Origin: Runella sp. CRIBMP
GTDB taxonomy: Bacteria > Bacteroidota > Bacteroidia > Cytophagales > Spirosomataceae
Length of the DNA: 64,000 nucleotides
Assembly (NCBI RefSeq): GCF_009905605.1
Contig: NZ_JAAAKZ010000001.1
Location: 744,001 to 808,000, forward strand
Reading direction: 5' to 3'
This document shows positions 1-64,000 of the stretch, piece by piece (positions within the stretch are counted from its first letter, which is position 1; each line of letters opens with the position of its first letter). Below the pieces are notes generated by a model that saw nothing but the letters and a program-made list of their open reading frames with translations, was not told the origin of the DNA and did not search any database. A program made the position numbers and the translations under genes.

Positions 1-2
1 GA

Positions 3-1976
3 CGCCCGCAGCAAGGCTCAAATACGACCAATATCATCGCTACAATTTTGGCGGGTTTACCCGTGACGGTAGATATTAACGAATTGAGAAACAATCTTTT
101 CGCACCTTCGACGCAGGCGGTTCCCGCAGGTTGGACGGGCGATTTGGCGCGTTCTATTGACCTTAATGGTGTTCAGAACAACCCTTATTTCGTAACGGCG
201 TTCAACCGTTTTTCCAATACTGTTGACCGCGTATACGGTGGAACCAGCCTAAGCTATGATGTAACTCCTTGGTTTAACGTAACGGGGCGCGTGGGCACGG
301 ACTTCTTTACCGAAAACCGCCGCGCTGTAACGCGCAAAGGAACACGCGGACGCCTAAACGGGCAGTTTGAAACCAACGATATTTTTGAGCGGGAACTCCA
401 AACGGATATTTTGGGGACGATTTCGCGCAAAATCAATACCAACTGGACGTTCAAAGGCATCGTTGGGCATCAGTTTAACCAACGTACCATTCGCCGTTCG
501 CGTTTGTTGTCGGAAGGTTTAAACATTGACCAACTTTATACTTTTGCCAACGCCCAATCCAACGTGCCGTCCAACTTCTTCAGCCGGCGCGATATCTTTG
601 GGGTGTATGGCGACTTTAGTTTTGATTACAAAAACTATTTGTTTCTCAACGTAACGGGTAGAAATGACTGGTCTTCAACGCTTCCTGTTAACAACAACTC
701 CTATTTTTATCCATCGGCAAGCGTATCTTTTGTGTTGACTGAAGCATTTCCGAATTTAGGAATTGTTAAAAATGACATTTTGAGTTATGCCAAACTTCGC
801 GCCAATTACGCCAATGTCGGTTCAGACGAAGACCCCTACCAATTGTCGTTTACCTACAATCCATTGACGCAGGCCAGCGATATTTATACGTTCAATATTT
901 TGTATCCTATCGGTGGGGCGTCGGCTTTTGGAGCCACCAATATTTTGCCACCCACCAACCTCCGTCCACAGCAGCAAACTTCGTATGAATTCGGAGCAGA
1001 GTTGAAGTTTTTTGGCGGACGTTTGGGTTTGGACATGACGTATTATAAAACCCTCAACTATGACCAAATCATCTCCATTGCCATTCCCCAAACGACGGGT
1101 TACTCGGCCAGACGTTTGAACGTAGGTGAAATTTCTAACAGAGGTCTAGAAGCGATGCTGACCGTTACGCCGTTCAAAACTCGTTCGGGTTTTCGTTGGG
1201 ATGCGGCCTTTAACTTCAACCGAAACATCAACCGCGTGGAATCTTTAGCGCCTGGATTGACCGAATTTATCACCACTTCTGGCGACGGATTTGGGATTTT
1301 TGTGGTGGCGCGTCCTGGCGAAACGTTTAGTATTCAGGGCGTAGGCTGGTTGCGTGACCCGCAGGGAAATATCATCATCAACCCCACAACGGGCTTACGG
1401 ACGCCCGGCCCACGAAAGGTATTTGGCTCGATTTATCCTGATTGGACGTTGGGTATCAACAACTCTTTCTCTTACAAAGGCATTGATTTTAACTTTCTGG
1501 TGGATGTGCGCAAGGGCGGGGTAATCAACTCACAAACGGTAAGTATTGTGCGTGGTAGTGGCTTAGCCGCCGAAACGGCCATCGACAACCGGACTCCTTT
1601 CATTGATCCAGGCGTGATTCGTAACGCCGACGGTACCTTCCGTCCGAACGATAAACCAGTGGCGAGCATTCAACAATACTGGAGCCAATTGGATAATTCG
1701 GTCAGTCCAGAAAACAACATTTTCGACGGTTCTTATACCAAATTGCGCGAGGTGCGCATTGCCTATAATTTGCCTAAATCGTGGATTAGCAAAACACCTT
1801 TTGGCAGTATTGCGTTAGGTTTAGAGGGACGTAACCTGTGGATTATCAGTTCGAAAGTGCCGCACATTGACCCCGAAGCCAACGTATTGGGGACGGGCCT
1901 CATCGGAGAAGGACTAGAGCGCGGAAGTATCCCGAGCAGTCGCACCGTGGGCGGTAACTTACGATTTACTTTTTAA
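3..1976 (+). CDS. SusC/RagA-type TonB-dependent outer-membrane receptor, C-terminal part (5' end outside window)
   Basis: The frame is open from base 3, so the gene begins left of the window; a TTG at 48 is not the true start. About 657 residues are visible. They are rich in aromatic, alternating beta-strand segments typical of the 22-strand barrel of TonB-dependent receptors, and the protein ends in a C-terminal aromatic (RFTF) as barrel proteins do. Motifs such as NRGLEAMLTVTP and the late GSYTKLREVRIAYNLP are familiar from SusC proteins. SusC proteins import oligosaccharides or other ligands across the outer membrane with a SusD lipoprotein, and a SusD gene follows after 33 bases. The substrate cannot be read from sequence, because no carbohydrate enzyme is adjacent on the visible side. 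The plug and any STN domain lie outside the window. Confidence 0.93.
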   Translation, partial: RPQQGSNTTNIIATILAGLPVTVDINELRNNLFAPSTQAVPAGWTGDLARSIDLNGVQNNPYFVTAFNRFSNTVDRVYGGTSLSYDVTPWFNVTGRVGTDFFTENRRAVTRKGTRGRLNGQFETNDIFERELQTDILGTISRKINTNWTFKGIVGHQFNQRTIRRSRLLSEGLNIDQLYTFANAQSNVPSNFFSRRDIFGVYGDFSFDYKNYLFLNVTGRNDWSSTLPVNNNSYFYPSASVSFVLTEAFPNLGIVKNDILSYAKLRANYANVGSDEDPYQLSFTYNPLTQASDIYTFNILYPIGGASAFGATNILPPTNLRPQQQTSYEFGAELKFFGGRLGLDMTYYKTLNYDQIISIAIPQTTGYSARRLNVGEISNRGLEAMLTVTPFKTRSGFRWDAAFNFNRNINRVESLAPGLTEFITTSGDGFGIFVVARPGETFSIQGVGWLRDPQGNIIINPTTGLRTPGPRKVFGSIYPDWTLGINNSFSYKGIDFNFLVDVRKGGVINSQTVSIVRGSGLAAETAIDNRTPFIDPGVIRNADGTFRPNDKPVASIQQYWSQLDNSVSPENNIFDGSYTKLREVRIAYNLPKSWISKTPFGSIALGLEGRNLWIISSKVPHIDPEANVLGTGLIGEGLERGSIPSSRTVGGNLRFTF

Positions 1977-2009
1977 TAAAAATATTCACTTATATCAACT
2001 ACAACCAAC

Positions 2010-3422
2010 ATGAAAAAGCTGATTTTAGCCGCTTTGCTGGCCATTTCCACAACGGCTTGTTTCAAAGACAGCAACATCAACATCGACCCCAACCGTTCTA
2101 CATCGGTTGACCCTGCGTTGTTGTTTTCGGGAGCTTCTACGCAATTTTCGCTTTTGCGCGTGGCCGAACTCACTTGGCCCATCGCCCTGATGAACCAAAT
2201 GTGGGCTTCGGGCGGTCGTTGGGGTCTTTCGCAGTCGCAGTATGACCAGACCCGTATCCGCAGCGCTTGGGGACGGACGTACACCGACGTTCTAAAAAAC
2301 CTGAATGTGGCCATTGAGATTGCCCAAAACACCCAACCTGTCAATAAAAATGCGGTGGCTCAGTGTAAAATTTTGATGGCGTTTGCGTACGCGCAAACCT
2401 CTTTATTATGGGGGGATATTCCGTTTACTGAAGCTGCAAACGGCAAAGTAGACTTTCCTAAATTCGACAAACAACAGGATGTATTGAACGGCACTATTGC
2501 GCTACTCGACGAAGCCATCGGGCTGATTGACTTGAACGCTAAAGGTATTATTGCCCCCAATGACTTGTATTATGGTGGTGACATGGCTAAATGGCGTAAG
2601 TTTGCCAATTCGTTGAAAATGAGAATCTTATTTTCAATGGTCGATTCTGACCCTACCAAGGGTGCAGCCATTGGTCAGTTGGTTGCGGGGGGAAATATGA
2701 TTTCTTCTAATGCCGATGCCATGTTGTATAAATACTACAATCAACCAGGTCGTCAGAACCCGCGCTTTTCGTTTACGGCTATTTTTAGGGGAGGCGTACA
2801 GTCGGATTGGTATTGCTCCAAGCCCGTTTATGACTTGCTGGTGTCGCTCAAAGATCCACGGATTCCGTATTTTTATCAGCCTGGCACGGATGCGGCCCCC
2901 AATGAATTTATTGCGTTGGGGCCCGTTGAAGTTTATACCACCAAATCTGCTTTGGTTAACATGAACTTGCTGAAACCCGACCTGCCCGAAGTATCGTTTT
3001 CGTATTCAGAACAATTGTTGTTTGAAGCCGAAGCCATTGCCCGAGGATTTGCCCCTGGAGGCTTTGAGGCAGCTACGACCAAGATGCGGGCTGGGGTGCG
3101 CGAATCAATGTTGGCCTTGGGAGTCACTGCGGCCCAAACGGATGCCTATGTTGCGGCTTTGCCTGCCCTGACGGCCACCAATTACAAAACAGTTTTGGCG
3201 CAACAGCAATACTTAGACTTGTTTATGCGGCCGATTGAAGGCTGGGTGCAGCACCGTCGTTCGGGGACAATTGGACAGGAAGTGCCTGCTATGACTACTC
3301 CAACGGGGGCACCGGTAGCGGGGTTGATACGCCGCCTGCTTTACCGTAGCGAAGAGGTTAATTCCAATCCTAATACGCCTTCTGGATTGACGTTGGATAC
3401 GCCACAGTGGTTTGACAAATAA
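2010..3422 (+). CDS. SusD/RagB-family outer-membrane lipoprotein (SusD-like_2 type)
   Basis: A 470-residue lipoprotein with a short signal peptide and lipobox (STTAC, Cys17), exported and anchored on the cell surface. The N-terminal pattern after the Cys (short linker, NIDPNRST, then DPALLFSGA) and the TPR-like helical body resemble the SusD-like_2 group (PF12771 type) rather than classical SusD. SusD proteins form the lid over the SusC barrel and bind the ligand. It lies 33 bases after the SusC gene on the same strand and is surely co-transcribed with it. A strong hairpin terminator follows, so this pair ends the operon. The ligand is unknown. Confidence 0.9.
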   Translation: MKKLILAALLAISTTACFKDSNINIDPNRSTSVDPALLFSGASTQFSLLRVAELTWPIALMNQMWASGGRWGLSQSQYDQTRIRSAWGRTYTDVLKNLNVAIEIAQNTQPVNKNAVAQCKILMAFAYAQTSLLWGDIPFTEAANGKVDFPKFDKQQDVLNGTIALLDEAIGLIDLNAKGIIAPNDLYYGGDMAKWRKFANSLKMRILFSMVDSDPTKGAAIGQLVAGGNMISSNADAMLYKYYNQPGRQNPRFSFTAIFRGGVQSDWYCSKPVYDLLVSLKDPRIPYFYQPGTDAAPNEFIALGPVEVYTTKSALVNMNLLKPDLPEVSFSYSEQLLFEAEAIARGFAPGGFEAATTKMRAGVRESMLALGVTAAQTDAYVAALPALTATNYKTVLAQQQYLDLFMRPIEGWVQHRRSGTIGQEVPAMTTPTGAPVAGLIRRLLYRSEEVNSNPNTPSGLTLDTPQWFDK

Positions 3423-3439
3423 AGATGTTTCCTGATGAA

Positions 3440-3487
3440 TTCCATACAAAAAGCGAGCGGCGAAAGTCGCTCGCTTTTTGTATGGAA
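3440..3487 (+). terminator. Terminator of the SusC/SusD operon
   Basis: A perfect 20-base inverted repeat (3440-3459 and 3468-3487) with an 8-base loop. The stem holds GCGAGCG followed by a T5 tract in the descending arm. It starts 18 bases after the SusD stop codon. Confidence 0.85.
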
Positions 3488-3560
3488 TAAGATTTTTAAA
3501 AGGCCCGGCATAGCTTTTTATCAGAATGCTGTGTTATTCAACCTTTTAAAACAAAATGTT

Positions 3561-4136
3561 ATGAAAACAAAACTTATTTGGGTGTCGGCCCTCATCGTAA
3601 TGTGGGGCTTCGCCGCTTGTAATTCTTCAGAAAACAAAGACACAAATGATTCTACCGCAGATACAGCTGTTATGTCGGTTGATTCGGCTTCCGATGCTCA
3701 GGATGAAGATACCGAGTTTCTGACTGAAGCCGCCAGCGGAGGCATGATGGAAGTGGAATTGGGCCAATTGGCGGCTAATAAAGCTGTATCGGCCTATGTG
3801 AAGAATTTTGCCAAAATGATGGTTGACGACCACACCAAAGCCAACAATGAATTGAAATCATTGGCCGCTCAAAAAGGCATTACGCTTCCCGCCATGCTCA
3901 TGGAAAAACACCAGAAAATGGTCAATGACCTTACCACTAAAATTGGTAAAGAATTTGACAAAGAGTACATGAATATGATGGTGGATGACCACAAAAAAGA
4001 TATCGACGCGTTTGAGAAAGCCGCTGATAAAGGAAATGACGCCGATATAAAGGCGTTTGCTGCCAAAACGCTACCGACGTTAAAACGCCATTTGCAAATG
4101 GCGGAACAAACGGAAAAAAAAACCGATAAAATGTAA
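3561..4136 (+). CDS. DUF4142-family lipoprotein
   Basis: A predicted 191-residue lipoprotein. The open frame extends upstream to 3435 through the preceding terminator, so the ATG at 3561 (MKTKLIWVSALIV) is chosen: it gives a signal peptide with lipobox (GFAAC) and an acidic Ser/Asp-rich linker. Residues of about 50-190 form a ferritin-like four-helix bundle typical of DUF4142, with repeated motifs such as MMVDDHTKAN and MMVDDHKKDIDAFEKA. DUF4142 proteins are common in Bacteroidota and often sit with stress-related genes. Their biochemical role is not established. The two small genes that follow are also of stress type, which supports a general-stress setting without proving it. Confidence 0.85.
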   Translation: MKTKLIWVSALIVMWGFAACNSSENKDTNDSTADTAVMSVDSASDAQDEDTEFLTEAASGGMMEVELGQLAANKAVSAYVKNFAKMMVDDHTKANNELKSLAAQKGITLPAMLMEKHQKMVNDLTTKIGKEFDKEYMNMMVDDHKKDIDAFEKAADKGNDADIKAFAAKTLPTLKRHLQMAEQTEKKTDKM

Positions 4137-4176
4137 GAAAAGGTCATTATCCACACCCCTTTTAACGGATACAGCT

Positions 4177-4377
4177 ATGCCTTGGACTAAAGATGATTTT
4201 CCGCCTTCGATGAAGAACCTCATGAAACCGGTACGCGATAAAGCCATCGAAATTGCGAATGCACTCTTGGAAGATGGGCGCGACGAAGGAAGTGCCATTG
4301 CCATTGCTACTGCCAAAGCGGAAGAATGGGCCGAAAACAGAGGTAAAAAAGTAAAGAAGAATGTAGCTCGAAAGTAG
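4177..4377 (+). CDS. Small YdaT-like conserved protein
   Basis: A soluble 66-residue protein beginning PWTKDDFPPSMKNL, with a helical core (RDKAIEIANALLEDG) and a short motif AIAIATAKAEEW, followed by a basic tail (KKVKKNVARK). I recognise this pattern from small uncharacterised proteins annotated as YdaT-like, which are widespread and often near stress genes. Function is unknown. It lies 40 bases after the DUF4142 gene on the same strand and before a terminator, so the two are probably one transcript. The Lys-rich tail could contact nucleic acid, but that is only a guess. Confidence 0.75.
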   Translation: MPWTKDDFPPSMKNLMKPVRDKAIEIANALLEDGRDEGSAIAIATAKAEEWAENRGKKVKKNVARK

Positions 4378-4444
4378 CCGACGCATCTTTTTTGAGCACT
4401 TCCCGGGAGGGGATTTCTCTCCACATTTTGGGTACTATCTGACA

Positions 4445-4489
4445 CAGGGTCTTTTATCTTATTACCAGGATAGAAGACCCTGATTTTTT
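4445..4489 (+). terminator. Terminator after the YdaT-like gene
   Basis: Arms CAGGGTCTT (from 4445) and AAGACCCTG (to 4482) flank an AT-rich apex and are followed by ATTTTTTG. This is a canonical intrinsic terminator for the rightward transcript. Confidence 0.75.
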
Positions 4490-4567
4490 GTGCTGAAAAG
4501 TCAAAAGTCGTTGGGGGAGACATGTAGCTAAACCGTAAAACAGATGAACGGCAAAATGCAAAAAAAA

Positions 4568-4597
4568 GGCACCCGATGACTATACGCCACCGGGTGC
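4568..4597 (-). terminator. Terminator of the GSP17M-like gene
   Basis: Inverted repeat GCACCCG/CGGGTGC about 25 bases beyond the leftward stop codon. On the minus strand it is followed by a run of seven T (plus-strand A run at 4561-4567). Confidence 0.75.
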
Positions 4598-4621
4598 TTT
4601 GGTTTTCAGAAGATATTAGTG

Positions 4622-5158
4622 CTAGTAATGACTCTGCTGGCCTTGGCCTTGGTTCCAGGATTCGTTCAGATAACGGGCATCTTCTTCGTTTTTGGGTTTC
4701 ACGCCCATAAAGATTCCACCGTCTTTGATACCTTTTTCGTACTCATGGGCTCTGTCTTCTGGAATACCAGAACCTACCAGCGCACCTACTAGCCCGCCCG
4801 TTAAGCCCCCAGCTCCTGCACCGGCTAAGGCTGCCGCTACTGGTCCTGCGATTACAAGCCCGAGCCCTGGAAGGGCCAGTGTAGTACCTATGGCGGCAAT
4901 AGCCCCCACAATGGCCCCGAGTGTACCACCGATGGCCGAGCCCACACCCGCTTTTTCCATGGCTTTGTCGCCTAGCTCGGTATTGACATCATCGTCCTTG
5001 TCGAAATATTTTTTGCGGGTTTCATCAGACATGACCAGATTGACATCGTCTTTGGTATAGCCGCGTTCGGTTAGTGAATTATAGGCTTTCTCCGCACTTT
5101 CCCGGTCCCGGAACATGCCTGTCAGATGGCGATTTTTTTCACTTGTGTTTGTTTCCAT
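4622..5158 (-). CDS. General stress protein 17M (YflT)-like glycine-zipper protein
   Basis: A 178-residue protein. The ATG at 5158 (METNTSEKNR) is preferred to a longer in-frame start at 5191. Residues of about 10-50 match the general stress protein 17M-like fold (FRDRESAEKAYNSLTERGY, then DDVNLVMSDETR). Residues of about 65-135 form two Gly/Ala-rich hydrophobic stretches (glycine zipper) able to insert in a membrane. The C-terminus is Gln/Gly-rich. Proteins of this form are induced by salt or envelope stress in several bacteria; the molecular job is unknown. It is divergent from proB with a 440-base gap and ends at its own terminator. Confidence 0.8.
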   Translation of the reverse strand: METNTSEKNRHLTGMFRDRESAEKAYNSLTERGYTKDDVNLVMSDETRKKYFDKDDDVNTELGDKAMEKAGVGSAIGGTLGAIVGAIAAIGTTLALPGLGLVIAGPVAAALAGAGAGGLTGGLVGALVGSGIPEDRAHEYEKGIKDGGIFMGVKPKNEEDARYLNESWNQGQGQQSHY

Positions 5159-5552
5159 AACAATTTTCTTTGATGATTTTTGGTGATACATAACAATGAC
5201 GCTTGTGCGGTCATTTGTCTAGTAAGATTAAAAAAGTGTGCCCTGACAGGCCGTTTTGAAGAAATAACAATGGTTGTGCCTAAGAATATATGCTTGTTAA
5301 TGTCCTTGTAATCAATTTGTTATATTTTTAATTTGCAGGTTTACGGATTGAGATAAATAAAAAATAGGGAGTGACTATGAATGCATAAAAGGGGAAATAA
5401 CCGCAAAAGTGAGCGTTGTATTATGGGGAATCGGGAATTCTTACCCCATTTATGCGTGAGCTTACTTTTTGAAAATACTGTAGCTTGAGTTGCTGAGTAG
5501 GATAGAAAATATCCTTTTTTATGTTTTTGTCTGCTGATTCCTGAACTCTAAA
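5159..5552. other. Intergenic region with nested inverted repeats
   Basis: No gene is visible in this stretch between divergent genes. It holds a 12-base inverted repeat with one mismatch (5383-5394 with 5444-5455). The right arm can alternatively pair with a closer ATGGGG (5423-5428 with 5444-5449), giving two mutually exclusive hairpins. The rest is AT-rich with no clear ORF. Confidence 0.4.
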
Positions 5553-5583
5553 TTTGGGTAACCCTTTCTGGTTCGTAACTTTG
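5553..5583 (+). promoter_or_regulatory. proB promoter (Bacteroidota -33/-7 type)
   Basis: TTTG at 5553-5556, a 19-base spacer, then TAACTTTG at 5576-5583. This matches the Bacteroidota housekeeping pattern TAnnTTTG. It predicts transcription from about 5590 and therefore supports the ATG at 5602 as the start, because the longer frame from 5554 overlaps the promoter. Confidence 0.75.
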
Positions 5584-5601
5584 CCGCAAAGATTACGATT
5601 A

Positions 5602-6633
5602 ATGTCAAAACCCATCTTAGTTATAAAATTTGGAAGTGCGGCCATTACCAAAGCCAATGGAGAGCTGAATCAATTGGTGATGGTGGAGATTGCGCGGCAG
5701 GTGGCGCAGTTGTATTCGGAGTATCATTTGGTGATTGTATCGTCGGGGGCGGTGGCGGCTGGCAAGCAGTATATCCGCAATTATGCGGGCGAAATAGCCC
5801 AGCGTAAAGCGGCGGCGGCCATTGGTAACCTGCTATTGCTCAACAAGTACGCGCAGTTCTTTGCCCCTTATGAGATTCCCGTGGCCCAGAGCCTCTGCGA
5901 GCGAGGGCATTTTGCCAATCGCGACCAGTTTTTACAAATGAAAGAAACCTTTCAGGAGTTGTGGGACAACGGCATTATCCCAATTGTAAATGAAAACGAC
6001 GTAGTCAGCAGCCGCGAATTAAAGTTTTCTGATAATGACGAACTGGCAACCCTCATTGCGGTAGGTTTCGGTGCCGACACGTTGATGTTGTGTACATCAG
6101 TGGGTGGATTGTTGGACAATACTGGTAAAGTTATCCCGAGAGTTTCGCAGGTAAATGATGTTTTTAAGTACGTCAGAACGGATAAGTCTAGCGTAGGTTT
6201 GGGGGGGATGACCTCTAAACTTACCTTCGCCAAACTCGCGATGCGCATGGGCATTCGGACGATTATCTTCGGGATGAACGAGTCGGATGGTATTTTAAGG
6301 GCATTGCGTGAAGAGACTGGAACTGTGTTTGTTTCACAGGAAAGCGTGCTTTCGGCCCGCAATCGCTGGCTCGGAAGTGGTAGTTTGGTAGCGGGGCGTA
6401 TCCTAATCGATGCGGGGGCGGCGTTGGCCCTTCAAAATCGAAAAAGCCTTTTAGCCGTCGGCATCACGGAAGTAGAAGGAGATTTTGAAGCGGGTGAAGC
6501 GGTTGAAATTGTGGATGAAGAAGGTACGTCGGTGGCGGTGGCCAAAGCAAAAGAATCTTCAAGCTCAATTGCTCAAAACCTCAAAACTCAAAACTTTGAA
6601 GTAGCCAATGCAAATGATATTGTACTGCTTTAA
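5602..6633 (+). CDS. proB: Glutamate 5-kinase
   Basis: A 343-residue enzyme of proline synthesis that phosphorylates L-glutamate to gamma-glutamyl phosphate using ATP. The amino-acid kinase fold is clear: VIKFGSAAITK at the N-terminus, VIVSSGAVAAG around residue 45, IVNENDVVS around residue 130, FSDNDELATLIAV, and SVGLGGMTSKL for substrate/ATP binding. A C-terminal region of about 75 residues (GRILIDAGAALAL onward) looks like a PUA domain, as in the long form of ProB. The start at 5602 follows from the promoter. proA is not in this window, so the gene stands alone between its promoter and a bidirectional terminator. Confidence 0.93.
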   Translation: MSKPILVIKFGSAAITKANGELNQLVMVEIARQVAQLYSEYHLVIVSSGAVAAGKQYIRNYAGEIAQRKAAAAIGNLLLLNKYAQFFAPYEIPVAQSLCERGHFANRDQFLQMKETFQELWDNGIIPIVNENDVVSSRELKFSDNDELATLIAVGFGADTLMLCTSVGGLLDNTGKVIPRVSQVNDVFKYVRTDKSSVGLGGMTSKLTFAKLAMRMGIRTIIFGMNESDGILRALREETGTVFVSQESVLSARNRWLGSGSLVAGRILIDAGAALALQNRKSLLAVGITEVEGDFEAGEAVEIVDEEGTSVAVAKAKESSSSIAQNLKTQNFEVANANDIVLL

Positions 6634-6671
6634 GCGCCGTGTTGTTGGATTCTCAAAACCATCAACACGCT

Positions 6672-6719
6672 AATAACAGAAGCCCCACTCTTTATCCAAG
6701 AAGTGGGGCTTCTGTTATT
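6672..6719. terminator. Bidirectional terminator between proB and hsp20
   Basis: A perfect 18-base inverted repeat (6672-6689 and 6702-6719) with a stem of AGAAGCCCCACT and AT-rich feet. It lies between converging genes and serves both. Confidence 0.85.
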
Positions 6720-6731
6720 TATTCTTCTGGA

Positions 6732-7163
6732 TTAGCCGATTTCGATAATACGTGGCGATTTTTTCGCTTCGTCTTTTTTAGGAAGTTCGATTTTTAATAT
6801 TCCGTCGGTGTAAGCAGCGTTGATTTGGTCGCCGTTGATGGTGTTAGGTAAGGTAAAAGCCCGGCGAAAACTTGTGTAACTAAATTCTTTGCGGGTGTAT
6901 TTCTCAGTACTTTCTTCGTTTTTTTGCTCTTGTTGGGCCGAAATCGTCAACACGTTGTTTTCTAAGTTGATTTTAAAATCTTCTTTTTTGAGACCAGGAG
7001 CGGCTACTTCTAGTCGAAAACCACCCTCGTGTTCTACGATATTAACGGCTGGTACGCCATAGTTGCTCAATGTAGCAGGGGCAAAAATGTCATTGAGGTC
7101 TTTGCCAAATACACTTCCGAATAAGTTGGGGAAATTGCCGTTTGTTTTTACTAAAGTTGCCAT
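6732..7163 (-). CDS. Hsp20/alpha-crystallin small heat-shock protein
   Basis: A 143-residue small heat-shock protein, an ATP-independent holdase that keeps unfolding proteins soluble in the cytoplasm. The alpha-crystallin domain spans about residues 38-135: VNIVEHEGGFRLEVAAPGL, then KINLENNVLTISAQ, and the conserved AAYTDGILKIELPK. The usual short N-terminal arm is present, and the protein ends in an Ile-x-Ile-like anchor (RIIEIG) as most oligomeric sHSPs do. It is a single gene with its own terminator. A 16-base tandem repeat lies about 40 bases upstream of the start. No sigma-32-like or CIRCE element was recognised. Confidence 0.95.
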   Translation of the reverse strand: MATLVKTNGNFPNLFGSVFGKDLNDIFAPATLSNYGVPAVNIVEHEGGFRLEVAAPGLKKEDFKINLENNVLTISAQQEQKNEESTEKYTRKEFSYTSFRRAFTLPNTINGDQINAAYTDGILKIELPKKDEAKKSPRIIEIG

Positions 7164-7635
7164 GATTGTTATTTTTTTAGTGTTTTAAGTTTTCTGATTC
7201 AATTCGCCGATGCGACGGTTCGCCGATGCGACGGTTCTATATCTTCAACTTTTGTACCACCTACCAACAAAATAATTGACTTACATAATCTATTTTTATT
7301 TAAATGTTTGATATTCAATTAATTGTATTTTTTTGTTTGGTTTTCTGTGGGTTTTATATTAATGACAAAATGTCTTAATGTGTCAATTTTAGGTTGTTTT
7401 TTGCTGACAATATGACTGTTTTTGTGAAGTTTGGGTGAATAGGTGCTGCAAGCGAAGGGCTAGTTAATCAAAAATGGTAGTGGCTGGGAGGGTTTTGGAA
7501 AGTGTTTGAAAAGGGCGAAAGATAGTTGCCAAAAGGAAAGTAAATGCTGACGAAAATTGCCAAGTAGATATAGGTGGGCTTTTTGGTATTAAAAAGAGAA
7601 AAAACTTCAATACACCAGCGAAAGAATGGGCTAAA
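7164..7635. other. AT-rich intergenic region upstream of hsp20 and the RDD gene
   Basis: No ORF of credible coding character lies between these divergent genes. The visible structure is a tandem 16-base repeat near the hsp20 start and the rightward promoter at 7639. The remainder is AT-rich. Confidence 0.4.
7205..7236. repeat. Two tandem copies of a 16-base unit
   Basis: CGCCGATGCGACGGTT occurs twice head to tail (7205-7220, 7221-7236) without mismatch, about 40 bases upstream of the hsp20 start. The end of the second copy, GACGGTTCTA, recurs in the dyad near 28845, so this may be a degenerate copy of a dispersed element. Confidence 0.8.
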
Positions 7636-7638
7636 ATG

Positions 7639-7669
7639 TTTGGTTTTTTGCCTGAAAATCATAGGTTTG
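7639..7669 (+). promoter_or_regulatory. Promoter of the RDD gene
   Basis: TTTG at 7639-7642, a 19-base spacer, TAGGTTTG at 7662-7669. It lies inside the longest open frame, which shows that translation starts downstream, at the ATG at 7708. Confidence 0.75.
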
Positions 7670-7707
7670 TACAACCTATTCGTTCGAAACCTTTTAATCT
7701 TTTTAAC

Positions 7708-8217
7708 ATGGAAAATGTAATTACTCAGGTAGGAGAACCTACCAACTATGCGAGTTTTGGTCGCCGGCTAGTCGCCTTGATTATTGATGGAATCATTATT
7801 GGAGTTGCTCAATCATTCATTATTGTACCGATTATGATTTCCTTAGGTCTGGGGGTAGCGTCCAAGATTGACACAGATTCGCTCGAAACAATGGAGCCCG
7901 GAGAGGCGATGAGCATTTTTTCGGCAATGATGGGAGCGGGCTTGATGATTCAGCTCGTAAGCTGGGGCATCAGCGGCGTTTATTTTGTGCTAATGGAGTC
8001 GTCAGAAAAACAGGCTACTCTGGGTAAAATAGCGATGGGACTTAAAGTAACAGACCTCAACGGAAATCGTATTACCCCGACCACCGCAATAATTCGTTTT
8101 GTTGGGCGCATTGTTTCGGGGATGATTATGCTGATTGGGTACATTATGGCGGCCTTTACCGCCAAAAAACAGGCCTTGCACGATATGATTGCCAGCACAT
8201 TGGTGTTGAAAAGCTGA
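7708..8217 (+). CDS. RDD-family integral membrane protein
   Basis: A 169-residue protein. Start 7708 (MENVITQVGE) is fixed by the promoter upstream. The RDD signature is visible: FGRRLVALIIDGIIIG in the first membrane helix (Arg and Asp), and later ATLGKIAMGLKVTDLNG followed by IRFVGRIVSG and a Lys/Lys/His-Asp motif (KKQALHDMIA). Three or four transmembrane segments are likely. RDD proteins are mostly of unknown function, though some have been proposed as ion antiporters. It is monocistronic, with its own promoter and a terminator right after the stop. Confidence 0.88.
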   Translation: MENVITQVGEPTNYASFGRRLVALIIDGIIIGVAQSFIIVPIMISLGLGVASKIDTDSLETMEPGEAMSIFSAMMGAGLMIQLVSWGISGVYFVLMESSEKQATLGKIAMGLKVTDLNGNRITPTTAIIRFVGRIVSGMIMLIGYIMAAFTAKKQALHDMIASTLVLKS

Positions 8218-8240
8218 TTGTTTTCAGTTTATTCCCACAA

Positions 8241-8266
8241 CAAAAGGCGGAGAAGTCCGCCTTTTG
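8241..8266 (+). terminator. Terminator of the RDD gene
   Basis: A 10-base perfect inverted repeat (CAAAAGGCGG / CCGCCTTTTG) with a 6-base loop, followed by TTATTTTTG. Confidence 0.8.
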
Positions 8267-8267
8267 T

Positions 8268-8275
8268 TATTTTTG
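8268..8275 (+). promoter_or_regulatory. Possible -7 element of the threonine aldolase gene
   Basis: TATTTTTG fits TAnnTTTG and lies 36 bases before the ATG at 8312, abutting the upstream terminator. No TTG is found at the expected distance (the terminator stem occupies that place), so the assignment is weak. Confidence 0.35.
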
Positions 8276-8311
8276 CATCGCTCAAATTTTTAAACCAACC
8301 AATCCCCCATA

Positions 8312-9322
8312 ATGTCCATCGACCTTCGTTCTGATACCCTAACCAAGCCTACTCAACCCATGCTTGAAGCCATGTTTTCGGCTTCTGTCGGCGACGATGT
8401 TTTTGGCGATGACCCGACGGTCAATGCATTAGAAGAAAAAGCGGCTCGATTGTTTGGAATGGAAGCGGCCTTGTTTTGTGCTTCGGGGACCATGACCAAT
8501 CAATTGGCAATTCGAGTACATACGCGTCCGGGTAGTGAAGTAATTTGTGACAAGAATTCTCATATCTACCTCTACGAAGGAGGAGGAATAGCGCTGAATT
8601 CGTTTAGTTCGGTTAAATTATTGGAGGGCGACCGTGGTCGTATCAACGCACAGCAGGTACGAGATGCCGTCAATAATCCCGACGATGTTCATGCGGCTGT
8701 ATCGAGGCTCGTTTCGCTCGAAAATACGATGAATAAAGGCGGAGGATGCTATTATAATTTGTCGGATATTGAGTCCATTCGCCTGGTTTGCAACGAGCAT
8801 GGTCTAGGCTTGCATCTTGACGGTGCTAGACTCTTCAACGCTTTGGTCGAAACGGGCGAATCTCCCGTGGAGTACGGCCGTGTGTTTGATAGCATCAGCA
8901 TTTGTCTCTCCAAAGGGTTGGGTTGTCCAGTGGGGTCGTTGTTGTTGGGGACGAAGGATTTTGTAAAACAAGCGCGACGATTCCGAAAAGTAATGGGGGG
9001 CGGCTGGCGGCAGGCGGGTTATTTGGCCGCCGCGGGTATTTATGCCCTTGATTATCACGTGGAGCGTCTGCGCGAAGATCACGCCCGGGCCCGAGCCATT
9101 GGGCAGATGCTTCAACAACTCCCTGAAGTAGAAGAGATTTTCCCGATTGATACCAATATTGTCATCTTCCGTTTGCCAGAAACCATCCTTGCCGTTGATT
9201 ACGTGGCTCAATTGGCGCAAAAAGGAATTCGAGCCGTTACGTTTGGCAAACATCTAGTGCGCTTTGTGACGCACATGGATTTTACGGACCAACAGTTGGA
9301 AGAATTGGGGAAAAGATTGTAA
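8312..9322 (+). CDS. ltaE: Low-specificity L-threonine aldolase
   Basis: A 336-residue PLP-dependent enzyme of fold type I that cleaves L-threonine or L-allo-threonine to glycine and acetaldehyde in the cytoplasm. The N-terminus MSIDLRSDTLTKPT is the family hallmark (DLRSDTxTxP). ASGTMTNQLAI binds the cofactor phosphate, LHLDGARLFNA carries the PLP-binding Asp and Arg, and SICLSKGLGCPVG supplies the Schiff-base lysine (about residue 201). Length is normal for the family. It stands alone between terminators and gives no pathway context beyond glycine/threonine metabolism. Confidence 0.93.
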   Translation: MSIDLRSDTLTKPTQPMLEAMFSASVGDDVFGDDPTVNALEEKAARLFGMEAALFCASGTMTNQLAIRVHTRPGSEVICDKNSHIYLYEGGGIALNSFSSVKLLEGDRGRINAQQVRDAVNNPDDVHAAVSRLVSLENTMNKGGGCYYNLSDIESIRLVCNEHGLGLHLDGARLFNALVETGESPVEYGRVFDSISICLSKGLGCPVGSLLLGTKDFVKQARRFRKVMGGGWRQAGYLAAAGIYALDYHVERLREDHARARAIGQMLQQLPEVEEIFPIDTNIVIFRLPETILAVDYVAQLAQKGIRAVTFGKHLVRFVTHMDFTDQQLEELGKRL

Positions 9323-9542
9323 AAAATTATCAAACGGTCTTAAAACACGTATTTCTACGCTATAACTCGTTCTTAAAAATTGGCACTTTTGTTGCTGTAA
9401 TTTTTTTGCAAAACCAATCAACTTTTTGCCTCTTTTAGGAGTCTTATTAATTAGGTGCAACCGTGTGAACTCTACCCTGAGATAAAGTCCTAAATTAGCA
9501 TTAAATGTTCATTTTACTCATTTCTAAATCATCCATAAAGCC

Positions 9543-9632
9543 GTGAAAAAAGTAGTAAAACTCTTGTCGGTGGCATTGGCAGTAGGTGCAGCGGTATACA
9601 CCGTTAAAAAACTGCAAGCAAAAAAAGCATAA
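9543..9632 (+). CDS. Possible 29-residue hydrophobic peptide with GTG start
   Basis: A GTG codon at 9543 opens a frame for a 29-residue peptide: two lysines, a hydrophobic Val/Leu/Ala stretch (LLSVALAVGAAVY) and a Lys-rich C-terminus. That is the profile of a single-span small membrane protein or a bare signal-like peptide. A terminator follows about 40 bases after its TAA, which suggests a real short transcript. No good TAnnTTTG element was found upstream. I do not recognise the family. Confidence 0.45.
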   Translation: MKKVVKLLSVALAVGAAVYTVKKLQAKKA

Positions 9633-9670
9633 GTCGAGGCGTTGCCGTTGTCATGCTTTTTGGTTTCTGA

Positions 9671-9700
9671 AGAGCCCCATTGATACCTCAACGGGGCTCT
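9671..9700. terminator. Terminator between the small ORF and the converging unknown gene
   Basis: Stem AGAGCCCC-TTGA with one internal mismatch (9671-9683 with 9688-9700), followed by T5 on the plus strand. The TGA stop of the leftward gene (9688-9690) lies inside the second arm. Confidence 0.75.
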
Positions 9701-11004
9701 TTTTCAATATTGTGCGTACTCTTTTTTGCGAAAATAGGGTGATTCTCAAAAAAAGTATCCATTTCGGCAACGTTGCCTAAAATAATGTTTGCTTTTTCGG
9801 AAAGCGACATCGATTCAACAAAGTACCCCATTTCCTGTTGTATTTTGCTCAGTAAATAGTATGCGTGGGCTGCCTCCACGCTTTTATTCAGCTCAGTTTT
9901 GCTCCAATGATCAAGTGCATGGTGGAGGTTTTGGACCGCTGCCGTGTAAAATTGACGACCTCTGTAATATTGAATAATACCCAGCAGATAATAATAAAAC
10001 GGAGAGAGCGATTTTTGGGAAGTCGACTCATCGGTGCTGGAGCGATACTCGGGGTTTAAGTGGTAGAAGTGGGGATTAATGATGCAATTGCTCAAATGAT
10101 ACGAAATCAGAGGGGATAAATCAAACGTGTGGCGGGGAGCGTTTTCGTCAATCAGTTCTAAAAATTCACGGTTAAGCTGTTGGGCTATTTCGTTCTTCTC
10201 CATTGCCCCTGCGGTTTTCATCAGGTTACATTTGAGATCCAGCATATAGCGGAGCATTTCTGGGCTAGGCTTTACCAATCCTTTTAGATATTGGTCTATT
10301 TTCCACGCAAAGTTCCAAAGTTTTGCGGTCAAGGTCACGGTCAAAATTTTATTGCTGTCGTACACAAATACCGTGTTAAAGGCTTTAACAAACGACTCGG
10401 TAGCAATCTCCTGAATGGCAAAATCCGCCAGTTTTTCCAGTTGCTCCAGTTGCTTTTTTTGAAACTTAGCGTACTTATTCGCTTCCACCGCCGACAGGTT
10501 TCCGACCGCAAAGTATTGCTCAATTTTTTCAATGTCAAACGTGAGCGAACGGGCCGTATTTTCGGCATTCCGTATCAATAATTTTTGTTTTTCGGTTTCC
10601 TCAAAAAGCTGTTGGATGCGTTCGCGGGCAATGATTGCCAGCCAATTTTCGTCTCCGTTTGGCGGTTCACCCATCCATTTTTTGAAGTCCTCATACGTTT
10701 CGAAATCAGCAAACTCCACGTCCTTCCCAATCATACCGCAAACTTTATTGAGCGTTGACTCATCGAAGCTGCAACTCCACGGGGAGCGGCGCATTTTACA
10801 GTAAACTTTTTTCAGGCTTTCTACACCAGGCACGTCCCAATCGGCCCCTTGCTCACCCTTTTTGCGAAGGTGTTTTGCAAACCACGCGGCCTGTTCCTCC
10901 CCAGTGGGCCGGGCAGAAGGATGACCGCCAATGGCCAAGTCGCAATACTTAGCCATTGCTCCCATATAGTATGGAGAATGTATTTTATTTTTGGTACGCG
11001 GCAT
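9688..11004 (-). CDS. Conserved-looking protein of unknown function (438 aa)
   Basis: I do not recognise this protein. It is soluble, with no signal peptide or membrane segment. Residues of about 1-115 form an unusual N-terminal region with clustered Trp/Cys (ADWDVPG, KMRRSPWSCSFDE). Residues of about 120-200 are strongly helical and coiled-coil-like (IARERIQQLFEETEKQKL, KKQLEQLEKLADFA). The C-terminal half is all-helical with TPR-like pairs (FYYYLLGIIQYYRGRQ, AHAYYLLSKIQQEMG). It could be a scaffold or regulatory protein. The gene is monocistronic, with a dyad at 11062-11090 overlapping a possible -7 element. Its TGA stop lies in the shared terminator. The codon use looks like that of its neighbours. 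Confidence 0.75.
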   Translation of the reverse strand: MPRTKNKIHSPYYMGAMAKYCDLAIGGHPSARPTGEEQAAWFAKHLRKKGEQGADWDVPGVESLKKVYCKMRRSPWSCSFDESTLNKVCGMIGKDVEFADFETYEDFKKWMGEPPNGDENWLAIIARERIQQLFEETEKQKLLIRNAENTARSLTFDIEKIEQYFAVGNLSAVEANKYAKFQKKQLEQLEKLADFAIQEIATESFVKAFNTVFVYDSNKILTVTLTAKLWNFAWKIDQYLKGLVKPSPEMLRYMLDLKCNLMKTAGAMEKNEIAQQLNREFLELIDENAPRHTFDLSPLISYHLSNCIINPHFYHLNPEYRSSTDESTSQKSLSPFYYYLLGIIQYYRGRQFYTAAVQNLHHALDHWSKTELNKSVEAAHAYYLLSKIQQEMGYFVESMSLSEKANIILGNVAEMDTFFENHPIFAKKSTHNIEKEPR

Positions 11005-11061
11005 ATGGGTAATTAAATTAGAATGACACCATACAATTGGTCGCGTTTACCGGAAGACAAG

Positions 11062-11090
11062 TAAATTTGAAGGGGTAGTATTCAAATGTA
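11062..11090 (-). promoter_or_regulatory. Dyad overlapping a possible -7 element upstream of the unknown 438-aa gene
   Basis: A 10-base inverted repeat with one mismatch, core ATTTGAA-N9-TTCAAAT. The right arm contains, on the minus strand, TACATTTG (11083-11090), which fits the TAnnTTTG -7 pattern about 80 bases before the start codon. This arrangement is typical of an operator over a promoter. No TTG is seen at the -33 place. Confidence 0.4.
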
Positions 11091-11299
11091 AACATCTCAT
11101 TAAATCGGGTAATTATAAAGAAATATCTTTTTCTTTTTTTTAGAGTTTTATCCATTTTTAGAGCCGATTAGGGGATTAATGGCGTTCGAGAGAAGGAACT
11201 TACCTAAAACATTCGCAGTTGAGAAGAACAAATGCCTTGCCGATTTGTTGATGCCGTTACAAGAATCGGGCAAGTGTAAAACTATTATTATGCCGTAAA

Positions 11300-11893
11300 A
11301 TGCTACAAAATCGTATCGTTAAACGTATTCTGGCCTACTTTGGCCGTGGGCTTATATTGGTAGCGCCGACCTATTTTACATTCGTAATTATCAAAGAAGG
11401 GATTGGGTATTTAGACAGTATTCTTCCCATTTATATTGACACAAGCGACAAACAGACCCTTTACTTACCTGGTTTGGGGCTGTTGATTATCCTTTCAAGT
11501 ATCGTTTTTTTGGGATTTATTTTCTCGCGTTTTGTGCCGCAGTCATTTTTTGCTTTTGGCCAAAGCATTTTGAAGCAGATGCCGTTGGTGAGTCTTATCT
11601 ATTATTCCTTCAAAGACCTCATCACAGCTTTTGTGGGCGACAAGCGAAAATTTAACCAACCTGTGCTGGTAACGGTTAATCAACAGTCAAATCTTAAAAA
11701 ACTGGGTTTTATTACTCAAACGGATTTGTCCAATTTGCAATTGGAAGGCTATATGGCAGTTTATTGTCCCCATTCTTATGCTTTTTCTGGAGAACTTTTT
11801 ATTGTTTCGGCGGAGCATATTGAAGTACTCGAAGGCCTCTCTAGTGCCGATGTGATGAAGATGATTATATCGGGTGGGGTATCTATCAAATAA
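11300..11893 (+). CDS. DUF502-family membrane protein
   Basis: A 197-residue inner-membrane protein with two membrane helices: about residues 10-35 (ILAYFGRGLILVAPTYFTF) and about 55-80 (LPGLGLLIILSSIVFLGF). Conserved DUF502 features follow: the region QMPLVSLIYYSFKDLI and the soluble GFITQ/GYMAVYCPHSYAFSGE segment near the end (the family usually reads VFVPTxPNPTSG). The family is widespread in bacteria and plants and has no settled biochemical function. It has no partner on its strand and is followed by a bidirectional terminator. Confidence 0.85.
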   Translation: MLQNRIVKRILAYFGRGLILVAPTYFTFVIIKEGIGYLDSILPIYIDTSDKQTLYLPGLGLLIILSSIVFLGFIFSRFVPQSFFAFGQSILKQMPLVSLIYYSFKDLITAFVGDKRKFNQPVLVTVNQQSNLKKLGFITQTDLSNLQLEGYMAVYCPHSYAFSGELFIVSAEHIEVLEGLSSADVMKMIISGGVSIK

Positions 11894-11927
11894 CAGAAGA
11901 GAAGCACTAAGCCTCTCTTCTGTTATT
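11889..11927. terminator. Bidirectional terminator between the DUF502 gene and the WecA-like gene
   Basis: Perfect 13-base arms AATAACAGAAGAG (11889-11901) and its complement (11915-11927). The arms reach into both stop codons. The foot AATAACAGAAG is the same as in the terminator at 6672. Confidence 0.8.
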
Positions 11928-13140
11928 ATAATCCTTTAATGAATCTCTTTGCCCATGAGTAACGTTGGCTGCGTAAATCTTGAGGTTTCCATACATCGGC
12001 CCAAGATACCTGCCTCTTCATTTTTACCGCTCGCATTTTCAATACATATCCAATAAGCAGATATAAAAAGAAAAGACCTACCAGTACAAAGAAAGCCTGG
12101 GTATTTGTAATGTACTTAAAAGTCAAAAAATAACCAATCACGTTAACAATAGTCATACTCCAAAGTGTAATTGAAGTCTGGAAGTGGCTCAGGCCATTAT
12201 CCAATAAAACGTGGTGCATGTGATTGCGGTCGGCCTTAAACGGAGAACGTCGGTTAAGTATACGTACCAGAAATACCCGCAGTGTATCAAATATCGGAAC
12301 AATCAAAAGCACAACCGCCAAAATAGGTGCGTTGAAAAATGCGCTGCTGTCGTGGATATAGGTGACGTTGAGTCGGATGAATTTTACGGCAAAAAAAGCC
12401 AACAAAAAACCGACAATAAGTGAGCCTGTATCACCCATAAAAATTTTGCTGGTTTTGGAGAAATTGAACCGAAGGAAACCCAGCAAAGCCCCCGACATCG
12501 AGAACGCCATACAGGCCATTGAAAAATGGTGGTTAAGCAAAAACCACGTCCCGAAACTCAACCCCGCAATAAAAGCAATCCCGCCCGCCAAACCATCGAC
12601 CCCGTCAATGAGGTTAATGGCGTTGATGAGCGCAATGAATATAAAGATTGTAAAAGGAATGCTGATTAAATCTGGAATCTGATGAATACCGAAAATCCCG
12701 AAGAAATTATCCACTTTCAGCCCACCCAAAAGAATAAGTGTTGAAACGGCTAATACTTGAAGCAACAGTTTTTTGTTGGGGTCGAGCACCAAAATATCGT
12801 CTTTTAGACCCAGAAAAAACAGAATCGTGAGACCTACCACGGCCAAACTTGTCAGGTAAGAATCGGTGTTTTCATTGGTATGAGGCCAAAGAAAGTGGGC
12901 AATCAGCAGGGAGGCGTAGATGGCTATTCCGCCAAATTCGGGGGTTTCTTGCTGGTGAGCGCTCCGAAAATTGGGCTTCTTTTTAAGCTCCAATAAACCG
13001 CTGATGTTAATGATGACGGGGATAGATGTAACGGATACGGCACAGGCAATCAAAAAAGATATAAGGCACTGATACACTTCGTGTTGAAGTATATTTTGAT
13101 ACTGTGTTCGGAGTACATCTATAAGTATATCTGCATTCAT
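11926..13140 (-). CDS. WecA/TagO-like undecaprenyl-phosphate sugar-1-phosphate transferase
   Basis: A 404-residue polytopic membrane enzyme of the MraY/WecA glycosyltransferase family 4. It transfers HexNAc-1-phosphate (often GlcNAc) from the UDP-sugar to undecaprenyl phosphate, the first step of polysaccharide or O-antigen repeat synthesis. The diagnostic cytoplasmic motifs are present: LGLKDDILVLDPNKKLLLQ (DDxxxLxPxxK), NAINLIDGVDGLAGG, MGDTGSL, and RNHMHHVLLDNG (HHxxxxxG). About 10-11 membrane helices are seen. It is the last gene of a four-gene leftward polysaccharide cluster, which fits initiation of a surface glycan. The exact sugar is not readable. Confidence 0.9.
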   Translation of the reverse strand: MNADILIDVLRTQYQNILQHEVYQCLISFLIACAVSVTSIPVIINISGLLELKKKPNFRSAHQQETPEFGGIAIYASLLIAHFLWPHTNENTDSYLTSLAVVGLTILFFLGLKDDILVLDPNKKLLLQVLAVSTLILLGGLKVDNFFGIFGIHQIPDLISIPFTIFIFIALINAINLIDGVDGLAGGIAFIAGLSFGTWFLLNHHFSMACMAFSMSGALLGFLRFNFSKTSKIFMGDTGSLIVGFLLAFFAVKFIRLNVTYIHDSSAFFNAPILAVVLLIVPIFDTLRVFLVRILNRRSPFKADRNHMHHVLLDNGLSHFQTSITLWSMTIVNVIGYFLTFKYITNTQAFFVLVGLFFLYLLIGYVLKMRAVKMKRQVSWADVWKPQDLRSQRYSWAKRFIKGL

Positions 13141-13241
13141 AAATTCAATTTCAGCTTACTTTGCCTTCATAACTTGAAAACAAAAATTATAAAAATAAGA
13201 TTACCGAACAAAAATCGACGACGAAAATAGGGGGCAATTTA

Positions 13242-14006
13242 TTATTCGGTATATTTTGGCTTGTAAACAAACTGTAAAACTTTTCGGAGGGGTTTTAACC
13301 ACAGCGTAAACCAATAAGGTTTAATTCCGTTGAGAGTCCACGCCATCCGGTCGCTTGTATTTGCTTTTAAACGATTATCAAGCGACTTGTTGCTGACGCC
13401 ACCTGTTCGCATTACGGTTGTGATTTGAGGTTGGTAGGTCACACTTATTTGGTGTTTGTACATCATCCTCAGCATGAGCTCGTAATCAGCCGCGCTTCCA
13501 AGGTCCAATCGATACGTCCCGAATTTCTTATAGGACGAACTTCGAAGGAAAAACGTTGGATGAGGTGGCATCCATCCAAACAAAAAGTTACTCCTTTGGT
13601 AGTTACCAGATTTCCAATAACGCGTTACTCGGTGCGTATCGTCGGCATTTACGTAAATCAAATCACCGTAGATTGCCTCTGCGTTTGTTTCTATCAGCCT
13701 ATCAACAATATGCTCAATGACAAAAGCGTCGTGATAAAAGTCGTCGGCATTCAAGATGCCGATTACCTCACCGGTTGCTAGAGAGATGCCTTTGTTCATG
13801 GCATCATAAATTCCAGCATCTTTTTCGGACAAAAATACAGCAATTTTCGTGCCGTAACTTTTAACAATTTCTGGTGTCGTATCGGTTGATTTTCCGTCGA
13901 TTATGATATATTCGATGTCTTTGTAGGACTGCTTTAGCACCGAATCAATACAACTTCGTATGGTTTTTTCTCCGTTAAAAACGACCGTTATAATGCTTAC
14001 TTTCAA
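13242..14006 (-). CDS. Family 2 glycosyltransferase with TTG start
   Basis: A 254-residue GT-A fold glycosyltransferase, cytoplasmic or membrane-associated. The N-terminus KVSIITVVFNGEKTI and the segment EYIIIDGKSTDTTPEI are the nucleotide-sugar site. GILNADDFYHD carries the DxD-like metal motif, and DLGSAADYELMLRMM carries the acceptor/base region. It resembles WcaE/PGL-type transferases. The start codon is TTG at 14006: the preceding in-frame codons reach a stop with no ATG, while the family N-terminus begins exactly here. It lies between the acetyltransferase and WecA-like genes, so it probably extends the same surface glycan. Confidence 0.88.
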   Translation of the reverse strand: MKVSIITVVFNGEKTIRSCIDSVLKQSYKDIEYIIIDGKSTDTTPEIVKSYGTKIAVFLSEKDAGIYDAMNKGISLATGEVIGILNADDFYHDAFVIEHIVDRLIETNAEAIYGDLIYVNADDTHRVTRYWKSGNYQRSNFLFGWMPPHPTFFLRSSSYKKFGTYRLDLGSAADYELMLRMMYKHQISVTYQPQITTVMRTGGVSNKSLDNRLKANTSDRMAWTLNGIKPYWFTLWLKPLRKVLQFVYKPKYTE

Positions 14007-14086
14007 AGTTTCGAAATGTTAACCGTTCTCCTTCCTTATTAATTTATCTGTTGAGGGAGAAGCTATATTTGTTGTATATGCTGTAA

Positions 14087-14662
14087 TTATTCAGTTATTT
14101 TTCGTTCTCTTATCCATTGTGCTGGGTTGCCTTGATAGACTCCGTAGGCTTCCAAGTCTTTGACTGCAACCGAATTTACGGCCAATACCGCGTGCGAATG
14201 GCAAACTACATTGGGACACACCATGGCTTTTGCACCAATCCAAACGCCGTCTTCAATGACGATTTTACCCACGCTTAAATCAAAAGTACTGCGGGTATAG
14301 TCATGATTTCCCGTAAGGAGCATAGCGCCTTGCGACAAACATACGTGATCCCCCAGCGATACTGTCGTCAGGTTGTCAATCCAGACCTCTTCTCCTATCC
14401 AGACGTAATTACCTACATTAAGTAACCATGGATATTTGATATTTACTTTTGGCTTAATCATGACTCCAGTGCCTATTGTTGCACCAAAGGCTCTCAAAAT
14501 GAGGCGTTTTAATGAAACTGGTACGAGCAAATATGAATTCAAAAAAATGGCGTTTGTAATAAACCAAAGCACATTTTTTATGAAAGGTGGCTGCTTGTAC
14601 CAACTATTGTCGTACTTCGACAGGTCGGTTTTGAACCGCTGATAAGTCTTTTCCGTATTCAT
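14087..14662 (-). CDS. WcaF-like sugar O-acetyltransferase (left-handed beta-helix)
   Basis: A 191-residue acetyltransferase with hexapeptide repeats (from about residue 60: GATIGTGVMIKP, VGNYVWIGEEVWI, IEDGVWIGAKAMV), which form a trimeric beta-helix using acetyl-CoA. LTGNHDY holds the likely catalytic His. The N-terminal TDLSKYDNSWYKQ is typical of colanic-acid WcaF proteins. The ATG at 14662 is used because the family pattern starts just after it; a longer frame begins at 14731. The start overlaps the upstream glycosyltransferase by 59 bases in another frame, which implies tight coupling. It likely acetylates a sugar of the exported glycan. Confidence 0.88.
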   Translation of the reverse strand: MNTEKTYQRFKTDLSKYDNSWYKQPPFIKNVLWFITNAIFLNSYLLVPVSLKRLILRAFGATIGTGVMIKPKVNIKYPWLLNVGNYVWIGEEVWIDNLTTVSLGDHVCLSQGAMLLTGNHDYTRSTFDLSVGKIVIEDGVWIGAKAMVCPNVVCHSHAVLAVNSVAVKDLEAYGVYQGNPAQWIRERKITE

Positions 14663-15539
14663 TTCGGAAAAATTCGATGATGTCTTGTTTGTCTTTCCCA
14701 ACTCGATGATAAACTTCATATATTTTGGCATCTACCAAAAAGCGATACCAAAGTCCTTGTAAGAAGTGCCAAATCAGGCCTTTTTTGCCGTCAAGGAAAC
14801 CTAACTTTACAAAATAACGATAAAAAAAATAGGCAAAAGGACGTGTGAAAAGGGGTAAAGAAGCGTATTTCAGCTTTAGGAAACGTTTACGTTGATCCTG
14901 CGTTCCAAAAAGTTTAGGTATAACGCGATTGGCTTCCGTAAAATTGTATTTTATGTCCAATAAATCAATTACTTCCCGAATGGCATAATTATTGTGCTTC
15001 TGCGTCCACCACGTCAGGTTGTTGAGATTATGATCCACAATGTCATTTTTGAATTGGACCGTGGCGCCTTCTGAAAGTTTAATGTGCTCATCCATCCAAA
15101 GTTCTTCACAGATTCCTTTGTCTCTTCGCCAAAGCCTTAAAAGCCAAATCGGATAGTATCCTCCGCGTTTTATCCATTGGTTCATAAACATGACCCGGCG
15201 TTTCACATAGATACCCGTAGTGTCGTTGTTCAAAGCGGCAAGTGATTGCTTTATCTCTTGGCCTAATTCAGGGGTAACGTACTCGTCGGCGTCCATGCGC
15301 ATCAGCCAATCGGTCTTAAAAGGCGTGTGATTGATGCCAAAATTGAATTGAACCGCATACGTAACCCAAGGGTTATGCATTACATTTGCCCCTAACGATT
15401 CGGCGATGGCTACGGTACGATCCGTTGAACCAGAATCTACGATGAAGATTTTATCCGTAAAGTGCAGCAAACTTTGAATACATCTTTCAATGTGTTTTTC
15501 TTCGTTGTGCGTCAGAATAATAACCGAAACATCATTCAT
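14604..15539 (-). CDS. Family 2 glycosyltransferase, WaaE/KdtX-like
   Basis: A 311-residue glycosyltransferase. VSVIILTHNEEKHIERCI and KIFIVDSGSTDRTV form the nucleotide-sugar pocket, and WLMRMDADEYVTPEL holds the DxD metal site. Further features (GGYYPIWLLRLWRRDKG, HNLNNLTWWTQKHNNYA) match the WaaE/LPS beta-1,4-glucosyltransferase-like group. The C-terminal region (LKYASLPLFTRPFAYFFY) is amphipathic and probably membrane-bound. It is the first gene of the leftward polysaccharide cluster and is divergent from aroA, with about 170 bases between the two starts. No clear leftward promoter was found in that gap. Confidence 0.88.
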   Translation of the reverse strand: MNDVSVIILTHNEEKHIERCIQSLLHFTDKIFIVDSGSTDRTVAIAESLGANVMHNPWVTYAVQFNFGINHTPFKTDWLMRMDADEYVTPELGQEIKQSLAALNNDTTGIYVKRRVMFMNQWIKRGGYYPIWLLRLWRRDKGICEELWMDEHIKLSEGATVQFKNDIVDHNLNNLTWWTQKHNNYAIREVIDLLDIKYNFTEANRVIPKLFGTQDQRKRFLKLKYASLPLFTRPFAYFFYRYFVKLGFLDGKKGLIWHFLQGLWYRFLVDAKIYEVYHRVGKDKQDIIEFFRNEYGKDLSAVQNRPVEVRQ

Positions 15540-15580
15540 AAGCTATGAATAAATCAAGCTGCAAATTGTATTTTTTTATG

Positions 15581-15610
15581 TTGAAAAGCAAAAAAATGGC
15601 CTTAACTTTG
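15581..15610 (+). promoter_or_regulatory. aroA promoter
   Basis: TTG at 15581-15583, a 19-base spacer, TAACTTTG at 15603-15610. The -7 octamer is identical to that of proB. Confidence 0.7.
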
Positions 15611-15709
15611 TAAAATTATTATATTAATCGACGAAATGCCTTGGGCTTTTGACAATAAAGTATGCTACTTATTTCGGCCCAATGTCTTTCATCCAACGTT
15701 TCTTATTTC

Positions 15710-16945
15710 ATGAACTCAGTTATTGTTAACCCACCTACTCAACCCATTCGTACCGAAATCCGACTGGCTTCTTCTAAAAGCGAAAGCAACCGGGCATTGA
15801 TCATTAATGCGCTGACGCAGTTTAAAGGCCAATTGGAGAATATTTCTTCTGCACGTGATACCCAAACCATGATGCGCCTTTTACAGTCTTCGGATGTCGT
15901 AGCCGACGTACTGGATGCGGGTACTACCATGCGTTTTTTGACGGCGTATTTTGCCGTTACAAATCAACACAAAACCATGACGGGAACACCGCGCATGTGT
16001 GAGCGCCCGATTGGAATATTAGTAGATGCATTGCGTATTTTGGGGGCAAACATTACGTATAAACAAAACGAAGGCTATCCTCCTACCGAGCTTAACGGTT
16101 TTCAGTATTCGGGCCAAAATCACCTGACGATTCGGGGGGATGTAAGCAGTCAGTATATTTCGGCTTTGTTGATGATTGGCCCCATGTTACCCGACGGCAT
16201 TACGCTTGAATTGACGGGAGAAATTGGTTCGCGGCCTTATATTGAAATGACGCTTCAACAAATGCGGGCTTTTGGCGTGACCCACGAAGCCAATTGGGAA
16301 GCTAAAACCATTCGCGTACCTGCTCAACACTATATCCCAACGCACTATGCCATTGAATCTGACTGGTCAGGGGCGAGTTATTGGTACAGTTTGGTGGCGT
16401 TGGCCAAAGATGCGGAGGTAGAATTATTGGGTCTTAAAGAAAACTCCTTGCAGGGCGATAGCGCCATTGTGAAAATTATGGAGCACATGGGCGTAAAAAG
16501 TGCCTTTACCAAGCGCGGTGTTTTATTGACTAAAATTCCCGCTGACAAAGCTTTTGCGTGGGATTTTACCGATTGTCCAGATTTGGCCCAAACCGTGGCG
16601 GCCTGTGCGGCAGTAGCAGGAATTGAGGTAACCATGACGGGCATTGAAAGCCTGAAAATCAAGGAAACAGACCGTGTAGGGGCGCTTCAGGCAGAATTGC
16701 CCAAAATTGGTGGTGAGTTGGTTGAATTGGAGCAAAACACCAAATATATCGTTAGAAAAAAGGCAGAAACGCCTGCTACTCCTCCTTCAACACCCGTGAT
16801 TGAGACTTACGATGACCACCGCATGGCCATGGCTTTTGCGCCAGTAGGTATGGTGTTTCCTGTTGAAATTTCCGAACCGCACGTGGTGGCCAAATCGTAC
16901 CCGAGTTTTTGGGATGATTTGAAAAAAGTGACGACAATCGCCTGA
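15710..16945 (+). CDS. aroA: 3-phosphoshikimate 1-carboxyvinyltransferase (EPSP synthase)
   Basis: A 411-residue enzyme of the shikimate pathway that joins shikimate-3-phosphate and phosphoenolpyruvate to EPSP in the cytoplasm. SKSESNRALIINA near the N-terminus is the substrate-binding signature. LDAGTTMRFLTAYFA, TGTPRMCERPIG, GDVSSQYISALLM and KETDRVGALQAEL follow in order, and ETYDDHRMAMAFAP is the conserved C-terminal motif. The family normally has a Gly-Ala or Gly-Thr pair in the DAGTT/MRF region, and it is present here. Start 15710 matches the family N-terminus; a longer frame from 15662 is possible. The ABC exporter gene follows after 18 bases and may be co-transcribed. Confidence 0.94.
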   Translation: MNSVIVNPPTQPIRTEIRLASSKSESNRALIINALTQFKGQLENISSARDTQTMMRLLQSSDVVADVLDAGTTMRFLTAYFAVTNQHKTMTGTPRMCERPIGILVDALRILGANITYKQNEGYPPTELNGFQYSGQNHLTIRGDVSSQYISALLMIGPMLPDGITLELTGEIGSRPYIEMTLQQMRAFGVTHEANWEAKTIRVPAQHYIPTHYAIESDWSGASYWYSLVALAKDAEVELLGLKENSLQGDSAIVKIMEHMGVKSAFTKRGVLLTKIPADKAFAWDFTDCPDLAQTVAACAAVAGIEVTMTGIESLKIKETDRVGALQAELPKIGGELVELEQNTKYIVRKKAETPATPPSTPVIETYDDHRMAMAFAPVGMVFPVEISEPHVVAKSYPSFWDDLKKVTTIA

Positions 16946-16963
16946 GGCTGATTATTGTAACCC

Positions 16964-18733
16964 ATGCAAAACCCCTATATTTCCTTGCTTCGTATTGCCT
17001 GGCGGTATGCCCGCCAGCAAAAGGGGCGTTATTTGCTTGTATATGGGCTGTTTGTTTTGGCAAATATCGTGTATGCCCTCAATCCGCTTCTTTATGGGTG
17101 GTTTATTGAAGCCATTCAAAAAGAAGGTACAGGCGTGATTAAACACGTTTGGATGTATGCGGGTGGATATTTGTTTTTGATGCTGTTGGAATGGGCTTTT
17201 CACGGCCCTGCTCGGGTAATGGAGCGTGAATTGGCCTTTAATCTCAGCCGCAATTTTTTGGATGAACTCTATCATCAAGCCTTGCATCTGCCGGTACGTT
17301 GGCATCAAGACCACCACAGCGGTGCTACCATCAACCGCATCAGAAAAGCTTATGAAGCGTTGAGAGATTTCTTTCAAAATGGTTTTATGTTTTTTCATGC
17401 CTTTGCCAAGTTTATTTTTTCGTTTGGCGCCATTCTATATTTTTCTCCTTTTTACGGGGGCATCGGCGTCTTGATTGGTGTATTGACGGTCTGGATTATT
17501 TTTAAATTTGACAAACCGTTTATCAAAGCACTTGACGAAACCAACGAGAAAGAACACGTCGTTTCTTCCACGCTTTTTGATAGCCTTTCCAATATCATTA
17601 CGGTGATTACGCTTCGGCTCGAAAAGCGAATGCAAAATAGCTTGATGGGAAAAGTAGCCGAGATTTTTCCGCCTTTTCGTCGTACGGTGGTTATCAATGA
17701 GTGGAAATGGTTTGTTGCTAGCGTGCTGATTGGAATAATCTATGTGGTAGTCGCCATTGGCTACGTGTATGAGAATTATGTACCCAATACGGTATTTTTG
17801 GTCGGTGGGTTGGTGACTTTGTTAGGGTATGTCAATCAGTTTACCAGTGTGTTTCAGGATGTGGCCTGGCAGTATACCGAAATCACTCGGTACAATACCG
17901 ACGTGCAAACGGCCCGTGCCATTGGTGAGTCGTATTCCCAACAGCACCGGGCTGAGTCGGAGGAAATGCTGCCGACTGCTTGGCAAACGATTCAGATTCA
18001 ACACCTGAACTTTTCGCACCAAGAGCTGTACGATGCCGAGCACAAAGCCCACAGTTTGCACAATCTTTCGTTGAGCATTAAGCGCGGACAGCGGGTGGCG
18101 TTTATTGGTGAAAGCGGTAGCGGCAAGAGTACATTGTTGGCGCTGTTGCGCGGGTTGTATCAAGCCGAAAGCGGGCTGAAAATCAACATCGATGGGAAAG
18201 ATTTTAGGGGGCTTGAAACAATTAACGACACCGTAACGCTCTTTCCGCAAGAACCTGAAATATTTGAAAATACGATTGAATACAACATTACGCTTGGGTT
18301 GCCTTTTGAAGAAACCGACATCAGTGCGGTTTGCGCCACCGCGCATTTTTCGGAAGTGATTGCGCAATTGCCCAACGGGCTGCAATCAAACATTCAGGAA
18401 AAAGGGGTGAATTTATCAGGCGGACAAAAACAGCGTTTGGCTTTAGCGCGGGGCGTATTGGCCGCCCGAAGCAGTGACATTGTGCTTTTGGATGAGCCAA
18501 CGAGCAGCGTTGACCCCAAAACGGAGGTGCAGATTTATGACCGTTTGTTTGAAGAATTTAGCGGTAAGGCGGTTGTCTCCACGCTTCACCGTCTGCATCT
18601 TTTGACCAAATTTGACTACGTCTATATTCTTCAAAACGGCCGAATCGCCGACCAAGGAACGTTTGAGTCCCTCCGCCAAAACAGCGCTATTTTTCAGGAT
18701 TTGTGGAGACATCAGGAGAAAATACAAGGGTAA
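16964..18733 (+). CDS. ABC exporter (fused membrane and ATPase domains)
   Basis: A 589-residue half-transporter. Residues of about 1-320 form six membrane helices of the type-1 exporter fold. Residues of about 345-585 are the ATPase: Walker A GESGSGKST, Q-loop LFPQEPEIFENT, signature NLSGGQKQRLALARG, Walker B DIVLLDEPTSSVD and the H-loop STLHRLHLL. Such proteins act as homodimers exporting lipids, peptides or drugs (MsbA/multidrug type). The substrate cannot be told from sequence. It lies 18 bases after aroA and ends at a strong terminator. There is no accessory membrane-fusion protein nearby. Confidence 0.9.
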   Translation: MQNPYISLLRIAWRYARQQKGRYLLVYGLFVLANIVYALNPLLYGWFIEAIQKEGTGVIKHVWMYAGGYLFLMLLEWAFHGPARVMERELAFNLSRNFLDELYHQALHLPVRWHQDHHSGATINRIRKAYEALRDFFQNGFMFFHAFAKFIFSFGAILYFSPFYGGIGVLIGVLTVWIIFKFDKPFIKALDETNEKEHVVSSTLFDSLSNIITVITLRLEKRMQNSLMGKVAEIFPPFRRTVVINEWKWFVASVLIGIIYVVVAIGYVYENYVPNTVFLVGGLVTLLGYVNQFTSVFQDVAWQYTEITRYNTDVQTARAIGESYSQQHRAESEEMLPTAWQTIQIQHLNFSHQELYDAEHKAHSLHNLSLSIKRGQRVAFIGESGSGKSTLLALLRGLYQAESGLKINIDGKDFRGLETINDTVTLFPQEPEIFENTIEYNITLGLPFEETDISAVCATAHFSEVIAQLPNGLQSNIQEKGVNLSGGQKQRLALARGVLAARSSDIVLLDEPTSSVDPKTEVQIYDRLFEEFSGKAVVSTLHRLHLLTKFDYVYILQNGRIADQGTFESLRQNSAIFQDLWRHQEKIQG

Positions 18734-18750
18734 ATCGACCGTAGAAATCA

Positions 18751-18790
18751 TAAAAATGCCCCCTAATAATTTCCTCAGGGGGCATTTTTA
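18751..18790. terminator. Bidirectional terminator after the ABC exporter
   Basis: A perfect 14-base inverted repeat (arms 18751-18764 and 18777-18790) with stem AAAAATGCCCCCT, giving T runs on both strands between converging genes. Confidence 0.88.
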
Positions 18791-18803
18791 GCAAAAAAAC
18801 TTC

Positions 18804-19646
18804 TTAGTTAATCACGACCTTTGCCACAACGGGTTGGTGGTCTGAAGGATAGCGTTGCTCTTTTGCGTCGGTCAGGACACCGTATTTTAAGACAGATATT
18901 TGCTTACTTGCAAAGATATAGTCAATTCGGTTTTTCATCGGTGCGTCAAACTTAAAGGAGTTAAATGTGCCTTCGGGACCATAAGGAGCCATGGCTGATA
19001 CCTTTTTTGCATCGCTGAGCAGCGTCTGCATTTCGATAATTTGTTCAGTTTCGGGGGTGGAATTAAAATCTCCCACGCAAATCGTGGGTGCATCTTTGGC
19101 AATTTCTTTGATTTTCTGCACCATCAATTTCCCCGACTGGCGGCGGGCTTCAACGCCTTGGTGGTCGAAGTGAACGCTGAAAAAGTAAAACTCCTTCTTC
19201 GTCGTGGCATCTTTGAATTTTACCCACGAACAAATACGATTGCAGCAGGTAGCATCCCATCCTTTGGAAGGTTTGTCAGGGGTTTGGCTTAACCAGAAAT
19301 TGCCCGATTGTAATACTTTAAAACGGTCTTTTTTGTAGAAAATGGCCGAATGCTCGCCCGCCTTTTGACCGTCGTCGCGGCCAGCTCCAAAAAACGTAAA
19401 TTCTTGTAATTCAGCAATGTCGTCCAACTGCCCGCGCAAGCCTTCCTGTGTGCCAAAAATATCAAATTCGTGGTAGCGAATCAGCGCTTTTACTTCTTCT
19501 TTGCGGTTAGGCCAGGCATTGACGCCGTCGTTGGGGGTGTTATACCTTACATTGTACGTGGCCACCACAATCGGGGTGTTTTTTTGTGAATAAACGTTTT
19601 GGGCAAAGAGTACAAACAATACCCCTAAAAACAGACTTTTGTTCAT
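18804..19646 (-). CDS. Secreted endonuclease/exonuclease/phosphatase-family hydrolase
   Basis: A 280-residue exported protein with signal peptide (FLGVLFVLFAQNVYSQ). The EEP fold's catalytic set is intact: VATYNVRYNT (Asn), FGTQEG (Glu, metal), FFSVHFDHQG (His), CVGDFNSTPE (Asp and Asn) and YPSDHQPVVAKV (Asp-His pair). Family members hydrolyse phosphodiesters or phosphomonoesters in DNA, inositol phosphates or phospholipids, and this periplasmic or surface one probably acts on an extracellular phosphate ester. It is the last gene of the ECF/FecR/SusC/SusD locus, 33 bases after SusD, so it is likely the enzyme partnered with that uptake system. The exact substrate is open. Confidence 0.88.
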   Translation of the reverse strand: MNKSLFLGVLFVLFAQNVYSQKNTPIVVATYNVRYNTPNDGVNAWPNRKEEVKALIRYHEFDIFGTQEGLRGQLDDIAELQEFTFFGAGRDDGQKAGEHSAIFYKKDRFKVLQSGNFWLSQTPDKPSKGWDATCCNRICSWVKFKDATTKKEFYFFSVHFDHQGVEARRQSGKLMVQKIKEIAKDAPTICVGDFNSTPETEQIIEMQTLLSDAKKVSAMAPYGPEGTFNSFKFDAPMKNRIDYIFASKQISVLKYGVLTDAKEQRYPSDHQPVVAKVVIN

Positions 19647-19679
19647 TTGTGAAAGAATAGTAGTTTGAAATTGAGTGGA

Positions 19680-21452
19680 TTACCAACCAGGGTTTTGTCC
19701 TAAGGCTGGATTTAACAGTCTATCCGCTTCCGGAATGGGATAAAGATAATATTTTTCATTCCATTTTCGAGGAATATTGGTCAGCCAAGTGAGTTCTCCG
19801 TAGGTGTCGTTTTTCAAGCGCTGAGGGTTGGCTACGCCGTTTATAGTTTCTGCCACATTAATATACGTTACCCCCGCCAATTGAGTAGTAGGTCTTATTT
19901 TATAAAAAACGACGTCATTCTTCCCGTCTTCGTTCAGATCTAAGGGTTTGTCGAGGGCGGGTACGTAGAAACCGTTCCAGATTTGCTCCATTAATTCGCC
20001 GCACTTCCAGCGGATAATGTCGTTGAATCGGAAGCCCTCAAATACTAGCTCAATGCCTCGTTCGCGCCGGATTTCGAGTAGAGTAGCATCCGTAATTTCG
20101 GGGAAGTAATGGACTTGAAGATATGCGTCAATAGCGGTTGGTTTGGCGGTAAAACCACCCGTTATGCCTGCTCGTTTGCGTAATGCTCCTACGGTTTTTG
20201 CCCAATCGGCGTCGGTTAGGGTTTTAAGCTCTGCTTTTGCCTCGGCATAGTTGAGAAGTATTTCGGCGTAGCGCATGAGGCAGATGGAGTTGTCGTTGCG
20301 GCTTCCGCCATCAAAATAGGTATCATCCAGCGACCACTTGATGGGCATGTACCCTGTGTACGTGTAAGAAAATACGGGCGGGGCAGGCTCCGCAGTTCCG
20401 CCGTTGATACGAGTATAATTTCCCACCCGAATGGTTTGTTGTAGGCGTTTATCCCGACCTTTTACCTCTTCCATAAACGGGAGGACTTCGTGCCCTGCGC
20501 GGCTGGTAAAAGGTGTTCCATCTATATTTAGGTAGGTATTTATGAAAGTACGATTCAAACTCACCCGCGCTCCGTAGGTGGCGCTGGTCCACCACCAGTT
20601 GGCGTCGTTGAAGATGCTCAGGGCGGGGTCTACGACTGTGGCGAGCATGATTTCGGACGTAACAGGGGTTTTACTCGTAAATAATTGACGGTAGGATTTT
20701 TCGGAACCACCCGCTTCGTTGAGGCTGAAACCGCCCTCTTTCATTACTTTATCGGCAGCATTGGCTGCTTCGGTGAGCCATTTTTCGGAGGTATCCATCA
20801 GGGTGTACGAAGTTTGATACTTTCTGAAAGTTCCTTCGAAGAGACATACGCGTGATTTAAAACCATAAACCACGTATTTGGTAATCACGCTGCGGGTGTT
20901 GTCGTTGGTGGTGCGGATGTTTTCGCAGGCGTAGTTTAAATCGGCCAATACCGAGTCCATGACCATACTGCGGGGATCACGGCCACCAAACAAGGCTCCA
21001 TCCGAGACATCTAGGGGTTTATTAATCCACGGAACATCGCCAAAACGCACCACTTTGTCGAAGTAGAACCACGCTCTGAAAAAACGCGCCATTCCGTTGT
21101 AATGTTTACGCACGTCGACGGGGATGGAAGGGTTGGTATTGTTGGCAATAAAGTAATTGATGTTGCGCAATGCCGTCCACGACCAGCCTGTACTTTGGCG
21201 TGGGCCATAGGCTCCTTCGCGCAAAAAATCGGGCACTTGGGTGCGCACGCTGTAATCGGCCATGGCGTCTCCTTTGTGGATTTCGCTGGCGTTGGGCAAG
21301 TTATCGTAAAAAGAAGCTGTGTATAATTCTAGGCCTTTTTCGTTGCTAAAAACGGCATCTTTGGTGGCTGTTGCCTCAGGCACCTGATCTAATTCGCTGC
21401 AACCAGCGAGGCAAAACAGTGTCAATAAAAATCCTATCGTATATGTTTTCAT
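19680..21452 (-). CDS. SusD/RagB-family lipoprotein of the ECF-regulated locus
   Basis: A 590-residue surface lipoprotein with signal peptide and lipobox (FCLAGC, Cys18). The N-terminal SusD motif is SELDQVPEATATKDAVFSNE. A helical TPR-like body follows (residues of about 90-260), and the C-terminal RagB domain includes ICLMRYAEILLNYAEAKAEL, EIRRERGIELVFEGFRFNDI and RWKCGE, all standard SusD features. It binds the ligand at the mouth of its SusC partner, whose gene ends 21 bases upstream. Size is normal. The substrate is unknown, though the adjacent EEP hydrolase suggests a phosphate-containing molecule (inference). Confidence 0.93.
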   Translation of the reverse strand: MKTYTIGFLLTLFCLAGCSELDQVPEATATKDAVFSNEKGLELYTASFYDNLPNASEIHKGDAMADYSVRTQVPDFLREGAYGPRQSTGWSWTALRNINYFIANNTNPSIPVDVRKHYNGMARFFRAWFYFDKVVRFGDVPWINKPLDVSDGALFGGRDPRSMVMDSVLADLNYACENIRTTNDNTRSVITKYVVYGFKSRVCLFEGTFRKYQTSYTLMDTSEKWLTEAANAADKVMKEGGFSLNEAGGSEKSYRQLFTSKTPVTSEIMLATVVDPALSIFNDANWWWTSATYGARVSLNRTFINTYLNIDGTPFTSRAGHEVLPFMEEVKGRDKRLQQTIRVGNYTRINGGTAEPAPPVFSYTYTGYMPIKWSLDDTYFDGGSRNDNSICLMRYAEILLNYAEAKAELKTLTDADWAKTVGALRKRAGITGGFTAKPTAIDAYLQVHYFPEITDATLLEIRRERGIELVFEGFRFNDIIRWKCGELMEQIWNGFYVPALDKPLDLNEDGKNDVVFYKIRPTTQLAGVTYINVAETINGVANPQRLKNDTYGELTWLTNIPRKWNEKYYLYPIPEADRLLNPALGQNPGW

Positions 21453-21473
21453 TTGTGCAAGGCTGATTTTAGC

Positions 21474-24400
21474 TTAGAATGTTGCCGATAGGCCGATGGT
21501 AATACTTTTCAAAATCGGATAGTTGTACCCGTTGCCGCTATTTCCGTTGGTGACCACGCTGTCGGACGGACCGAGGTTTTCTACGTCCAAATCGCGGGTG
21601 AGTTTGTAGAGTGGCGACCATGTTGCGAGATTTTCGCCCGAAACAAAAATTTTGGTTGTGTTCATTCCCAACTTTTTAATGAGCACGCGGGGTAAATTAT
21701 AGCCAATCTGAAGATTTTTCATCCGGAGATAGGCCGCATTTTGAAGGTATTTAGTTTGGGCCTGATACAGCTCTCCGGCGCTATTTTGCGTTACGTACCC
21801 TCGGTAGCGCGGCAAGTAGGCATTGGGGTTTTCGGGCGACCAAATATTCCCCATGTGCCATTCGGGCAACTTATTGTATGGACGGTTGTATTGTCCCCAA
21901 AAAATAGCAGCTTCTGGGCCCGGCCACCAATCCTGTTGCCCAACGCCTTGAAAGAAGGTAGAAAAAAAGAAGTTATTCCAGTTGGCACTGAGGATGATTC
22001 CGTAAGTGTAACGAGGTGTCGAATTGCCGATGATACTGCGGTCGCCGGGGCTTGCCACGGTATTATCACCGTTGTCAATCTGGCCATCGCCGTTCAAATC
22101 TCTAAATTTTATGTCACCGGGCAACCATTGTCCCGTGTTAGAGGCTTTAAACAAGGTTTGTTTGGCGGAATTCTCCACATCGCCTAAGGAGGTAAAGTAC
22201 CCGTCGGTGGTATAACCCCAAATTTCACCGATGGTTTGCCCAGCGTAGTAGTCACTGAGTTTCTTGTTGGGATTGTTGAATTTGTCGATGGTAGAGGTAT
22301 AATCAGCCATCGTAAGGCGTACTTCGTAGTCGAAAGGCTTACCACCTGCTTGGAATTTATCCCGCCACGACAAAACGCCCTCCCAGCCTTTGGTGGTGAG
22401 GTCGGCGTAGTTGCCTTTGGGAATATCGGTCCCGAAAACCGCGGGTAGCGTCATTCCCACCGTAAACATATTGGTCGTTTTGCGAATGTATGCATCGGCG
22501 TTAAGAATCAGGCGATTGTTAAACATTCCCAAGTCGATTCCTACATCTTGCGTGGTGGAGGTTTCCCACGTGAGGCCATCGGGAATGACGCTGGGTTGCC
22601 CTGTTTTTTGGGGACGGACTCCGTTTAAGATTCGGTTGGATTGCGAAATGGAAAATTGCTCTTGAAACGCATAAGAGCCAATGCTTCCGTTGCCGAGCGA
22701 GCCGTAGGAGCCTCTGATTTTAAGGTCGCTGATAAATTTTGGCAAAATCTTCCAAAAAGATTCGTTAGACAAGCGCCAACCTGCTGAAACAGAGGGGAAA
22801 AATGCATACCGCTCATTTGATGGAAATTTGGACGAGCCGTCGTAGCGGCCGTTGAGTTCCAACAAGTATTTGTCTTTAAAAGAATAATTAAACCGGTAAA
22901 AACCACCCACAACCGCCCATTTTTCCCAGCCGCCGCTCGTACTGACCGACTGCCCCAAGGCAAGGTTGATGTCGTTTGCATCTTCGTAAATCAGTCCATT
23001 ACGTATGGTTTCGAGGCGGCGAAAAGTTGATAATTCGTAGTTATACCCCACCAATGCTTTTAGAAAATGATTTGGACTGATTTTAGGCTCGTATTCGGCG
23101 TATAGGTTGGTAGCTGTGTAGAGTGTTTCACGGTAAATATTCTGCAAATCGTTGGTGCCTGTGCCTACGTATTCAATCACCCCAGGTTTGCGGCTATAGG
23201 GTACGGGCACCCGACGGCGGTATTCGTTGTCGTCAGTATTTTGAAAGGTAAAATTTCCTTTTATCCTGAATTGGTCATTGAAAAATTGGCTGGTAAAATC
23301 GGTCGTGTTTCTAAACACGCGTTTGTCCATGTCGATGCCGTTTTTGCCGTACCAAAAATCACCTACCGTATACGCCGCTGAATAAGAAAGGGTTCCGTCA
23401 GGGTTAAACATTGGTGCCATCATGTGGCCTTCGTCGGCGATGTTGCGCCAGATGCCCCCGCCCTCACCTACGTTGAGCGGATTATGGTATTTCATGGAAG
23501 AAAAATCGGCGTTATTGGTCACTTTCAACCACGGAAATGGCTGAATCGACCCTTTGGCCCGTACGCTCATGAGGCGGTAATCGTCGGAATTGTAACGAAA
23601 CAGGCCGCTTTGCGTATAATAACGACCTGTTAAGTAAAAATCTGCTTTGCCACTGCTGCCCGACACTGAAAGGTTGTGCTCAGTGGCGCTGTTATTTTCT
23701 TTGTACAACTCCTTGTACCAATCGGTATTTTCGTAGTATACGTACTCGCCGGTGGCGGGGTCGATGTCTGTTTTGGGCAGGGTGGGGTCATTGTTTCTCC
23801 GTTCAAATTCGGTCAGGTAGGCGGGAGAGAAGCGAAGTGTTTTATTGACGTTTTGTGGGGTCTGTGAATAATCATTCCAAGCCGTCCAGCTTTCATTAAA
23901 CATCTTTGCAAACTCGTATCCATTGGTCACGAATTTAGGAAGCGTGGTGGGGCTTTTGATAGAGTGGTTGAGCGAATAGCTAATCACGGTCTTATCTTTT
24001 TGGGGACTTTTGGTGGTAATCAGTACCACGCCAAACGCCCCTCTGGCTCCGTAGATAGCTGCCGATGCCGCATCTTTCAGGACCGTTACGCTCGCTACAT
24101 CGTTGGGATTGAGGCGACTAGGGTCGCCTTCTACGCCGTCAATCAAAATCAGGGCGTTTCCTCCCTGCCCAATGGAAGTAGTGCCGCGAATATTATATAA
24201 AGGAGATTGTATGGGTTTTCCGTCGGCCATGCGCAGGTTTAGATTGGGAATTACACCTTGTAAACCTTGGGTCAGGTTGGGCAACGAACGGTTTTCGAGT
24301 ACTTCGCTCGTTACTTGGTCAACGGCACCGGTGAGGTGTGCTTTCTTTTGGGTTCCGTAGCCTACGACTATGACTTCTGAAAGTAACTTAGAATCAGAAT

Positions 24401-25001
24401 CCATCACAATTTCGAGGGTAGTTCGATTTCCCACCATTATTTCCCGACGGAGGTAGCCCACGTAACTTAATACCAAAACCGTTTGTGGGAGAGGTACGGA
24501 AAGGGTGAAGTGGCCGTTGACGTCGGTGGAAGTTCCTTTGACCGTTCCTTTGACCAAAATATTTACGCCGGGCAGTCCTTCGCCGTTTTCTCCTTTGACC
24601 GTTCCAGAGATGAGGGTTTCTATGGACGTGCTTTTGGTGCGTTTAGGAAGTTCTAAGGGTGAAACCGTGATTCTTTGCGGTTTTTTGGTGAGTACAATTT
24701 GTTTTCGGCTTATAATCTCATAGTTGATTTGAAGGGGCGAAAAAAGTTGGTCAAATACATTCTCTAGCTTTTCGTCCTTCACCGTCAGGTTGACTGTGGG
24801 CACTTTTTTAAGTATTTCGGACCGATAAGAAAAACGAACTTTTGCCTGTTTTTCGATTTTATTGAGCACTTGACGCAGGGATTGGTTCTCAACCTTTAAC
24901 GAGAATCGTTGGTTGAGGACATCCTGGGCTGCGGCTCGTCGGGTGTAGCCAACGCTCATCAACAGCAGCACGAAAACGAGTTGGGCAGTAGTAATTTTCA
25001 A
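21474..25001 (-). CDS. SusC-type TonB-dependent receptor with STN signalling domain, TTG start
   Basis: About 1175 residues, transporting its ligand across the outer membrane with TonB energy. In order: a signal peptide (KITTAQLVFVLLL), an STN (secretin/TonB N-terminal) domain at about 35-105 that talks to FecR, a carboxypeptidase-D regulatory-like domain at about 128-210 (LISGTVKGENGEGLPGVNI), a plug domain (SEVIVVGYGTQKK, then VTVLKDAASAAIYGARGAFG) and the barrel. No ATG lies near the N-terminus. TTG at 25001 gives the familiar KITTAQ beginning, and TTG at 25013 is the alternative. STN plus upstream FecR and ECF sigma genes indicates ligand-induced trans-envelope signalling. A hairpin precedes the gene. 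Confidence 0.93.
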   Translation of the reverse strand: MKITTAQLVFVLLLMSVGYTRRAAAQDVLNQRFSLKVENQSLRQVLNKIEKQAKVRFSYRSEILKKVPTVNLTVKDEKLENVFDQLFSPLQINYEIISRKQIVLTKKPQRITVSPLELPKRTKSTSIETLISGTVKGENGEGLPGVNILVKGTVKGTSTDVNGHFTLSVPLPQTVLVLSYVGYLRREIMVGNRTTLEIVMDSDSKLLSEVIVVGYGTQKKAHLTGAVDQVTSEVLENRSLPNLTQGLQGVIPNLNLRMADGKPIQSPLYNIRGTTSIGQGGNALILIDGVEGDPSRLNPNDVASVTVLKDAASAAIYGARGAFGVVLITTKSPQKDKTVISYSLNHSIKSPTTLPKFVTNGYEFAKMFNESWTAWNDYSQTPQNVNKTLRFSPAYLTEFERRNNDPTLPKTDIDPATGEYVYYENTDWYKELYKENNSATEHNLSVSGSSGKADFYLTGRYYTQSGLFRYNSDDYRLMSVRAKGSIQPFPWLKVTNNADFSSMKYHNPLNVGEGGGIWRNIADEGHMMAPMFNPDGTLSYSAAYTVGDFWYGKNGIDMDKRVFRNTTDFTSQFFNDQFRIKGNFTFQNTDDNEYRRRVPVPYSRKPGVIEYVGTGTNDLQNIYRETLYTATNLYAEYEPKISPNHFLKALVGYNYELSTFRRLETIRNGLIYEDANDINLALGQSVSTSGGWEKWAVVGGFYRFNYSFKDKYLLELNGRYDGSSKFPSNERYAFFPSVSAGWRLSNESFWKILPKFISDLKIRGSYGSLGNGSIGSYAFQEQFSISQSNRILNGVRPQKTGQPSVIPDGLTWETSTTQDVGIDLGMFNNRLILNADAYIRKTTNMFTVGMTLPAVFGTDIPKGNYADLTTKGWEGVLSWRDKFQAGGKPFDYEVRLTMADYTSTIDKFNNPNKKLSDYYAGQTIGEIWGYTTDGYFTSLGDVENSAKQTLFKASNTGQWLPGDIKFRDLNGDGQIDNGDNTVASPGDRSIIGNSTPRYTYGIILSANWNNFFFSTFFQGVGQQDWWPGPEAAIFWGQYNRPYNKLPEWHMGNIWSPENPNAYLPRYRGYVTQNSAGELYQAQTKYLQNAAYLRMKNLQIGYNLPRVLIKKLGMNTTKIFVSGENLATWSPLYKLTRDLDVENLGPSDSVVTNGNSGNGYNYPILKSITIGLSATF

Positions 25002-25087
25002 GGCTACGTACAACCAATGATTAGTTGGAAAAAAAATTCATATTTTTGTTTGTTTTGTTCGATGTGGAAAACGCGGACACGACAAAA

Positions 25088-25126
25088 AAGCCCTGCGTCA
25101 ACCGTATTGCAGATGGTTGAGGGCTT
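25088..25126 (-). terminator. Bulged terminator/attenuator between fecR and susC
   Basis: Read leftward, AAGCCCTCAACC pairs with GGTTGA...GGGCTT with a 4-base bulge, followed by T6. It sits after the FecR stop and before SusC. It may lower read-through so that SusC/SusD is expressed mainly from its own signal, or end the regulator transcript. Confidence 0.6.
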
Positions 25127-25227
25127 ACTGTTTTTGGTCGGTGAACTGGTCCTTCACCGGCCATTTTGCTTTTAAAAAGAGGAGTGGATATAAAAATCTA
25201 TTCAATAAAACGAAACTGAATGCAAGG

Positions 25228-26289
25228 TTATTGGCATCCGTTGGATTTAATGACAATCTGGGTTTCAATGGTTTCGTACTCGGCCCCGATGGTACGGCAT
25301 AGTAAACGCAGACGCTCATAAAATACTTCGTCAGAAAAACTTATTGTAACAAAGCATTTCTTCAACACATCTTCATCGTATACCAATTCTACCCCGTATT
25401 GTTGCTCTAAGTCACGCAATACGCTTACTGCTGAACGGTCGGTATAAACCAATTCTTTCTGGTCGGCGATAATTTTGGTGGGATTTTCTACCAGCGATTT
25501 TACCAAAATCTCACCGTTTCTGACAAACGTTGCCTGTTGATTGGCGGCGAGTAAAACCGTGTTTTTAAGGTCGTTAGATAGGTTTTTTCGCGACGAGACC
25601 GCCACCTTGCCTTCCTGGACCGACACGTTTACGTTGGGTTTTCCTACAAAGGCCTGCACGGTAAAACTCGTACCTACTACTTGAGTCACCGTTTCGGCGG
25701 CGTATACCAAAAAAGGATGTTCGGGGTCACGTTTTACTTCAAAGTAAGCTTCTCCATCTAGGTATACTTCGCGTAGGTTTTCGAATTTTTTCGCAAAACT
25801 CAGCCGACTTTTGGGAGCCAACTGTACCGAACTTCCATCGGGAAGGCGAAGGTGTTGGATCTGATTTTGGGTATTGATTCGTTCTTCCAGTTGCTTGGTT
25901 GCGGTGGCAACGATGGTATCGTACGAAATGGGCTGTTGACGTTGCTGCCACCAAATCCATCCCGCGGCCATGACCAAAATGACGGCGGCCGCGGCGGCCC
26001 ACCATACTCTCAATGAACGAACGACTGGTGTGGGGGTTTTCTCCGATGTGTGAGTTTCTATATACTGCCACATCTCGGAAAGTTGGGAATCGGAAGGAAA
26101 AAACTGAGGGCTTTCGGCGATGGCTTTAACCAAAGCTTGGGCCCTCAGTATATGGGGTTGTTGGTGTGGATAAGTCTGGCGATAATTTTCCCAAAAAGTA
26201 TCCGACTCCGGCGTTGGGGCTTGTACCCAATTTCTGAAGTCCGGATGTTCGGCAAAATCACGCGCAGAAAATTCGGAAAGGGGCTTCAT
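25228..26289 (-). CDS. FecR-type anti-sigma factor / sigma regulator
   Basis: A 353-residue single-span inner-membrane protein. The cytoplasmic part (residues 1-90) would bind the sigma factor. A membrane helix lies at about 91-110 (VWWAAAAAVILVMAAGWIWW). The periplasmic FecR domain spans about 125-240 (LRLPDGSSVQLAPKSRLSF, EVYLDGEAYFEVKRDPEHPF, TSFTVQAF) and a C-terminal DUF4974-type domain follows. In this family a ligand-loaded receptor with an STN domain signals through FecR to free the ECF sigma. The sigma gene is immediately upstream and the STN-containing SusC gene downstream, so all three parts are present. Confidence 0.93.
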   Translation of the reverse strand: MKPLSEFSARDFAEHPDFRNWVQAPTPESDTFWENYRQTYPHQQPHILRAQALVKAIAESPQFFPSDSQLSEMWQYIETHTSEKTPTPVVRSLRVWWAAAAAVILVMAAGWIWWQQRQQPISYDTIVATATKQLEERINTQNQIQHLRLPDGSSVQLAPKSRLSFAKKFENLREVYLDGEAYFEVKRDPEHPFLVYAAETVTQVVGTSFTVQAFVGKPNVNVSVQEGKVAVSSRKNLSNDLKNTVLLAANQQATFVRNGEILVKSLVENPTKIIADQKELVYTDRSAVSVLRDLEQQYGVELVYDEDVLKKCFVTISFSDEVFYERLRLLCRTIGAEYETIETQIVIKSNGCQ

Positions 26290-26392
26290 AAATAATAAAT
26301 CGAATGGCGTGTAAACAGTAAACGTTTACCCCTCATGAAGAAAAAGCAGGAAACTTTATCGGTAACTCACTTTTTCTGAATTTTTTTTGAAA

Positions 26393-27010
26393 TTATTTAA
26401 TAGAAAATTGAAAAACGTAGTACAGCAGCACGTGAAGCAACGAATCGGGGAGGTTTCGGCGCAAACGCTGAATGGCCCGGGTGATTAAATTTCGGGCCGA
26501 CTGGTCGTTTATTTGCAGTATTTCCGCGATTTGATCATATTCCAACCCATCATAAAAGCGTAGTTGCAGCGCTTCGTATTCCCGGGCCGAGAGTTGCTCA
26601 AGTTGAGATTTTAACCACTTTACATTGGCATCAAACGTTTCTTCAGTAATGGTCATTTCTTCGATAGAAGGCCATAGGAGCGTATCAGGAATCTCATGGT
26701 CCTGCAAAGAATTCAGATCGGTACGCCACTCATTTTGGTAAGAACGGTGAATCTTGCGCCGCAGGGCCCGATACAGATAAAATCGAATCGAAGTGGTGGC
26801 ACTGAGCCGTTCGCGGGTGTCCCATATTTCTACAAAAAGCTCTTGTACTGCATCTTGAGAGGTTTGCGGGTCGTGGGTCAGCTTGTAGGCATAGTTATAA
26901 AGTACTTTCACAAACCGTTCATAGATTTCGGCAAAGGCCTTTTTGTCCCCTCCTCTAAAGCAATCCCAAGCGAAGGCTTCATCAAAACTTGGCAACGATT
27001 TTGAAATCAT
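26393..27010 (-). CDS. ECF-subfamily RNA polymerase sigma-70 factor
   Basis: A 205-residue sigma factor. Region 2 lies at about 20-90 (FAEIYERFVKVLYNYAYKLT, DAVQELFVEIWDTRERL) and region 4 at about 130-190 (LEQLSAREYEALQLRFYDGL, YDQIAEILQINDQSARNLI). This is the Bacteroidota ECF type that pairs with FecR. The ATG at 27010 is chosen, since the in-frame codon at 27019 is TTG and the ATG fits a possible -7 element (TACTTTTG, 27033-27040). It heads the sigma-FecR-SusC-SusD-hydrolase locus and probably directs RNA polymerase to the SusC promoter. Confidence 0.93.
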   Translation of the reverse strand: MISKSLPSFDEAFAWDCFRGGDKKAFAEIYERFVKVLYNYAYKLTHDPQTSQDAVQELFVEIWDTRERLSATTSIRFYLYRALRRKIHRSYQNEWRTDLNSLQDHEIPDTLLWPSIEEMTITEETFDANVKWLKSQLEQLSAREYEALQLRFYDGLEYDQIAEILQINDQSARNLITRAIQRLRRNLPDSLLHVLLYYVFQFSIK

Positions 27011-27032
27011 TTCAATCAAAGGATTTATACGG

Positions 27033-27040
27033 CAAAAGTA
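27033..27040 (-). promoter_or_regulatory. Possible -7 element of the ECF sigma gene
   Basis: On the minus strand this reads TACTTTTG (TAnnTTTG), placing transcription about 15 bases before the ATG at 27010. No TTG is found at the usual distance upstream. Confidence 0.35.
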
Positions 27041-27227
27041 ATTGAATTGCGTTGATTTAACATTGAGGCAATATTACGTGTAAATTAAGTTTAAAATTAC
27101 CAAAAAAGTGAGTGACATTGACCAGTTTGACATTAAAAGATTGTTAGTATATAGAAATAAATCAGGAAACAACTGAATTTTACCTTGCTTGAAGAAGGAC
27201 TAAAAAGTAGGAAGTTGAAAGATAAGC

Positions 27228-27247
27228 AGCCGTTATTTGAAACGGCT
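27228..27247 (-). terminator. Terminator of the M20 peptidase gene
   Basis: Arms AGCCGTT and AACGGCT with a 6-base loop, right after the leftward stop codon. The T run that follows on the minus strand is short and broken. Confidence 0.6.
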
Positions 27248-27252
27248 TCAAC

Positions 27253-28710
27253 CTAACTTCTTTTTACCAATTCAATATAAAATTTTACCACATTTTTGAA
27301 ATCAGTTTCACTGATGCGCTCGTTGGTGCCGTGGGGGCGTTTGAGGTCTTCTTCGTTCATTCTAACGGGCATAAAACGGTAGATATTTGAACACACGTTG
27401 CGGTAAAAACGCGCATCTGTAGCACCTACCACTAGATAAGGGGCTACAATCACTTCTGGAAAACAGCTTTTGATGGTTCGGTGCAACGCCCGAAATCCAA
27501 GGGTAGCGGTATCAGAAACGGGGGAGGGCTCGGAGTCAAACTGTTTGAGTGTTTCAATTGTAATGCGCTCGTTATCAATGGTTTTTTGGACATACTCGGC
27601 TACACCTTTTACAGAATCACCAGGCAGAATTCGGAAGTTTATTTTGGCAATGACCTCCACAGGGAGCACATTGTCTTTAACGCCTGCGTGGATTACGGTG
27701 GGGGCAATGCTCGTGCGAACCATGGCGTTGCCAGCGTTGGTTTTAGCGAGAATATTGACAATCACTGGCTTGAGTAGCCAGCGGTTTGCCATGGCTAATT
27801 TGGTGCCGAAGGGCATTTCGGGGGCGAGGTAATCCTGTAAATAACTGGCCGCGCCTTCCAAACGCGCGGGGAAAGGATTTTTCTGAAGCTTGTCAATCGC
27901 TTCGGCCATCATGCCGATGCTGGTTTGGGGCGGTGGCATGGACGAATGGCCTCCGTCGCCCACTGAGGTTAATTGAAGGGTCGTGTAGCCTTTTTCGGCG
28001 ATGCCAATGAGTGCAATAGGAGTGGTGATGCCCGAAACACCATCGGTCTTAATAGTGCCGCCCTCATCCATGACGTACTCCAACTGTACCTTTCTGGTTT
28101 CAAGCAACGCCGCAATTTGGCGTGCCCCGTAGCGCCCGGAAACCTCTTCGTCGTGGCCGAAGGCTAGGTAAAAGGAGCGCTCAGGTTGGTAGTTTTGCTT
28201 CAATAAATATTCGATTGCTTCCAAAACCCCGATAACCGTTACTTTGTCGTCAAGCGTACCACGACCGTAAATAAAACCATCAGCAATATCTCCCGCAAAA
28301 GGTTGGTGTTTCCACATTTTTTCGGTGCCTTGTACTACGGGAACAACATCGTAGTGGCCCATCAGCAGGGCAGGTTTGAGGGTAGGGTTCTTTCCTTTCC
28401 ACTCAAACAATAAAGCGTAGCCGTTAACCCGTTCGCGTTTGAGACGGGCGTGGGTGAGAGGGTAAGCTTGTTCGAGGAAACCAATGAATTTTTCGAACTG
28501 CGTACTGTCCATGAGCGACAAATCTTCGTACGAAACGGTACGGATTTTAACGGCATCGGACAAGTGCGTCAGGGCAGAATCGCTGATGGCTAGGGCGGGT
28601 GCGGGTGCTATGCCAGCCATTTGTTTGGAAGAAATACGGAGGGTGTTGAACAACAACACGCCAATCAATAAAACAAGGCCAATCGCAATGACTCGGAGTG
28701 CGTTTTTCAT
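27253..28710 (-). CDS. M20-family metallopeptidase, membrane-anchored
   Basis: A 485-residue zinc peptidase or amidohydrolase. An N-terminal anchor (about residues 5-22, VIAIGLVLLIGVLLF) precedes the catalytic domain. Metal ligands and catalytic residues fit M20: LLMGHYDVVPV (His, then Asp), GRGTLDDKVTV (Asp), HDEEVSGRYGA (Glu pair), MDEGG, and the C-terminal His in RPHGTNERI. The lid/dimerisation domain lies between. Length and the anchor recall carboxypeptidase PM20D1/Cps1-like enzymes. The substrate is unknown. The ATG at 28710 is used because the residues upstream of it look non-coding. It is a monocistron. Confidence 0.88.
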   Translation of the reverse strand: MKNALRVIAIGLVLLIGVLLFNTLRISSKQMAGIAPAPALAISDSALTHLSDAVKIRTVSYEDLSLMDSTQFEKFIGFLEQAYPLTHARLKRERVNGYALLFEWKGKNPTLKPALLMGHYDVVPVVQGTEKMWKHQPFAGDIADGFIYGRGTLDDKVTVIGVLEAIEYLLKQNYQPERSFYLAFGHDEEVSGRYGARQIAALLETRKVQLEYVMDEGGTIKTDGVSGITTPIALIGIAEKGYTTLQLTSVGDGGHSSMPPPQTSIGMMAEAIDKLQKNPFPARLEGAASYLQDYLAPEMPFGTKLAMANRWLLKPVIVNILAKTNAGNAMVRTSIAPTVIHAGVKDNVLPVEVIAKINFRILPGDSVKGVAEYVQKTIDNERITIETLKQFDSEPSPVSDTATLGFRALHRTIKSCFPEVIVAPYLVVGATDARFYRNVCSNIYRFMPVRMNEEDLKRPHGTNERISETDFKNVVKFYIELVKRS

Positions 28711-28820
28711 CAGGAAGGGGAGCTTTCGGTTATATAAAGTGCCTTGCAAAATCAAAAATATACTTGACTTTAGCAAGAAGCTTGCTCAGGTACGAGGGCT
28801 CGTTTCCTGCATCTGTTGGG

Positions 28821-28865
28821 CGGTTTAGACGCTAGCCGTGTCCGACGGTTCTAAACCGTCAGACA
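28821..28865. repeat. REP-like dyad
   Basis: Two overlapping inverted repeats: CGGTTTAGA (28821) with TCTAAACCG (28850), and TGTCCGACGGTT (28839) with AACCGTCAGACA (28854) with one mismatch and a 3-base loop. It lies in the 176-base gap between folA and the M20 gene and shares GACGGTTCTA with the tandem repeat at 7205. Confidence 0.65.
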
Positions 28866-28886
28866 CTACTGCCTTCACGGACTCTA

Positions 28887-29381
28887 TCAGCCTTGGCGCA
28901 CCAATTCTACAAAATCAAATGCAATGGCGTGCTTTTCGTCGGTTGCATGACTTACCCTGCTGATTTCTTGCCACTTTTCTTTATTGGGGATAGTGAAATA
29001 GGCATCCCCTTCAAACTCCGCTTTTACTTCCGTCAGATAAATTTTGTCGGCTACGGGCAATGTCATTTTATATACTTCTGCCCCGCCAATGACGAAGGCT
29101 TCGTCGGTGCCCGTTTGGCGCGCGGCTTCAATAGCTTTGTTGACTGAATTGACCACAATTACGCCTTCAAATTGCCAATCTTGATTTCGCGTAATGACGA
29201 TAGATGTCCGGTTGGGTAAGGGCTTTCCGATGGAGTCAAATGTTTTGCGCCCCATGATGATGGGGTAGCCTGTGGTGAGGCGTTTGAATTGCTTCAAATC
29301 GTCGGGCAAATGCCAGATGAGCTGATTATCACGCCCGATAACACCATTTTGGGCCGCTGCTACGATAAGTGAAATAAGCAT
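28887..29381 (-). CDS. folA: Dihydrofolate reductase
   Basis: A 164-residue cytoplasmic enzyme that reduces dihydrofolate to tetrahydrofolate with NADPH, feeding thymidylate and purine synthesis. The family signatures are complete: LIVAAAQNGVIGRDNQLIWH at the start (Trp and the acidic LPDDL region), YPIIMGRKTFDSIG, PLPNRTSIVITRN and AFVIGGAEVYKM for NADPH. Length is typical. thyA is not adjacent. Downstream on the same strand lies the M20 gene, separated by a REP-like dyad. Confidence 0.95.
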   Translation of the reverse strand: MLISLIVAAAQNGVIGRDNQLIWHLPDDLKQFKRLTTGYPIIMGRKTFDSIGKPLPNRTSIVITRNQDWQFEGVIVVNSVNKAIEAARQTGTDEAFVIGGAEVYKMTLPVADKIYLTEVKAEFEGDAYFTIPNKEKWQEISRVSHATDEKHAIAFDFVELVRQG

Positions 29382-29418
29382 GGAGGAGCAGTTTTTGCCA
29401 AAGGTCGTGCTTTTAAAA

Positions 29419-29766
29419 CTATATTTCTACAATGTTGTTCAATACAACTTCAAAATCAATTAATACATCCCCACCGTCTAATGCTTTGGAAAAGGCTTTG
29501 GTTTCTACTGGTTGGCTTGGGCGATAAATGTAGGTTTGTTGCTCACTCATGGTGATCAACCAACCCAATCGTACGCCGTTAGATGCCTATCACCATTTAA
29601 TTCACTGTTGTTTGTGCTTGTCAAGAGGTGGGTAGGAGACATATTTATAAAAATTTGGCCATTCTCATCCCGTTCAACTTGAACGGTCGGGATTGGATAA
29701 ACAGAATGTGACCAACTCGTGGTCGGTAAACTGGTCGCGGGCTGGTAGGTTTAACGGAATCACCAT
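29419..29766 (-). pseudogene. Decayed Uma2-family (DUF820) gene
   Basis: Read leftward from an ATG at 29766, the frame gives MVIPLNLPARDQFTDHELV and FCLSNPDR, then shifts near 29690 and continues in another frame as VERDENGQIFINMSPTH. A second shift and a large internal gap follow. Then ASNGVRLGWLIT and YIYRPSQPVETKAFS reach a stop at 29421. These pieces match in order the N-terminus (ELxxFCxxNPD...IERDxxGxIxxMSPT) and the C-terminus (NGVRLGWLID...VYIYRP) of Uma2 proteins, a PD-(D/E)XK nuclease-like family. About 100 central residues, with the catalytic core, are missing, so the gene is dead. The longest intact remnant is 43 codons (29419-29550). Confidence 0.75.
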
Positions 29767-29792
29767 GAGTACACCTGTGGATTGTAGAATAC

Positions 29793-29826
29793 TTGAACAA
29801 AGATACAGAATGATTCCTTAATTTTG
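29793..29826 (+). promoter_or_regulatory. Candidate promoter of the FkbM methyltransferase gene
   Basis: TTG at 29793-29795, a 23-base spacer, TAATTTTG at 29819-29826. The match is good, but the ATG follows only five bases after the -7 element, so the transcript would be leaderless or nearly so. Confidence 0.45.
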
Positions 29827-29830
29827 CTCC

Positions 29831-30637
29831 ATGCTTGCTTTTCGATATTTACTCAAACACCCGTTTCACATCCTCCGAAATCCCGCTGGTAGGGAGTTGT
29901 TGGGGCTTTTTTGGCGCTATGGCGACCGCCCGCGCTACCAACCGACCAAGGTTAAATTTGGACGTTATCAACTGGAAGTACCCGATGCTTTTTCGTGGAC
30001 GTGGCAATACGAAGAAATTTACGTCGAAGCGTTTTACAAATTCAACACATCAGCGTCTGCACCCGTGATTTATGATTGCGGGGCCAACGTCGGTATGAGC
30101 GTTATTTACTTTAAGGAATTGTACCCACAGGCGCGTATCAAAGCCTACGAAGCGGAGCCAGTAATTGCCAATTATTTGACCCAAAACCTAAAAATTAACG
30201 GCATTAATGATGTAGAAATCGTCCAAAAAGCGGTTTGGAAAGACACCGCTGGCGTGTGGTTTGGCGAAGGTCAGGCCGACGATGCCTCTATTTATGGCCA
30301 AGGCAGCAAAAAATTGGTTCCTTCGGTGCGTTTGCGCGACGAGTTGGCGGTAGAAACCCGCGTTGATTTTCTAAAAATCGACATTGAAGGAGCCGAAATT
30401 GATGTTTTGCCCGATTGTGCCGATGTGCTCGACCGCGTGCAACATTTGTTTGTAGAGTTTCACGCTTATATCGGCCAACCGCAAGCCTTGGCGAAGGTCA
30501 TCGAAGTGATTGAAAAAGCAGGGTTTCGGTATTACATTGACACCAATCAGCACCGTAAAGCACCTTTTGTAAATCACCGTTATCGCAACAACGATGTCAT
30601 GGATTTACAGTTAAATATATCGGCGTGGCGGGTATGA
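29831..30637 (+). CDS. FkbM-family SAM-dependent methyltransferase
   Basis: A 268-residue protein. The Rossmann methyltransferase core starts near residue 75 with VIYDCGANVGMSVIYFKEL (SAM-binding Gly motif), followed by IKAYEAEPVIANYL (acidic residue for the ribose) and FLKIDIEGAEIDVLPDC, which together are the FkbM signature. FkbM enzymes O-methylate sugars or other hydroxyls, often on surface polysaccharides or secondary metabolites. The next gene is a glycosyltransferase and starts within its stop codon (ATGA overlap), so the two are translationally coupled and probably decorate the same glycan. Confidence 0.9.
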   Translation: MLAFRYLLKHPFHILRNPAGRELLGLFWRYGDRPRYQPTKVKFGRYQLEVPDAFSWTWQYEEIYVEAFYKFNTSASAPVIYDCGANVGMSVIYFKELYPQARIKAYEAEPVIANYLTQNLKINGINDVEIVQKAVWKDTAGVWFGEGQADDASIYGQGSKKLVPSVRLRDELAVETRVDFLKIDIEGAEIDVLPDCADVLDRVQHLFVEFHAYIGQPQALAKVIEVIEKAGFRYYIDTNQHRKAPFVNHRYRNNDVMDLQLNISAWRV

Positions 30638-31878
30638 AAGTCGTTCATCTGAGTACCTATCATACCTTCGGTGGGGCTGCGATTGCGGCGCTTCGGCTAC
30701 ACCATGCCTTGCGCGGCATTGGGGTAGAATCGTCGGTATTGGTGCAGGAAACTGAACGCGAGGAAGAGGGTGTGCAAGGAGTTGCCTCTGGTTTTATTGA
30801 AAAAAAAATGGCGTTTGCACGGTTTGCGGCGGAACGCGCCTATTTTTTGTTTCATGAAAAAGACAAAAGCGTTCGCTTTCATTTTTCACCCTTGTGGGCT
30901 GGCGTTGACGTATCTGCCCACCCGCTTGTGTTAGAAGCCGATGTGATTCATTTGCATTGGATAAACTTCGGTTTTTTGTCTTTACATTCATTAGAAAAAC
31001 TGTTTGCGCTCGGTAAGCCTGTGGTCTGGACCATGCACGATATGTCGACCTTTACGGGTGGTTGTCATTATAGTCGTGAATGTGACCGCTACCTTACACA
31101 TTGCGGATTTTGCCCCTATGTACGAAAGCCCAGCGCCACAGATTTATCATCTCAGGTGTTTGAGCAAAAGAAAAAGCTGTTTTCAAATGCTCCACTGACG
31201 CTCGTCTCGCCCAGTCGATGGCTGGCAGAATTGGGCACGCGTGCGGCGCTAACCAAACATTTGACTTCGCTTGCCATTCCCAATCCCATCGATACCTCCG
31301 TTTTTAAGCCTGCTTCGTCTTCAGAAATCGACCTGAATCCCGCTAAAAAATGGATTCTTTTTGCGGGTGTCAATACCCAAGACCCGCGCAAAGGTTTTGC
31401 CTACTTTAAAGAAGCAACTCAGTTATTAAAAGACCGACGTGCCGACTGGGGTATTGTCGTTTTTGGCAAAACCGAACCCGATGCCCTCACGGATATGGGC
31501 TTGGAAGTAAAGTCGTTGGGAAGCTTACCAGCGCACGAAGTTGTTGAGGTGTATCAGGCCGCCGATGTGATGGTGGTGCCTTCGTTGGAAGACAATTACC
31601 CCAACACCGTCATCGAAGCTATGGCCTGCGGTACGCCCGTGGTGGGTTTTGACTCGGGCGGAATTTCGGAACAAATCGAGCACAAAAAAACGGGCTACGT
31701 GGCCCAGTTATATTCTGCGGAAGACTTAGCCAAGGGTATTCGGTTTGTGTTGGAGGAAGCTGATTATGAGCAATTAAAGGTAAATAATCTCCAGGTTATT
31801 AGGCAGCGGAATAGTTTCGGGGTGGTGGCAAATGCGTACTCATCACTCTATCAAAAGCTGACAGAAATGCCTATATAG
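30634..31878 (+). CDS. Family 4 (GT-B) glycosyltransferase
   Basis: A 414-residue GT-B transferase. The N-terminal domain begins MKVVHLSTYHTFGGAAIAA, with the glycine motif for acceptor binding and HLHWINFGFLSL. The C-terminal domain holds ILFAGVNTQDPRKGF, VMVVPSLEDNYPNTVIEAMA and CGTPVVGFDSGGISE, the donor-sugar EX7E region of GT4. The group resembles WcaC/WcaL-like colanic-acid transferases with an internal Cys cluster (CHYSRECDRYLTHCGFC). The ATG at 30634 overlaps the methyltransferase stop by four bases and is preferred over a GTG at 30625. The sugar and the acceptor are unknown. Confidence 0.9.
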   Translation: MKVVHLSTYHTFGGAAIAALRLHHALRGIGVESSVLVQETEREEEGVQGVASGFIEKKMAFARFAAERAYFLFHEKDKSVRFHFSPLWAGVDVSAHPLVLEADVIHLHWINFGFLSLHSLEKLFALGKPVVWTMHDMSTFTGGCHYSRECDRYLTHCGFCPYVRKPSATDLSSQVFEQKKKLFSNAPLTLVSPSRWLAELGTRAALTKHLTSLAIPNPIDTSVFKPASSSEIDLNPAKKWILFAGVNTQDPRKGFAYFKEATQLLKDRRADWGIVVFGKTEPDALTDMGLEVKSLGSLPAHEVVEVYQAADVMVVPSLEDNYPNTVIEAMACGTPVVGFDSGGISEQIEHKKTGYVAQLYSAEDLAKGIRFVLEEADYEQLKVNNLQVIRQRNSFGVVANAYSSLYQKLTEMPI

Positions 31879-31898
31879 CGAGTAGAGGCAGTAGGCCT

Positions 31899-31995
31899 GA
31901 GATCGCAGTTTTGAGAAACTGCTTTCACGCAATCTCGCGATTTTGAGAAGCCGCCTCCACGTGCGAGCAGTTTCTCAAAAACCGCGAGATCTCCC
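31899..31995. repeat. Three copies of an about 32-base unit, two direct and one inverted
   Basis: Units at 31899-31930 (+), 31930-31961 (+) and 31961-31995 (-) share TCGC.(G/A)TTTTGAGAA(A/G)(C)C(T/C)GC followed by a CACG end. The first and third copies can pair as a long stem (GCAGTTTTGAGAAACTGC region against GCAGTTTCTCAAAAAC). The array fills the gap between two converging genes, where it could act as a terminator. Confidence 0.7.
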
Positions 31996-32032
31996 TTAAA
32001 CTTGAAATCTATTTTCCAAAAATCGAAATCAG

Positions 32033-32842
32033 TTATTGTTCAACGGCTTTGATGCTGTAATTTTTGGTCAATTGCCACAACAGACTGGGAGCAAAGCGCT
32101 TGAGATAAGTGCCGAGCGTTTCTTTAAAGCCCGCAATGATAATCTCGTGTTTTCCAGCTTTGAGCGCATTGACCATTTTACGGGCACACACATCCGCTGG
32201 AATTCCTTTGGCTTGATTTTGGTCCATTTTACCAAAAGGTTTGCCGTCTTTACCAATAGCATTGAGCGAAATATTGGTTTTGATATAACCCGGACACGCC
32301 ACCGTTACCAAGATACCATCGCGCCAAACCTCACCCCGCAACGAATCAAAAAAACCCTGAATGGCGTGTTTGGAGGCACAATAGAATGTCCTGAATGAAG
32401 TGCCGATTTTGCCGCTCACGCTGCTCGTGACCAAAATACCCCCTGATTTTTGAGCAATCATGTGCGGAAGTACTTCGCGGGTGAGGAGGACTACACTCGT
32501 GAAATTGGTATCCATCAATTTTTGAAAATCGGCGGGCGCAATGTCCAGAAATTTTTCCCGTTGGCTGATGCCCGCGTTGGGAACCAATACGTCTATTCGC
32601 CCGAAGTATTGAAGAACGGTTTGGGTTTTTGCCCCAAATTCTTCGGGTTTCAACATGTCAATCGGTACGATTAGAACGGAAGCATCGGGCAGGTTTAGGC
32701 TTTTTTTGACGCGCTCCAATTCTTCCAGCCGGCGGGCAGAGAGCACCAATTTTGCGCCTTGTTTGGCAAATTCATAGGCTAATGCTTCGCCAATACCCGA
32801 CGAGGCTCCCGTTATCCAAACTATTTTATCGGTTAGGTTCAT
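32033..32842 (-). CDS. Short-chain dehydrogenase/reductase
   Basis: A 269-residue classical SDR, NAD(P)-dependent. TGASSGIGEALA (residues of about 11-22) binds the cofactor, VLVPNAGIS is the NAG motif, LVTSSVSGK carries the catalytic Ser, and YCASKHAIQG carries the Tyr-x-x-x-Lys pair. SARRLEELERV after strand 2 suggests NADP(H) preference (Arg pair). The C-terminal extension is like DHRS7-type enzymes. The substrate is unknown. It is a monocistron facing the repeat cluster; the divergent gene on the right is an outer-membrane protein. Confidence 0.9.
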   Translation of the reverse strand: MNLTDKIVWITGASSGIGEALAYEFAKQGAKLVLSARRLEELERVKKSLNLPDASVLIVPIDMLKPEEFGAKTQTVLQYFGRIDVLVPNAGISQREKFLDIAPADFQKLMDTNFTSVVLLTREVLPHMIAQKSGGILVTSSVSGKIGTSFRTFYCASKHAIQGFFDSLRGEVWRDGILVTVACPGYIKTNISLNAIGKDGKPFGKMDQNQAKGIPADVCARKMVNALKAGKHEIIIAGFKETLGTYLKRFAPSLLWQLTKNYSIKAVEQ

Positions 32843-32871
32843 TAAAAACTAAATTCAGAATGAAAAGATGA

Positions 32872-32903
32872 TTGTATTTCTTCCGCAATATTGCCCATTT
32901 TTG
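32872..32903 (+). promoter_or_regulatory. Possible promoter of the outer-membrane protein gene
   Basis: TTG at 32872-32874, a 21-base spacer, CATTTTTG at 32896-32903. The -7 has one mismatch to TAnnTTTG. It lies 29 bases before the ATG. Confidence 0.4.
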
Positions 32904-32932
32904 CGCGTTAATTCCACCAAATACACGACATT

Positions 32933-33916
32933 ATGTTTTTTCGCGCCTCCTTTTTACTTTCGGCTACACTGCTTATTTCTACTTCTCTTTCGGCTCAGCA
33001 TTTTGCGTTGAGTCGGCTTTTTTATCCTAATGCTACCCTTCGTGCCGACTATATGCCCGAAGCCAACATGGGCAATAATCAGCGTTATGGTCTTTCGCGG
33101 ACGTCGTTCAATGGCATTATTCCGCTGCGGAGTGAGGTGGATGTGTCTTTTAGTTTGCGTAAAAAGTTTGATTTGCGCGCGCGCCATTTTTTGATGCTGG
33201 CCAATGTTTCTCAACTCAAGCCTACCCAAAACGGCATCATTACCCCAGATAACGGTTACAAAACAGCATCGGTGGGGGTGCTTATGCTTCAGGCCAGCCT
33301 GCGCGACCGACTCTGGATTTATGGCGGAGGGTTGGGCGTAACGGAGTCCAACGAAACGTTTTTTACGCCCCAGCCTTTTTTCTGGGGAGGGGCTGCCCGA
33401 ATGAGAATTTTAGGGCTACATACCCAGATTGCCTACGGAACGGCCGTTATTTATAACCAAAAATTTCGTTTGATTCCCGTTTTTGGCCTCAACAAACGCC
33501 TCGGCAAACAGTGGCGTGTGTCGGCTTTATTGCCTTTTCGGTTGGATGTCAACCGCCGCTTCAACGAATGGTTTAACATTGATATGATTGGTGCCTTTGA
33601 CGGATATAGCGGAGGTTTTCAGCAGGTCATGAATGCCGAAAAAATGTTTCGTCGCAGCAATTATCAGCACGTTAAGTTTTCGGTGGCGGCCAATGCTCAT
33701 TTGTTTACTGTTTTCAATGTGTCGTTGGAAGCGGGATTAGGAACCTTTCGCCAGCTGCGCACTTTTAACTCTGCCCACGAAAATTTGATTACCCAAAAGC
33801 CCAATATTGCGCCCTTTATCGGGGCAAGCGTGCGTTACATTACCAGTAAATCAAAAATGTCTAATCAATTTACCAAGAAATTGGGCTTAGGCGGAGAAAG
33901 CGGCATTAACTGGTAG
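32933..33916 (+). CDS. Predicted outer-membrane beta-barrel protein of unknown function
   Basis: A 327-residue exported protein with a clear signal peptide (FLLSATLLISTSLSAQ). The mature part alternates hydrophobic and polar residues in many short strands (LRADYMPEANMG, LWIYGGGLGVTES, LHTQIAYGTAVIYNQ, VSLEAGLGTFRQL), as in barrels of about 12-14 strands. It may belong to the DUF6268-like outer-membrane group of Bacteroidota, but I am not certain. The last 11 bases overlap the end of the converging CPBP gene. There is no operon partner. Confidence 0.75.
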   Translation: MFFRASFLLSATLLISTSLSAQHFALSRLFYPNATLRADYMPEANMGNNQRYGLSRTSFNGIIPLRSEVDVSFSLRKKFDLRARHFLMLANVSQLKPTQNGIITPDNGYKTASVGVLMLQASLRDRLWIYGGGLGVTESNETFFTPQPFFWGGAARMRILGLHTQIAYGTAVIYNQKFRLIPVFGLNKRLGKQWRVSALLPFRLDVNRRFNEWFNIDMIGAFDGYSGGFQQVMNAEKMFRRSNYQHVKFSVAANAHLFTVFNVSLEAGLGTFRQLRTFNSAHENLITQKPNIAPFIGASVRYITSKSKMSNQFTKKLGLGGESGINW

Positions 33917-34778
33917 GCTTGGCAATCAACTGAAGCCCCACGACCTTTTTGGCGAGCAATAAATAAAGTGCCATCACCACCACCCATTGGGTAACCATGA
34001 GCGGAAAGTTTAGTTCAGTAGTCATCCAAATAGTGGAGCTAGGAACCGAGCTGCTCGGGTAACCCACCAACAAAAAAGCGTACACATTGTTGGCCAAGTG
34101 AATGCCCAGTGGCAGTTCAAGTGATTTGTCGATGACGCCCAACAGCGCAAAAAATAGACCGACGCCGATGTAATATACCATCGCGAGGCCCAATGAGCCT
34201 ACGGCTTCAATCTCGTCGTTGAAACTGTGCGCAAGTCCAAAAACCACGGATGTAATAATGATACCGGCCCAGAGGTTCCAGGAGCCAATTCCCTGCAAAA
34301 GGTACCCTCTGAAAAAAAGCTCTTCAAAAGAAGTTTGAAGAGGAAGTAAGACAATGGCCACGACCAACGAGGGTAAAAAGTCCTTCAAATTGAGCGAAAA
34401 CTGGTATTTGTCAGGAAACAGTAAGTAAGTAGCGGTTTCTACTACCGCTGAGCAAACCATCCAAAGCCCAGCGGATTTGAGTATACGAGGCCAATTGACA
34501 ACCCCAGAAGGCGAAATCATCATGAGTGGATTGCGTTTGTGGAGGTGTTTTACACACAGCCAAAGCACCACGAGCGAGGCCACAAAGCCCAACAACATCA
34601 GGGATGTAATAAGATAAACGGGCAAGGCCTGAGGGTCATCTTTCCACGTGACCATGGCCCAAGCGCCAGGAATTGAGCCAAGAAGATTGGCGATAAATAC
34701 TAAGATAAACACAGCGACGTACACGCCAAATTCGTTACGCCCCTGCCGAGCGGCGTCAATGAAGGGGTTGATTTGCAT
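33906..34778 (-). CDS. CPBP-family intramembrane metalloprotease
   Basis: A 290-residue protein with about eight membrane helices. The catalytic motifs of CPBP (CaaX protease and bacteriocin-processing, Abi) proteases are present: TSFEELFFRGYLLQG (EExxxR), VVFGLAHSFND (His) and LPLGIHLANNVYAFL (HxxxN). Bacterial members are mostly of unknown substrate; some process bacteriocins or give self-immunity. There is no bacteriocin gene nearby. The 3' end overlaps the barrel-protein gene by 11 bases. Confidence 0.9.
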   Translation of the reverse strand: MQINPFIDAARQGRNEFGVYVAVFILVFIANLLGSIPGAWAMVTWKDDPQALPVYLITSLMLLGFVASLVVLWLCVKHLHKRNPLMMISPSGVVNWPRILKSAGLWMVCSAVVETATYLLFPDKYQFSLNLKDFLPSLVVAIVLLPLQTSFEELFFRGYLLQGIGSWNLWAGIIITSVVFGLAHSFNDEIEAVGSLGLAMVYYIGVGLFFALLGVIDKSLELPLGIHLANNVYAFLLVGYPSSSVPSSTIWMTTELNFPLMVTQWVVVMALYLLLAKKVVGLQLIAKPTS

Positions 34779-34949
34779 AGGGTAAAGGTCTTATTAAGGC
34801 CGAAATAAGTACATTTTCTTTATTAATTGATATGTGTGTACGAATTACACCTATTGGAATAAGAAAAATAGCTTGTCGGATGCAGTTTTGAGTCTATAAA
34901 GCTACCCCAATCGGCAAAGTAACCACAATCCATTGGGTTGTTGAGCATC

Positions 34950-35061
34950 AAAAAACCCCCTTTTTGCTTTTACACAAAAAGGGGGTAGTCACTATTTGAA
35001 GGTTGATGAAATGTGTTTCAAAGTTGAACAAAACAAATAAAATCTGCTTTGTTTTTCATTG
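34950..35061 (-). ncRNA. Candidate small RNA (about 110 nt) with its own promoter and terminator
   Basis: On the minus strand, TTTG (35100-35097), a 21-base spacer and TAGCTTTG (35075-35068) form a Bacteroidota-type promoter. A perfect 12-base hairpin (34955-34966 with 34975-34986) followed by T6-7 ends the transcript. No known RNA family was recognised. A 13-codon ORF (35018-35059; MKNKADFICFVQL) begins almost at the predicted start, so a leaderless micropeptide is an alternative. Neither neighbour needs this terminator, since the nearest leftward gene ends 400 bases upstream of it. Confidence 0.4.
34955..34986 (-). terminator. Strong leftward intrinsic terminator
   Basis: ACCCCCTTTTTG pairs perfectly with CAAAAAGGGGGT around an 8-base loop. 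On the minus strand it ends in a T run (plus-strand A run at 34950-34955). Confidence 0.8.
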
Positions 35062-35067
35062 AATGCT

Positions 35068-35100
35068 CAAAGCTAATGTAAAATTCAATGTATCTACAAA
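35068..35100 (-). promoter_or_regulatory. Promoter of the candidate small RNA
   Basis: TTTG-N21-TAGCTTTG read on the minus strand. It is the only good match to the consensus in this gap. Confidence 0.45.
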
Positions 35101-35384
35101 TAATTTTTAAAAAATATCCTTAATTGAATACTTTTCTTGATAAAATTATATATTATCCACATTTAGTCGCTATTTTGTTTGAATAACAATTGGTTTTAAA
35201 ATTAAATGAAAAAATTAAAAATTAGAAAATTTGAAATTTATTTTCTAATTTATTGCTATTTATAAAGAAAAAAATGGCAAACATTGGTAGATATAAAGAG
35301 TTTTTCCCAAAAAATAAACTTAATTATTTTTAACACTAATTTGGTATAATTTTGAGAAATAGACTACGTGGCCATAACGATACT

Positions 35385-36374
35385 CTATGCCGTCAACACC
35401 TTCATCATTGCTTCTGGATAACGTAGGCCTGCTACGGCTTCTTTGGGGCTGATGCGTTCGAGTTCGGCCAATTCTTCCTTGGAAAGCGTAATAGTTAGTG
35501 CACCTAGGTTCTCTTTTAAGTAAGAAACCCGTTTGGTGCCGGGAATAGGTACAATATTTTCGCCCTGTGCCAGTACCCATGCCAGCGCTAACTGTGAAGG
35601 AGTAATGCCGCGCTCTTCGGCCCAGCGTTTGAGTAAATCAACGATGGCGAGATTTTTGGCAAAATTTTCGCCCATAAATCGTGGCGAATTCCGTCGGAAA
35701 TCATCAGGAGATAAATCTTCAAATTTTTGGAACTGTCCCGTCAAAAAACCTCGCCCCAGTGGACTGTAAGCTACCAAAGTAATGCCCAATTCATTACAGG
35801 TAGGGATGACGGACTCTTCAATATCGCGGCTCCAAAGTGAGTATTCTGACTGAACGGCCGAGATGGGATGTACCGCATGGGCACGTTTGATGGTTTGTGC
35901 CGACACCTCCGAGAGTCCTATGTAGCGCACTTTTCCTGCTTTTACAAGCTCGCTCATGGCACCGACAGTTTCTTCAATGGGCGTATTTTGGTCCAAACGG
36001 TGCAAATAATATAAATCAATGGTGTCAATCCCTAGGCGTTTAAGGCTGGCATCACAACTCGCCTGGACGTACTCTGGGCGTCCGCTGAAGCCCCGCTTGG
36101 CGGGGTCGTTGGGGTCGCGTATGATGCCAAATTTGGTGGCTAACACTACCTCGTCGCGGCGTTGGCGCACCACTTTTCCCACGAGTTCTTCGTTTTTAAA
36201 TGGCCCGTAGGCGTCGGCAGTGTCCAGAAAATTTATACCTTCGTCGAGGGCCGTATGGAGGGTCTTGAGGGATTCGGTATCGTCGGTGGCACCGTAAAAC
36301 TCAGACATTCCCATGCAGCCTAAACCGATGGCCGAGAGCGAAATCGTACTGTTTCCTAGTGAGCGTTTTTGCAT
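35385..36374 (-). CDS. Aldo/keto reductase
   Basis: A 329-residue NADPH-dependent oxidoreductase with a TIM barrel. The start [20 protein letters not shown] is typical of the AKR11/AKR13 (YajO/YhdN-like) group. [19 protein letters not shown] carries the catalytic Asp and Tyr, LATKFGI the Lys, and [10 protein letters not shown] the His. [18 protein letters not shown] is the cofactor-phosphate site. The physiological substrate is unknown, and these enzymes reduce many aldehydes. It is divergent from the DUF1003 gene, with 39 bases between the two starts. Confidence 0.92.
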
Positions 36375-36413
36375 TGCTTTGCGGCGTTTGTGTGTTATTC
36401 AAAACCAATAAAA

Positions 36414-36914
36414 ATGGAAACAAGTTTAAACAATCAAAAAATAAAACACCTCGAAACCCTTCTCCAAAAAGACTTAGGAAGGCTATCGGATGAAGAGATG
36501 AAAATCTTGGTTTCCATGAGTATCAGCCGTATTTTGGTGGATAATTCGCTCGATGATACCCGACAAAAAACTACTTTTGGCGAGCGGGTAGCGGATAAAA
36601 TAGCGGAATTTGGCGGTAGCTGGACGTTTATCATTTCGTTTGGTCTTTTTATCGCCGTCTGGATATGCGTCAATGTGTGGTTGTTGCTCAACAAGGGATT
36701 TGACCCGTATCCGTTCATTTTACTCAACTTGCTTCTATCTTGTTTGGCCGCTTTGCAGGCCCCAGTCATCATGATGAGCCAGAATCGTCAGGAGCAAAAG
36801 GACCGCGAACGTGCCAAAAGTGATTACGAAATTAACCTCCGTGCCGAGTTGGAAATTCGACTTTTGCACGAAAAACTAGATTATGTGATTCATAAACTGG
36901 AGACGAAGAAATGA
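36414..36914 (+). CDS. DUF1003-family membrane protein
   Basis: A 166-residue protein. The ATG at 36414 (METSLNNQKI) is used; the longer frame from 36369 overlaps the divergent gene's start. After a helical N-terminus (KHLETLLQKDLGRLSDEEM) come two membrane helices, at about 65-85 (GSWTFIISFGLFIAVWICVN) and about 95-115 (YPFILLNLLLSCLAALQAP). The DUF1003 hallmark follows: IMMSQNRQEQKDRERAKSDY, then a helical tail EIRLLHEKLDYV. The family is common, and its function is unknown. Confidence 0.88.
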   Translation: METSLNNQKIKHLETLLQKDLGRLSDEEMKILVSMSISRILVDNSLDDTRQKTTFGERVADKIAEFGGSWTFIISFGLFIAVWICVNVWLLLNKGFDPYPFILLNLLLSCLAALQAPVIMMSQNRQEQKDRERAKSDYEINLRAELEIRLLHEKLDYVIHKLETKK

Positions 36915-36915
36915 A

Positions 36916-36942
36916 AAGGCCGCCCCTGAATGAGGCAGCCTT
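36916..36942 (+). terminator. Terminator after the DUF1003 gene
   Basis: AAGGC-GCC pairs with GGC-GCCTT around a 9-base loop with one mismatch, directly after the stop codon. The T tract is poor. Confidence 0.5.
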
Positions 36943-36969
36943 CTTGAAAGAATAGCGGATAAACTTATA

Positions 36970-38859
36970 TTACATCGCGCCTGCTTTAATATCATCCACC
37001 ACTGTGGGGTCCAGAAGCGTGGTTGTGTCGCCTAGATTTGAGGTGTCTCCTTCGGCGATTTTGCGCAGAATCCGACGCATGATTTTTCCCGAGCGTGTTT
37101 TGGGTAATCCTCTGACAAACTGGATTTTATCTGGTTTGGCAATGGGCCCAATGATGCGTGTCACGGTCGCTAAAATATCCCGGCGCGAAAGGTCTTCGTC
37201 GTCGAGGGTATTTTCGCAAATGACAAACGCATAGATTCCCTGCCCTTTGATATCGTGCGGATAGCCCACCACTGCACTCTCGATGACGTCGGCGTGCATG
37301 TTGATGGCGTTTTCTACTTCGGCGGTTCCGATGCGGTGCCCCGATACGTTGAGCACATCATCCACGCGGCCCGTGATGCGGTAGTAGCCGTCTTCGTCGC
37401 GGAGGCAACCGTCGCCGGTAAAGTATAGATTTGGATAGGTCGAGAAGTACGTCTGCCGACAGCGCTCGTGGTCGCCCCAAGTGGTACGGATGATAGACGG
37501 CCACGGATATTTGATACAAAGATTTCCGCTCACGCCGTTTCCTTCTATTTCTTTGCCGCTTTCGTCGACCAATATCGGTTGTACCCCCGGCAGCGGCAGG
37601 GTAGCGTAGGTTGGCTTGGTTTTGGTCACTCCCGCGATGGGCGAAATCAAAATACCGCCCGTTTCGGTTTGCCACCATGTGTCTACAATCGGGCATTTGC
37701 CTTTACCAATGTGTTCGTTGTACCAGTTCCATGCTTCTTCATTGATGGGTTCACCCACCGAGCCCAGCACTTTGAGCGAACTAAGGTCTTTGCCTTCGAC
37801 GTATTTGAGGCCAAAGCCCATCAACGAACGAATGGCCGTAGGGGCGGTATAAAGAATGTCTACTTTGTGCCGGTCAACAATATCCCAAAAACGTCCCGCA
37901 TCGGGATAGGTCGGGATGCCTTCAAACATCAAAGAAGTGGCTCCACTCAGCAGCGGGCCGTATACGATGTAGCTGTGGCCCGTAATCCAGCCCACGTCGG
38001 CGGTACAGAAAAATACTTGGTCTTTTTCATATTGGAATACATTTTGGAACGTATACGCCGAATACACCATGTAGCCACCAGTGGTGTGCACAACGCCCTT
38101 GGGCTTGCCCGTTGAGCCTGATGTATAGAGAATAAACAAAGGGTCTTCTGAATCCATCACCTCGGGCCGGCAGTCCGACGTAACTTGCTTCATTTCACTT
38201 TCCCACCATACGTCACGGCCTTTAATCATCGAAATGGGCGTGCGGGTATGGGTGAGTACGATAACTTTTTGAACCGAAGGACACGCAATCAGGGCGTCGT
38301 CAACGGTATCTTTCATGGGGATATTTTTATTGCCACGCGCCGCACCGTCGGAGGTAACAATAACTTTACAGTTAGAATCAATGATGCGGTCGGTCAACGA
38401 TTGGGCCGAAAACCCACCGAATACAACCGAATGAACAGCACCGATGCGCGCACAGGCCAAGATAGCGATGGCTGCTTCGGGCACCATTGGCAGGTAAATA
38501 CACACGCGGTCGCCTTTGACAACGCCGTTGCGCTTGAGCACGTTGGCAAAACGACACACTTGGTCGTGGAGCATTTTGTACGTGAGCGTTACGCTGGGTT
38601 CAGAAGGGTCGTTGGGCTCCCAAATGATGGCGGGATGATTGCCCAGCTCGCGCAAATGACGGTCGAGGGCGTTTTCGGTGATGTTTGTTTTTCCACCTAC
38701 AAACCACTTGATGTCGGGGGTGCTAAAATTCCATTCGAGCACTTTTTTCCACGGCTTATGCCATTTGAATTCCTGAGCTACTTCGGCCCAGAATCCTTCG
38801 GGGTCTTCTACACTGTGCTGATAGGCGGTTTGGTACTCTTCAAATGTACGGATACGCAT
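36970..38859 (-). CDS. acs: Acetyl-CoA synthetase (AMP-forming)
   Basis: A 629-residue enzyme that activates acetate to acetyl-CoA through acetyl-AMP. N-terminal ACS features (FWAEVAQEFKWHKPWKKVL) are followed by LPMVPEAAIAILACARIGA, the ATP motif FILYTSGSTGKPKGVVHTTG, WWQTETGG, and the hinge and acyl-transfer region GRVDDVLNVSGHRIGTAEVE. The C-terminal PKTRSGKIMRR carries the lysine that is acetylated to switch off the enzyme in many bacteria. Start 38859 matches the family N-terminus; a 59-codon extension to 39036 would run into prpE. It is the last gene of the leftward short-chain-acid locus. Confidence 0.95.
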   Translation of the reverse strand: MRIRTFEEYQTAYQHSVEDPEGFWAEVAQEFKWHKPWKKVLEWNFSTPDIKWFVGGKTNITENALDRHLRELGNHPAIIWEPNDPSEPSVTLTYKMLHDQVCRFANVLKRNGVVKGDRVCIYLPMVPEAAIAILACARIGAVHSVVFGGFSAQSLTDRIIDSNCKVIVTSDGAARGNKNIPMKDTVDDALIACPSVQKVIVLTHTRTPISMIKGRDVWWESEMKQVTSDCRPEVMDSEDPLFILYTSGSTGKPKGVVHTTGGYMVYSAYTFQNVFQYEKDQVFFCTADVGWITGHSYIVYGPLLSGATSLMFEGIPTYPDAGRFWDIVDRHKVDILYTAPTAIRSLMGFGLKYVEGKDLSSLKVLGSVGEPINEEAWNWYNEHIGKGKCPIVDTWWQTETGGILISPIAGVTKTKPTYATLPLPGVQPILVDESGKEIEGNGVSGNLCIKYPWPSIIRTTWGDHERCRQTYFSTYPNLYFTGDGCLRDEDGYYRITGRVDDVLNVSGHRIGTAEVENAINMHADVIESAVVGYPHDIKGQGIYAFVICENTLDDEDLSRRDILATVTRIIGPIAKPDKIQFVRGLPKTRSGKIMRRILRKIAEGDTSNLGDTTTLLDPTVVDDIKAGAM

Positions 38860-39001
38860 GATATCTGAATGTGTTTTGGTAAAAGTTAACGTGGTTAGGA
38901 AGGTTGTTGATGAATGCGGGTCTAAAAATAACAAAACATTTTCCCGTTTGAGTGAAATCGCTGACCTAAAATTGCTAAAAAGGTATAGAAAGTGATGAAA
39001 A

Positions 39002-40930
39002 TCAGATGACTGCAAATTCTCCGAATCCTTTGCCAATTTTTCGGTTCTGCAATTTTTCGGCTATTTCTCCTAAAATCGCTGGGTCGTCAATTGTAGAAGG
39101 AACATTGTAAGATTCGCCGTCGGCGATTTGGCGCATTACTTTTCGCAGGATTTTTCCCGAACGGGTCTTGGGTAAACGTTTTACAATTAACGCACTTTTG
39201 AAGTACGCCACGGCCCCGATTTGTTCTCGAATCAACGTTACCAATTGGGTTTCAATCATTGGCTCGTCGATGGCCATTCCATCTTTCAGAACCACAAACG
39301 CCACGGGGCGCTGTCCGCGCATTTCGTCCTGAATTCCCACCACGGCACATTCCGCCACTGCTGGGTGCGAAGCCACAAATTCCTCCATTTCACCCGTAGA
39401 AAGGCGGTGCCCCGCCACATTGATGACATCGTCTACGCGGCCCATGATGTACACGTAGCCGTCGTCGTCTTTGTAGCCGCCGTCGCCAGAGAAATAAAAC
39501 CCTGGGAACTTGGAAAGATACGATTCTTGAAAGCGGGCATCGTCGTTCCAGAGCGTGGGTAGGCAGCCGGGAGGCAGTGGCAGTTTGAGGCAAACGTATC
39601 CTTCGTGGTTGGCATCCAACGGCTGCCCGTCTTCGTCCAGAATCTGCACATCAAACCCACAAACGGGTTTGGTTGCGGAGCCGGGTTTGACGGGTAAAAG
39701 CTCTACGCCCGTCATATTGGCAATCATCGGCCAGCCAGACTCTGTTTGCCACCAATGATCAATGATAGGTTTATTGGTTATTTCCTGCAACCATTTGAGG
39801 GTAGAAGGATCGCAGCGCTCTCCAGCCACGAAGAGCTGTTGGAGGCAGCTAAGGTCGTATTTTTGGAGAAATTCAGCCTGTGGGTCTTCTTTCCGGATGG
39901 CGCGAAATGCCGTGGGTGCAGTGAAAAATACTTTTACCTGATGTTCAGAAATAATGCGCCAAAAGGTGCCCGCATCGGGAGTCCTAACGGGTTTTCCTTC
40001 AAACAAAATGGTGGTACAGCCCTGAATAAGAGGTGCATAGATAATGTATGAATGACCAACTGCCCAGCCCAAATCAGAAGCGGCCCAATACACATCTCCT
40101 GGTTGAATGTTATATACATACTGCATCGAAAATTTCATGGCAACGGCGTGCCCCCCGTTGTCGCGAACAATTCCTTTGGGTTTGCCCGTGGTACCCGACG
40201 TGTACAAAACGTATAGCGGGTCGAGGGCGTCAACGGGTACGCAATCAACGGGCTCGGCCTGCGCAACAGCGGTGCTGAAATCAACGTCGCGCCCCGCGTG
40301 CATGAGAGCGTGAATTTGGGGACGTTGTAAAATTAAACAGTGAGGTGGTTTAAATTGGGCGAGGTGAATGGCGTCGTCGAGCAACGGTTTGTACGGAATC
40401 ACTCGCTCAAACTCAATACCGCACGAAGCCGAAATAACGACTTTAGGGCGGGTATCGTCAATGCGTATGGCCAGTTCGTGCGGGGCAAATCCTCCGAAAA
40501 CCACCGAATGAACCGCCCCCAAACGGGCGCAAGCCAGCATCGCAAAAGCCGCTTCGGGTACCATCGGCATATAAATCACGACACAATCGCCTTTTTCGAC
40601 GCCCAATTGACGTAATGCCCCTGCCAATTTTGCTACCTCCGATTGAAGTTGGGCGTAGGTGTATTTTTGAACGGTTTTGGTCACAGGAGAATCATAAATA
40701 AGCGCCACCTGCTCCGACCGGCCGTGCTCTACGTGATAATCCAAGGCCAAGTAGCAGGTATTTAGTGTTCCCCCTTCAAACCACCGATAGAACCCCTTTT
40801 CGTTCATCGTTAATGTCTGAACGGGTGCTTTATACCACGCAATTTTGGTGGCCTGTTTGGTCCAAAAATCCACAGGACTAGCAAGGCTGGCTTCGTAAAA
40901 GCCTGCATAAGAGGGTGTTGGTGATTTCAT
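39002..40930 (-). CDS. prpE: Propionyl-CoA synthetase (AMP-forming)
   Basis: A 642-residue ANL-family ligase, paralogous to the acs product. It begins YAGFYEASLASPVDFWTKQA, where the family usually reads WxxQA, with the short PrpE/ACSS3-type N-terminus. YVLYTSGTTGKPKGIVRDNG is the ATP motif, where RDNGGH replaces the THGG of Acs and is typical of propionate-CoA ligases. WWQTESGWP, RVDDVINVAGHRLSTGEMEE and PKTRSGKILRKVM (acetylatable Lys) complete the set. It is expected to make propionyl-CoA, with some acetate activity. It lies between the response regulator (25 bases) and acs (142 bases), so both acids would be activated from one operon. Confidence 0.88.
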   Translation of the reverse strand: MKSPTPSYAGFYEASLASPVDFWTKQATKIAWYKAPVQTLTMNEKGFYRWFEGGTLNTCYLALDYHVEHGRSEQVALIYDSPVTKTVQKYTYAQLQSEVAKLAGALRQLGVEKGDCVVIYMPMVPEAAFAMLACARLGAVHSVVFGGFAPHELAIRIDDTRPKVVISASCGIEFERVIPYKPLLDDAIHLAQFKPPHCLILQRPQIHALMHAGRDVDFSTAVAQAEPVDCVPVDALDPLYVLYTSGTTGKPKGIVRDNGGHAVAMKFSMQYVYNIQPGDVYWAASDLGWAVGHSYIIYAPLIQGCTTILFEGKPVRTPDAGTFWRIISEHQVKVFFTAPTAFRAIRKEDPQAEFLQKYDLSCLQQLFVAGERCDPSTLKWLQEITNKPIIDHWWQTESGWPMIANMTGVELLPVKPGSATKPVCGFDVQILDEDGQPLDANHEGYVCLKLPLPPGCLPTLWNDDARFQESYLSKFPGFYFSGDGGYKDDDGYVYIMGRVDDVINVAGHRLSTGEMEEFVASHPAVAECAVVGIQDEMRGQRPVAFVVLKDGMAIDEPMIETQLVTLIREQIGAVAYFKSALIVKRLPKTRSGKILRKVMRQIADGESYNVPSTIDDPAILGEIAEKLQNRKIGKGFGEFAVI

Positions 40931-40955
40931 GAGTAATGAAACTTAAAAGGGGAAA

Positions 40956-41339
40956 CTATACGGCGCTCATCGTAAGTGCGTTTACTTTGGCCACCATGTC
41001 GCGGGTTGAAAACGGTTTAGGTATGTATAAATCGGCGCCAAGATCATATCCTTTTTGCAGGTCAGTTTCACGGCTTTTTGAACTCATAAAGATGACCTTG
41101 GCATGTTGATATTCTGGCGAGCTTTTGATAAAACGGCACACCTCATACCCATCGACTTTGGGCATCATAATATCTAATAAAACAACGTCTGGAATTTCGG
41201 TGCGAACGATATCAACGGCTTCTTCGCCATCGCGGGCAATAAAAACTTTGTATCCTTCCTTTTTCATCAGGAATTCCAGCGACATCAAAATATTGGGCTC
41301 GTCGTCTACTATTACTATTTTTATATGTTGGCGTGTCAT
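40956..41339 (-). CDS. Single-domain response regulator (receiver only)
   Basis: A 127-residue receiver with no output domain. IVIVDDEPNIL supplies the acidic pair (Asp12, Asp13), VVLLDIMMPKVDGYEV the phospho-acceptor Asp56, FMSSKSR the switch Ser86, and YIPKPF the Lys108, so it should be phosphorylatable. It lies about 100 bases after the symporter-kinase gene and 25 bases before prpE. CrbR/ErdR-like regulators paired with such kinases in Proteobacteria have a C-terminal LuxR DNA-binding domain, which is missing here. It therefore must act through protein contact or a second regulator. Confidence 0.92.
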   Translation of the reverse strand: MTRQHIKIVIVDDEPNILMSLEFLMKKEGYKVFIARDGEEAVDIVRTEIPDVVLLDIMMPKVDGYEVCRFIKSSPEYQHAKVIFMSSKSRETDLQKGYDLGADLYIPKPFSTRDMVAKVNALTMSAV

Positions 41340-41447
41340 ATAGGCAGTATGTTCGTAGGGTGACCTAGGAGTTTTGAGTGAATAACGTTGTAAAATAGAA
41401 AATTTATTCTCTTAAAATAAAATTGTGATCGCAAAGAGATATAGATA

Positions 41448-44144
41448 CTACACTGGTATTTCAAAAGTAAACAGCGCCCCTTCTTCTACTGTACTCTGCA
41501 CATGAATGCTTCCTTGATGCAGTTCAATGATTTTTTTGGAAATGGCCAGCCCCAATCCGCTGCCTTTGGGCTTGCGGGCAAGCGGGGCATTTCCTTGGTA
41601 AAATTTATCAAAAATCAGGGCAATATGCTCCGCACTGATGCCTGGTCCATTGTCTTTTACACTGATAGAAAGGTAATTGCCGTCTGCCATTGCCCTTATT
41701 TCGATGAGCCCGTTTTGGGCGGGGCAAAATTTGATGGCGTTGGATAACAAATTAATGAGCACCTGCATCAGCCGGTCAAAATCTCCGTTTATCGTGGGTA
41801 GTTTGCCCGCGTAAGATGTTTGAATGACAATATTTTTTTCGGTGGCCAAGGCATTAATGGAATTTATAGATTCTTCGATGAGGGTTTCGGGGTGAAATGT
41901 TTCTTTGGTCAATTGGTATTTTCCAGTTTCAAACCGTTCCAAATCAAGCACTTGGTTGATTAGCCGGGTCAGGCGGTCTGATTCTTTGATGATGGTACTC
42001 AGAAAATGCTTTTGCTGCTCTTCGTCCATGTCGGGATTGTCGAGGACAATTTCCGACAACGCCCGAATAGAGGTCATGGGCGTTCGGATTTCGTGCGTAA
42101 CCGTCGACAGAAAATCATCTTTTTCGCGGTCGGCCTGTTGCAGACGCTCATTGGCTTCCTTGAGCTGACCCGTGAGTTGCTCCAGTTCGCGCGATTTGCG
42201 CGTCAGCTCTTCGTTCACAAGGCGCAGTTCTTGTGACGTTTTTAAAATATCAATCACCTCATCCACCGTTACGGGTTCTTCTTTCGCCACCGACGCCACC
42301 ACCACCCGCGCCGAAGCAGCCCCAATGGCACCGCTGAGCATTTTTTCGGCATAATTGACCAACTGCGGGTCGGCATATTTGGCAGAAAGGGCAAGTTTAT
42401 TGCGTTTGACGTAGAGCGTTATGGCCCGTTGTGCGCGCATTTCCCCGAAAAATTTACTTAAAAGATTCGTTATGTCAGTCACCAAGGCTTTTCCTCGCCA
42501 AGCCACCGAACGTTCGTAAGACGTATCGTATCTGAAAATATCGACAAACAACGCGGCTTGGTTGTGCTCTACGGCACTTTGGGAGAAATTTAGCGCCCCC
42601 AAAACGTAGAATGAAACGTTAAAAAGTAACGACCAAAAGACGCCGTGCGAAAGGCTGTCCATCCCCTCAAGCCCCAGAAATGCTTCTGGCCTAAGCCAAT
42701 GAATGTGCGCTGGCCCATGCGCCAAAAAGTCGGAAGAGATAAGGCCATTTGAGGCCATTGAGGGAATAATCAGGGTATAAAACCAAACAGTTGTTCCTGC
42801 CAAAATTCCGCTCATCGCTCCCGTCAGATTGGCCCGTTTCCAACAAATTCCGCCCAAAGCAGCGGGGGCAAACTGCGCCACTGCCGCAAACGAAACCATG
42901 CCGACCGATACCAACGAGTACTTGTCACTGACGTTTTTGTAATAAGCGTACGCTAGCAAAATAATGACGGCAATAAATAAACGACGGGCCGTAATGACAA
43001 AACTCCCAATCGAAGACCCCATGCGTTCTTGCCACCCCCGACGGCTCACCAAAAATGGCATCAGTAAATTATTGCTGAACATCACCGTCAGGGCGGTACA
43101 TTCCACGATAATCATGCTTGTCGCCGCCGAAAATCCGCCCAAATAAGTCAGAAAAGCCAAGCCTTGTTGCTTAAAATGCAGTGGTATGGCCAGCAGATAG
43201 GTGTCAGATTTGATGGCTTCGTCGGCAAAAAGTAATTTTCCGCTGAGGGCAATGGGTAAGACAAAAATGTTGATAATCAGCAGGTAAAGCGGGAATAACC
43301 ATTGTGCTTTTTTGAGGTGATTTTCGTCGATATTTTCCACTACTGTTACCTGAAACTGACGAGGTAAAAACAGAATAGCAATGGCGGCCAGAAAGCAATG
43401 CCAGAACCAATTTCCCGTTTGATTTTCGGGTAAAGTAAATAGTTTACGAAGTTCGGGGACTTTCACTGCGCGGGCGGCGATGTCGTCGAAGCCGTTGAAA
43501 ATGCCGAAAGTAATGAAGACTCCAACCGCTAAAAACGCAAATAACTTGACCAGCGACTCAAAGGCAATGGCCGCAACGAGGCCTTCGTGGCGTTCGTTGG
43601 CTTCTAGTTTTCGGGTTCCGAATAGAATCGCAAACACAATCAGCATCAGGGCGATGTAGAAAGATTGATCGCTCAAAAACGACTGATTGGGCGAGGTATC
43701 ATTGCCCGAAAGAATCAGAAAGCTGCTCGTAATGGCTTTGAGTTGAATGGAAATATAGGGGATGATACCCAGTAAACACACCACGGTCACAATCACGCCC
43801 AAGGCACGACTTTTGCCATAACGGGCGGAGATAAAATCGGCAATGCTGGTGATTCGCTGGACTTTACAAATGCGAATAACCTTCCTGAAAATAATCCACC
43901 AAAGCGGAATTACGAGCGTAGGACCGATGTAAACGCTTAGAAAATCTGGCCCCGATTCGGCCGCTCGACCCACGCTACCATAAAACGTCCAAGCGGTGCA
44001 GTAAACGGCCAAAGAAAGAGCATACACGTAAGGATTATTCACCCAACTGCGCTTGTGGGACGAGCGGCGCTCAGCCCGGTCGGCAATCACAAACAAGAGC
44101 AACAGGTACAACAAAGACCAGCAAATAATCCAAAAACTACTCAT
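41448..44144 (-). CDS. Sodium:solute symporter-histidine kinase fusion (CbrA/CrbS-like)
   Basis: An 898-residue hybrid sensor. Residues of about 1-520 form the 12-13 membrane helices of an SLC5 (SSS) transporter. A STAC-like linker (VNYAEKMLSGAIGAASARVV) and a coiled coil (ELTRKSRELEQLTGQLKEAN) lead to the kinase: H-box STVTHEIRTPM (His about 684), N-box LINLLSNAIKF, G1 KDNGPGIS and G2 GSGLGLAISKK. CrbS/MxtR/CbrA-type proteins sense acetate or other organic acids and control acs. Start 44144 (MSSFWIICW) overlaps the upstream small gene by eight bases. The position next to prpE and acs fits that role. Confidence 0.93.
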   Translation of the reverse strand: MSSFWIICWSLLYLLLLFVIADRAERRSSHKRSWVNNPYVYALSLAVYCTAWTFYGSVGRAAESGPDFLSVYIGPTLVIPLWWIIFRKVIRICKVQRITSIADFISARYGKSRALGVIVTVVCLLGIIPYISIQLKAITSSFLILSGNDTSPNQSFLSDQSFYIALMLIVFAILFGTRKLEANERHEGLVAAIAFESLVKLFAFLAVGVFITFGIFNGFDDIAARAVKVPELRKLFTLPENQTGNWFWHCFLAAIAILFLPRQFQVTVVENIDENHLKKAQWLFPLYLLIINIFVLPIALSGKLLFADEAIKSDTYLLAIPLHFKQQGLAFLTYLGGFSAATSMIIVECTALTVMFSNNLLMPFLVSRRGWQERMGSSIGSFVITARRLFIAVIILLAYAYYKNVSDKYSLVSVGMVSFAAVAQFAPAALGGICWKRANLTGAMSGILAGTTVWFYTLIIPSMASNGLISSDFLAHGPAHIHWLRPEAFLGLEGMDSLSHGVFWSLLFNVSFYVLGALNFSQSAVEHNQAALFVDIFRYDTSYERSVAWRGKALVTDITNLLSKFFGEMRAQRAITLYVKRNKLALSAKYADPQLVNYAEKMLSGAIGAASARVVVASVAKEEPVTVDEVIDILKTSQELRLVNEELTRKSRELEQLTGQLKEANERLQQADREKDDFLSTVTHEIRTPMTSIRALSEIVLDNPDMDEEQQKHFLSTIIKESDRLTRLINQVLDLERFETGKYQLTKETFHPETLIEESINSINALATEKNIVIQTSYAGKLPTINGDFDRLMQVLINLLSNAIKFCPAQNGLIEIRAMADGNYLSISVKDNGPGISAEHIALIFDKFYQGNAPLARKPKGSGLGLAISKKIIELHQGSIHVQSTVEEGALFTFEIPV

Positions 44145-44340
44145 CTTCTGCTTCAGATTGACGAAGTAACCACGCCGTAGCCCCAATAATCAGTAACCAT
44201 GCTCCAAATAGAAAGCCGTAAAATACGGGGATACTCCCGATAAATGTCGGCTTGTTGAAAATCGAAAGAAAAGGGGTATTGAAGAGGACAATCGCCACTA
44301 CACACAACGCCACCAATGAAATTTTACGATTTGTATTCAT
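44137..44340 (-). CDS. Small two-helix membrane protein next to the symporter kinase
   Basis: A 67-residue protein with two membrane segments: about 8-27 (ISLVALCVVAIVLFNTPFLS) and about 38-60 (IPVFYGFLFGAWLLIIGATA). The tail is acidic (QSEAEDE). The pattern G-x-P-x-F-Y-x-F plus a Trp in the second helix resembles small accessory subunits of sodium:solute symporters (DUF3311/DUF4212-like), but I cannot assign a family. It overlaps the start of the symporter-kinase gene by eight bases, so the two are translationally coupled and the protein probably belongs to that sensor. Confidence 0.75.
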   Translation of the reverse strand: MNTNRKISLVALCVVAIVLFNTPFLSIFNKPTFIGSIPVFYGFLFGAWLLIIGATAWLLRQSEAEDE

Positions 44341-44443
44341 AAGAAGGGATAAAGTGAAGATGCCTGCTATGCGTTGCCGTTATAAAATGATTGCCGAAGA
44401 GCGATACTACTTCGACAATCATTCAAACTACTAAACCCTAAAC

Positions 44444-44668
44444 CTAACTTTTACTGTCGTATTCGCCTTTGAGGGCATAAATTCCAAAAGTAGCCAGGCT
44501 CCCTACAATAAGAGGACATAAGATAAAGGTGTAAATTCCCGCAGGAATCAAGTCTTCGGGTTTGCCCGTGCCAAATTTGGGGATGGCCTGATTGATTAAT
44601 AAATAATACCCTGCGGCGGCACCTACGGCCAACCAGATAATACCTGCTAGTCTTTTTATCGTATTCAT
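44444..44668 (-). CDS. Small DUF6814-like membrane protein
   Basis: A 74-residue protein with two membrane helices: about 6-26 (LAGIIWLAVGAAAGYYLLI) and about 43-65 (IPAGIYTFILCPLIVGSLAT). It ends YALKGEYD, a pattern I associate with the DUF6814 family of Bacteroidota, whose genes lie beside MFS transporters. It follows the MFS gene by 73 bases on the same strand. It may be an accessory or stability subunit of that transporter. Its function is not known. Confidence 0.7.
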   Translation of the reverse strand: MNTIKRLAGIIWLAVGAAAGYYLLINQAIPKFGTGKPEDLIPAGIYTFILCPLIVGSLATFGIYALKGEYDSKS

Positions 44669-44741
44669 TGTCTTTGTTGTTGCTAAATCAGTTGAAAAAA
44701 TAGGGGTAATGAGCGTTTTTGTTACTCATTGATTTGGTGGA

Positions 44742-46340
44742 TTAATCATTAACGTTGCGATCTTTACCGTTGATGTACAATAATCCAATGACAAAACAGA
44801 TTCCTGCAATGACAATCGGATACCAAAGTCCTTCGAGGTAAGGAGCGGCGTTGGGCAATGCTTCCCCAGCTTCTTTGGCGATGTCGTTGGCTTTGCCAGC
44901 CGAGGCAACCAAAGCGGTGGCAATGGTAGGCAACAGTCCACCAAATACGCCGTTTCCGATGTGGTACGGCAACGACATAGACGTGTAGCGAATGCGGGTC
45001 GGAAACATCTCCACGAGGAAGGCTGCGATAGGGCCGTAGACCATTGTTACGAAAATCACCTGAATGAAGACTAGCCAAATAAGCGTCCATTTATCGCTGT
45101 CATTGATGGTGACGAGTTTCTTGATTTCGGGTTTTACGGGGGCTGCGGAGGCATCGGCTAAGATTTTTTCAATCTTCTTTTCTTCGTATTGAGTGCCGTC
45201 CGTATATTCTTTTTTGATGGTAGTGACAATGAGCGAATCTTTGGTTTCAACCCCGTCTTTTTTGTCCAGCGTGCGGGTTATACCTACCGTTGTTTTTTCG
45301 GCTACTTCCGTTTTATTTTGGATGTTGGTGGTCTGGTACATTTTTTCGTAAATCGGACGGTACGACAAAATGGCAATCAACATACCAGCGAGCATGATGC
45401 CTTTGCGGCCAATCTTATCAGACAACCAACCGAATAACACAAAGAATGGCGTGCCCAACATCAACGCGTAGGTCATCAGCGCGTTGGATTGCTGAAGGTC
45501 AATGGCCATTACTTTTTGGAGAAAGCTCAACGCGTAAAATTGCCCCGTGTACCACACAACTCCTTGGCCCATAGTGGCTCCCAATAAAGCCAGCAACACA
45601 AATTTGAAGTTGTAACGGTTGCCGAATGATTCTTTCAGCGGGTTGGTAGAGGTTTTTCCTTCGGCTTTTGCTTTGGCAAACAACGGCGATTCGTGCATGT
45701 TTTTACGAATCAAGACCGAAACGTACACCATGATGATGGAAACCAAAAACGGTACGCGCCAGCCCCATTCAGAAAAAGCCTCTTTCGACATGCTGTTTTG
45801 GGTCAATTGAATCACAATCAGCGATACAAACAACCCTGCAGTAGCCGTGATTTGAATCCATGAAGTCCAGAATCCACGCTTGTCGGCGGGAGAGTGCTCG
45901 GCCACGTAAGTAGCGGCGCCGCCGTATTCGCCGCCAAGGGCTAACCCCTGCAAAAGACGCAGTAAAAGCACTAGGGTAGGAGCCAAGAAACCGATGGTTT
46001 CGTAGCTGGGAATCAAACCAATCATGAACGTAGCGCCGCCCATCAGCAGCAACGTGACCATGAAGGTATATTTTCGGCCAATAAGGTCACCCAAGCGGCC
46101 AAAGAAAATGGCCCCGAAAGGACGAACCACAAAGCCTGCGGCAAAAGTGGCTAAGGTAGAAAGAAAAGCCGCGGTGGGGTTGCCGTCTGGAAAAAACTTG
46201 GTGGCGATAATCGTCGCCAAGCTTCCAAAGATGTAGAAATCGTACCACTCAATCATCGTACCGACCGACGATGCCGCAATGATGGCCGCTAAGCTTTGTT
46301 TTTTCTGCGCTTTAGTATTCGTTGTTGCAGATTCTGACAT
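44742..46340 (-). CDS. MHS-type MFS transporter with a large internal insert
   Basis: A 532-residue, 12-helix transporter of the metabolite:H+ symporter group (ProP/KgtP/ShiA-like). GTMIEWYDFYIFGSL, RPFGAIFFGRLGDLIGRKYT, LRLLQGLALGGEYGGAA and FGWLSDKIGRKG are the family motifs. MHS members carry organic acids, betaines or shikimate. Residues of about 330-415 are an extra charged, non-hydrophobic segment (NKTEVAEKTTVGITRTLDKK, KKEYTDGTQYEEKK) between two helices, longer than usual for the family. It lies between the porin and small membrane proteins, upstream of the acid sensor, so short-chain acids are a plausible cargo. Confidence 0.9.
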   Translation of the reverse strand: MSESATTNTKAQKKQSLAAIIAASSVGTMIEWYDFYIFGSLATIIATKFFPDGNPTAAFLSTLATFAAGFVVRPFGAIFFGRLGDLIGRKYTFMVTLLLMGGATFMIGLIPSYETIGFLAPTLVLLLRLLQGLALGGEYGGAATYVAEHSPADKRGFWTSWIQITATAGLFVSLIVIQLTQNSMSKEAFSEWGWRVPFLVSIIMVYVSVLIRKNMHESPLFAKAKAEGKTSTNPLKESFGNRYNFKFVLLALLGATMGQGVVWYTGQFYALSFLQKVMAIDLQQSNALMTYALMLGTPFFVLFGWLSDKIGRKGIMLAGMLIAILSYRPIYEKMYQTTNIQNKTEVAEKTTVGITRTLDKKDGVETKDSLIVTTIKKEYTDGTQYEEKKIEKILADASAAPVKPEIKKLVTINDSDKWTLIWLVFIQVIFVTMVYGPIAAFLVEMFPTRIRYTSMSLPYHIGNGVFGGLLPTIATALVASAGKANDIAKEAGEALPNAAPYLEGLWYPIVIAGICFVIGLLYINGKDRNVND

Positions 46341-46413
46341 TAGTGTAGGAAAGTTAGGTGTTATAATTAGAGAAAATATAAGGGTTTCGGAGGAGGGTTT
46401 TACTTAACCAAAC

Positions 46414-47790
46414 TCAAAGATACGTTTGGAATTGAACGATAAACTCACCTTTGTTGCCATCTATGACATCTTTGGCCGTGTAGATGGGGCGAGTTGAGTA
46501 CTGTAAAGTGATTTTCGCGTGGTGCCCGTCGATGAAAAAGTTGCTGCCAAGGTCAAAGTAGCTGCCTGTTTTACTGAGGGCTTCAAACTTCTTAGACGTG
46601 TAAGCGGCAAATGGCTGAACGCGGATTTTGGGTTTATCGCTGGTTTTGGGCAATAAAATTCCTGCTTGTGTATAGAAAATGGAGCCTGTTCCTATCATTG
46701 GGCGGGCATTTCCCGCCCCCGCCAAGGCTTTTTTATCGGTAAACTTGGGGTCAATCGTGCCAATATTCATGATGCCGATGTTGCGGAGGTAGTTGGGACC
46801 AAAATTGTAATTAAAATAGCCGGTGTACATCGTAAGGGCTGCATTTTTCTCTTTTTTACCGATCGGCATATCCAGAAATGCATCCAACGCCAGCAAGTTT
46901 ATGGAATGTTTTTGTACAATTCCATTTTTTAGGCTTTGTGTTCCTTCTTTTTGAGAATAAAACCCTGCTCCCACGTTAAATACCTTTTTGGTGCCTACGT
47001 AGGTGCCCACTTTGAAAGGAAGGGCATTGGATTCTCGGTCAAAAAATTCATATTCTAAATAGCCTGCCAGCGCGGCTTTACTCTGGCCATTGTTGTCGAC
47101 GGCTACGCCTTCAGTGGCCGTTCCGTTGGTTGCAAACGGTTTATTTAATGCCAAACGATACTCAAACTTGCCCGCTTTTCCTTTGGTAAAGATGCCGTAT
47201 TGGCGGGCAAATTGATCACTGTTTTCGATAAGTGCCCAGTTGAATATGGGTGCATCAACGGCCAAATAATTAAGGGTACTCGACATGGTCATTCTTGAAA
47301 TCCCCATTACGTAGTGCAGACCAGCCCCAATATTCATCGTAAATTTGTTTGGCTTTTTGGTCTCGGCGTTGATGGTAGGGATGATGGTATATTCACTCCA
47401 AAAGTCATGGAAAAATAGCCCTGGTTTTTTGCCAGCGCCATATCCACCCGTTCCAGAAGTGCCCGCAGCACCGCCGTTCAGAAAAGACTGATTGTTGACA
47501 CCAAAGTGAGCCAATACCATAAATCGGGGGCTCACTTGGGCCATTGCTAGCATCCGTAAGCGCCTACCACCCACATCAAACGTTTTATCTTGGGGTGTTC
47601 CGTTGATTAACGTGCCAGGATTGTTCTGTACAGACCTAGCCCATATCTGACTCCAAGTAATCAAACGCACGTATTTCGTGCCTTCAGGGTTTATATTAAA
47701 TTTCATTCCTGAACCATAATCCGTAGAGCCTTGGGCGTAGCTATGGGCGCAGCTGGTAGCAAAAATCAATACTAAAAATAACTTTTTCAT
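46414..47790 (-). CDS. Outer-membrane porin
   Basis: A 458-residue exported protein with signal peptide (FLVLIFATSCAHSYAQ). The mature part has many alternating strands with frequent Gly and aromatic residues (YVRLITWSQIWARSV, LRMLAMAQVSPRFMVLAH, GAGLHYVMGISRMTMSSTLN) and ends in a strand at the C-terminus (IVQFQTYL). It resembles the phosphate-selective or general porins of Bacteroidota that neighbour MFS transporters. It is the first gene of the short-chain-acid locus, 73 bases before the MFS gene, and would supply outer-membrane entry. Substrate selectivity is not readable. Confidence 0.85.
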   Translation of the reverse strand: MKKLFLVLIFATSCAHSYAQGSTDYGSGMKFNINPEGTKYVRLITWSQIWARSVQNNPGTLINGTPQDKTFDVGGRRLRMLAMAQVSPRFMVLAHFGVNNQSFLNGGAAGTSGTGGYGAGKKPGLFFHDFWSEYTIIPTINAETKKPNKFTMNIGAGLHYVMGISRMTMSSTLNYLAVDAPIFNWALIENSDQFARQYGIFTKGKAGKFEYRLALNKPFATNGTATEGVAVDNNGQSKAALAGYLEYEFFDRESNALPFKVGTYVGTKKVFNVGAGFYSQKEGTQSLKNGIVQKHSINLLALDAFLDMPIGKKEKNAALTMYTGYFNYNFGPNYLRNIGIMNIGTIDPKFTDKKALAGAGNARPMIGTGSIFYTQAGILLPKTSDKPKIRVQPFAAYTSKKFEALSKTGSYFDLGSNFFIDGHHAKITLQYSTRPIYTAKDVIDGNKGEFIVQFQTYL

Positions 47791-48199
47791 TGTCGGTTAA
47801 GAGGAGAAGGTTTCGAAAAATTCGGACTGCATTGCAATCGAAGCCCTGGCGCCTTGGGCAGCAATTGTGATCCAAAACACCATAAAATACAATAAATAAA
47901 AAAAATATTGATATAGCTTTGGTCAATTAGTGTAGGTAAAGGCTAATAAAACACCCTATTTGCCTTATTTTATATTAATAATGGTGCCCAAGTCTGAATA
48001 TTCTGTGGTAATTAAAGAAAAAAACAGAATATTATAGGGTATTTTGGCGCTAATTGAAGTATAAAGGGGCGCAAAATAGGAATAGGCACCCCGAAAAGTG
48101 CCTATAGTAATTTAGCAAAAGTATATTATATTAGCAATAAATAGGAGAAATAGGGGAGAATGCAATGCCGTGTTTGACTAAAATGAATTCTTAGGAACC
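47791..48199. other. Porin upstream region with structured elements
   Basis: No ORF is supported. On the minus strand, the likely porin leader contains a 10-base perfect inverted repeat (47997-48006 with 48024-48033). It is extended by ACCCTAT/ATAGGGT (47953-47959 with 48034-48040) across a 37-base bulge. An 8-base hairpin (48082-48089 with 48098-48105) may end the gene to the right. A TACTTTTG element lies at 48116-48123 but lacks a TTG at proper distance. Confidence 0.4.
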
Positions 48200-48622
48200 T
48201 TAATCTTTAAATCGTTCCCATTTAATCATCATAAATTTATCGCCCAATTCGGTCACAATCATGCCCGTTCCTTCGAGGTTTTTGCGGTCGGCATAAAACT
48301 CCGCCAATTCCTTATGGCTCATTACTTTATAAGTGGCATGATGCGTGATTCGGTCGGGCATTTTGATTTGGTATTTTTTGACCCAGTTCATGACCGATAC
48401 GTGACTGACGCCCAACAAACGCTCGATTTCGCGGAAACTCACCCCTTCAATATATAGCTGGAGGGCTTTGATGACGTAATACGAACTAATACCTTTGCCG
48501 AGTTTGTCTACGGTAAAATTGTAGTCGCATTTTTTGCACCGAAACCGTTGGCGGTTTTTAATAATTCCGTTTTTGACAGTTTCTAGGCTATCGCATTTGG
48601 GGCATTTCAGGGTTGCAGCCAT
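48200..48622 (-). CDS. IS1 InsA-like zinc-ribbon/HTH protein, possibly a domesticated regulator
   Basis: A 140-residue protein. A four-Cys zinc ribbon (LKCPKCDS and FRCKKCDYNF; Cys 7, 10, 29, 32) is followed by a helix-turn-helix of about 58-84 (GVSFREIERLLGVSHVSVMN), exactly the InsA N-terminal layout of IS1 transposases. The remaining C-terminus (VMSHKELAEFYADRKN, GTGMIVTELGDKFMMIKWER) is unlike an IS1 DDE transposase, no insB frame follows, and I see no terminal repeats. It is therefore probably not an active IS but a DNA-binding protein derived from one. A TAGATTTG element (48677-48684) could be its -7. Start 48622 matches the InsA N-terminus. Confidence 0.75.
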   Translation of the reverse strand: MAATLKCPKCDSLETVKNGIIKNRQRFRCKKCDYNFTVDKLGKGISSYYVIKALQLYIEGVSFREIERLLGVSHVSVMNWVKKYQIKMPDRITHHATYKVMSHKELAEFYADRKNLEGTGMIVTELGDKFMMIKWERFKD

Positions 48623-48873
48623 TGATGAGAGAAGGTTTAGTCGGGTGAAAAAAGATATTTCGCTATAGTAATTTACCAAATCTAAATTACCTCGTTCTAT
48701 GAAAAAATGCTTTTGATCATTTTTGGGGTGGATGTGCTAATTTTAGATAGATAGCCTTTAGGCTTGGTTATATTCGGAGCAAAAGAACAGTTTTTTGTTT
48801 CTGTATGATGAAAAGTGCCGAAAAGTACGGATAATTGTTGCCTGTTCTGTTGGAGCCTAAAACAAGACCTTAC

Positions 48874-49290
48874 ATGTCATTTTTAATCAATTATCAAGTA
48901 GAAAATCAGTTGTCTGTTGATGAATTTATATCAGTACTCAATCGCTCAACCTTAGGCGAGCGTCGACCCGTAGAAGATACTGAGCGGATAGCAGATATGC
49001 TCAAAAATGCCAATCTGTTGGTAACGGCGCGCGACAATGGCGTCCTAGTTGGCGTATCGCGGGCCATTACTGACTTTGCTTTTTGTACCTATCTGTCAGA
49101 TTTGGCGGTGGACGAAGCGTATCAAAAACAGGGCATCGGTAAGGAATTGATTCGGCAAACAAAACTGGCTGCGCCCCGTGCCAAACTCATTTTATTGTCG
49201 GCGCCCAAAGCAGTAGAGTATTATCCCAAAATAGGCATGAAACATCATCCCCATTGTTATTTTATAGATACGGTAGAAGAACTGAAATAA
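48874..49290 (+). CDS. GNAT-family N-acetyltransferase
   Basis: A 138-residue acetyl-CoA-dependent acetyltransferase. The fold is shown by LLVTARDNGVLVGVSRAITD, then YLSDLAVDEAYQKQGIGKEL (motif A; the Q/RxxGxG/A loop binds CoA) and the C-terminal AVEYYPKIGMKHHPHCYF. It resembles small aminoglycoside/polyamine-type GNATs; the substrate is unknown. The ATG at 48874 is used because the longer frame starts with TTG at 48835. The next gene starts nine bases downstream, so the two are co-transcribed. Confidence 0.88.
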   Translation: MSFLINYQVENQLSVDEFISVLNRSTLGERRPVEDTERIADMLKNANLLVTARDNGVLVGVSRAITDFAFCTYLSDLAVDEAYQKQGIGKELIRQTKLAAPRAKLILLSAPKAVEYYPKIGMKHHPHCYFIDTVEELK

Positions 49291-49299
49291 TGGTTTGTT

Positions 49300-49803
49300 A
49301 TGAAAAAACTCGGACTGATACTTTGGCTCTTTTTTGCTTTTTTTGAGTCTTCAATGGCGCAGACAACGTTTGTAGATACCTGTTTGGGTAATTGGGAAGG
49401 AACGATGTACATCTACAACCGAGGCATGCTCAAAGACAGCTTGTCTGTAAAATTGACCGTTAAAAAAATGACAGCTGCGGATGCATGGATGTGGAAAATG
49501 GAATATTTGTCGCCCCAAATGCCTATGGTTAAAGACTATATTTTACGGCTAAAAGACGCTTCAAAAGGGCATTATATTACAGACGAAGGAGGTGGAATTG
49601 AGCTGATGGACTATTTATTCGAGAATAAACTGTATTGCGTTTTTGAAACATCTGGCGTAATACTTACTTCTACCTATGAATTGAGAGGCAAAGAATTGAT
49701 TTTTGAGGTGACTTCAGGAAAAAAACAAGGTGTTGATAACCAGCCCGTCACTAACTATTCGGTTGATAATTTACAGCGGGTTGTATTTAGAAAAGTAGAA
49801 TAA
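49300..49803 (+). CDS. Small exported protein, lipocalin-like by appearance
   Basis: A 167-residue protein with a signal peptide (LGLILWLFFAFFESSMAQ). The mature part begins TCLGNWEGTMYIYNRGM and consists of about eight beta strands with few helices. A short N-terminal GNWEG motif followed by antiparallel strands suggests a lipocalin or nitrobindin-like barrel, but I do not recognise a named family. It follows the GNAT gene after nine bases and is closed by a terminator at 49878. Its role is unknown, and it is probably periplasmic. Confidence 0.7.
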   Translation: MKKLGLILWLFFAFFESSMAQTTFVDTCLGNWEGTMYIYNRGMLKDSLSVKLTVKKMTAADAWMWKMEYLSPQMPMVKDYILRLKDASKGHYITDEGGGIELMDYLFENKLYCVFETSGVILTSTYELRGKELIFEVTSGKKQGVDNQPVTNYSVDNLQRVVFRKVE

Positions 49804-49877
49804 ATCAGAACCTTCTTCTGAATGTTGACTTTGTATTGCTGGTTAAAACTTCCAATATAGACAGTAACAATGTTTCA

Positions 49878-49910
49878 AAAAAAGCAGAAGGGTTCACCTT
49901 CTGCTTTTTT
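49878..49910. terminator. Terminator between the exported-protein gene and the YciE-like gene
   Basis: Arms AAAAAAGCAGAAGG and CCTTCTGCTTTTTT around a 5-base loop; T6 on the plus strand and A6 (T6 leftward) on the other side. It serves converging genes. Confidence 0.88.
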
Positions 49911-49934
49911 GTTAAGTTATTCTAGCCTCTTAAG

Positions 49935-50462
49935 CTATTTTTCGGACATGGCTTCTTCGTTAACAAATGACATTGCCACCTGTGTCAGTTCATCGTCGGC
50001 CGAGTGTTCTTCGTCCAACGTAGCCTGTAAAAGTGCTTGCACTTCCGTATGGCCCATAATGGCGGCCAAAGTACGCAGGGTACCATAGGTTGCAATTTCG
50101 TAATGTTCAACTTTTTGGGCTGCCAAAATCAGGCCACAATCCCGCACCATGGTGCCGTCTTCGGTATCGTCAATGATTTCGTTGGCCTCTCTGATTAGTC
50201 CTTTAAGGGCTTCACAGGTTTTGGTTTCAGGTTTTTCGTCCAATGATTCAAAAACCTTTTTCAAACGTTCTACGTGGGTTTGTGTAACGGCCAAGTGACC
50301 TTCAAATGCCTTCCTAAGTTCGGTTGAAGTACTGGCTTCGGCCATTTTTGGTAGGGCTTTCAGCAAATGATTTTCGGCCCAATAAATGTCTTTAATTTCT
50401 TCCAAAAACAATTGATGAAGCGGAGATTGTTTCATCTCTTCGGTGATTTGTTGCTTTTTCAT
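49935..50462 (-). CDS. YciE/DUF892-family ferritin-like protein
   Basis: A 175-residue four-helix protein. The DUF892 layout is clear: LHQLFLEEIKDIYWAENHLL (the E..DxYxAE..L motif), then LRKAFEGHLAVTQTHVERL with metal-binding His/Glu, DCGLILAAQKVEHYEIATYG, and the final ADDELTQVA. YciE proteins bind di-metal sites and are linked to stress (osmotic, stationary phase) and manganese or iron handling. The gene is monocistronic. An inverted repeat at 50586-50611 lies about 120 bases upstream. Confidence 0.92.
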   Translation of the reverse strand: MKKQQITEEMKQSPLHQLFLEEIKDIYWAENHLLKALPKMAEASTSTELRKAFEGHLAVTQTHVERLKKVFESLDEKPETKTCEALKGLIREANEIIDDTEDGTMVRDCGLILAAQKVEHYEIATYGTLRTLAAIMGHTEVQALLQATLDEEHSADDELTQVAMSFVNEEAMSEK

Positions 50463-50585
50463 AACCTTGTTTGTTAAAGTTGAATGATAAGTTATGACCG
50501 AAAAGATAAAAAAATCATGCTAACTTAAAGACAGGGTTTCTTGGGAAATAACAACCTCAAATTGTGCATCAGTTCAAGAAAGAGC

Positions 50586-50611
50586 TTCCCAAAAAGGCAC
50601 ACTTTTGGGAA
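50586..50611. repeat. 9-base perfect inverted repeat
   Basis: TTCCCAAAA (50586-50594) and TTTTGGGAA (50603-50611) with an 8-base spacer. It lies beyond the accC terminator and upstream of the YciE-like gene. It may be a second terminator for accC or an operator. Confidence 0.5.
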
Positions 50612-50620
50612 AGTTGAAAC

Positions 50621-50652
50621 AAAAAAAGCGAGCTTTTGAAAGCCCGCTTTTA
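50621..50652 (-). terminator. Terminator of the accC operon
   Basis: Leftward GCGGGC pairs with GCTCGC (one G-U) around an AT-rich apex and is followed by T7. It lies about 100 bases after the accC stop. Confidence 0.65.
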
Positions 50653-50752
50653 AAGAAATATGGCGAAAAGAAAAACTGATTTACAGCTTGATGCAGACTG
50701 TATTTTCCTTATTTTACATTTATCAGTTTTACATTTTTCAGTTATTTATACC

Positions 50753-52096
50753 TTACAATCCCCCGAAATCAAAGGACTCCAAGTATTTGGTCGTAAATAT
50801 CCCCGATTTAAAGCCGGGGTCGTCCATGAGGCGGATATGGAAAGGAATCGTAGTTTTTATCCCTTCAATGACGCATTCCTGCAAAGCCCGTTTCATGCGG
50901 GTCATCACTTCTTCGCGTGACTGACCGCTTACAATAATCTTCGCAATCATGGAGTCATAATTGGGAGGAATGGTGTAGCCAGCATATACGTGGCTATCGA
51001 TACGAACGCCGTGACCGCCAGGGAAGTGCAATTGCGTAATCTTGCCTGGGCTTGGGCGGAATCCGTTGGCGGGGTCTTCTGCGTTGATACGGCACTCCAT
51101 TGCGTAGCGCTTTGGGGTGTAGTTTTGTCCCGAAATTGGCTCACCAGCCGCCACTTTGATTTGTTCCTTAATGAGGTCAAAGTTGGTTACCTCTTCCGTA
51201 ATCGGGTGTTCTACTTGAATCCGGGTATTCATTTCCATGAAGTAGAATTCACCGTATTTATCGACCAAAAACTCAATGGTTCCTGCCCCTTCGTAATTGA
51301 TGGCCGAAGCACCTTTGATGGCGGCTTGCCCCATTCGCTCCCGAAGTTCGGGGGTCACGATGGGAGAAGGTGTTTCTTCAACCAGTTTTTGGTGGCGACG
51401 CTGAATCGAGCAATCGCGCTCCGAAAGGTGGCATACTTTGCCGTATTGGTCGCCTACCACCTGAATTTCAATGTGGCGGGGTTCTTCTACAAATTTTTCG
51501 AGATAAAGGCCGTCGTTGCCGAAAGCCGCGCCTGATTCCATTTTGGCATCATCCCACGCTTTCTGAAACTCACTTTCATCTTTGATGATACGCATTCCGC
51601 GTCCACCGCCCCCCGCAGTTGCTTTCACAATGACGGGGTAGCCAATTTCTTTGGCCAATTCTTTGCCTTGTTCTACCGAGTCAAGTAGCCCTTCTGAGCC
51701 TGGAATTACGGGTACGCCCGCGGCTCTCATGGTTGCTTTTGCGGTGGCTTTGTCGCCCATGAAGTTAATCTGCTCGGCCGTTGCTCCGATGAATTTGATA
51801 CCGTAATCGGCACAAATTCGAGAAAACTCCGCATTTTCCGACAAGAATCCGTAGCCGGGGTGAATGGCGTCGGCGTTGGTGATTTCGGCGGCCGAAATGA
51901 TGTTTGGAATATTCAGGTAGGACTGACGGCTTGCAGGGGGGCCAATACAAACCGCTTCGTCGGCAAAACGTACGTGCAGACTTTCACGGTCGGCTGTTGA
52001 GTACACCGCCACGGTCTGAATTCCCATTTCGCGGCAGGTACGAATCACCCGTAAGGCGATTTCCCCGCGATTGGCAATAAGTATTTTTTTGAACAT
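50753..52096 (-). CDS. accC: Acetyl-CoA carboxylase, biotin carboxylase subunit
   Basis: A 447-residue ATP-grasp enzyme that carboxylates biotin on AccB, the first half-reaction of malonyl-CoA formation. [17 protein letters not shown] is the family start. [27 protein letters not shown] (ATP lid), [30 protein letters not shown] (metal and catalytic residues) and [16 protein letters not shown] follow in order. Size is normal. It is the last gene of the rpmF-plsX-fabH-efp-accB-accC operon, 121 bases after accB. The carboxyltransferase subunits are not in this window. Confidence 0.96.
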
Positions 52097-52217
52097 AATT
52101 TTGAGTCATTGAGTAGTCATTGGTAATCAGGGGATTGTCATAAAATCGGGGAGTTTATCAATCAAAACTTGATTGTTCCCGATATTTTACGGCAAAAACT
52201 TGATTAACTCCGACGAT

Positions 52218-52691
52218 TTAAATGGGTTCTACCAAGAACAAAGGCTGGTCGTATTCAACGGGAGTTGCATTTTCAACCAATACTTTCACAATCCGGCCCG
52301 ATACTTCCGACTCGATTTCGTTAAAGAGCTTCATAGCTTCCACGATGCAAACTACTTTGCCCGCCGTAACCTCGTCGCCTATTTCTACAAAAGAGGGTTT
52401 GTCTGGGCCACCTGAGCGGTAGAAAGTACCAATCATTGGTGATTTAATGGTCAGGTACTTTGAATCATCAGCTTTGGGAGCCACAGGGGCGGCGGCAGGC
52501 TGGGCGGCAGGAGCCGCGGGCTGAGGAGCCGCTACAGGCGCTGCTGCTACGGGAGCAGGGGCGGCCGTTACATACGTAGCTGCCGCATTTTTCTTTACAC
52601 TTACCTTAAATTCTCCGGTTTCGATATTGACTTCATCCAAGCCAGAATTAGCGATGAAGTCCAACAATTTTTGAATGTCTTTGATTTCCAT
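52218..52691 (-). CDS. accB: Acetyl-CoA carboxylase, biotin carboxyl carrier protein
   Basis: A 157-residue carrier. A helical N-terminus (IKDIQKLLDFIANSGLDEVN) and a flexible Ala/Pro-rich linker (residues of about 45-75) lead to the biotinyl domain at about 80-157. The biotinylated lysine is in VEAMKLFNEIESEV (canonical EAMKLMNEIE; Phe replaces Met, which is seen in some species). Start 52691 matches the family N-terminus, and a 15-residue extension to 52736 is unlikely. It lies between efp and accC in the fatty-acid operon and delivers CO2 to the carboxyltransferase. Confidence 0.93.
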   Translation of the reverse strand: MEIKDIQKLLDFIANSGLDEVNIETGEFKVSVKKNAAATYVTAAPAPVAAAPVAAPQPAAPAAQPAAAPVAPKADDSKYLTIKSPMIGTFYRSGGPDKPSFVEIGDEVTAGKVVCIVEAMKLFNEIESEVSGRIVKVLVENATPVEYDQPLFLVEPI

Positions 52692-52767
52692 TTTTTTAGT
52701 GGTTATTACGCAGTCGTCACTATTTTTTAGCGCCATGCCATCAATGATTGGCTACAATCAGTAGGAA

Positions 52768-53331
52768 TTATTTTACGCGTTCTACATAATCGTAAGTGCG
52801 GGTATCGATACGGAGTTTGTCGCCTTCTTCGATAAACATAGGCACCATAATACGGGCTCCTGTTTCAACTTCAACGGCCTTGCGGGGGTTATTGGCAGTA
52901 TCCCCTTTGATGCCTGGCTCGGCGTAGGTGACGACAAGTTCCACAAAAGAGGGTAATTCACAGGTGAGGGGGGATTCGTTTTCGGTATTAATGAGTACTT
53001 CAACGACTTGGCCTTCTTTCAGCAAATCAGCCGCAGTAAGAAGTTTTTCGGAAATAGAGATTTGGTCAAATGTTTCATTGTCCATGAAATTATAACCAGT
53101 TTCATCTTTGTACAAGTACTGGAAAGAGCGGCGTTCTACACGAACTGGATAAATAGCTACTCCTGAGTTGAAGGTGTTATCCAACACTTTTCCAGTGGTA
53201 AGGCTTTTGATTTTCGTGCGTACGAAAGCTGCGCCTTTGCCAGGTTTTACGTGTTGAAATTCAACTACTTGGAATAAATCGTTGTTGAAGTTAATGACCA
53301 ATCCATTACGGATGTCTGCGGTTGTTGCCAT
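52768..53331 (-). CDS. efp: Elongation factor P
   Basis: A 187-residue translation factor that helps ribosomes through polyproline stretches. Three beta-barrel domains: KOW-like (ADIRNGLVINFNNDLFQVVE), OB, and a C-terminal OB (GARIMVPMFIEEGDKLRIDT). The loop HVKPGKGAAFVR carries the tip residue Lys32, the site modified by EpmA-type or other systems in some bacteria. No modification enzyme is adjacent. It lies between fabH and accB; efp next to accBC is a common bacterial arrangement. Confidence 0.96.
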   Translation of the reverse strand: MATTADIRNGLVINFNNDLFQVVEFQHVKPGKGAAFVRTKIKSLTTGKVLDNTFNSGVAIYPVRVERRSFQYLYKDETGYNFMDNETFDQISISEKLLTAADLLKEGQVVEVLINTENESPLTCELPSFVELVVTYAEPGIKGDTANNPRKAVEVETGARIMVPMFIEEGDKLRIDTRTYDYVERVK

Positions 53332-53466
53332 ACTTTTTTGAGTTACAGTTTTTGGTTGAGTAGTTGATTGGTAAAGCGGCTAAAACTACATTACAAACCC
53401 TTAAAACTGACGATTATTTGCAAAATATAGGTTGATAAAAAAAACATTAAAGAGCTGCTGGAAAGC

Positions 53467-54456
53467 TTAGTAGCCCCATTTGACATACACCGACCCCCAC
53501 GTGAACCCACCCCCAAAAGCGGCCAAAATCAGGTTGTCGCCTTTGTTGAGTTGAGATTCGTAATCCCACAAACAAAGCGGGATGGTAGCGGCGGTGGTAT
53601 TGCCGTATTTTTGAATATTAAGCATCACTTTATCCATTCCTACTTTCATCCGATTGGCGGTGGCAGAAATGATACGTTTGTTGGCCTGATGTGGTACGAG
53701 CCACGCCACATCGTCGCCCGTGAGGTGATTGCGCTCCATGATTTCGGCGGCAACGTCGGCCATATTGGTGACGGCAAACTTAAATACCGAAGGACCATCC
53801 TGGTACGCATAGTGCCAGCGTTTATCGATGGTTTCGTGGGTGGGCGGGTAGCGGCTTCCTCCTGCTTTTTGGTTCAAGAAAGGCTGTCCAGCACCGTCGG
53901 AACGGATAATACTGTCGATAATTCCAAAACCTTCGGTGTTGGGTTCGAGCATTACAGCTCCCGCTCCATCACCGAAAAGTACGCAGGTGGTACGGTCGGT
54001 GTAGTCGACGATGGCCGACATTTTATCGGCACCTACTACAATCACCTTTTTGTATTTTCCTGTTTCGATAAACTGAGAGCCCACGGTTAGGGCGTACACA
54101 AAGCCTGAACAAGCAGCCTGAATATCAAAACTCCCGATGGATTTGATACCGACCATATCGCAGATAAGATTGGCGGTACTTGGAAAGATAAAGTCGGGGG
54201 TTGTGGTTGCGCAGATAAGTAAATCAACTTCTTCTGGGGCGGTATGGGTCTTTGTCAAAAGACCTTTTACTGCTTCAGCTGCCATGTGAGAAGTGCCTAG
54301 GCCTTCTCCTTTGAGGATGTGACGTTCTTTGATACCTGTACGGGCGGTTATCCATTCGTCATTGGTATCAACCATTTTTTCCAATTCTGCATTGGTCAAA
54401 ATGTAGTCGGGTACGTATCCTTGTATCCCCGTAATAGCAGCTCGAATTTGACTCAT
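53467..54456 (-). CDS. fabH: Beta-ketoacyl-ACP synthase III
   Basis: A 329-residue thiolase-fold enzyme that starts fatty-acid synthesis by condensing acetyl-CoA (or branched acyl-CoA) with malonyl-ACP. The catalytic triad is complete: Cys116 in [14 protein letters not shown], His in [12 protein letters not shown] and Asn in [27 protein letters not shown] near the start and [13 protein letters not shown] at the end are family features. Size is normal. It follows plsX by 100 bases in the rpmF operon. Confidence 0.96.
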
Positions 54457-54556
54457 TTTTTACTTCGTAAAAGTTATTAGTTATCTGTGTCTCGGTTATA
54501 CGTAAGTTCGTTTTTTAAATTCGGACAACGTTGAACGGGTAACAGCTAACGCAGTT

Positions 54557-55495
54557 TTAACTTAGGGCTTTGGCAATCTGAACGTAGGCGTGTGATTCCA
54601 CTTGTTTGCGCGCCCAGGTAATCATATTTTTGATGGCGATGGCCGAGGATATTCCGTGTGCAATCATGACGTTGCCGTTGACTCCGATGATGGAGCTACC
54701 GCCCACTGATTCATAATTCATTTTATCAATAAACTCATCCTGAATACCGCGCTCTTTGGCAACATCGTAGAAAGATTCGGCCAATTTGAAAAGAGCATTT
54801 CCCGTAAATCCGTCGGTGACAATGACATCGGCTTTGTCGTCAAACATATCGCCGCCTTCCATGTTGCCTACGAAATGAATTCGGGTATTATCTTTTAAAA
54901 GTTGGTGAGCGGCCTGCGCTACTACCGAGCCTTTTTGCTCTTCTTCCCCGATATTCATTAAAGCCACGCGTGGGCGTTCAATCTGGAAAGTTTGCTGGGC
55001 GAATATAGAGCCTATGACGCCAAATTGCTCCAATACTTCGGGTTTGCAGTCGGCATTGGCGCCAATATCAAGCATAACGGCGTGTCCGCCTTTTTTCTGA
55101 GGCACAAATCCTACAATGGCTGGGCGGATGATTCCCTCAATTGCTTTGATACTAAAGAGTGCTCCTACGTGCATAGCGCCCGTGTTGCCTGCTCCGCAAA
55201 AAATATCTAATTGTTTGTCTTTTAATAACTTAAATCCAATTGAGATACTGGAATGGGGCTTCTGAGAGAGCGCTTTTGTGGGATGTTCCCCCATTTCGAC
55301 GACTTCTTCGGCATGGACAACTTCAATTTGGCTGCCCTGATAATTATATTTTTCCAGCAAAGCATTGACTACATCCTGCTTACCAATCAATACAATATGG
55401 ATATCCGGGGGTAATTGGGATGCTGCATTGACGGCTCCTTCTATTATAGCATCGGGGGCAAAATCCCCTCCCATTGCGTCTATTCCTATTTTCAT
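54557..55495 (-). CDS. plsX: Phosphate acyltransferase PlsX
   Basis: A 312-residue enzyme that converts acyl-ACP to acyl-phosphate, the donor for PlsY in phospholipid synthesis. MKIGIDAMGGDFAPDAIIEG is the hallmark start. HAEEVVEMGEHPTKALSQKP, GNTGAMHVGALF, LDIGANADCKPEVL and VTDGFTGNALFKLAES follow. Length is slightly short of the common 330-345, and all motifs are present. It lies between rpmF and fabH as in most bacteria. Confidence 0.95.
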   Translation of the reverse strand: MKIGIDAMGGDFAPDAIIEGAVNAASQLPPDIHIVLIGKQDVVNALLEKYNYQGSQIEVVHAEEVVEMGEHPTKALSQKPHSSISIGFKLLKDKQLDIFCGAGNTGAMHVGALFSIKAIEGIIRPAIVGFVPQKKGGHAVMLDIGANADCKPEVLEQFGVIGSIFAQQTFQIERPRVALMNIGEEEQKGSVVAQAAHQLLKDNTRIHFVGNMEGGDMFDDKADVIVTDGFTGNALFKLAESFYDVAKERGIQDEFIDKMNYESVGGSSIIGVNGNVMIAHGISSAIAIKNMITWARKQVESHAYVQIAKALS

Positions 55496-55645
55496 TATTC
55501 TTTAGAGGTATTGGGTATCAAGAAGGTATCGTTATACTCAAAATGAGGCTGTAAAAATAGCAGATAACCGATACTAAAAAAGCATTTCACAACAACTTTA
55601 TCTATAAGTTGCCATAAAATGCTTTCACATACAGAGAGTTATGAA

Positions 55646-55837
55646 TTAGACTTGCTTGTAGCCTTCTACCACAACTTTGCCTTTGTAAACCAAATTTCCT
55701 TCAAATACGTGCGCACGGTGCATCAAATGTACTTCGCCCGTTGTTGGGTCAGTTGAAAGTGCTTTACCCTGGATTGCGTCGTGTGTACGGCGTTTGTCGC
55801 GGCGAGTGCTTGAATGTCTTCGTTTGGGATGTGCCAT
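55646..55837 (-). CDS. rpmF: 50S ribosomal protein L32
   Basis: A basic 63-residue ribosomal protein. MAHPKRRHSSTRRDKRRTHD is the bL32 start and MHRAHVFEGNLVYKGKVVV the C-terminal part. The zinc-binding Cys motif is absent (a C-minus form), common in Bacteroidota. It lies between DUF177 and plsX in the conserved cluster and shares its promoter with DUF177. Confidence 0.96.
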   Translation of the reverse strand: MAHPKRRHSSTRRDKRRTHDAIQGKALSTDPTTGEVHLMHRAHVFEGNLVYKGKVVVEGYKQV

Positions 55838-55890
55838 TGCTTTATGTCTTTATTGTTTGTTCGTTATCTATAGTTACTCTAAAAAAATGC

Positions 55891-56442
55891 TTATTCTTTT
55901 CCTTTTAACTTTTGTAAAGCGGCCCAACGAGGGTCTATTGCTTCGTTGTCGGGGGCATCAGCGGCTTTTTCTTCGCTTTCTTCTCCTGACTGATATACTA
56001 AAATTCCCTCTTCTTCATCTTCATTCTCTTCATTTCTGAAGCGTGGATGAAGTTTTTTCATAGGCAATGAAAGCGCGATGAAATCAAAAATGTACTGAGC
56101 AACGTTGATTTTAACCGTTTCGTGACGGATAAGCTCAATGTCTTCGGCCAGTATTTCATCGTGGTCTCCAAATTTTAAAATGAGCTTTTCGGTTAAATCA
56201 ATTGGCTCTTCAAAAACTTCAAGACTGCGGTCACACACCAACTCAACGACTCCTGCAATGCTAAAATTAAGAATCAGCATCGTAGTAGACTTGTCGATGG
56301 TCAAATGCGTTGTAAACTGACCATTTTCAATTAATTCTTGCTCCAGTGCCTCGAAAAATTCGTGACCTGACTCAAAATTATAGACATACTGCTTGTCTTT
56401 TAAACCGTAAATGCCTATGTCGTACTGTGTTAGCGCTTTCAC
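55891..56442 (-). CDS. DUF177/YceD-family protein, GTG start
   Basis: A 183-residue protein of the YceD group, almost always upstream of rpmF. Its proposed role is large-subunit assembly or 23S rRNA handling; the mechanism is unclear. KALTQYDIGIYGLKDKQ is the family N-terminus, and FVD/E-like acidic patches and the C-terminal PRWAALQKL are typical. The long frame from 56493 (ATG) runs through a good promoter (TAACTTTG at 56463-56470), so GTG at 56442 is taken as the start. The acidic insert (about 145-165, EENEDEEEGILV) replaces the Cys-rich part seen in other DUF177 proteins. First gene of the fatty-acid operon. Confidence 0.85.
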   Translation of the reverse strand: MKALTQYDIGIYGLKDKQYVYNFESGHEFFEALEQELIENGQFTTHLTIDKSTTMLILNFSIAGVVELVCDRSLEVFEEPIDLTEKLILKFGDHDEILAEDIELIRHETVKINVAQYIFDFIALSLPMKKLHPRFRNEENEDEEEGILVYQSGEESEEKAADAPDNEAIDPRWAALQKLKGKE

Positions 56443-56462
56443 TTCTCTATCAAAATGGGCTG

Positions 56463-56494
56463 CAAAGTTAGGAGTATTTATTAAAAATCGCAAA
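56463..56494 (-). promoter_or_regulatory. Promoter of the DUF177-rpmF-plsX-fabH-efp-acc operon
   Basis: Read on the minus strand: TTTG (56494-56491), a 20-base spacer, TAACTTTG (56470-56463). The -7 octamer is identical to those of proB and aroA. It places transcription near 56456, about 14 bases before the GTG at 56442 and inside the longer ATG frame. Confidence 0.7.
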
Positions 56495-56738
56495 TCTAAA
56501 AAAGTTTATATTCGATTTTAATGTCGACAAAGCGAAAAACGCGGTTTTAACGACCAAGAGGCCCCAAGGCTGGAAAATATTTTTCAAAGGAAGTCTATAA
56601 AACCGTTTTGCCGTCGAGCGGAGAATTTGGAACGTTCGTCCTTTTTTTTGCCCATTTATCCTCAATTCCGTCACCATTTGACCAGTAGCTTGCATCTTGT
56701 TTACGAAAATCATTCTTAACCATAAAAAATCAACAGCC

Positions 56739-57422
56739 ATGAAAACAATCATTTTCGCCATCGCTTTTTTGACTTCCGTAGCTGCCATTGCTCAGGACAG
56801 CGTTGAAGATTCAGCCAAAGAAAAATCGTCGAAGATTTATTACACGCAGGGTGGAAACGGTGCTCTTTTGTCGTTCTCGCAAGTAACCCGCAACGGTAAA
56901 GAAGTGGGAAGTATTCCGCGTTTTACGTTGTTTTTTAACTTAGGTACCAATGCCAATCTGGACTTGGGCAATCATTTCGGGGTTTTTGGTGGATTGAACC
57001 TGACCAATATCGGAATGATTACGGAAGAAGAGATTGTAGGAACGGTCAAAACCGATAAATTTAAAACCAAACAGCGGGTGTATGCGGTGGGAATTCCGGT
57101 GGGAATTAAAATTGGAGATTTGCGTAACTTCTACGTGTATGGGGGAGCTGAAGCAGGTTTTGCCATCAATTACAAACAAAAAAACTTTATAAACGGCGAG
57201 AAAGTCGATAAGTTTAACGAATGGTTCAGCAATCGTACCAATGCGTTTATGCCCGCCGTTTTTGTTGGATTTCAGGCTAAAAATGGGTTTGGGTTAAAAG
57301 TGCAGTATTACCTAAATGACTTCCTGAATCAGGGCTTTTCGGAAGGAGGTGTAAAACCTTACGCTGGTACAGAATCCCAGATTTTCTTCCTGACGTTGGG
57401 GTATAATTTTAATAAAAAGTAG
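56739..57422 (+). CDS. Outer-membrane beta-barrel protein
   Basis: A 227-residue exported protein with signal peptide (TIIFAIAFLTSVAAIAQ). The ATG at 56739 is used; a longer frame at 56697 adds a charged stretch before the signal peptide. Mature strands with many aromatics and glycines (FTLFFNLGTNANLDLG, HFGVFGGLNLTNIGM, FYVYGGAEAGFAINYK) and a final strand FFLTLGYNFNKK look like an 8-10-strand OmpX/OmpW-like barrel. I cannot name the family. It is monocistronic, divergent from the fatty-acid operon, with a terminator after it. Confidence 0.78.
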   Translation: MKTIIFAIAFLTSVAAIAQDSVEDSAKEKSSKIYYTQGGNGALLSFSQVTRNGKEVGSIPRFTLFFNLGTNANLDLGNHFGVFGGLNLTNIGMITEEEIVGTVKTDKFKTKQRVYAVGIPVGIKIGDLRNFYVYGGAEAGFAINYKQKNFINGEKVDKFNEWFSNRTNAFMPAVFVGFQAKNGFGLKVQYYLNDFLNQGFSEGGVKPYAGTESQIFFLTLGYNFNKK

Positions 57423-57445
57423 ACTAAGAATCGTATAACTAAGTA

Positions 57446-57502
57446 CAAATGTAAAAAAGCCCCAATGGCATGATGCGATGCTATCGGGACTTTTTACATT
57501 TG
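57446..57502. terminator. Bidirectional terminator between the barrel-protein gene and the MFS gene
   Basis: Long arms CAAATGTAAAAA-G...CCC and GGG...C-TTTTTACATTTG around a 20-base apex. It lies between converging genes. Confidence 0.8.
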
Positions 57503-57516
57503 AGTAAGTTTCTAGG

Positions 57517-58983
57517 CTATGATTTCGCTTCTTTCACCAAAAAACAAGAAGCAGCGGCAAATAACATACAAACGCCCGCCAACACAAGGGCGTTGCGAGG
57601 GTCATCGCCCAACAATGTTTTATAGAAAAGCGGTACGGTAAGCATCCCGATGAACTGCGGTACGCAAATAAAGCCGTTAAATATACCCATGTATACTCCC
57701 ATTTTTTCTTTGGGTACGGCTTCGGCTAGCATTAAATAGGGCATTGACATTATAGAGCCCCACATAAACCCGATGATGGTCATACCGGCCAAATAAATCA
57801 TCTTATCGTTAGAAATCAATGTCATAAAGAAACCAGCCGCGCCGAGGCACATAAACAGGGCGTGGGTAGCGCGGTTGCTCCCGACGGCCTTGGCAATCCG
57901 TGGAATAAAAAATGAAACGACTGCGCACGAAATACTGAACATAGCAAAACAAAGCCCGCCCCATTTGGTTCCTTCTTCAAAACCCGTTGGATTTGAAACG
58001 GCATCGGGCGCGTTGAACGCGTATTTGGCCGTAGCCAATGAAAGGTATTGCCACATCAGCGGCAGGCCGTACCACGTAAAAAACTTTACCCACCACAATT
58101 GACGCATTACCGTAGGCATGGTTGAAAGCGGGGCCAAAATTTCCTTGAATACGGGCAACATCAACACCAAGTACCCGCCAATTAAAATACCTAAACCCCA
58201 TTTAATGCCGTTGGCCAAGCCACCCGAAAAGTAAGCAAAGCCAAAGGCCAAAATTGCGGCGCCAACGGCTAAGGCTAAATGCCAAAAGGAAATGGATTTT
58301 TTTTCTTCTTCCGAGAAAACGTGCGTTTTTTTATAATCATCGTTTTCGGGAGGGTATTCTTTGGTGGTACGCATTGTCCAAAATACCGCCAGTAGAATAG
58401 ACGCCGCTCCTATATAGAATGGATAGCGAACCGAGTTGGGAATACCATTGGCCAGTTGGTCGTCAGATAAAACCATCGAGACACCCAAAAGTGGCAAAAT
58501 ATAAGGCATCAGGTTGGCGAGGGTTTGTCCAAAACCCACAAAGAAGGATTGGACCGCAAATCCAACAGGACGCTGTTTTTCGTTGAGCATATCACCCACA
58601 AAAGCCCGAAATGGTTCCATGGCAGAATTGAGGCCCGCATCGAGAATCCACATCAGGCCCGCCGCCATCCAGACCGCCGAAGAATTGGGCATCAGAATCA
58701 TAGCAATGCTTCCTAAAAGTGCTCCCGCAAGGATAAATGGCCTACGCCGCCCCCAAGTGGGAGACCAACTGCGGTCAGAAACTGCCCCGATGATGGGCTG
58801 GAGCAATAAGCCAGTAAGCGGTCCAGCAAGCCAAAGGCCAGGGATAGACGCTTCGTCGGCTCCGAGGTAGCGGAAAATGGGACTCATATTTGCTTGTTGC
58901 AAGCCAAAGCCATATTGAATCCCTAAAAACCCGAAACTCATGTTCCAGATTTGCCAAAAGGTTAATTTGGGTTTTTCGTTCAT
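57517..58983 (-). CDS. MFS transporter, SLC45/sucrose-maltose-like
   Basis: A 488-residue, 12-helix major facilitator. FGLQQANMSPIFRYLGADE, GPLTGLLLQPIIGAVSDRSW, TWGRRRPFILAGALLGSIA and LNSAMEPFRAFVGDMLNEKQ are the GPH/SLC45-type sugar transporter motifs (proton-coupled sucrose/maltose family). The GRRRPF loop between helices 2 and 3 is diagnostic. No sugar enzymes adjoin it, so the substrate is only a class guess. The ATG at 58983 is preferred over 59019. A TAGATTTG element (59044-59051) could be its -7. Confidence 0.88.
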   Translation of the reverse strand: MNEKPKLTFWQIWNMSFGFLGIQYGFGLQQANMSPIFRYLGADEASIPGLWLAGPLTGLLLQPIIGAVSDRSWSPTWGRRRPFILAGALLGSIAMILMPNSSAVWMAAGLMWILDAGLNSAMEPFRAFVGDMLNEKQRPVGFAVQSFFVGFGQTLANLMPYILPLLGVSMVLSDDQLANGIPNSVRYPFYIGAASILLAVFWTMRTTKEYPPENDDYKKTHVFSEEEKKSISFWHLALAVGAAILAFGFAYFSGGLANGIKWGLGILIGGYLVLMLPVFKEILAPLSTMPTVMRQLWWVKFFTWYGLPLMWQYLSLATAKYAFNAPDAVSNPTGFEEGTKWGGLCFAMFSISCAVVSFFIPRIAKAVGSNRATHALFMCLGAAGFFMTLISNDKMIYLAGMTIIGFMWGSIMSMPYLMLAEAVPKEKMGVYMGIFNGFICVPQFIGMLTVPLFYKTLLGDDPRNALVLAGVCMLFAAASCFLVKEAKS

Positions 58984-59202
58984 TACATAGGTTAAGTTAA
59001 ATCGAAAGCAGTGATGCAATTATAGGCATTTCGTCATTAAATGCAAATCTAATGACTTACATTTAAGCGAGAAAAATTTGGATGAAAGTAATAAAAATAA
59101 GCAGTCGCTAGTTGTTAACTAGGGGTTATATTATTTTCGCTTGTCAATAGCCTTTACCAATCGTATACATTATTCTCTATCAGCTATTACCCAGTCTCGT
59201 TT

Positions 59203-59625
59203 ATGAAGTTATTGCTCTTAGTATCTTTACTCTCACTTTTGTTGACGGCCGAAGAAACCGCCCTTACCATTGAAATAACCAACATCCGCCATCCGAAGGG
59301 CACTTTGCGTTTGGGCGTATTTCGGGCAGGAAATACCTTTGGAAGTACGTACACCAAGCCTGATTTTGGGCAAATGGTGGCGGTGTCGGCCAAGGGAGAA
59401 ACCCGCACCGTGATGAATTTGCCGCCGGGGCGTTATGCGCTGGCGTTGTATCACGATATGAATGATAATTGGAAGTTGGATAAAAACTTCGTGGGTTATC
59501 CCAAAGAGCCTTTTGGCTTCAGTAATAATTATCGTCCGGTATTTACGGGCCCTAATTTTGAAGATTGTGCCTTTGAAGTGAAAGGCAACGGAACTTCACA
59601 CCTTAGAATAAAACTGCTGAATTAG
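59203..59625 (+). CDS. DUF2141-family exported protein
   Basis: A 140-residue protein with a short signal peptide (LLLLVSLLSLLLTAEE). It matches DUF2141: TIEITNIRHPKGTLRLGVFR, then LPPGRYALALYHDMNDNWKL (the Asn-Asp pattern of the second half) and GYPKEPFGFSNNYRP. DUF2141 proteins are small, likely periplasmic or surface beta-sandwich proteins of unknown function, common in Bacteroidota. It lies alone between two leftward genes. Confidence 0.9.
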   Translation: MKLLLLVSLLSLLLTAEETALTIEITNIRHPKGTLRLGVFRAGNTFGSTYTKPDFGQMVAVSAKGETRTVMNLPPGRYALALYHDMNDNWKLDKNFVGYPKEPFGFSNNYRPVFTGPNFEDCAFEVKGNGTSHLRIKLLN

Positions 59626-59653
59626 GCTGAAACCTTGGGGGGGATTCTTCTTT

Positions 59654-61798
59654 TCAATTGAAAAATACTTCATCTACAAAGACCCACGCTGGTTGTCCTT
59701 TGCCCGGATGCCAAGCGGGAAGTTTTGGTACTGGCCGTGCAACAACTTTAATGACCGTGTATTTACCCTCTTTCAATTGACTCTGAATAGCTTCAACGCG
59801 GGCTGACTGGTCTTTGGTCGGTTGTTCGGGTAAAATTTTCTGCAACAGTGTCAAATGGGCTTTGTCGCTGCCACCCCATACTTCGACCGAAGCAGGCGGA
59901 AAAATGAAGCCGCCGATGTTTTTGCCAATACTTAGTGTCAGTGATTTAACAGCCGTAGGCTGGGCAAACGTAAACAGTGCTTCAAAAGGCTTTTCACGGT
60001 AGCCAAGCCAAGCAGGGTTCTTAAAATCGCTGGCTTCGCCTTTTTTCTGATTGATGAGGGTATTGCTGCCTTCGCCTTGGTATTGAGGGTTGGGCTCGTT
60101 TAATAATTCAACATGGGTAGGGCGATAGGTTCCTTTGAAAAACGTGTACTCGACCACGTCGCTGGCGTACCAGTTGTCTTTGGTTGCGCGGGCTTTCACC
60201 ACGGTATAGCCGTTAAGGGCAATCGGTTGTTTGTATACCGACGAGGCCGTAGAATCTGGGACGGAGCCATCGAGCGTATAACGAATTGTGACGCCTTTGA
60301 GGGGATGTTTGAAGGTAACGGGCGTTTGCTCGGTCAACACAAATTTTTCGTTGACCAACATCGGAGGATTGAGCTTTAGCCTTTCAGATTCTCTAGGAAT
60401 GTAGCCCAATTCAAAGCGAATTTTAGGGTTTTGTTTTTTCAATTCAGCCACTTCTTTCTCCAAAATGGGCGTATTCCAGATAAATACTTCCTGAAGATTG
60501 GGTAGATTTTCAATGGTTTTCAATGATTCCTTGGTCACTTTTGTGCCCGACAATGACAGTGATTTTAAGCCCTTTAGCGTCTTAAAGGCCGACAGGGTTT
60601 TGCCTGTAATGTCTGAATTGTTCAAGTTCAGTTTTTCTAACTTTTCAAATTTGGCAATGGTCACCAAATCCTCGTCTTTGATGGGCATATTTGATAAATT
60701 CAGGACCACCAATTGTTGTTTGATGTCCGACAACTCGCCCAACTGCTCTGGTTTGTACGCTTGCCGCACAAAGAAATCAGCCTGTAATGCGGGCGAATTG
60801 TGCGCCAGAGGAAATACCACTCGGAAGGGATTGTTGAGTTTTTCAAGGGTAGATTCAGACGCCGGTTCAAAAGTGTAAACCGCTGCATTTTCCGTTTTCC
60901 TTTCTCCCTTTTCCAAAAATGCTTTTATTGGATCGTTGGCCGCCAATGCTTTGATGGGCTTTTTGACATCGGCTCCGCTCTGTACCCAGGCCGTCAGCAA
61001 ACCGATTTCTTGAGGGGTTAGCTGGGCTTTTCCTCGGGGAGGCATGTGCTTTTTATCGTCGAGCGGCAGGTTTGCGCGTTGGATAATGTGGCTATTGAGG
61101 GCGTCGCCCGCTACCCATATCGGACCGTTTTTGCCGCCTTTCAGCAAGCCCGCCACGGTGGTCATGAGCAGTTCGCCTTTGGTCTTTTGCTCGTTGTGGC
61201 ATTGAAAGCATTTGGCCTTCAAAATGGGCTGAACAGCCGCTTCAAACACCGGGGTATCGTCGGTGATGGTAAGGGGGGCGTCGCCATCTTTGGTGGGAAA
61301 CAGATAATCTTCTCCGTGCGTGAGGCTGGCTCCAAAATGCCCCGTTACGGCTAAAACAACCGCACTAAGTGCCAAAATTGTATTAAATATGACTTTGCGT
61401 TCAATGGTTTGTTGATGCAATAAAACTAAGCCATACGCCAGAAAACTCAGGCCGATTCCTGTGTATTTGTGCCAATTGAGTAAGTCGGCGGTGTAGCCTT
61501 CTTCGCGGGAAAGGAAGAATCCCATAAGCGCGGTTAGGGCAGCCGTTAAGGCAGTCAATGACAGGATAAAGCCCAACAATTTGTTAAAGTTTGCCCCTTC
61601 AAATTCTTTCCTGAATATCCACAGCAATCCTGCCAAAATCAATAAACCAATGGGCAAATGCAGTAGCATAGGGTGCATTCGGCCCACGGGTTGTAGCCAC
61701 GCTGGAAGGATGACTTTGTCCTGAAATGCCAATAAAAACACCAACAGGGCGTGAATGGCTAAAAGTAGGTAAGAGATTAGGTTTTGAAAACGAGGCAT
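59654..61798 (-). CDS. Membrane protein with DUF2231, cytochrome-c-like (PSCyt1), LRR and chitobiase-like domains
   Basis: 714 residues. An N-terminal membrane part with four or five helices holds the DUF2231 pattern (GRMHPMLLHLPIGLLILAGL), up to about residue 165. A c-type heme-like domain follows, with CFQCHNE (CxxCH) around residue 200 and MPPRGKAQLTPQEIGLLTAW near the end. Then come leucine-rich repeats (LEKLNLNNSDITGKTLSAFK, about 370-450), a chitobiase/beta-hexosaminidase C-terminal-like domain (VTIRYTLDGSVPDSTASSVY) and a distal domain. Such proteins are found with DUF1501 and DUF1553 genes, as here. Electron transfer or a surface catabolic role is proposed but unproven. Confidence 0.85.
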   Translation of the reverse strand: MPRFQNLISYLLLAIHALLVFLLAFQDKVILPAWLQPVGRMHPMLLHLPIGLLILAGLLWIFRKEFEGANFNKLLGFILSLTALTAALTALMGFFLSREEGYTADLLNWHKYTGIGLSFLAYGLVLLHQQTIERKVIFNTILALSAVVLAVTGHFGASLTHGEDYLFPTKDGDAPLTITDDTPVFEAAVQPILKAKCFQCHNEQKTKGELLMTTVAGLLKGGKNGPIWVAGDALNSHIIQRANLPLDDKKHMPPRGKAQLTPQEIGLLTAWVQSGADVKKPIKALAANDPIKAFLEKGERKTENAAVYTFEPASESTLEKLNNPFRVVFPLAHNSPALQADFFVRQAYKPEQLGELSDIKQQLVVLNLSNMPIKDEDLVTIAKFEKLEKLNLNNSDITGKTLSAFKTLKGLKSLSLSGTKVTKESLKTIENLPNLQEVFIWNTPILEKEVAELKKQNPKIRFELGYIPRESERLKLNPPMLVNEKFVLTEQTPVTFKHPLKGVTIRYTLDGSVPDSTASSVYKQPIALNGYTVVKARATKDNWYASDVVEYTFFKGTYRPTHVELLNEPNPQYQGEGSNTLINQKKGEASDFKNPAWLGYREKPFEALFTFAQPTAVKSLTLSIGKNIGGFIFPPASVEVWGGSDKAHLTLLQKILPEQPTKDQSARVEAIQSQLKEGKYTVIKVVARPVPKLPAWHPGKGQPAWVFVDEVFFN

Positions 61799-61851
61799 TT
61801 TTGGAAAAAGTGTCGGTTTAGGTAGTCACTCGCGGGACGCGAGCGACAGCG

Positions 61852-63306
61852 TTATGCAATCAAGCCCGGAATTACTTTTCCGGCTACATCCGTCAGGCGA
61901 TAGCGGCGGCCTAAGTGCTTGTAGGTCAGCTTTTCGTGGTTCAGGCCCATGAGGTGCATGACCGTGGCGTGGAAATCGTTGATGTGTACTGGGTCGCGGA
62001 CGATATTGTACCCAAAATCGTCGGTTTCGCCGTAAACGGTGCCCGGTTTGACGCCGCCGCCCGCCATAAACGTGCAATAGGCGCGGGGGTGATGATCGCG
62101 GCCGTAATTATCTTTGGTGGCCGTGCCTTGGCTGTAGTTGGTACGGCCAAATTCGCCACCCCAAATGACCAAGGTTTCGTCGAGCAAGCCACGTTGTTTT
62201 AAATCGGTAATCAACGCCGCCGAAGCGCGGTCGGTATCTTTGGCCTGAAGGGGCATTTCACCGACCATGTTGCCGTGTTGATCCCATCCCTGATGGTATA
62301 ACTGCACAAAACGCACACCCGCTTCCGACAGTTTGCGGGCCAGAAGGCAATTTGCGGCAAAAGTGCCCGGTACCAGACATTCCGGGCCGTACATTTTGAT
62401 GATGTGGTCGGGTTCTTTGCTGAGGTCGGTGAGTTCAGGCACGGCCGTTTGCATTCGGTAGGCCATCTCGTATTGCTGCACTTTGGCCTTGATTTCGGGG
62501 TCGCCAAAATCGTCGTAGGCCATGTTATTCAATTCAGAAAGGTTGTCCAGCATCTTACGCCGGGCCGAGCGGTCGGTGCCAGCGGGGTCGTTGAGGTACA
62601 AAATGGGCTCTTCGCCGCTGCTGAATACCACGCCCTGGTGGGTAGAATCCAGAAACCCGTTGGTCCACAGTTTGGAATAAACGCCCTGACCGTTGCCTTT
62701 GCCACGCGAAAGCAACACTGAGAATGCAGGAAGGTTTTTGTTTTCGCTGCCCAGTCCGTAGCTTGCCCATGCACCCATGCTTGGGCGGTTGCCCTGTTGG
62801 GCACCTGTTTGCATAAACGTGAGGGCTGGATCGTGGTTGATGGCCTCGGTGTTCATGGTTTTAATCATGCAGAGGTCGTCGGCGATGTTGGCGATGTTTG
62901 GAAACAACTCACTCATCCACATGCCCGATTGCCCGTATTGCGCAAACTTAAAATGCGAACCTACCAACGGGAATTTGGCCTGGTTGGCGGTCATACCCGT
63001 GAGGCGTTGTCCCATGCGAATAGAAGCGGGAAGCTCTTCTCCTGCCATTTTATTGAGCATGGGTTTGTATTCAAAACTTTCGTATTGCGATGGGGCGCCG
63101 TTTTGGAACAGGTAAATCACGCGTTTGGCTTTGGGGGCAAAGTGCGGAATACCCAAGGGCAGGGCGTCGGAGTCGTCGCCTGAGCCTTTGAACAAATCGG
63201 GAACGAGCAGTGAGCCCAGGGCTACGCTGCCAATGCCAGCGGTCATTTTACCTAAAAAATGCCGACGGTTTATGTTAAGGCGATTTTCTAAAAATTCATT
63301 TTTCAT
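61852..63306 (-). CDS. DUF1501-family protein with Tat signal
   Basis: A 484-residue exported protein of the sulfatase/phosphatase-like DUF1501 group. The Tat-type signal NRRHFLGKMTAGIGSVALGS is present. KRVIYLFQNGAPSQYESF, SYGLGSENKNLPAFSVLL, WDQHGNMVGEMPLQAKDTD (metal-binding Asp/His), VIWGGEFGRTNYSQGT and GRDHHPRAYCTFMAGGGVK are family motifs from the alkaline-phosphatase-like fold. The catalytic activity is not known. It lies between the DUF1553 gene (48 bases upstream) and the DUF2231/cytochrome gene. Start 63306 is the first ATG before the Tat signal. Confidence 0.9.
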   Translation of the reverse strand: MKNEFLENRLNINRRHFLGKMTAGIGSVALGSLLVPDLFKGSGDDSDALPLGIPHFAPKAKRVIYLFQNGAPSQYESFEYKPMLNKMAGEELPASIRMGQRLTGMTANQAKFPLVGSHFKFAQYGQSGMWMSELFPNIANIADDLCMIKTMNTEAINHDPALTFMQTGAQQGNRPSMGAWASYGLGSENKNLPAFSVLLSRGKGNGQGVYSKLWTNGFLDSTHQGVVFSSGEEPILYLNDPAGTDRSARRKMLDNLSELNNMAYDDFGDPEIKAKVQQYEMAYRMQTAVPELTDLSKEPDHIIKMYGPECLVPGTFAANCLLARKLSEAGVRFVQLYHQGWDQHGNMVGEMPLQAKDTDRASAALITDLKQRGLLDETLVIWGGEFGRTNYSQGTATKDNYGRDHHPRAYCTFMAGGGVKPGTVYGETDDFGYNIVRDPVHINDFHATVMHLMGLNHEKLTYKHLGRRYRLTDVAGKVIPGLIA

Positions 63307-63354
63307 TGTAACCACATAGGGGATAGGAAACGTAGGTTTTTGTCGAAAAACCCC

Positions 63355-64000
63355 TTATTTCATGATAACTTCTTCCAAATTATACACCATCAAAATGGTC
63401 TGCATCAGTGCCGCTACCGACGGGCGGTCGGGAATGCGGGCCTGAGGCGCTTCGCCCACGCTTAGCAATTTGGTGGCTTTTTGCGGAGCTTTGGCGAGCG
63501 CGGTTTTTTCTTCGTCAAAATACTTTCTTATCACGTCCAACTCCTTGGGTTTGGCTTGGCGGCAGACAATCTGGCGGAATGCTTTGCTGATTTTATCGTC
63601 AACTGAAGATTTTTCCAACGTCAGTTTTTCGGCCAAAACCCTGGCGGATTCCAATACGGTGGGGTCGTTGAGCATCAGAAGTGCTTGGAGTGGAGTGTTG
63701 GTGCGGGAGCGTTTGACTTCGCATTGGTCGCGGTTGCTGGCGTCAAAAATCAACATGTTTGGGGGCGGAACCGTACGTTTGATAAATACGTACATACCCC
63801 GTCGGTAGAGGCTGTCGCCGTGGTCTTGGACGTAAGTTTTTAGGATTCCTCTTCCAGAAGTTGCTGATTCCCATAGCCCTTTCGGTTGGTACGTTTTGAC
63901 GCTCGGACCGCCGATTTCGGGGTTCAGTAGGCCACTGCTGGCCAGCACTAAATCGCGGACCAACTCAGCGGGTAGGCGCATTCTGGGAGCGCGGGCGAGA
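63355..64000 (-). CDS. DUF1553 (PSD1) protein, C-terminal part (5' end outside window)
   Basis: The frame is open to the window edge; about 215 residues are visible. RMRLPAELVRDLVLASSGLL, GRGILKTYVQDHGDSLYRRG, RGMYVFIKRTVPPPNMLIFD and TPLQALLMLNDPTVLESARV are the PSD1 signature that ends DUF1549/DUF1553 proteins, which usually begin with a PSCyt1 heme domain and PSCyt2. The ATG at 63981 is internal. Together with the DUF1501 and DUF2231/cytochrome genes it forms the triad best known from Planctomycetes. The missing N-terminus prevents a check of the CxxCH motif. Confidence 0.88.
   Translation of the reverse strand, partial: LARAPRMRLPAELVRDLVLASSGLLNPEIGGPSVKTYQPKGLWESATSGRGILKTYVQDHGDSLYRRGMYVFIKRTVPPPNMLIFDASNRDQCEVKRSRTNTPLQALLMLNDPTVLESARVLAEKLTLEKSSVDDKISKAFRQIVCRQAKPKELDVIRKYFDEEKTALAKAPQKATKLLSVGEAPQARIPDRPSVAALMQTILMVYNLEEVIMK

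Follow-up and report, generated by a model that had tools for sequence, protein, structure and literature searches.

An IS1-derived DNA-binding protein as candidate output of a transceptor kinase and a stand-alone receiver in a Bacteroidota acetate locus

In an acetate locus of Runella sp. CRIBMP, a small gene, here called reg, lies on the same strand as the porin gene, 409 bp upstream of it, and encodes a 140-aa protein with a Zn ribbon and an HTH. An 18-bp motif, TTTGCTAAATTNNTATAG, often arranged as a direct pair, is found upstream of reg in 44 of 46 loci. Judging from sequence conservation, reg is very probably a local regulator acting through this motif, and it probably activates acs. Whether the receiver encoded in the same array controls reg is, in our estimate, evenly balanced. 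On the whole, we lean towards reading the array as a dedicated acetate switch, in which a transceptor kinase would signal through a stand-alone receiver to reg, an exapted IS1 protein, and from there to the acetate genes.

Gene content of the locus

The window is the 64,000-nt stretch of the genome that was analysed. A preliminary description had presented a complete locus of eight leftward genes separated by coupled or short gaps, and the ORF listing places all eight at 36970-47790, where it had put them. Domain searches agree with its assignments as porin, MHS transporter, DUF6814 protein, kinase, outputless receiver and two AMP-forming ligases. The locus was not complete, as a ninth gene, encoding a DNA-binding protein (48200-48622), belongs to the array. 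Close coupling is seen in the overlap of the small-protein and kinase genes and does not extend to acs, whose ATG at 38859 lies 142 bp beyond the stop of prpE, with one copy of the motif and one -7-like box in between. From right to left, the features are:

48663..48680, minus strand: motif copy TTTGGTAAATTACTATAG, 58 bp ahead of the reg start codon (motif scan)
48200..48622, minus strand: reg, 140 aa, truncated relative of IS1 transposases (46 of 61 loci; NCBIfam IS1 model in 40 of 40 aligned members; AF2 pLDDT)
48121..48138, minus strand: motif copy ATTGCTAATATAATATAC, first of a direct pair with a 19-bp period in the reg-porin gap (motif scan)
48102..48119, minus strand: motif copy TTTGCTAAATTACTATAG, second of this direct pair (motif scan)
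47918..47935, plus strand: weak inverted motif copy, score 14.6, 145 bp ahead of the porin start (motif scan)
46414..47790, minus strand: outer-membrane porin-like protein, 458 aa (ORF; weak NCBIfam match)
44742..46340, minus strand: MHS-type MFS carboxylate transporter, 532 aa (domain search; locus comparison)
44444..44668, minus strand: DUF6814 small protein, 74 aa (domain match, E 3e-26)
44137..44340, minus strand: small predicted two-helix membrane protein, 67 aa (ORF; position before the kinase)
41448..44144, minus strand: SLC5-STAC-HisKA-HATPase transceptor kinase (domain search; profile against PDB; predicted model)
40956..41339, minus strand: stand-alone receiver, 127 aa, without output domain (ORF; domain search)
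39002..40930, minus strand: PrpE-like acyl-CoA synthetase, 642 aa (below PrpE cut-offs)
38971..38988, plus strand: inverted motif copy ATTGCTAAAAAGGTATAG, 129 bp ahead of the acs ATG (motif scan)
38923..38930, minus strand: -7-like box TATTTTTA, 40 bp past the acs motif copy (promoter-core scan)
36970..38859, minus strand: acs, acetate--CoA ligase (above curated cut-off)

The acs product reaches the equivalog score of TIGR02188 (958.6 against a curated cut-off of 724.95). The gene previously named prpE does encode an AMP-forming ligase, but the product scores below both curated PrpE cut-offs (765.7 against 955 and 725.4 against 827.4), so its naming as PrpE is not confirmed and propionate as its substrate is a guess. 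The porin has no Pfam match and a single weak NCBIfam porin match (36 bits against a cut-off of 150). In other loci, an SSS permease occupies the place of the MHS transporter. A literature search for DUF6814 returned no paper.

Kinase, small protein and receiver

The kinase was taken from the ATG at 44144, the listed ORF beginning at a TTG at 44186, and is 97% identical to its homologue in Runella aurantiaca. Domain searches detected SSF, HisKA and HATPase_c domains, and the phospho-accepting His is present here and in every kinase examined. A profile of 34 kinase relatives matches PDB 10ed_A over positions 5-620 (E 1.8e-110), covering SLC5 and STAC; this entry of 606 residues is labelled 'histidine kinase' and is, in our reading, CbrA. 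In the predicted model, a transporter fold precedes four helices at 555-619. By profile match and SLC5 fold, the CrbS-type succession of SLC5 and STAC is present in the window kinase. No PAS domain was detected at E<=0.01 in the domain search, the predicted model having only helices at 627-677, and the same search found no C-terminal receiver of the hybrid form. The sensor had been called CrbS-like, which holds for its SLC5/STAC transceptor type and not for the PAS domain and C-terminal receiver of CrbS.

Directly before the kinase, and overlapping its start by 8 bp, lies the gene of a 67-aa protein that has no family match in Pfam and no sequence match in PDB. By gene place and overlap, this predicted two-helix protein may be a positional analogue of CbrX.

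The receiver retains Asp12, Asp13, Asp56 and Lys108, as previously read off its translation, and domain searches detected nothing beyond the receiver itself, in particular no fusion to a LuxR-type HTH. Across loci, the receivers measure 118-139 aa when trimmed to the likely start. Receiver and kinase occur together in 58 of 61 loci, the misses being two cut contigs (L048 and L061) and one intact locus (L118). The preliminary reading, in which an acetate array of Bacteroidota combines a kinase of the CrbS/CbrA type with a receiver lacking an output, had named absence of this linkage in relatives as a refutation; the linkage is kept and does not refute the reading, which in this part is supported. 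A comparison of 46 reg-linked receivers with 12 others (36 and 10 without near-copies) yielded seven diverged positions, located in beta1, alpha1, the beta3-alpha3 loop and beta4, and none in alpha4-beta5-alpha5; a clear output surface was not seen in receiver conservation within this set.

A truncated IS1 relative upstream of the porin

The reg protein consists of an InsA-type Zn ribbon, an HTH and a C-terminal beta-alpha-beta-beta module (AF2 mean pLDDT 83). All 40 aligned members match the NCBIfam IS1 transposase model. The window protein aligns to this model with residues 7-131 on positions 1-128 of 199 (E 1.5e-23) and scores 83.7 bits against a cut-off of 100; it lies just under the cut-off of Zn_ribbon_InsA (25.8 against 26.1) and above that of IS1_IS1595_Zn. 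As a complete transposase it fails in score, in length and in the part of the profile covered, and because of the low score and partial coverage we regard it as a truncated relative and not as a transposase. The alignment indicates descent of reg from an IS1 transposase, whose Zn-ribbon/HTH half would then have been put to new use. Among 911 Foldseek matches of the predicted fold at E<=10, none reached E<=0.001, the best being Lrp/AsnC-like at 0.03, and a sequence search of PDB gave nothing below 0.026.

Among Runella species, reg is 97-99% identical and the kinase 65-82%. Between the window and L046, dN/dS of reg is about 0.009, at a dS of 2.0 that is near saturation (three other pairs were saturated); the receiver, in comparison, has a dN/dS of 0.039. 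Distant partial matches apart, the window's genome contains a single copy of reg.

Candidate operators

The motif has the consensus TTTGCTAAATTNNTATA(G/T). Its weight matrix was built from a repeated pattern noticed upstream of reg, the seed being read from the same loci. With refined starts, 44 of 46 loci contain a site scoring above 11 within 220 bp of the reg start (exceptions L053 and L065), and in 28 of the 46 two sites spaced at exactly 19 bp precede reg. Above a score of 15, the 897 kb of the 46 loci gave 130 matches, many of which had trained the matrix, against 3 in one shuffle. In a cross-order hold-out, a matrix trained on Cytophagales found 19 of 21 other loci, and the reverse found 20 of 25, where shuffles expect 0.15 and 0.1 loci; both started from the seed chosen by eye in these loci. 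Locus L191, outside the training set, has a pair 56 and 37 bp ahead of reg and an inverted copy 185 bp ahead of acs. None of 14 kinase loci without reg contains a site above 13.5.

When 395 whole genomes were scanned without bias for two copies at the 19-bp period, 50 matches came up against about 43 in the backward control, so that only position and a low number of mismatches separate signal from noise. At two mismatches or fewer there were 24 matches: 21 at reg, one at a contig end in a genome with reg (G319), and those of G350 and G188, which are genomes without reg. At three mismatches, the pair was matched in a further three genomes that have reg. The window's genome has two occurrences of the exact string TTTGSTAAATTNNTATA, each at the locus, and G006 and G009 have one apiece elsewhere; allowing one mismatch, a scan of the window's genome gave 6 occurrences in total against 7 in the backward control. 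We also considered the motif as terminal inverted repeats. As a general rule this was rejected because the pair in the reg-porin gap of Runella is oriented as the pre-reg pair of other loci.

Target promoters

In reg loci, sites above 11 lie no more than 320 bp ahead of the start of 21 of 44 acs genes, 18 of 38 porin genes, 5 of 31 prpE genes and 2 of 36 MHS transporter genes. Almost all acs copies are inverted relative to the sites of reg itself; an inverted copy is likewise present at 12 of the 18 porins, the remaining 6 having the direct orientation only.

We collected 27 acs or prpE promoters with a site, L191 included, of which 17 were left after removal of near-copies. In 15 of these 17, a TAnnTTT core lies 29-30 bp (8 promoters) or 39-40 bp (7 promoters) past the site, and across 300 shuffles the best two windows captured at most 6 promoters. 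The -7 element of Bacteroidota is described, in the available parts of the sources, as TAnnTTTG at -12 to -5 (PMC6847099, PMC9723704). Most of the boxes end in A and do not have the final G. Given these distances, the site edge would fall near -42 or -52. Such positions are typical of activators. The two spacings differ by one DNA turn, as would be expected of an activator. In Flavobacterium-like loci the pre-reg pair ends at the reg start codon, which suggests that reg limits its own expression there.

Distribution and alternative readings

The 61 kinase loci compared comprise the window, 24 loci from a sample of relatives and 36 from a phylum-wide sample. A reg-type gene of about 140 codons is encoded on the same strand, upstream of the porin or transporter, in 46 of them; reg of L061 was counted in a separate pass because the kinase ORF of this locus is cut. 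The 15 loci without reg are L048, on a 5.8-kb contig, L063, and 13 from genomes outside the window's class. In the phylum sample (395 genomes; E<=1e-60 for the kinase, E<=1e-40 for reg), 41 genomes have the kinase and 30 have reg: both are present in 28, only the kinase in 13, only reg in two (G222 and G344) and neither in 352. Inside the window's class, reg is found in 28 of 28 kinase genomes, and all 13 kinase-only genomes fall outside it. Weaker IS1-like matches occur in 16 further genomes, among them the kinase genomes G071 and G187. Among the 59 relatives (reg at E<=1e-20), 25 have the kinase, 25 have reg and 24 have both; G007, with a cut contig, has the kinase only, and G038 has a reg-like 39% match with an internal stop. 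The two samples share four genomes, and counts are uncorrected for relatedness.

Less probable than a switch that includes the kinase, though a serious competitor, is the reading that reg regulates the acetate locus independently, responding for instance to acetyl-CoA level or zinc, and that kinase and receiver act elsewhere, for example on transporter activity or on the regulator of another kinase. Both reg-only genomes speak for it: G222 encodes reg with a transporter and acs, G344 encodes reg with a porin and permease, and neither has a kinase at E<=0.001 or a close receiver, so reg can work without both. The motif scores only 5.2 in G222 (L163), yet no other window in 20 kb scores higher; none was recognised in G344 (L164). 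In G049, the genome of L063, the kinase-receiver pair and reg are unlinked, reg being located beside a porin, permease and acs, and the motif occurs at this locus and not at that of the kinase and receiver. Against independence, reg accompanies the kinase in every kinase genome inside the class and in 24 of 25 among the relatives. Moreover, the receiver needs some output, and among ORFs of at least 90 aa the compared loci showed no further conserved gene for a DNA-binding protein.

An improbable reading takes the stand-alone receiver as the detached C-terminal receiver of CrbS, serving as phosphate sink or relay while a CrbR-like regulator elsewhere gives the output. CrbS is, in the available part of its description, a hybrid kinase with a C-terminal receiver of unknown role, which the window kinase does not have, and the window's genome holds 114 receiver matches; however, the conserved array includes no CrbR-type gene, and its sites are direct repeats, against the imperfect inverted repeat described, in the text available, for Gammaproteobacteria. 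That reg is a chance insertion-sequence remnant and the motif its leftover terminal repeats is very unlikely despite the IS1 descent and the sites flanking both sides of reg in many loci, given the same place and strand across orders, the low dN/dS, the single copy in the window's genome, and the further copies of the motif at acs, which lies kilobases from reg, with a fixed spacing to the promoter.

Proposed mechanism

The preliminary description had concluded that the signal must leave the locus. This need not be so, as immediately upstream there is a conserved gene for a stand-alone DNA-binding protein, with conserved sites of its own ahead of reg, the porin gene and acs. In the switch that we favour, the array would serve acetate, perhaps propionate too. 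The kinase (SLC5, STAC and kinase domains with a CbrX-like subunit) would sense the acid or its flux and phosphorylate the stand-alone receiver. For want of an output domain, the receiver is proposed to act through protein contact on reg, itself a stand-alone protein. In turn, reg would bind TTTGCTAAATTNNTATAG sites adjacent to its start codon, where it would probably restrain its own expression, and sites upstream of the porin, prpE or acs, where it would act as an activator from roughly one or two turns of the DNA outside the promoter core.

The regulator-operator part of this reading is well supported; at the level of sequence, support covers the conserved reg gene, the conserved sites with their spacing, and the architecture of kinase and receiver. 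We infer the binding of the sites by reg, the activation and the signal; the least certain step is the contact between receiver and reg. This step seems favoured by the co-occurrence of the partners even when unlinked (G049), and by ArsR-like stand-alone DNA-binding proteins encoded 207-334 bp upstream of the kinase in 6 of the 13 reg-less loci outside the class (two of the six were run against Pfam). Points against the mechanism are reg without the kinase in G222 and G344, the unlinked arrangement in G049, the 13 loci with the kinase and without reg, the many targets without a site, the -7-like boxes that mostly end without the G, the receiver conservation with no clear output surface, the weak or unrecognised motif in the two reg-only genomes, and the seed of the motif search, which came from these loci.

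More tentatively, with a likelihood that we place a little short of even, the output of this two-component system would be half of an IS1 transposase, exapted and encoded by a gene of its own: phosphorylation-dependent contact with the receiver would turn a transposon end-binding protein into an activator of acetate uptake and activation genes at tandem direct-repeat operators. Outside the class the same pair stands beside an ArsR-like protein. Since that protein is unrelated to reg, the kinase-receiver pair may be able to work with various DNA-binding proteins of the stand-alone kind.

A literature search covering titles, opening parts of abstracts and few subscription papers found no published description of a stand-alone receiver combined with an IS1-derived regulator and a direct-repeat operator, in line with the earlier remark that such an array was not known to be described. 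If the reading is true, the DNA-binding half of a transposase was recruited as a metabolic activator and kept in one place across Bacteroidota orders, the stand-alone receiver gains a plausible target, and an operator motif is ready for direct tests of acetate control in Bacteroidota. If reg switches the acetate set on, as it probably does, this would be a new way to build a nutrient switch.

Comparison with known systems

In Gammaproteobacteria, CrbS/CrbR (MxtR/ErdR) control acs. The array resembles this system in having an SLC5-STAC-kinase that there controls, and here is linked to, acs and an acetate permease. It differs in that no PAS domain or C-terminal receiver was found in the window kinase and the window receiver has no LuxR-type output. 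The CrbR site is, in the available text, an imperfect inverted repeat (ACTU motif, PMC5715377), whereas direct repeats of TTTGCTAAATTNNTATAG are found here. Kinases of the SLC5/STAC type occur across phyla, according to the accessible parts of two studies (PMC9100948, PMC7918813).

CbrX-CbrA/CbrB of Pseudomonas is similar in the kinase, whose profile match extends over SLC5 and STAC, and in a small gene that overlaps the kinase gene as that of CbrX does. However, CbrB is a response regulator, while here the receiver stands alone, no PAS domain was found and a sequence search of PDB gave no match for the small protein. As far as the available text of that study goes, CbrX is seen in the CbrA structure as a hairpin of two helices lying against the SLC5 domain and was not needed for growth on histidine (PMC13022988).

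With the IS1 transposase (InsA/InsAB'), reg shares the Zn ribbon, the HTH and the stretch that follows, but it ends at 140 aa and so lacks the remainder of the catalytic domain, and it occupies a fixed place and is not mobile. A precedent for the proposed output is PorY-PorX-SigP, in which a Bacteroidota response regulator also acts via a separate DNA-binding protein: PorX of Porphyromonas gingivalis works through SigP, as described in the available part of the source (PMC4800418). There, the partner is an ECF sigma factor and PorX has a further domain; in the array, the partner would be the DNA-binding half of a former transposase.

Transporter and accessory genes of the acetate loci

The transporter gene appears to be a modular element of the acetate loci, with either the MHS-type carboxylate transporter gene and its small neighbour, DUF6814, or a 562-596-aa ORF, which appears to replace the pair at the same place. 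This ORF occupies the position in loci L058, L064, L065, L100, L115, L119-L121, L129, L164 and L191. By sequence, it is an SSS permease in L058, L164 and L191, being split into two ORFs in the last. In two Runella genomes (L049 and L050), additional ORFs of 321-337 aa are inserted between prpE and acs.

In L097, L103, L104 and L107, the gene next after the stand-alone receiver encodes a product of 341-380 aa. Judged by eye, it looks like a PAS domain plus a degenerate kinase in which the phospho-accepting His is missing. A Pfam scan supported the PAS domain in L097 only, and neither part in the L103 and L104 proteins. A longer product follows the receiver in L108:

L108:12449-14608, 719 aa, C-terminal domain a DEDDh exonuclease (E 3e-36)

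In L109 and L117, the post-receiver protein is of similar length (717 aa).

Regulatory genes

L163 has the order reg > MHS > acs, where reg encodes the Zn-ribbon and HTH protein, and neither the kinase nor a close receiver was found in its genome, G222. A reg relative (39%) with an internal stop lies at about 6516-6958 of L192 (G038); although no acetate genes are nearby, a site resembling the motif (score 14) immediately precedes it.

Among the reg-less loci, L103, L105 and L096-L099 encode a stand-alone ArsR-like protein upstream of the small gene and the kinase. The gene lies on the kinase strand, 207-334 bp before the kinase, in 6 of the 13 reg-less loci, and its product matched HTH_5 (E 1e-7 and 6e-7; two of the 6 loci scanned).
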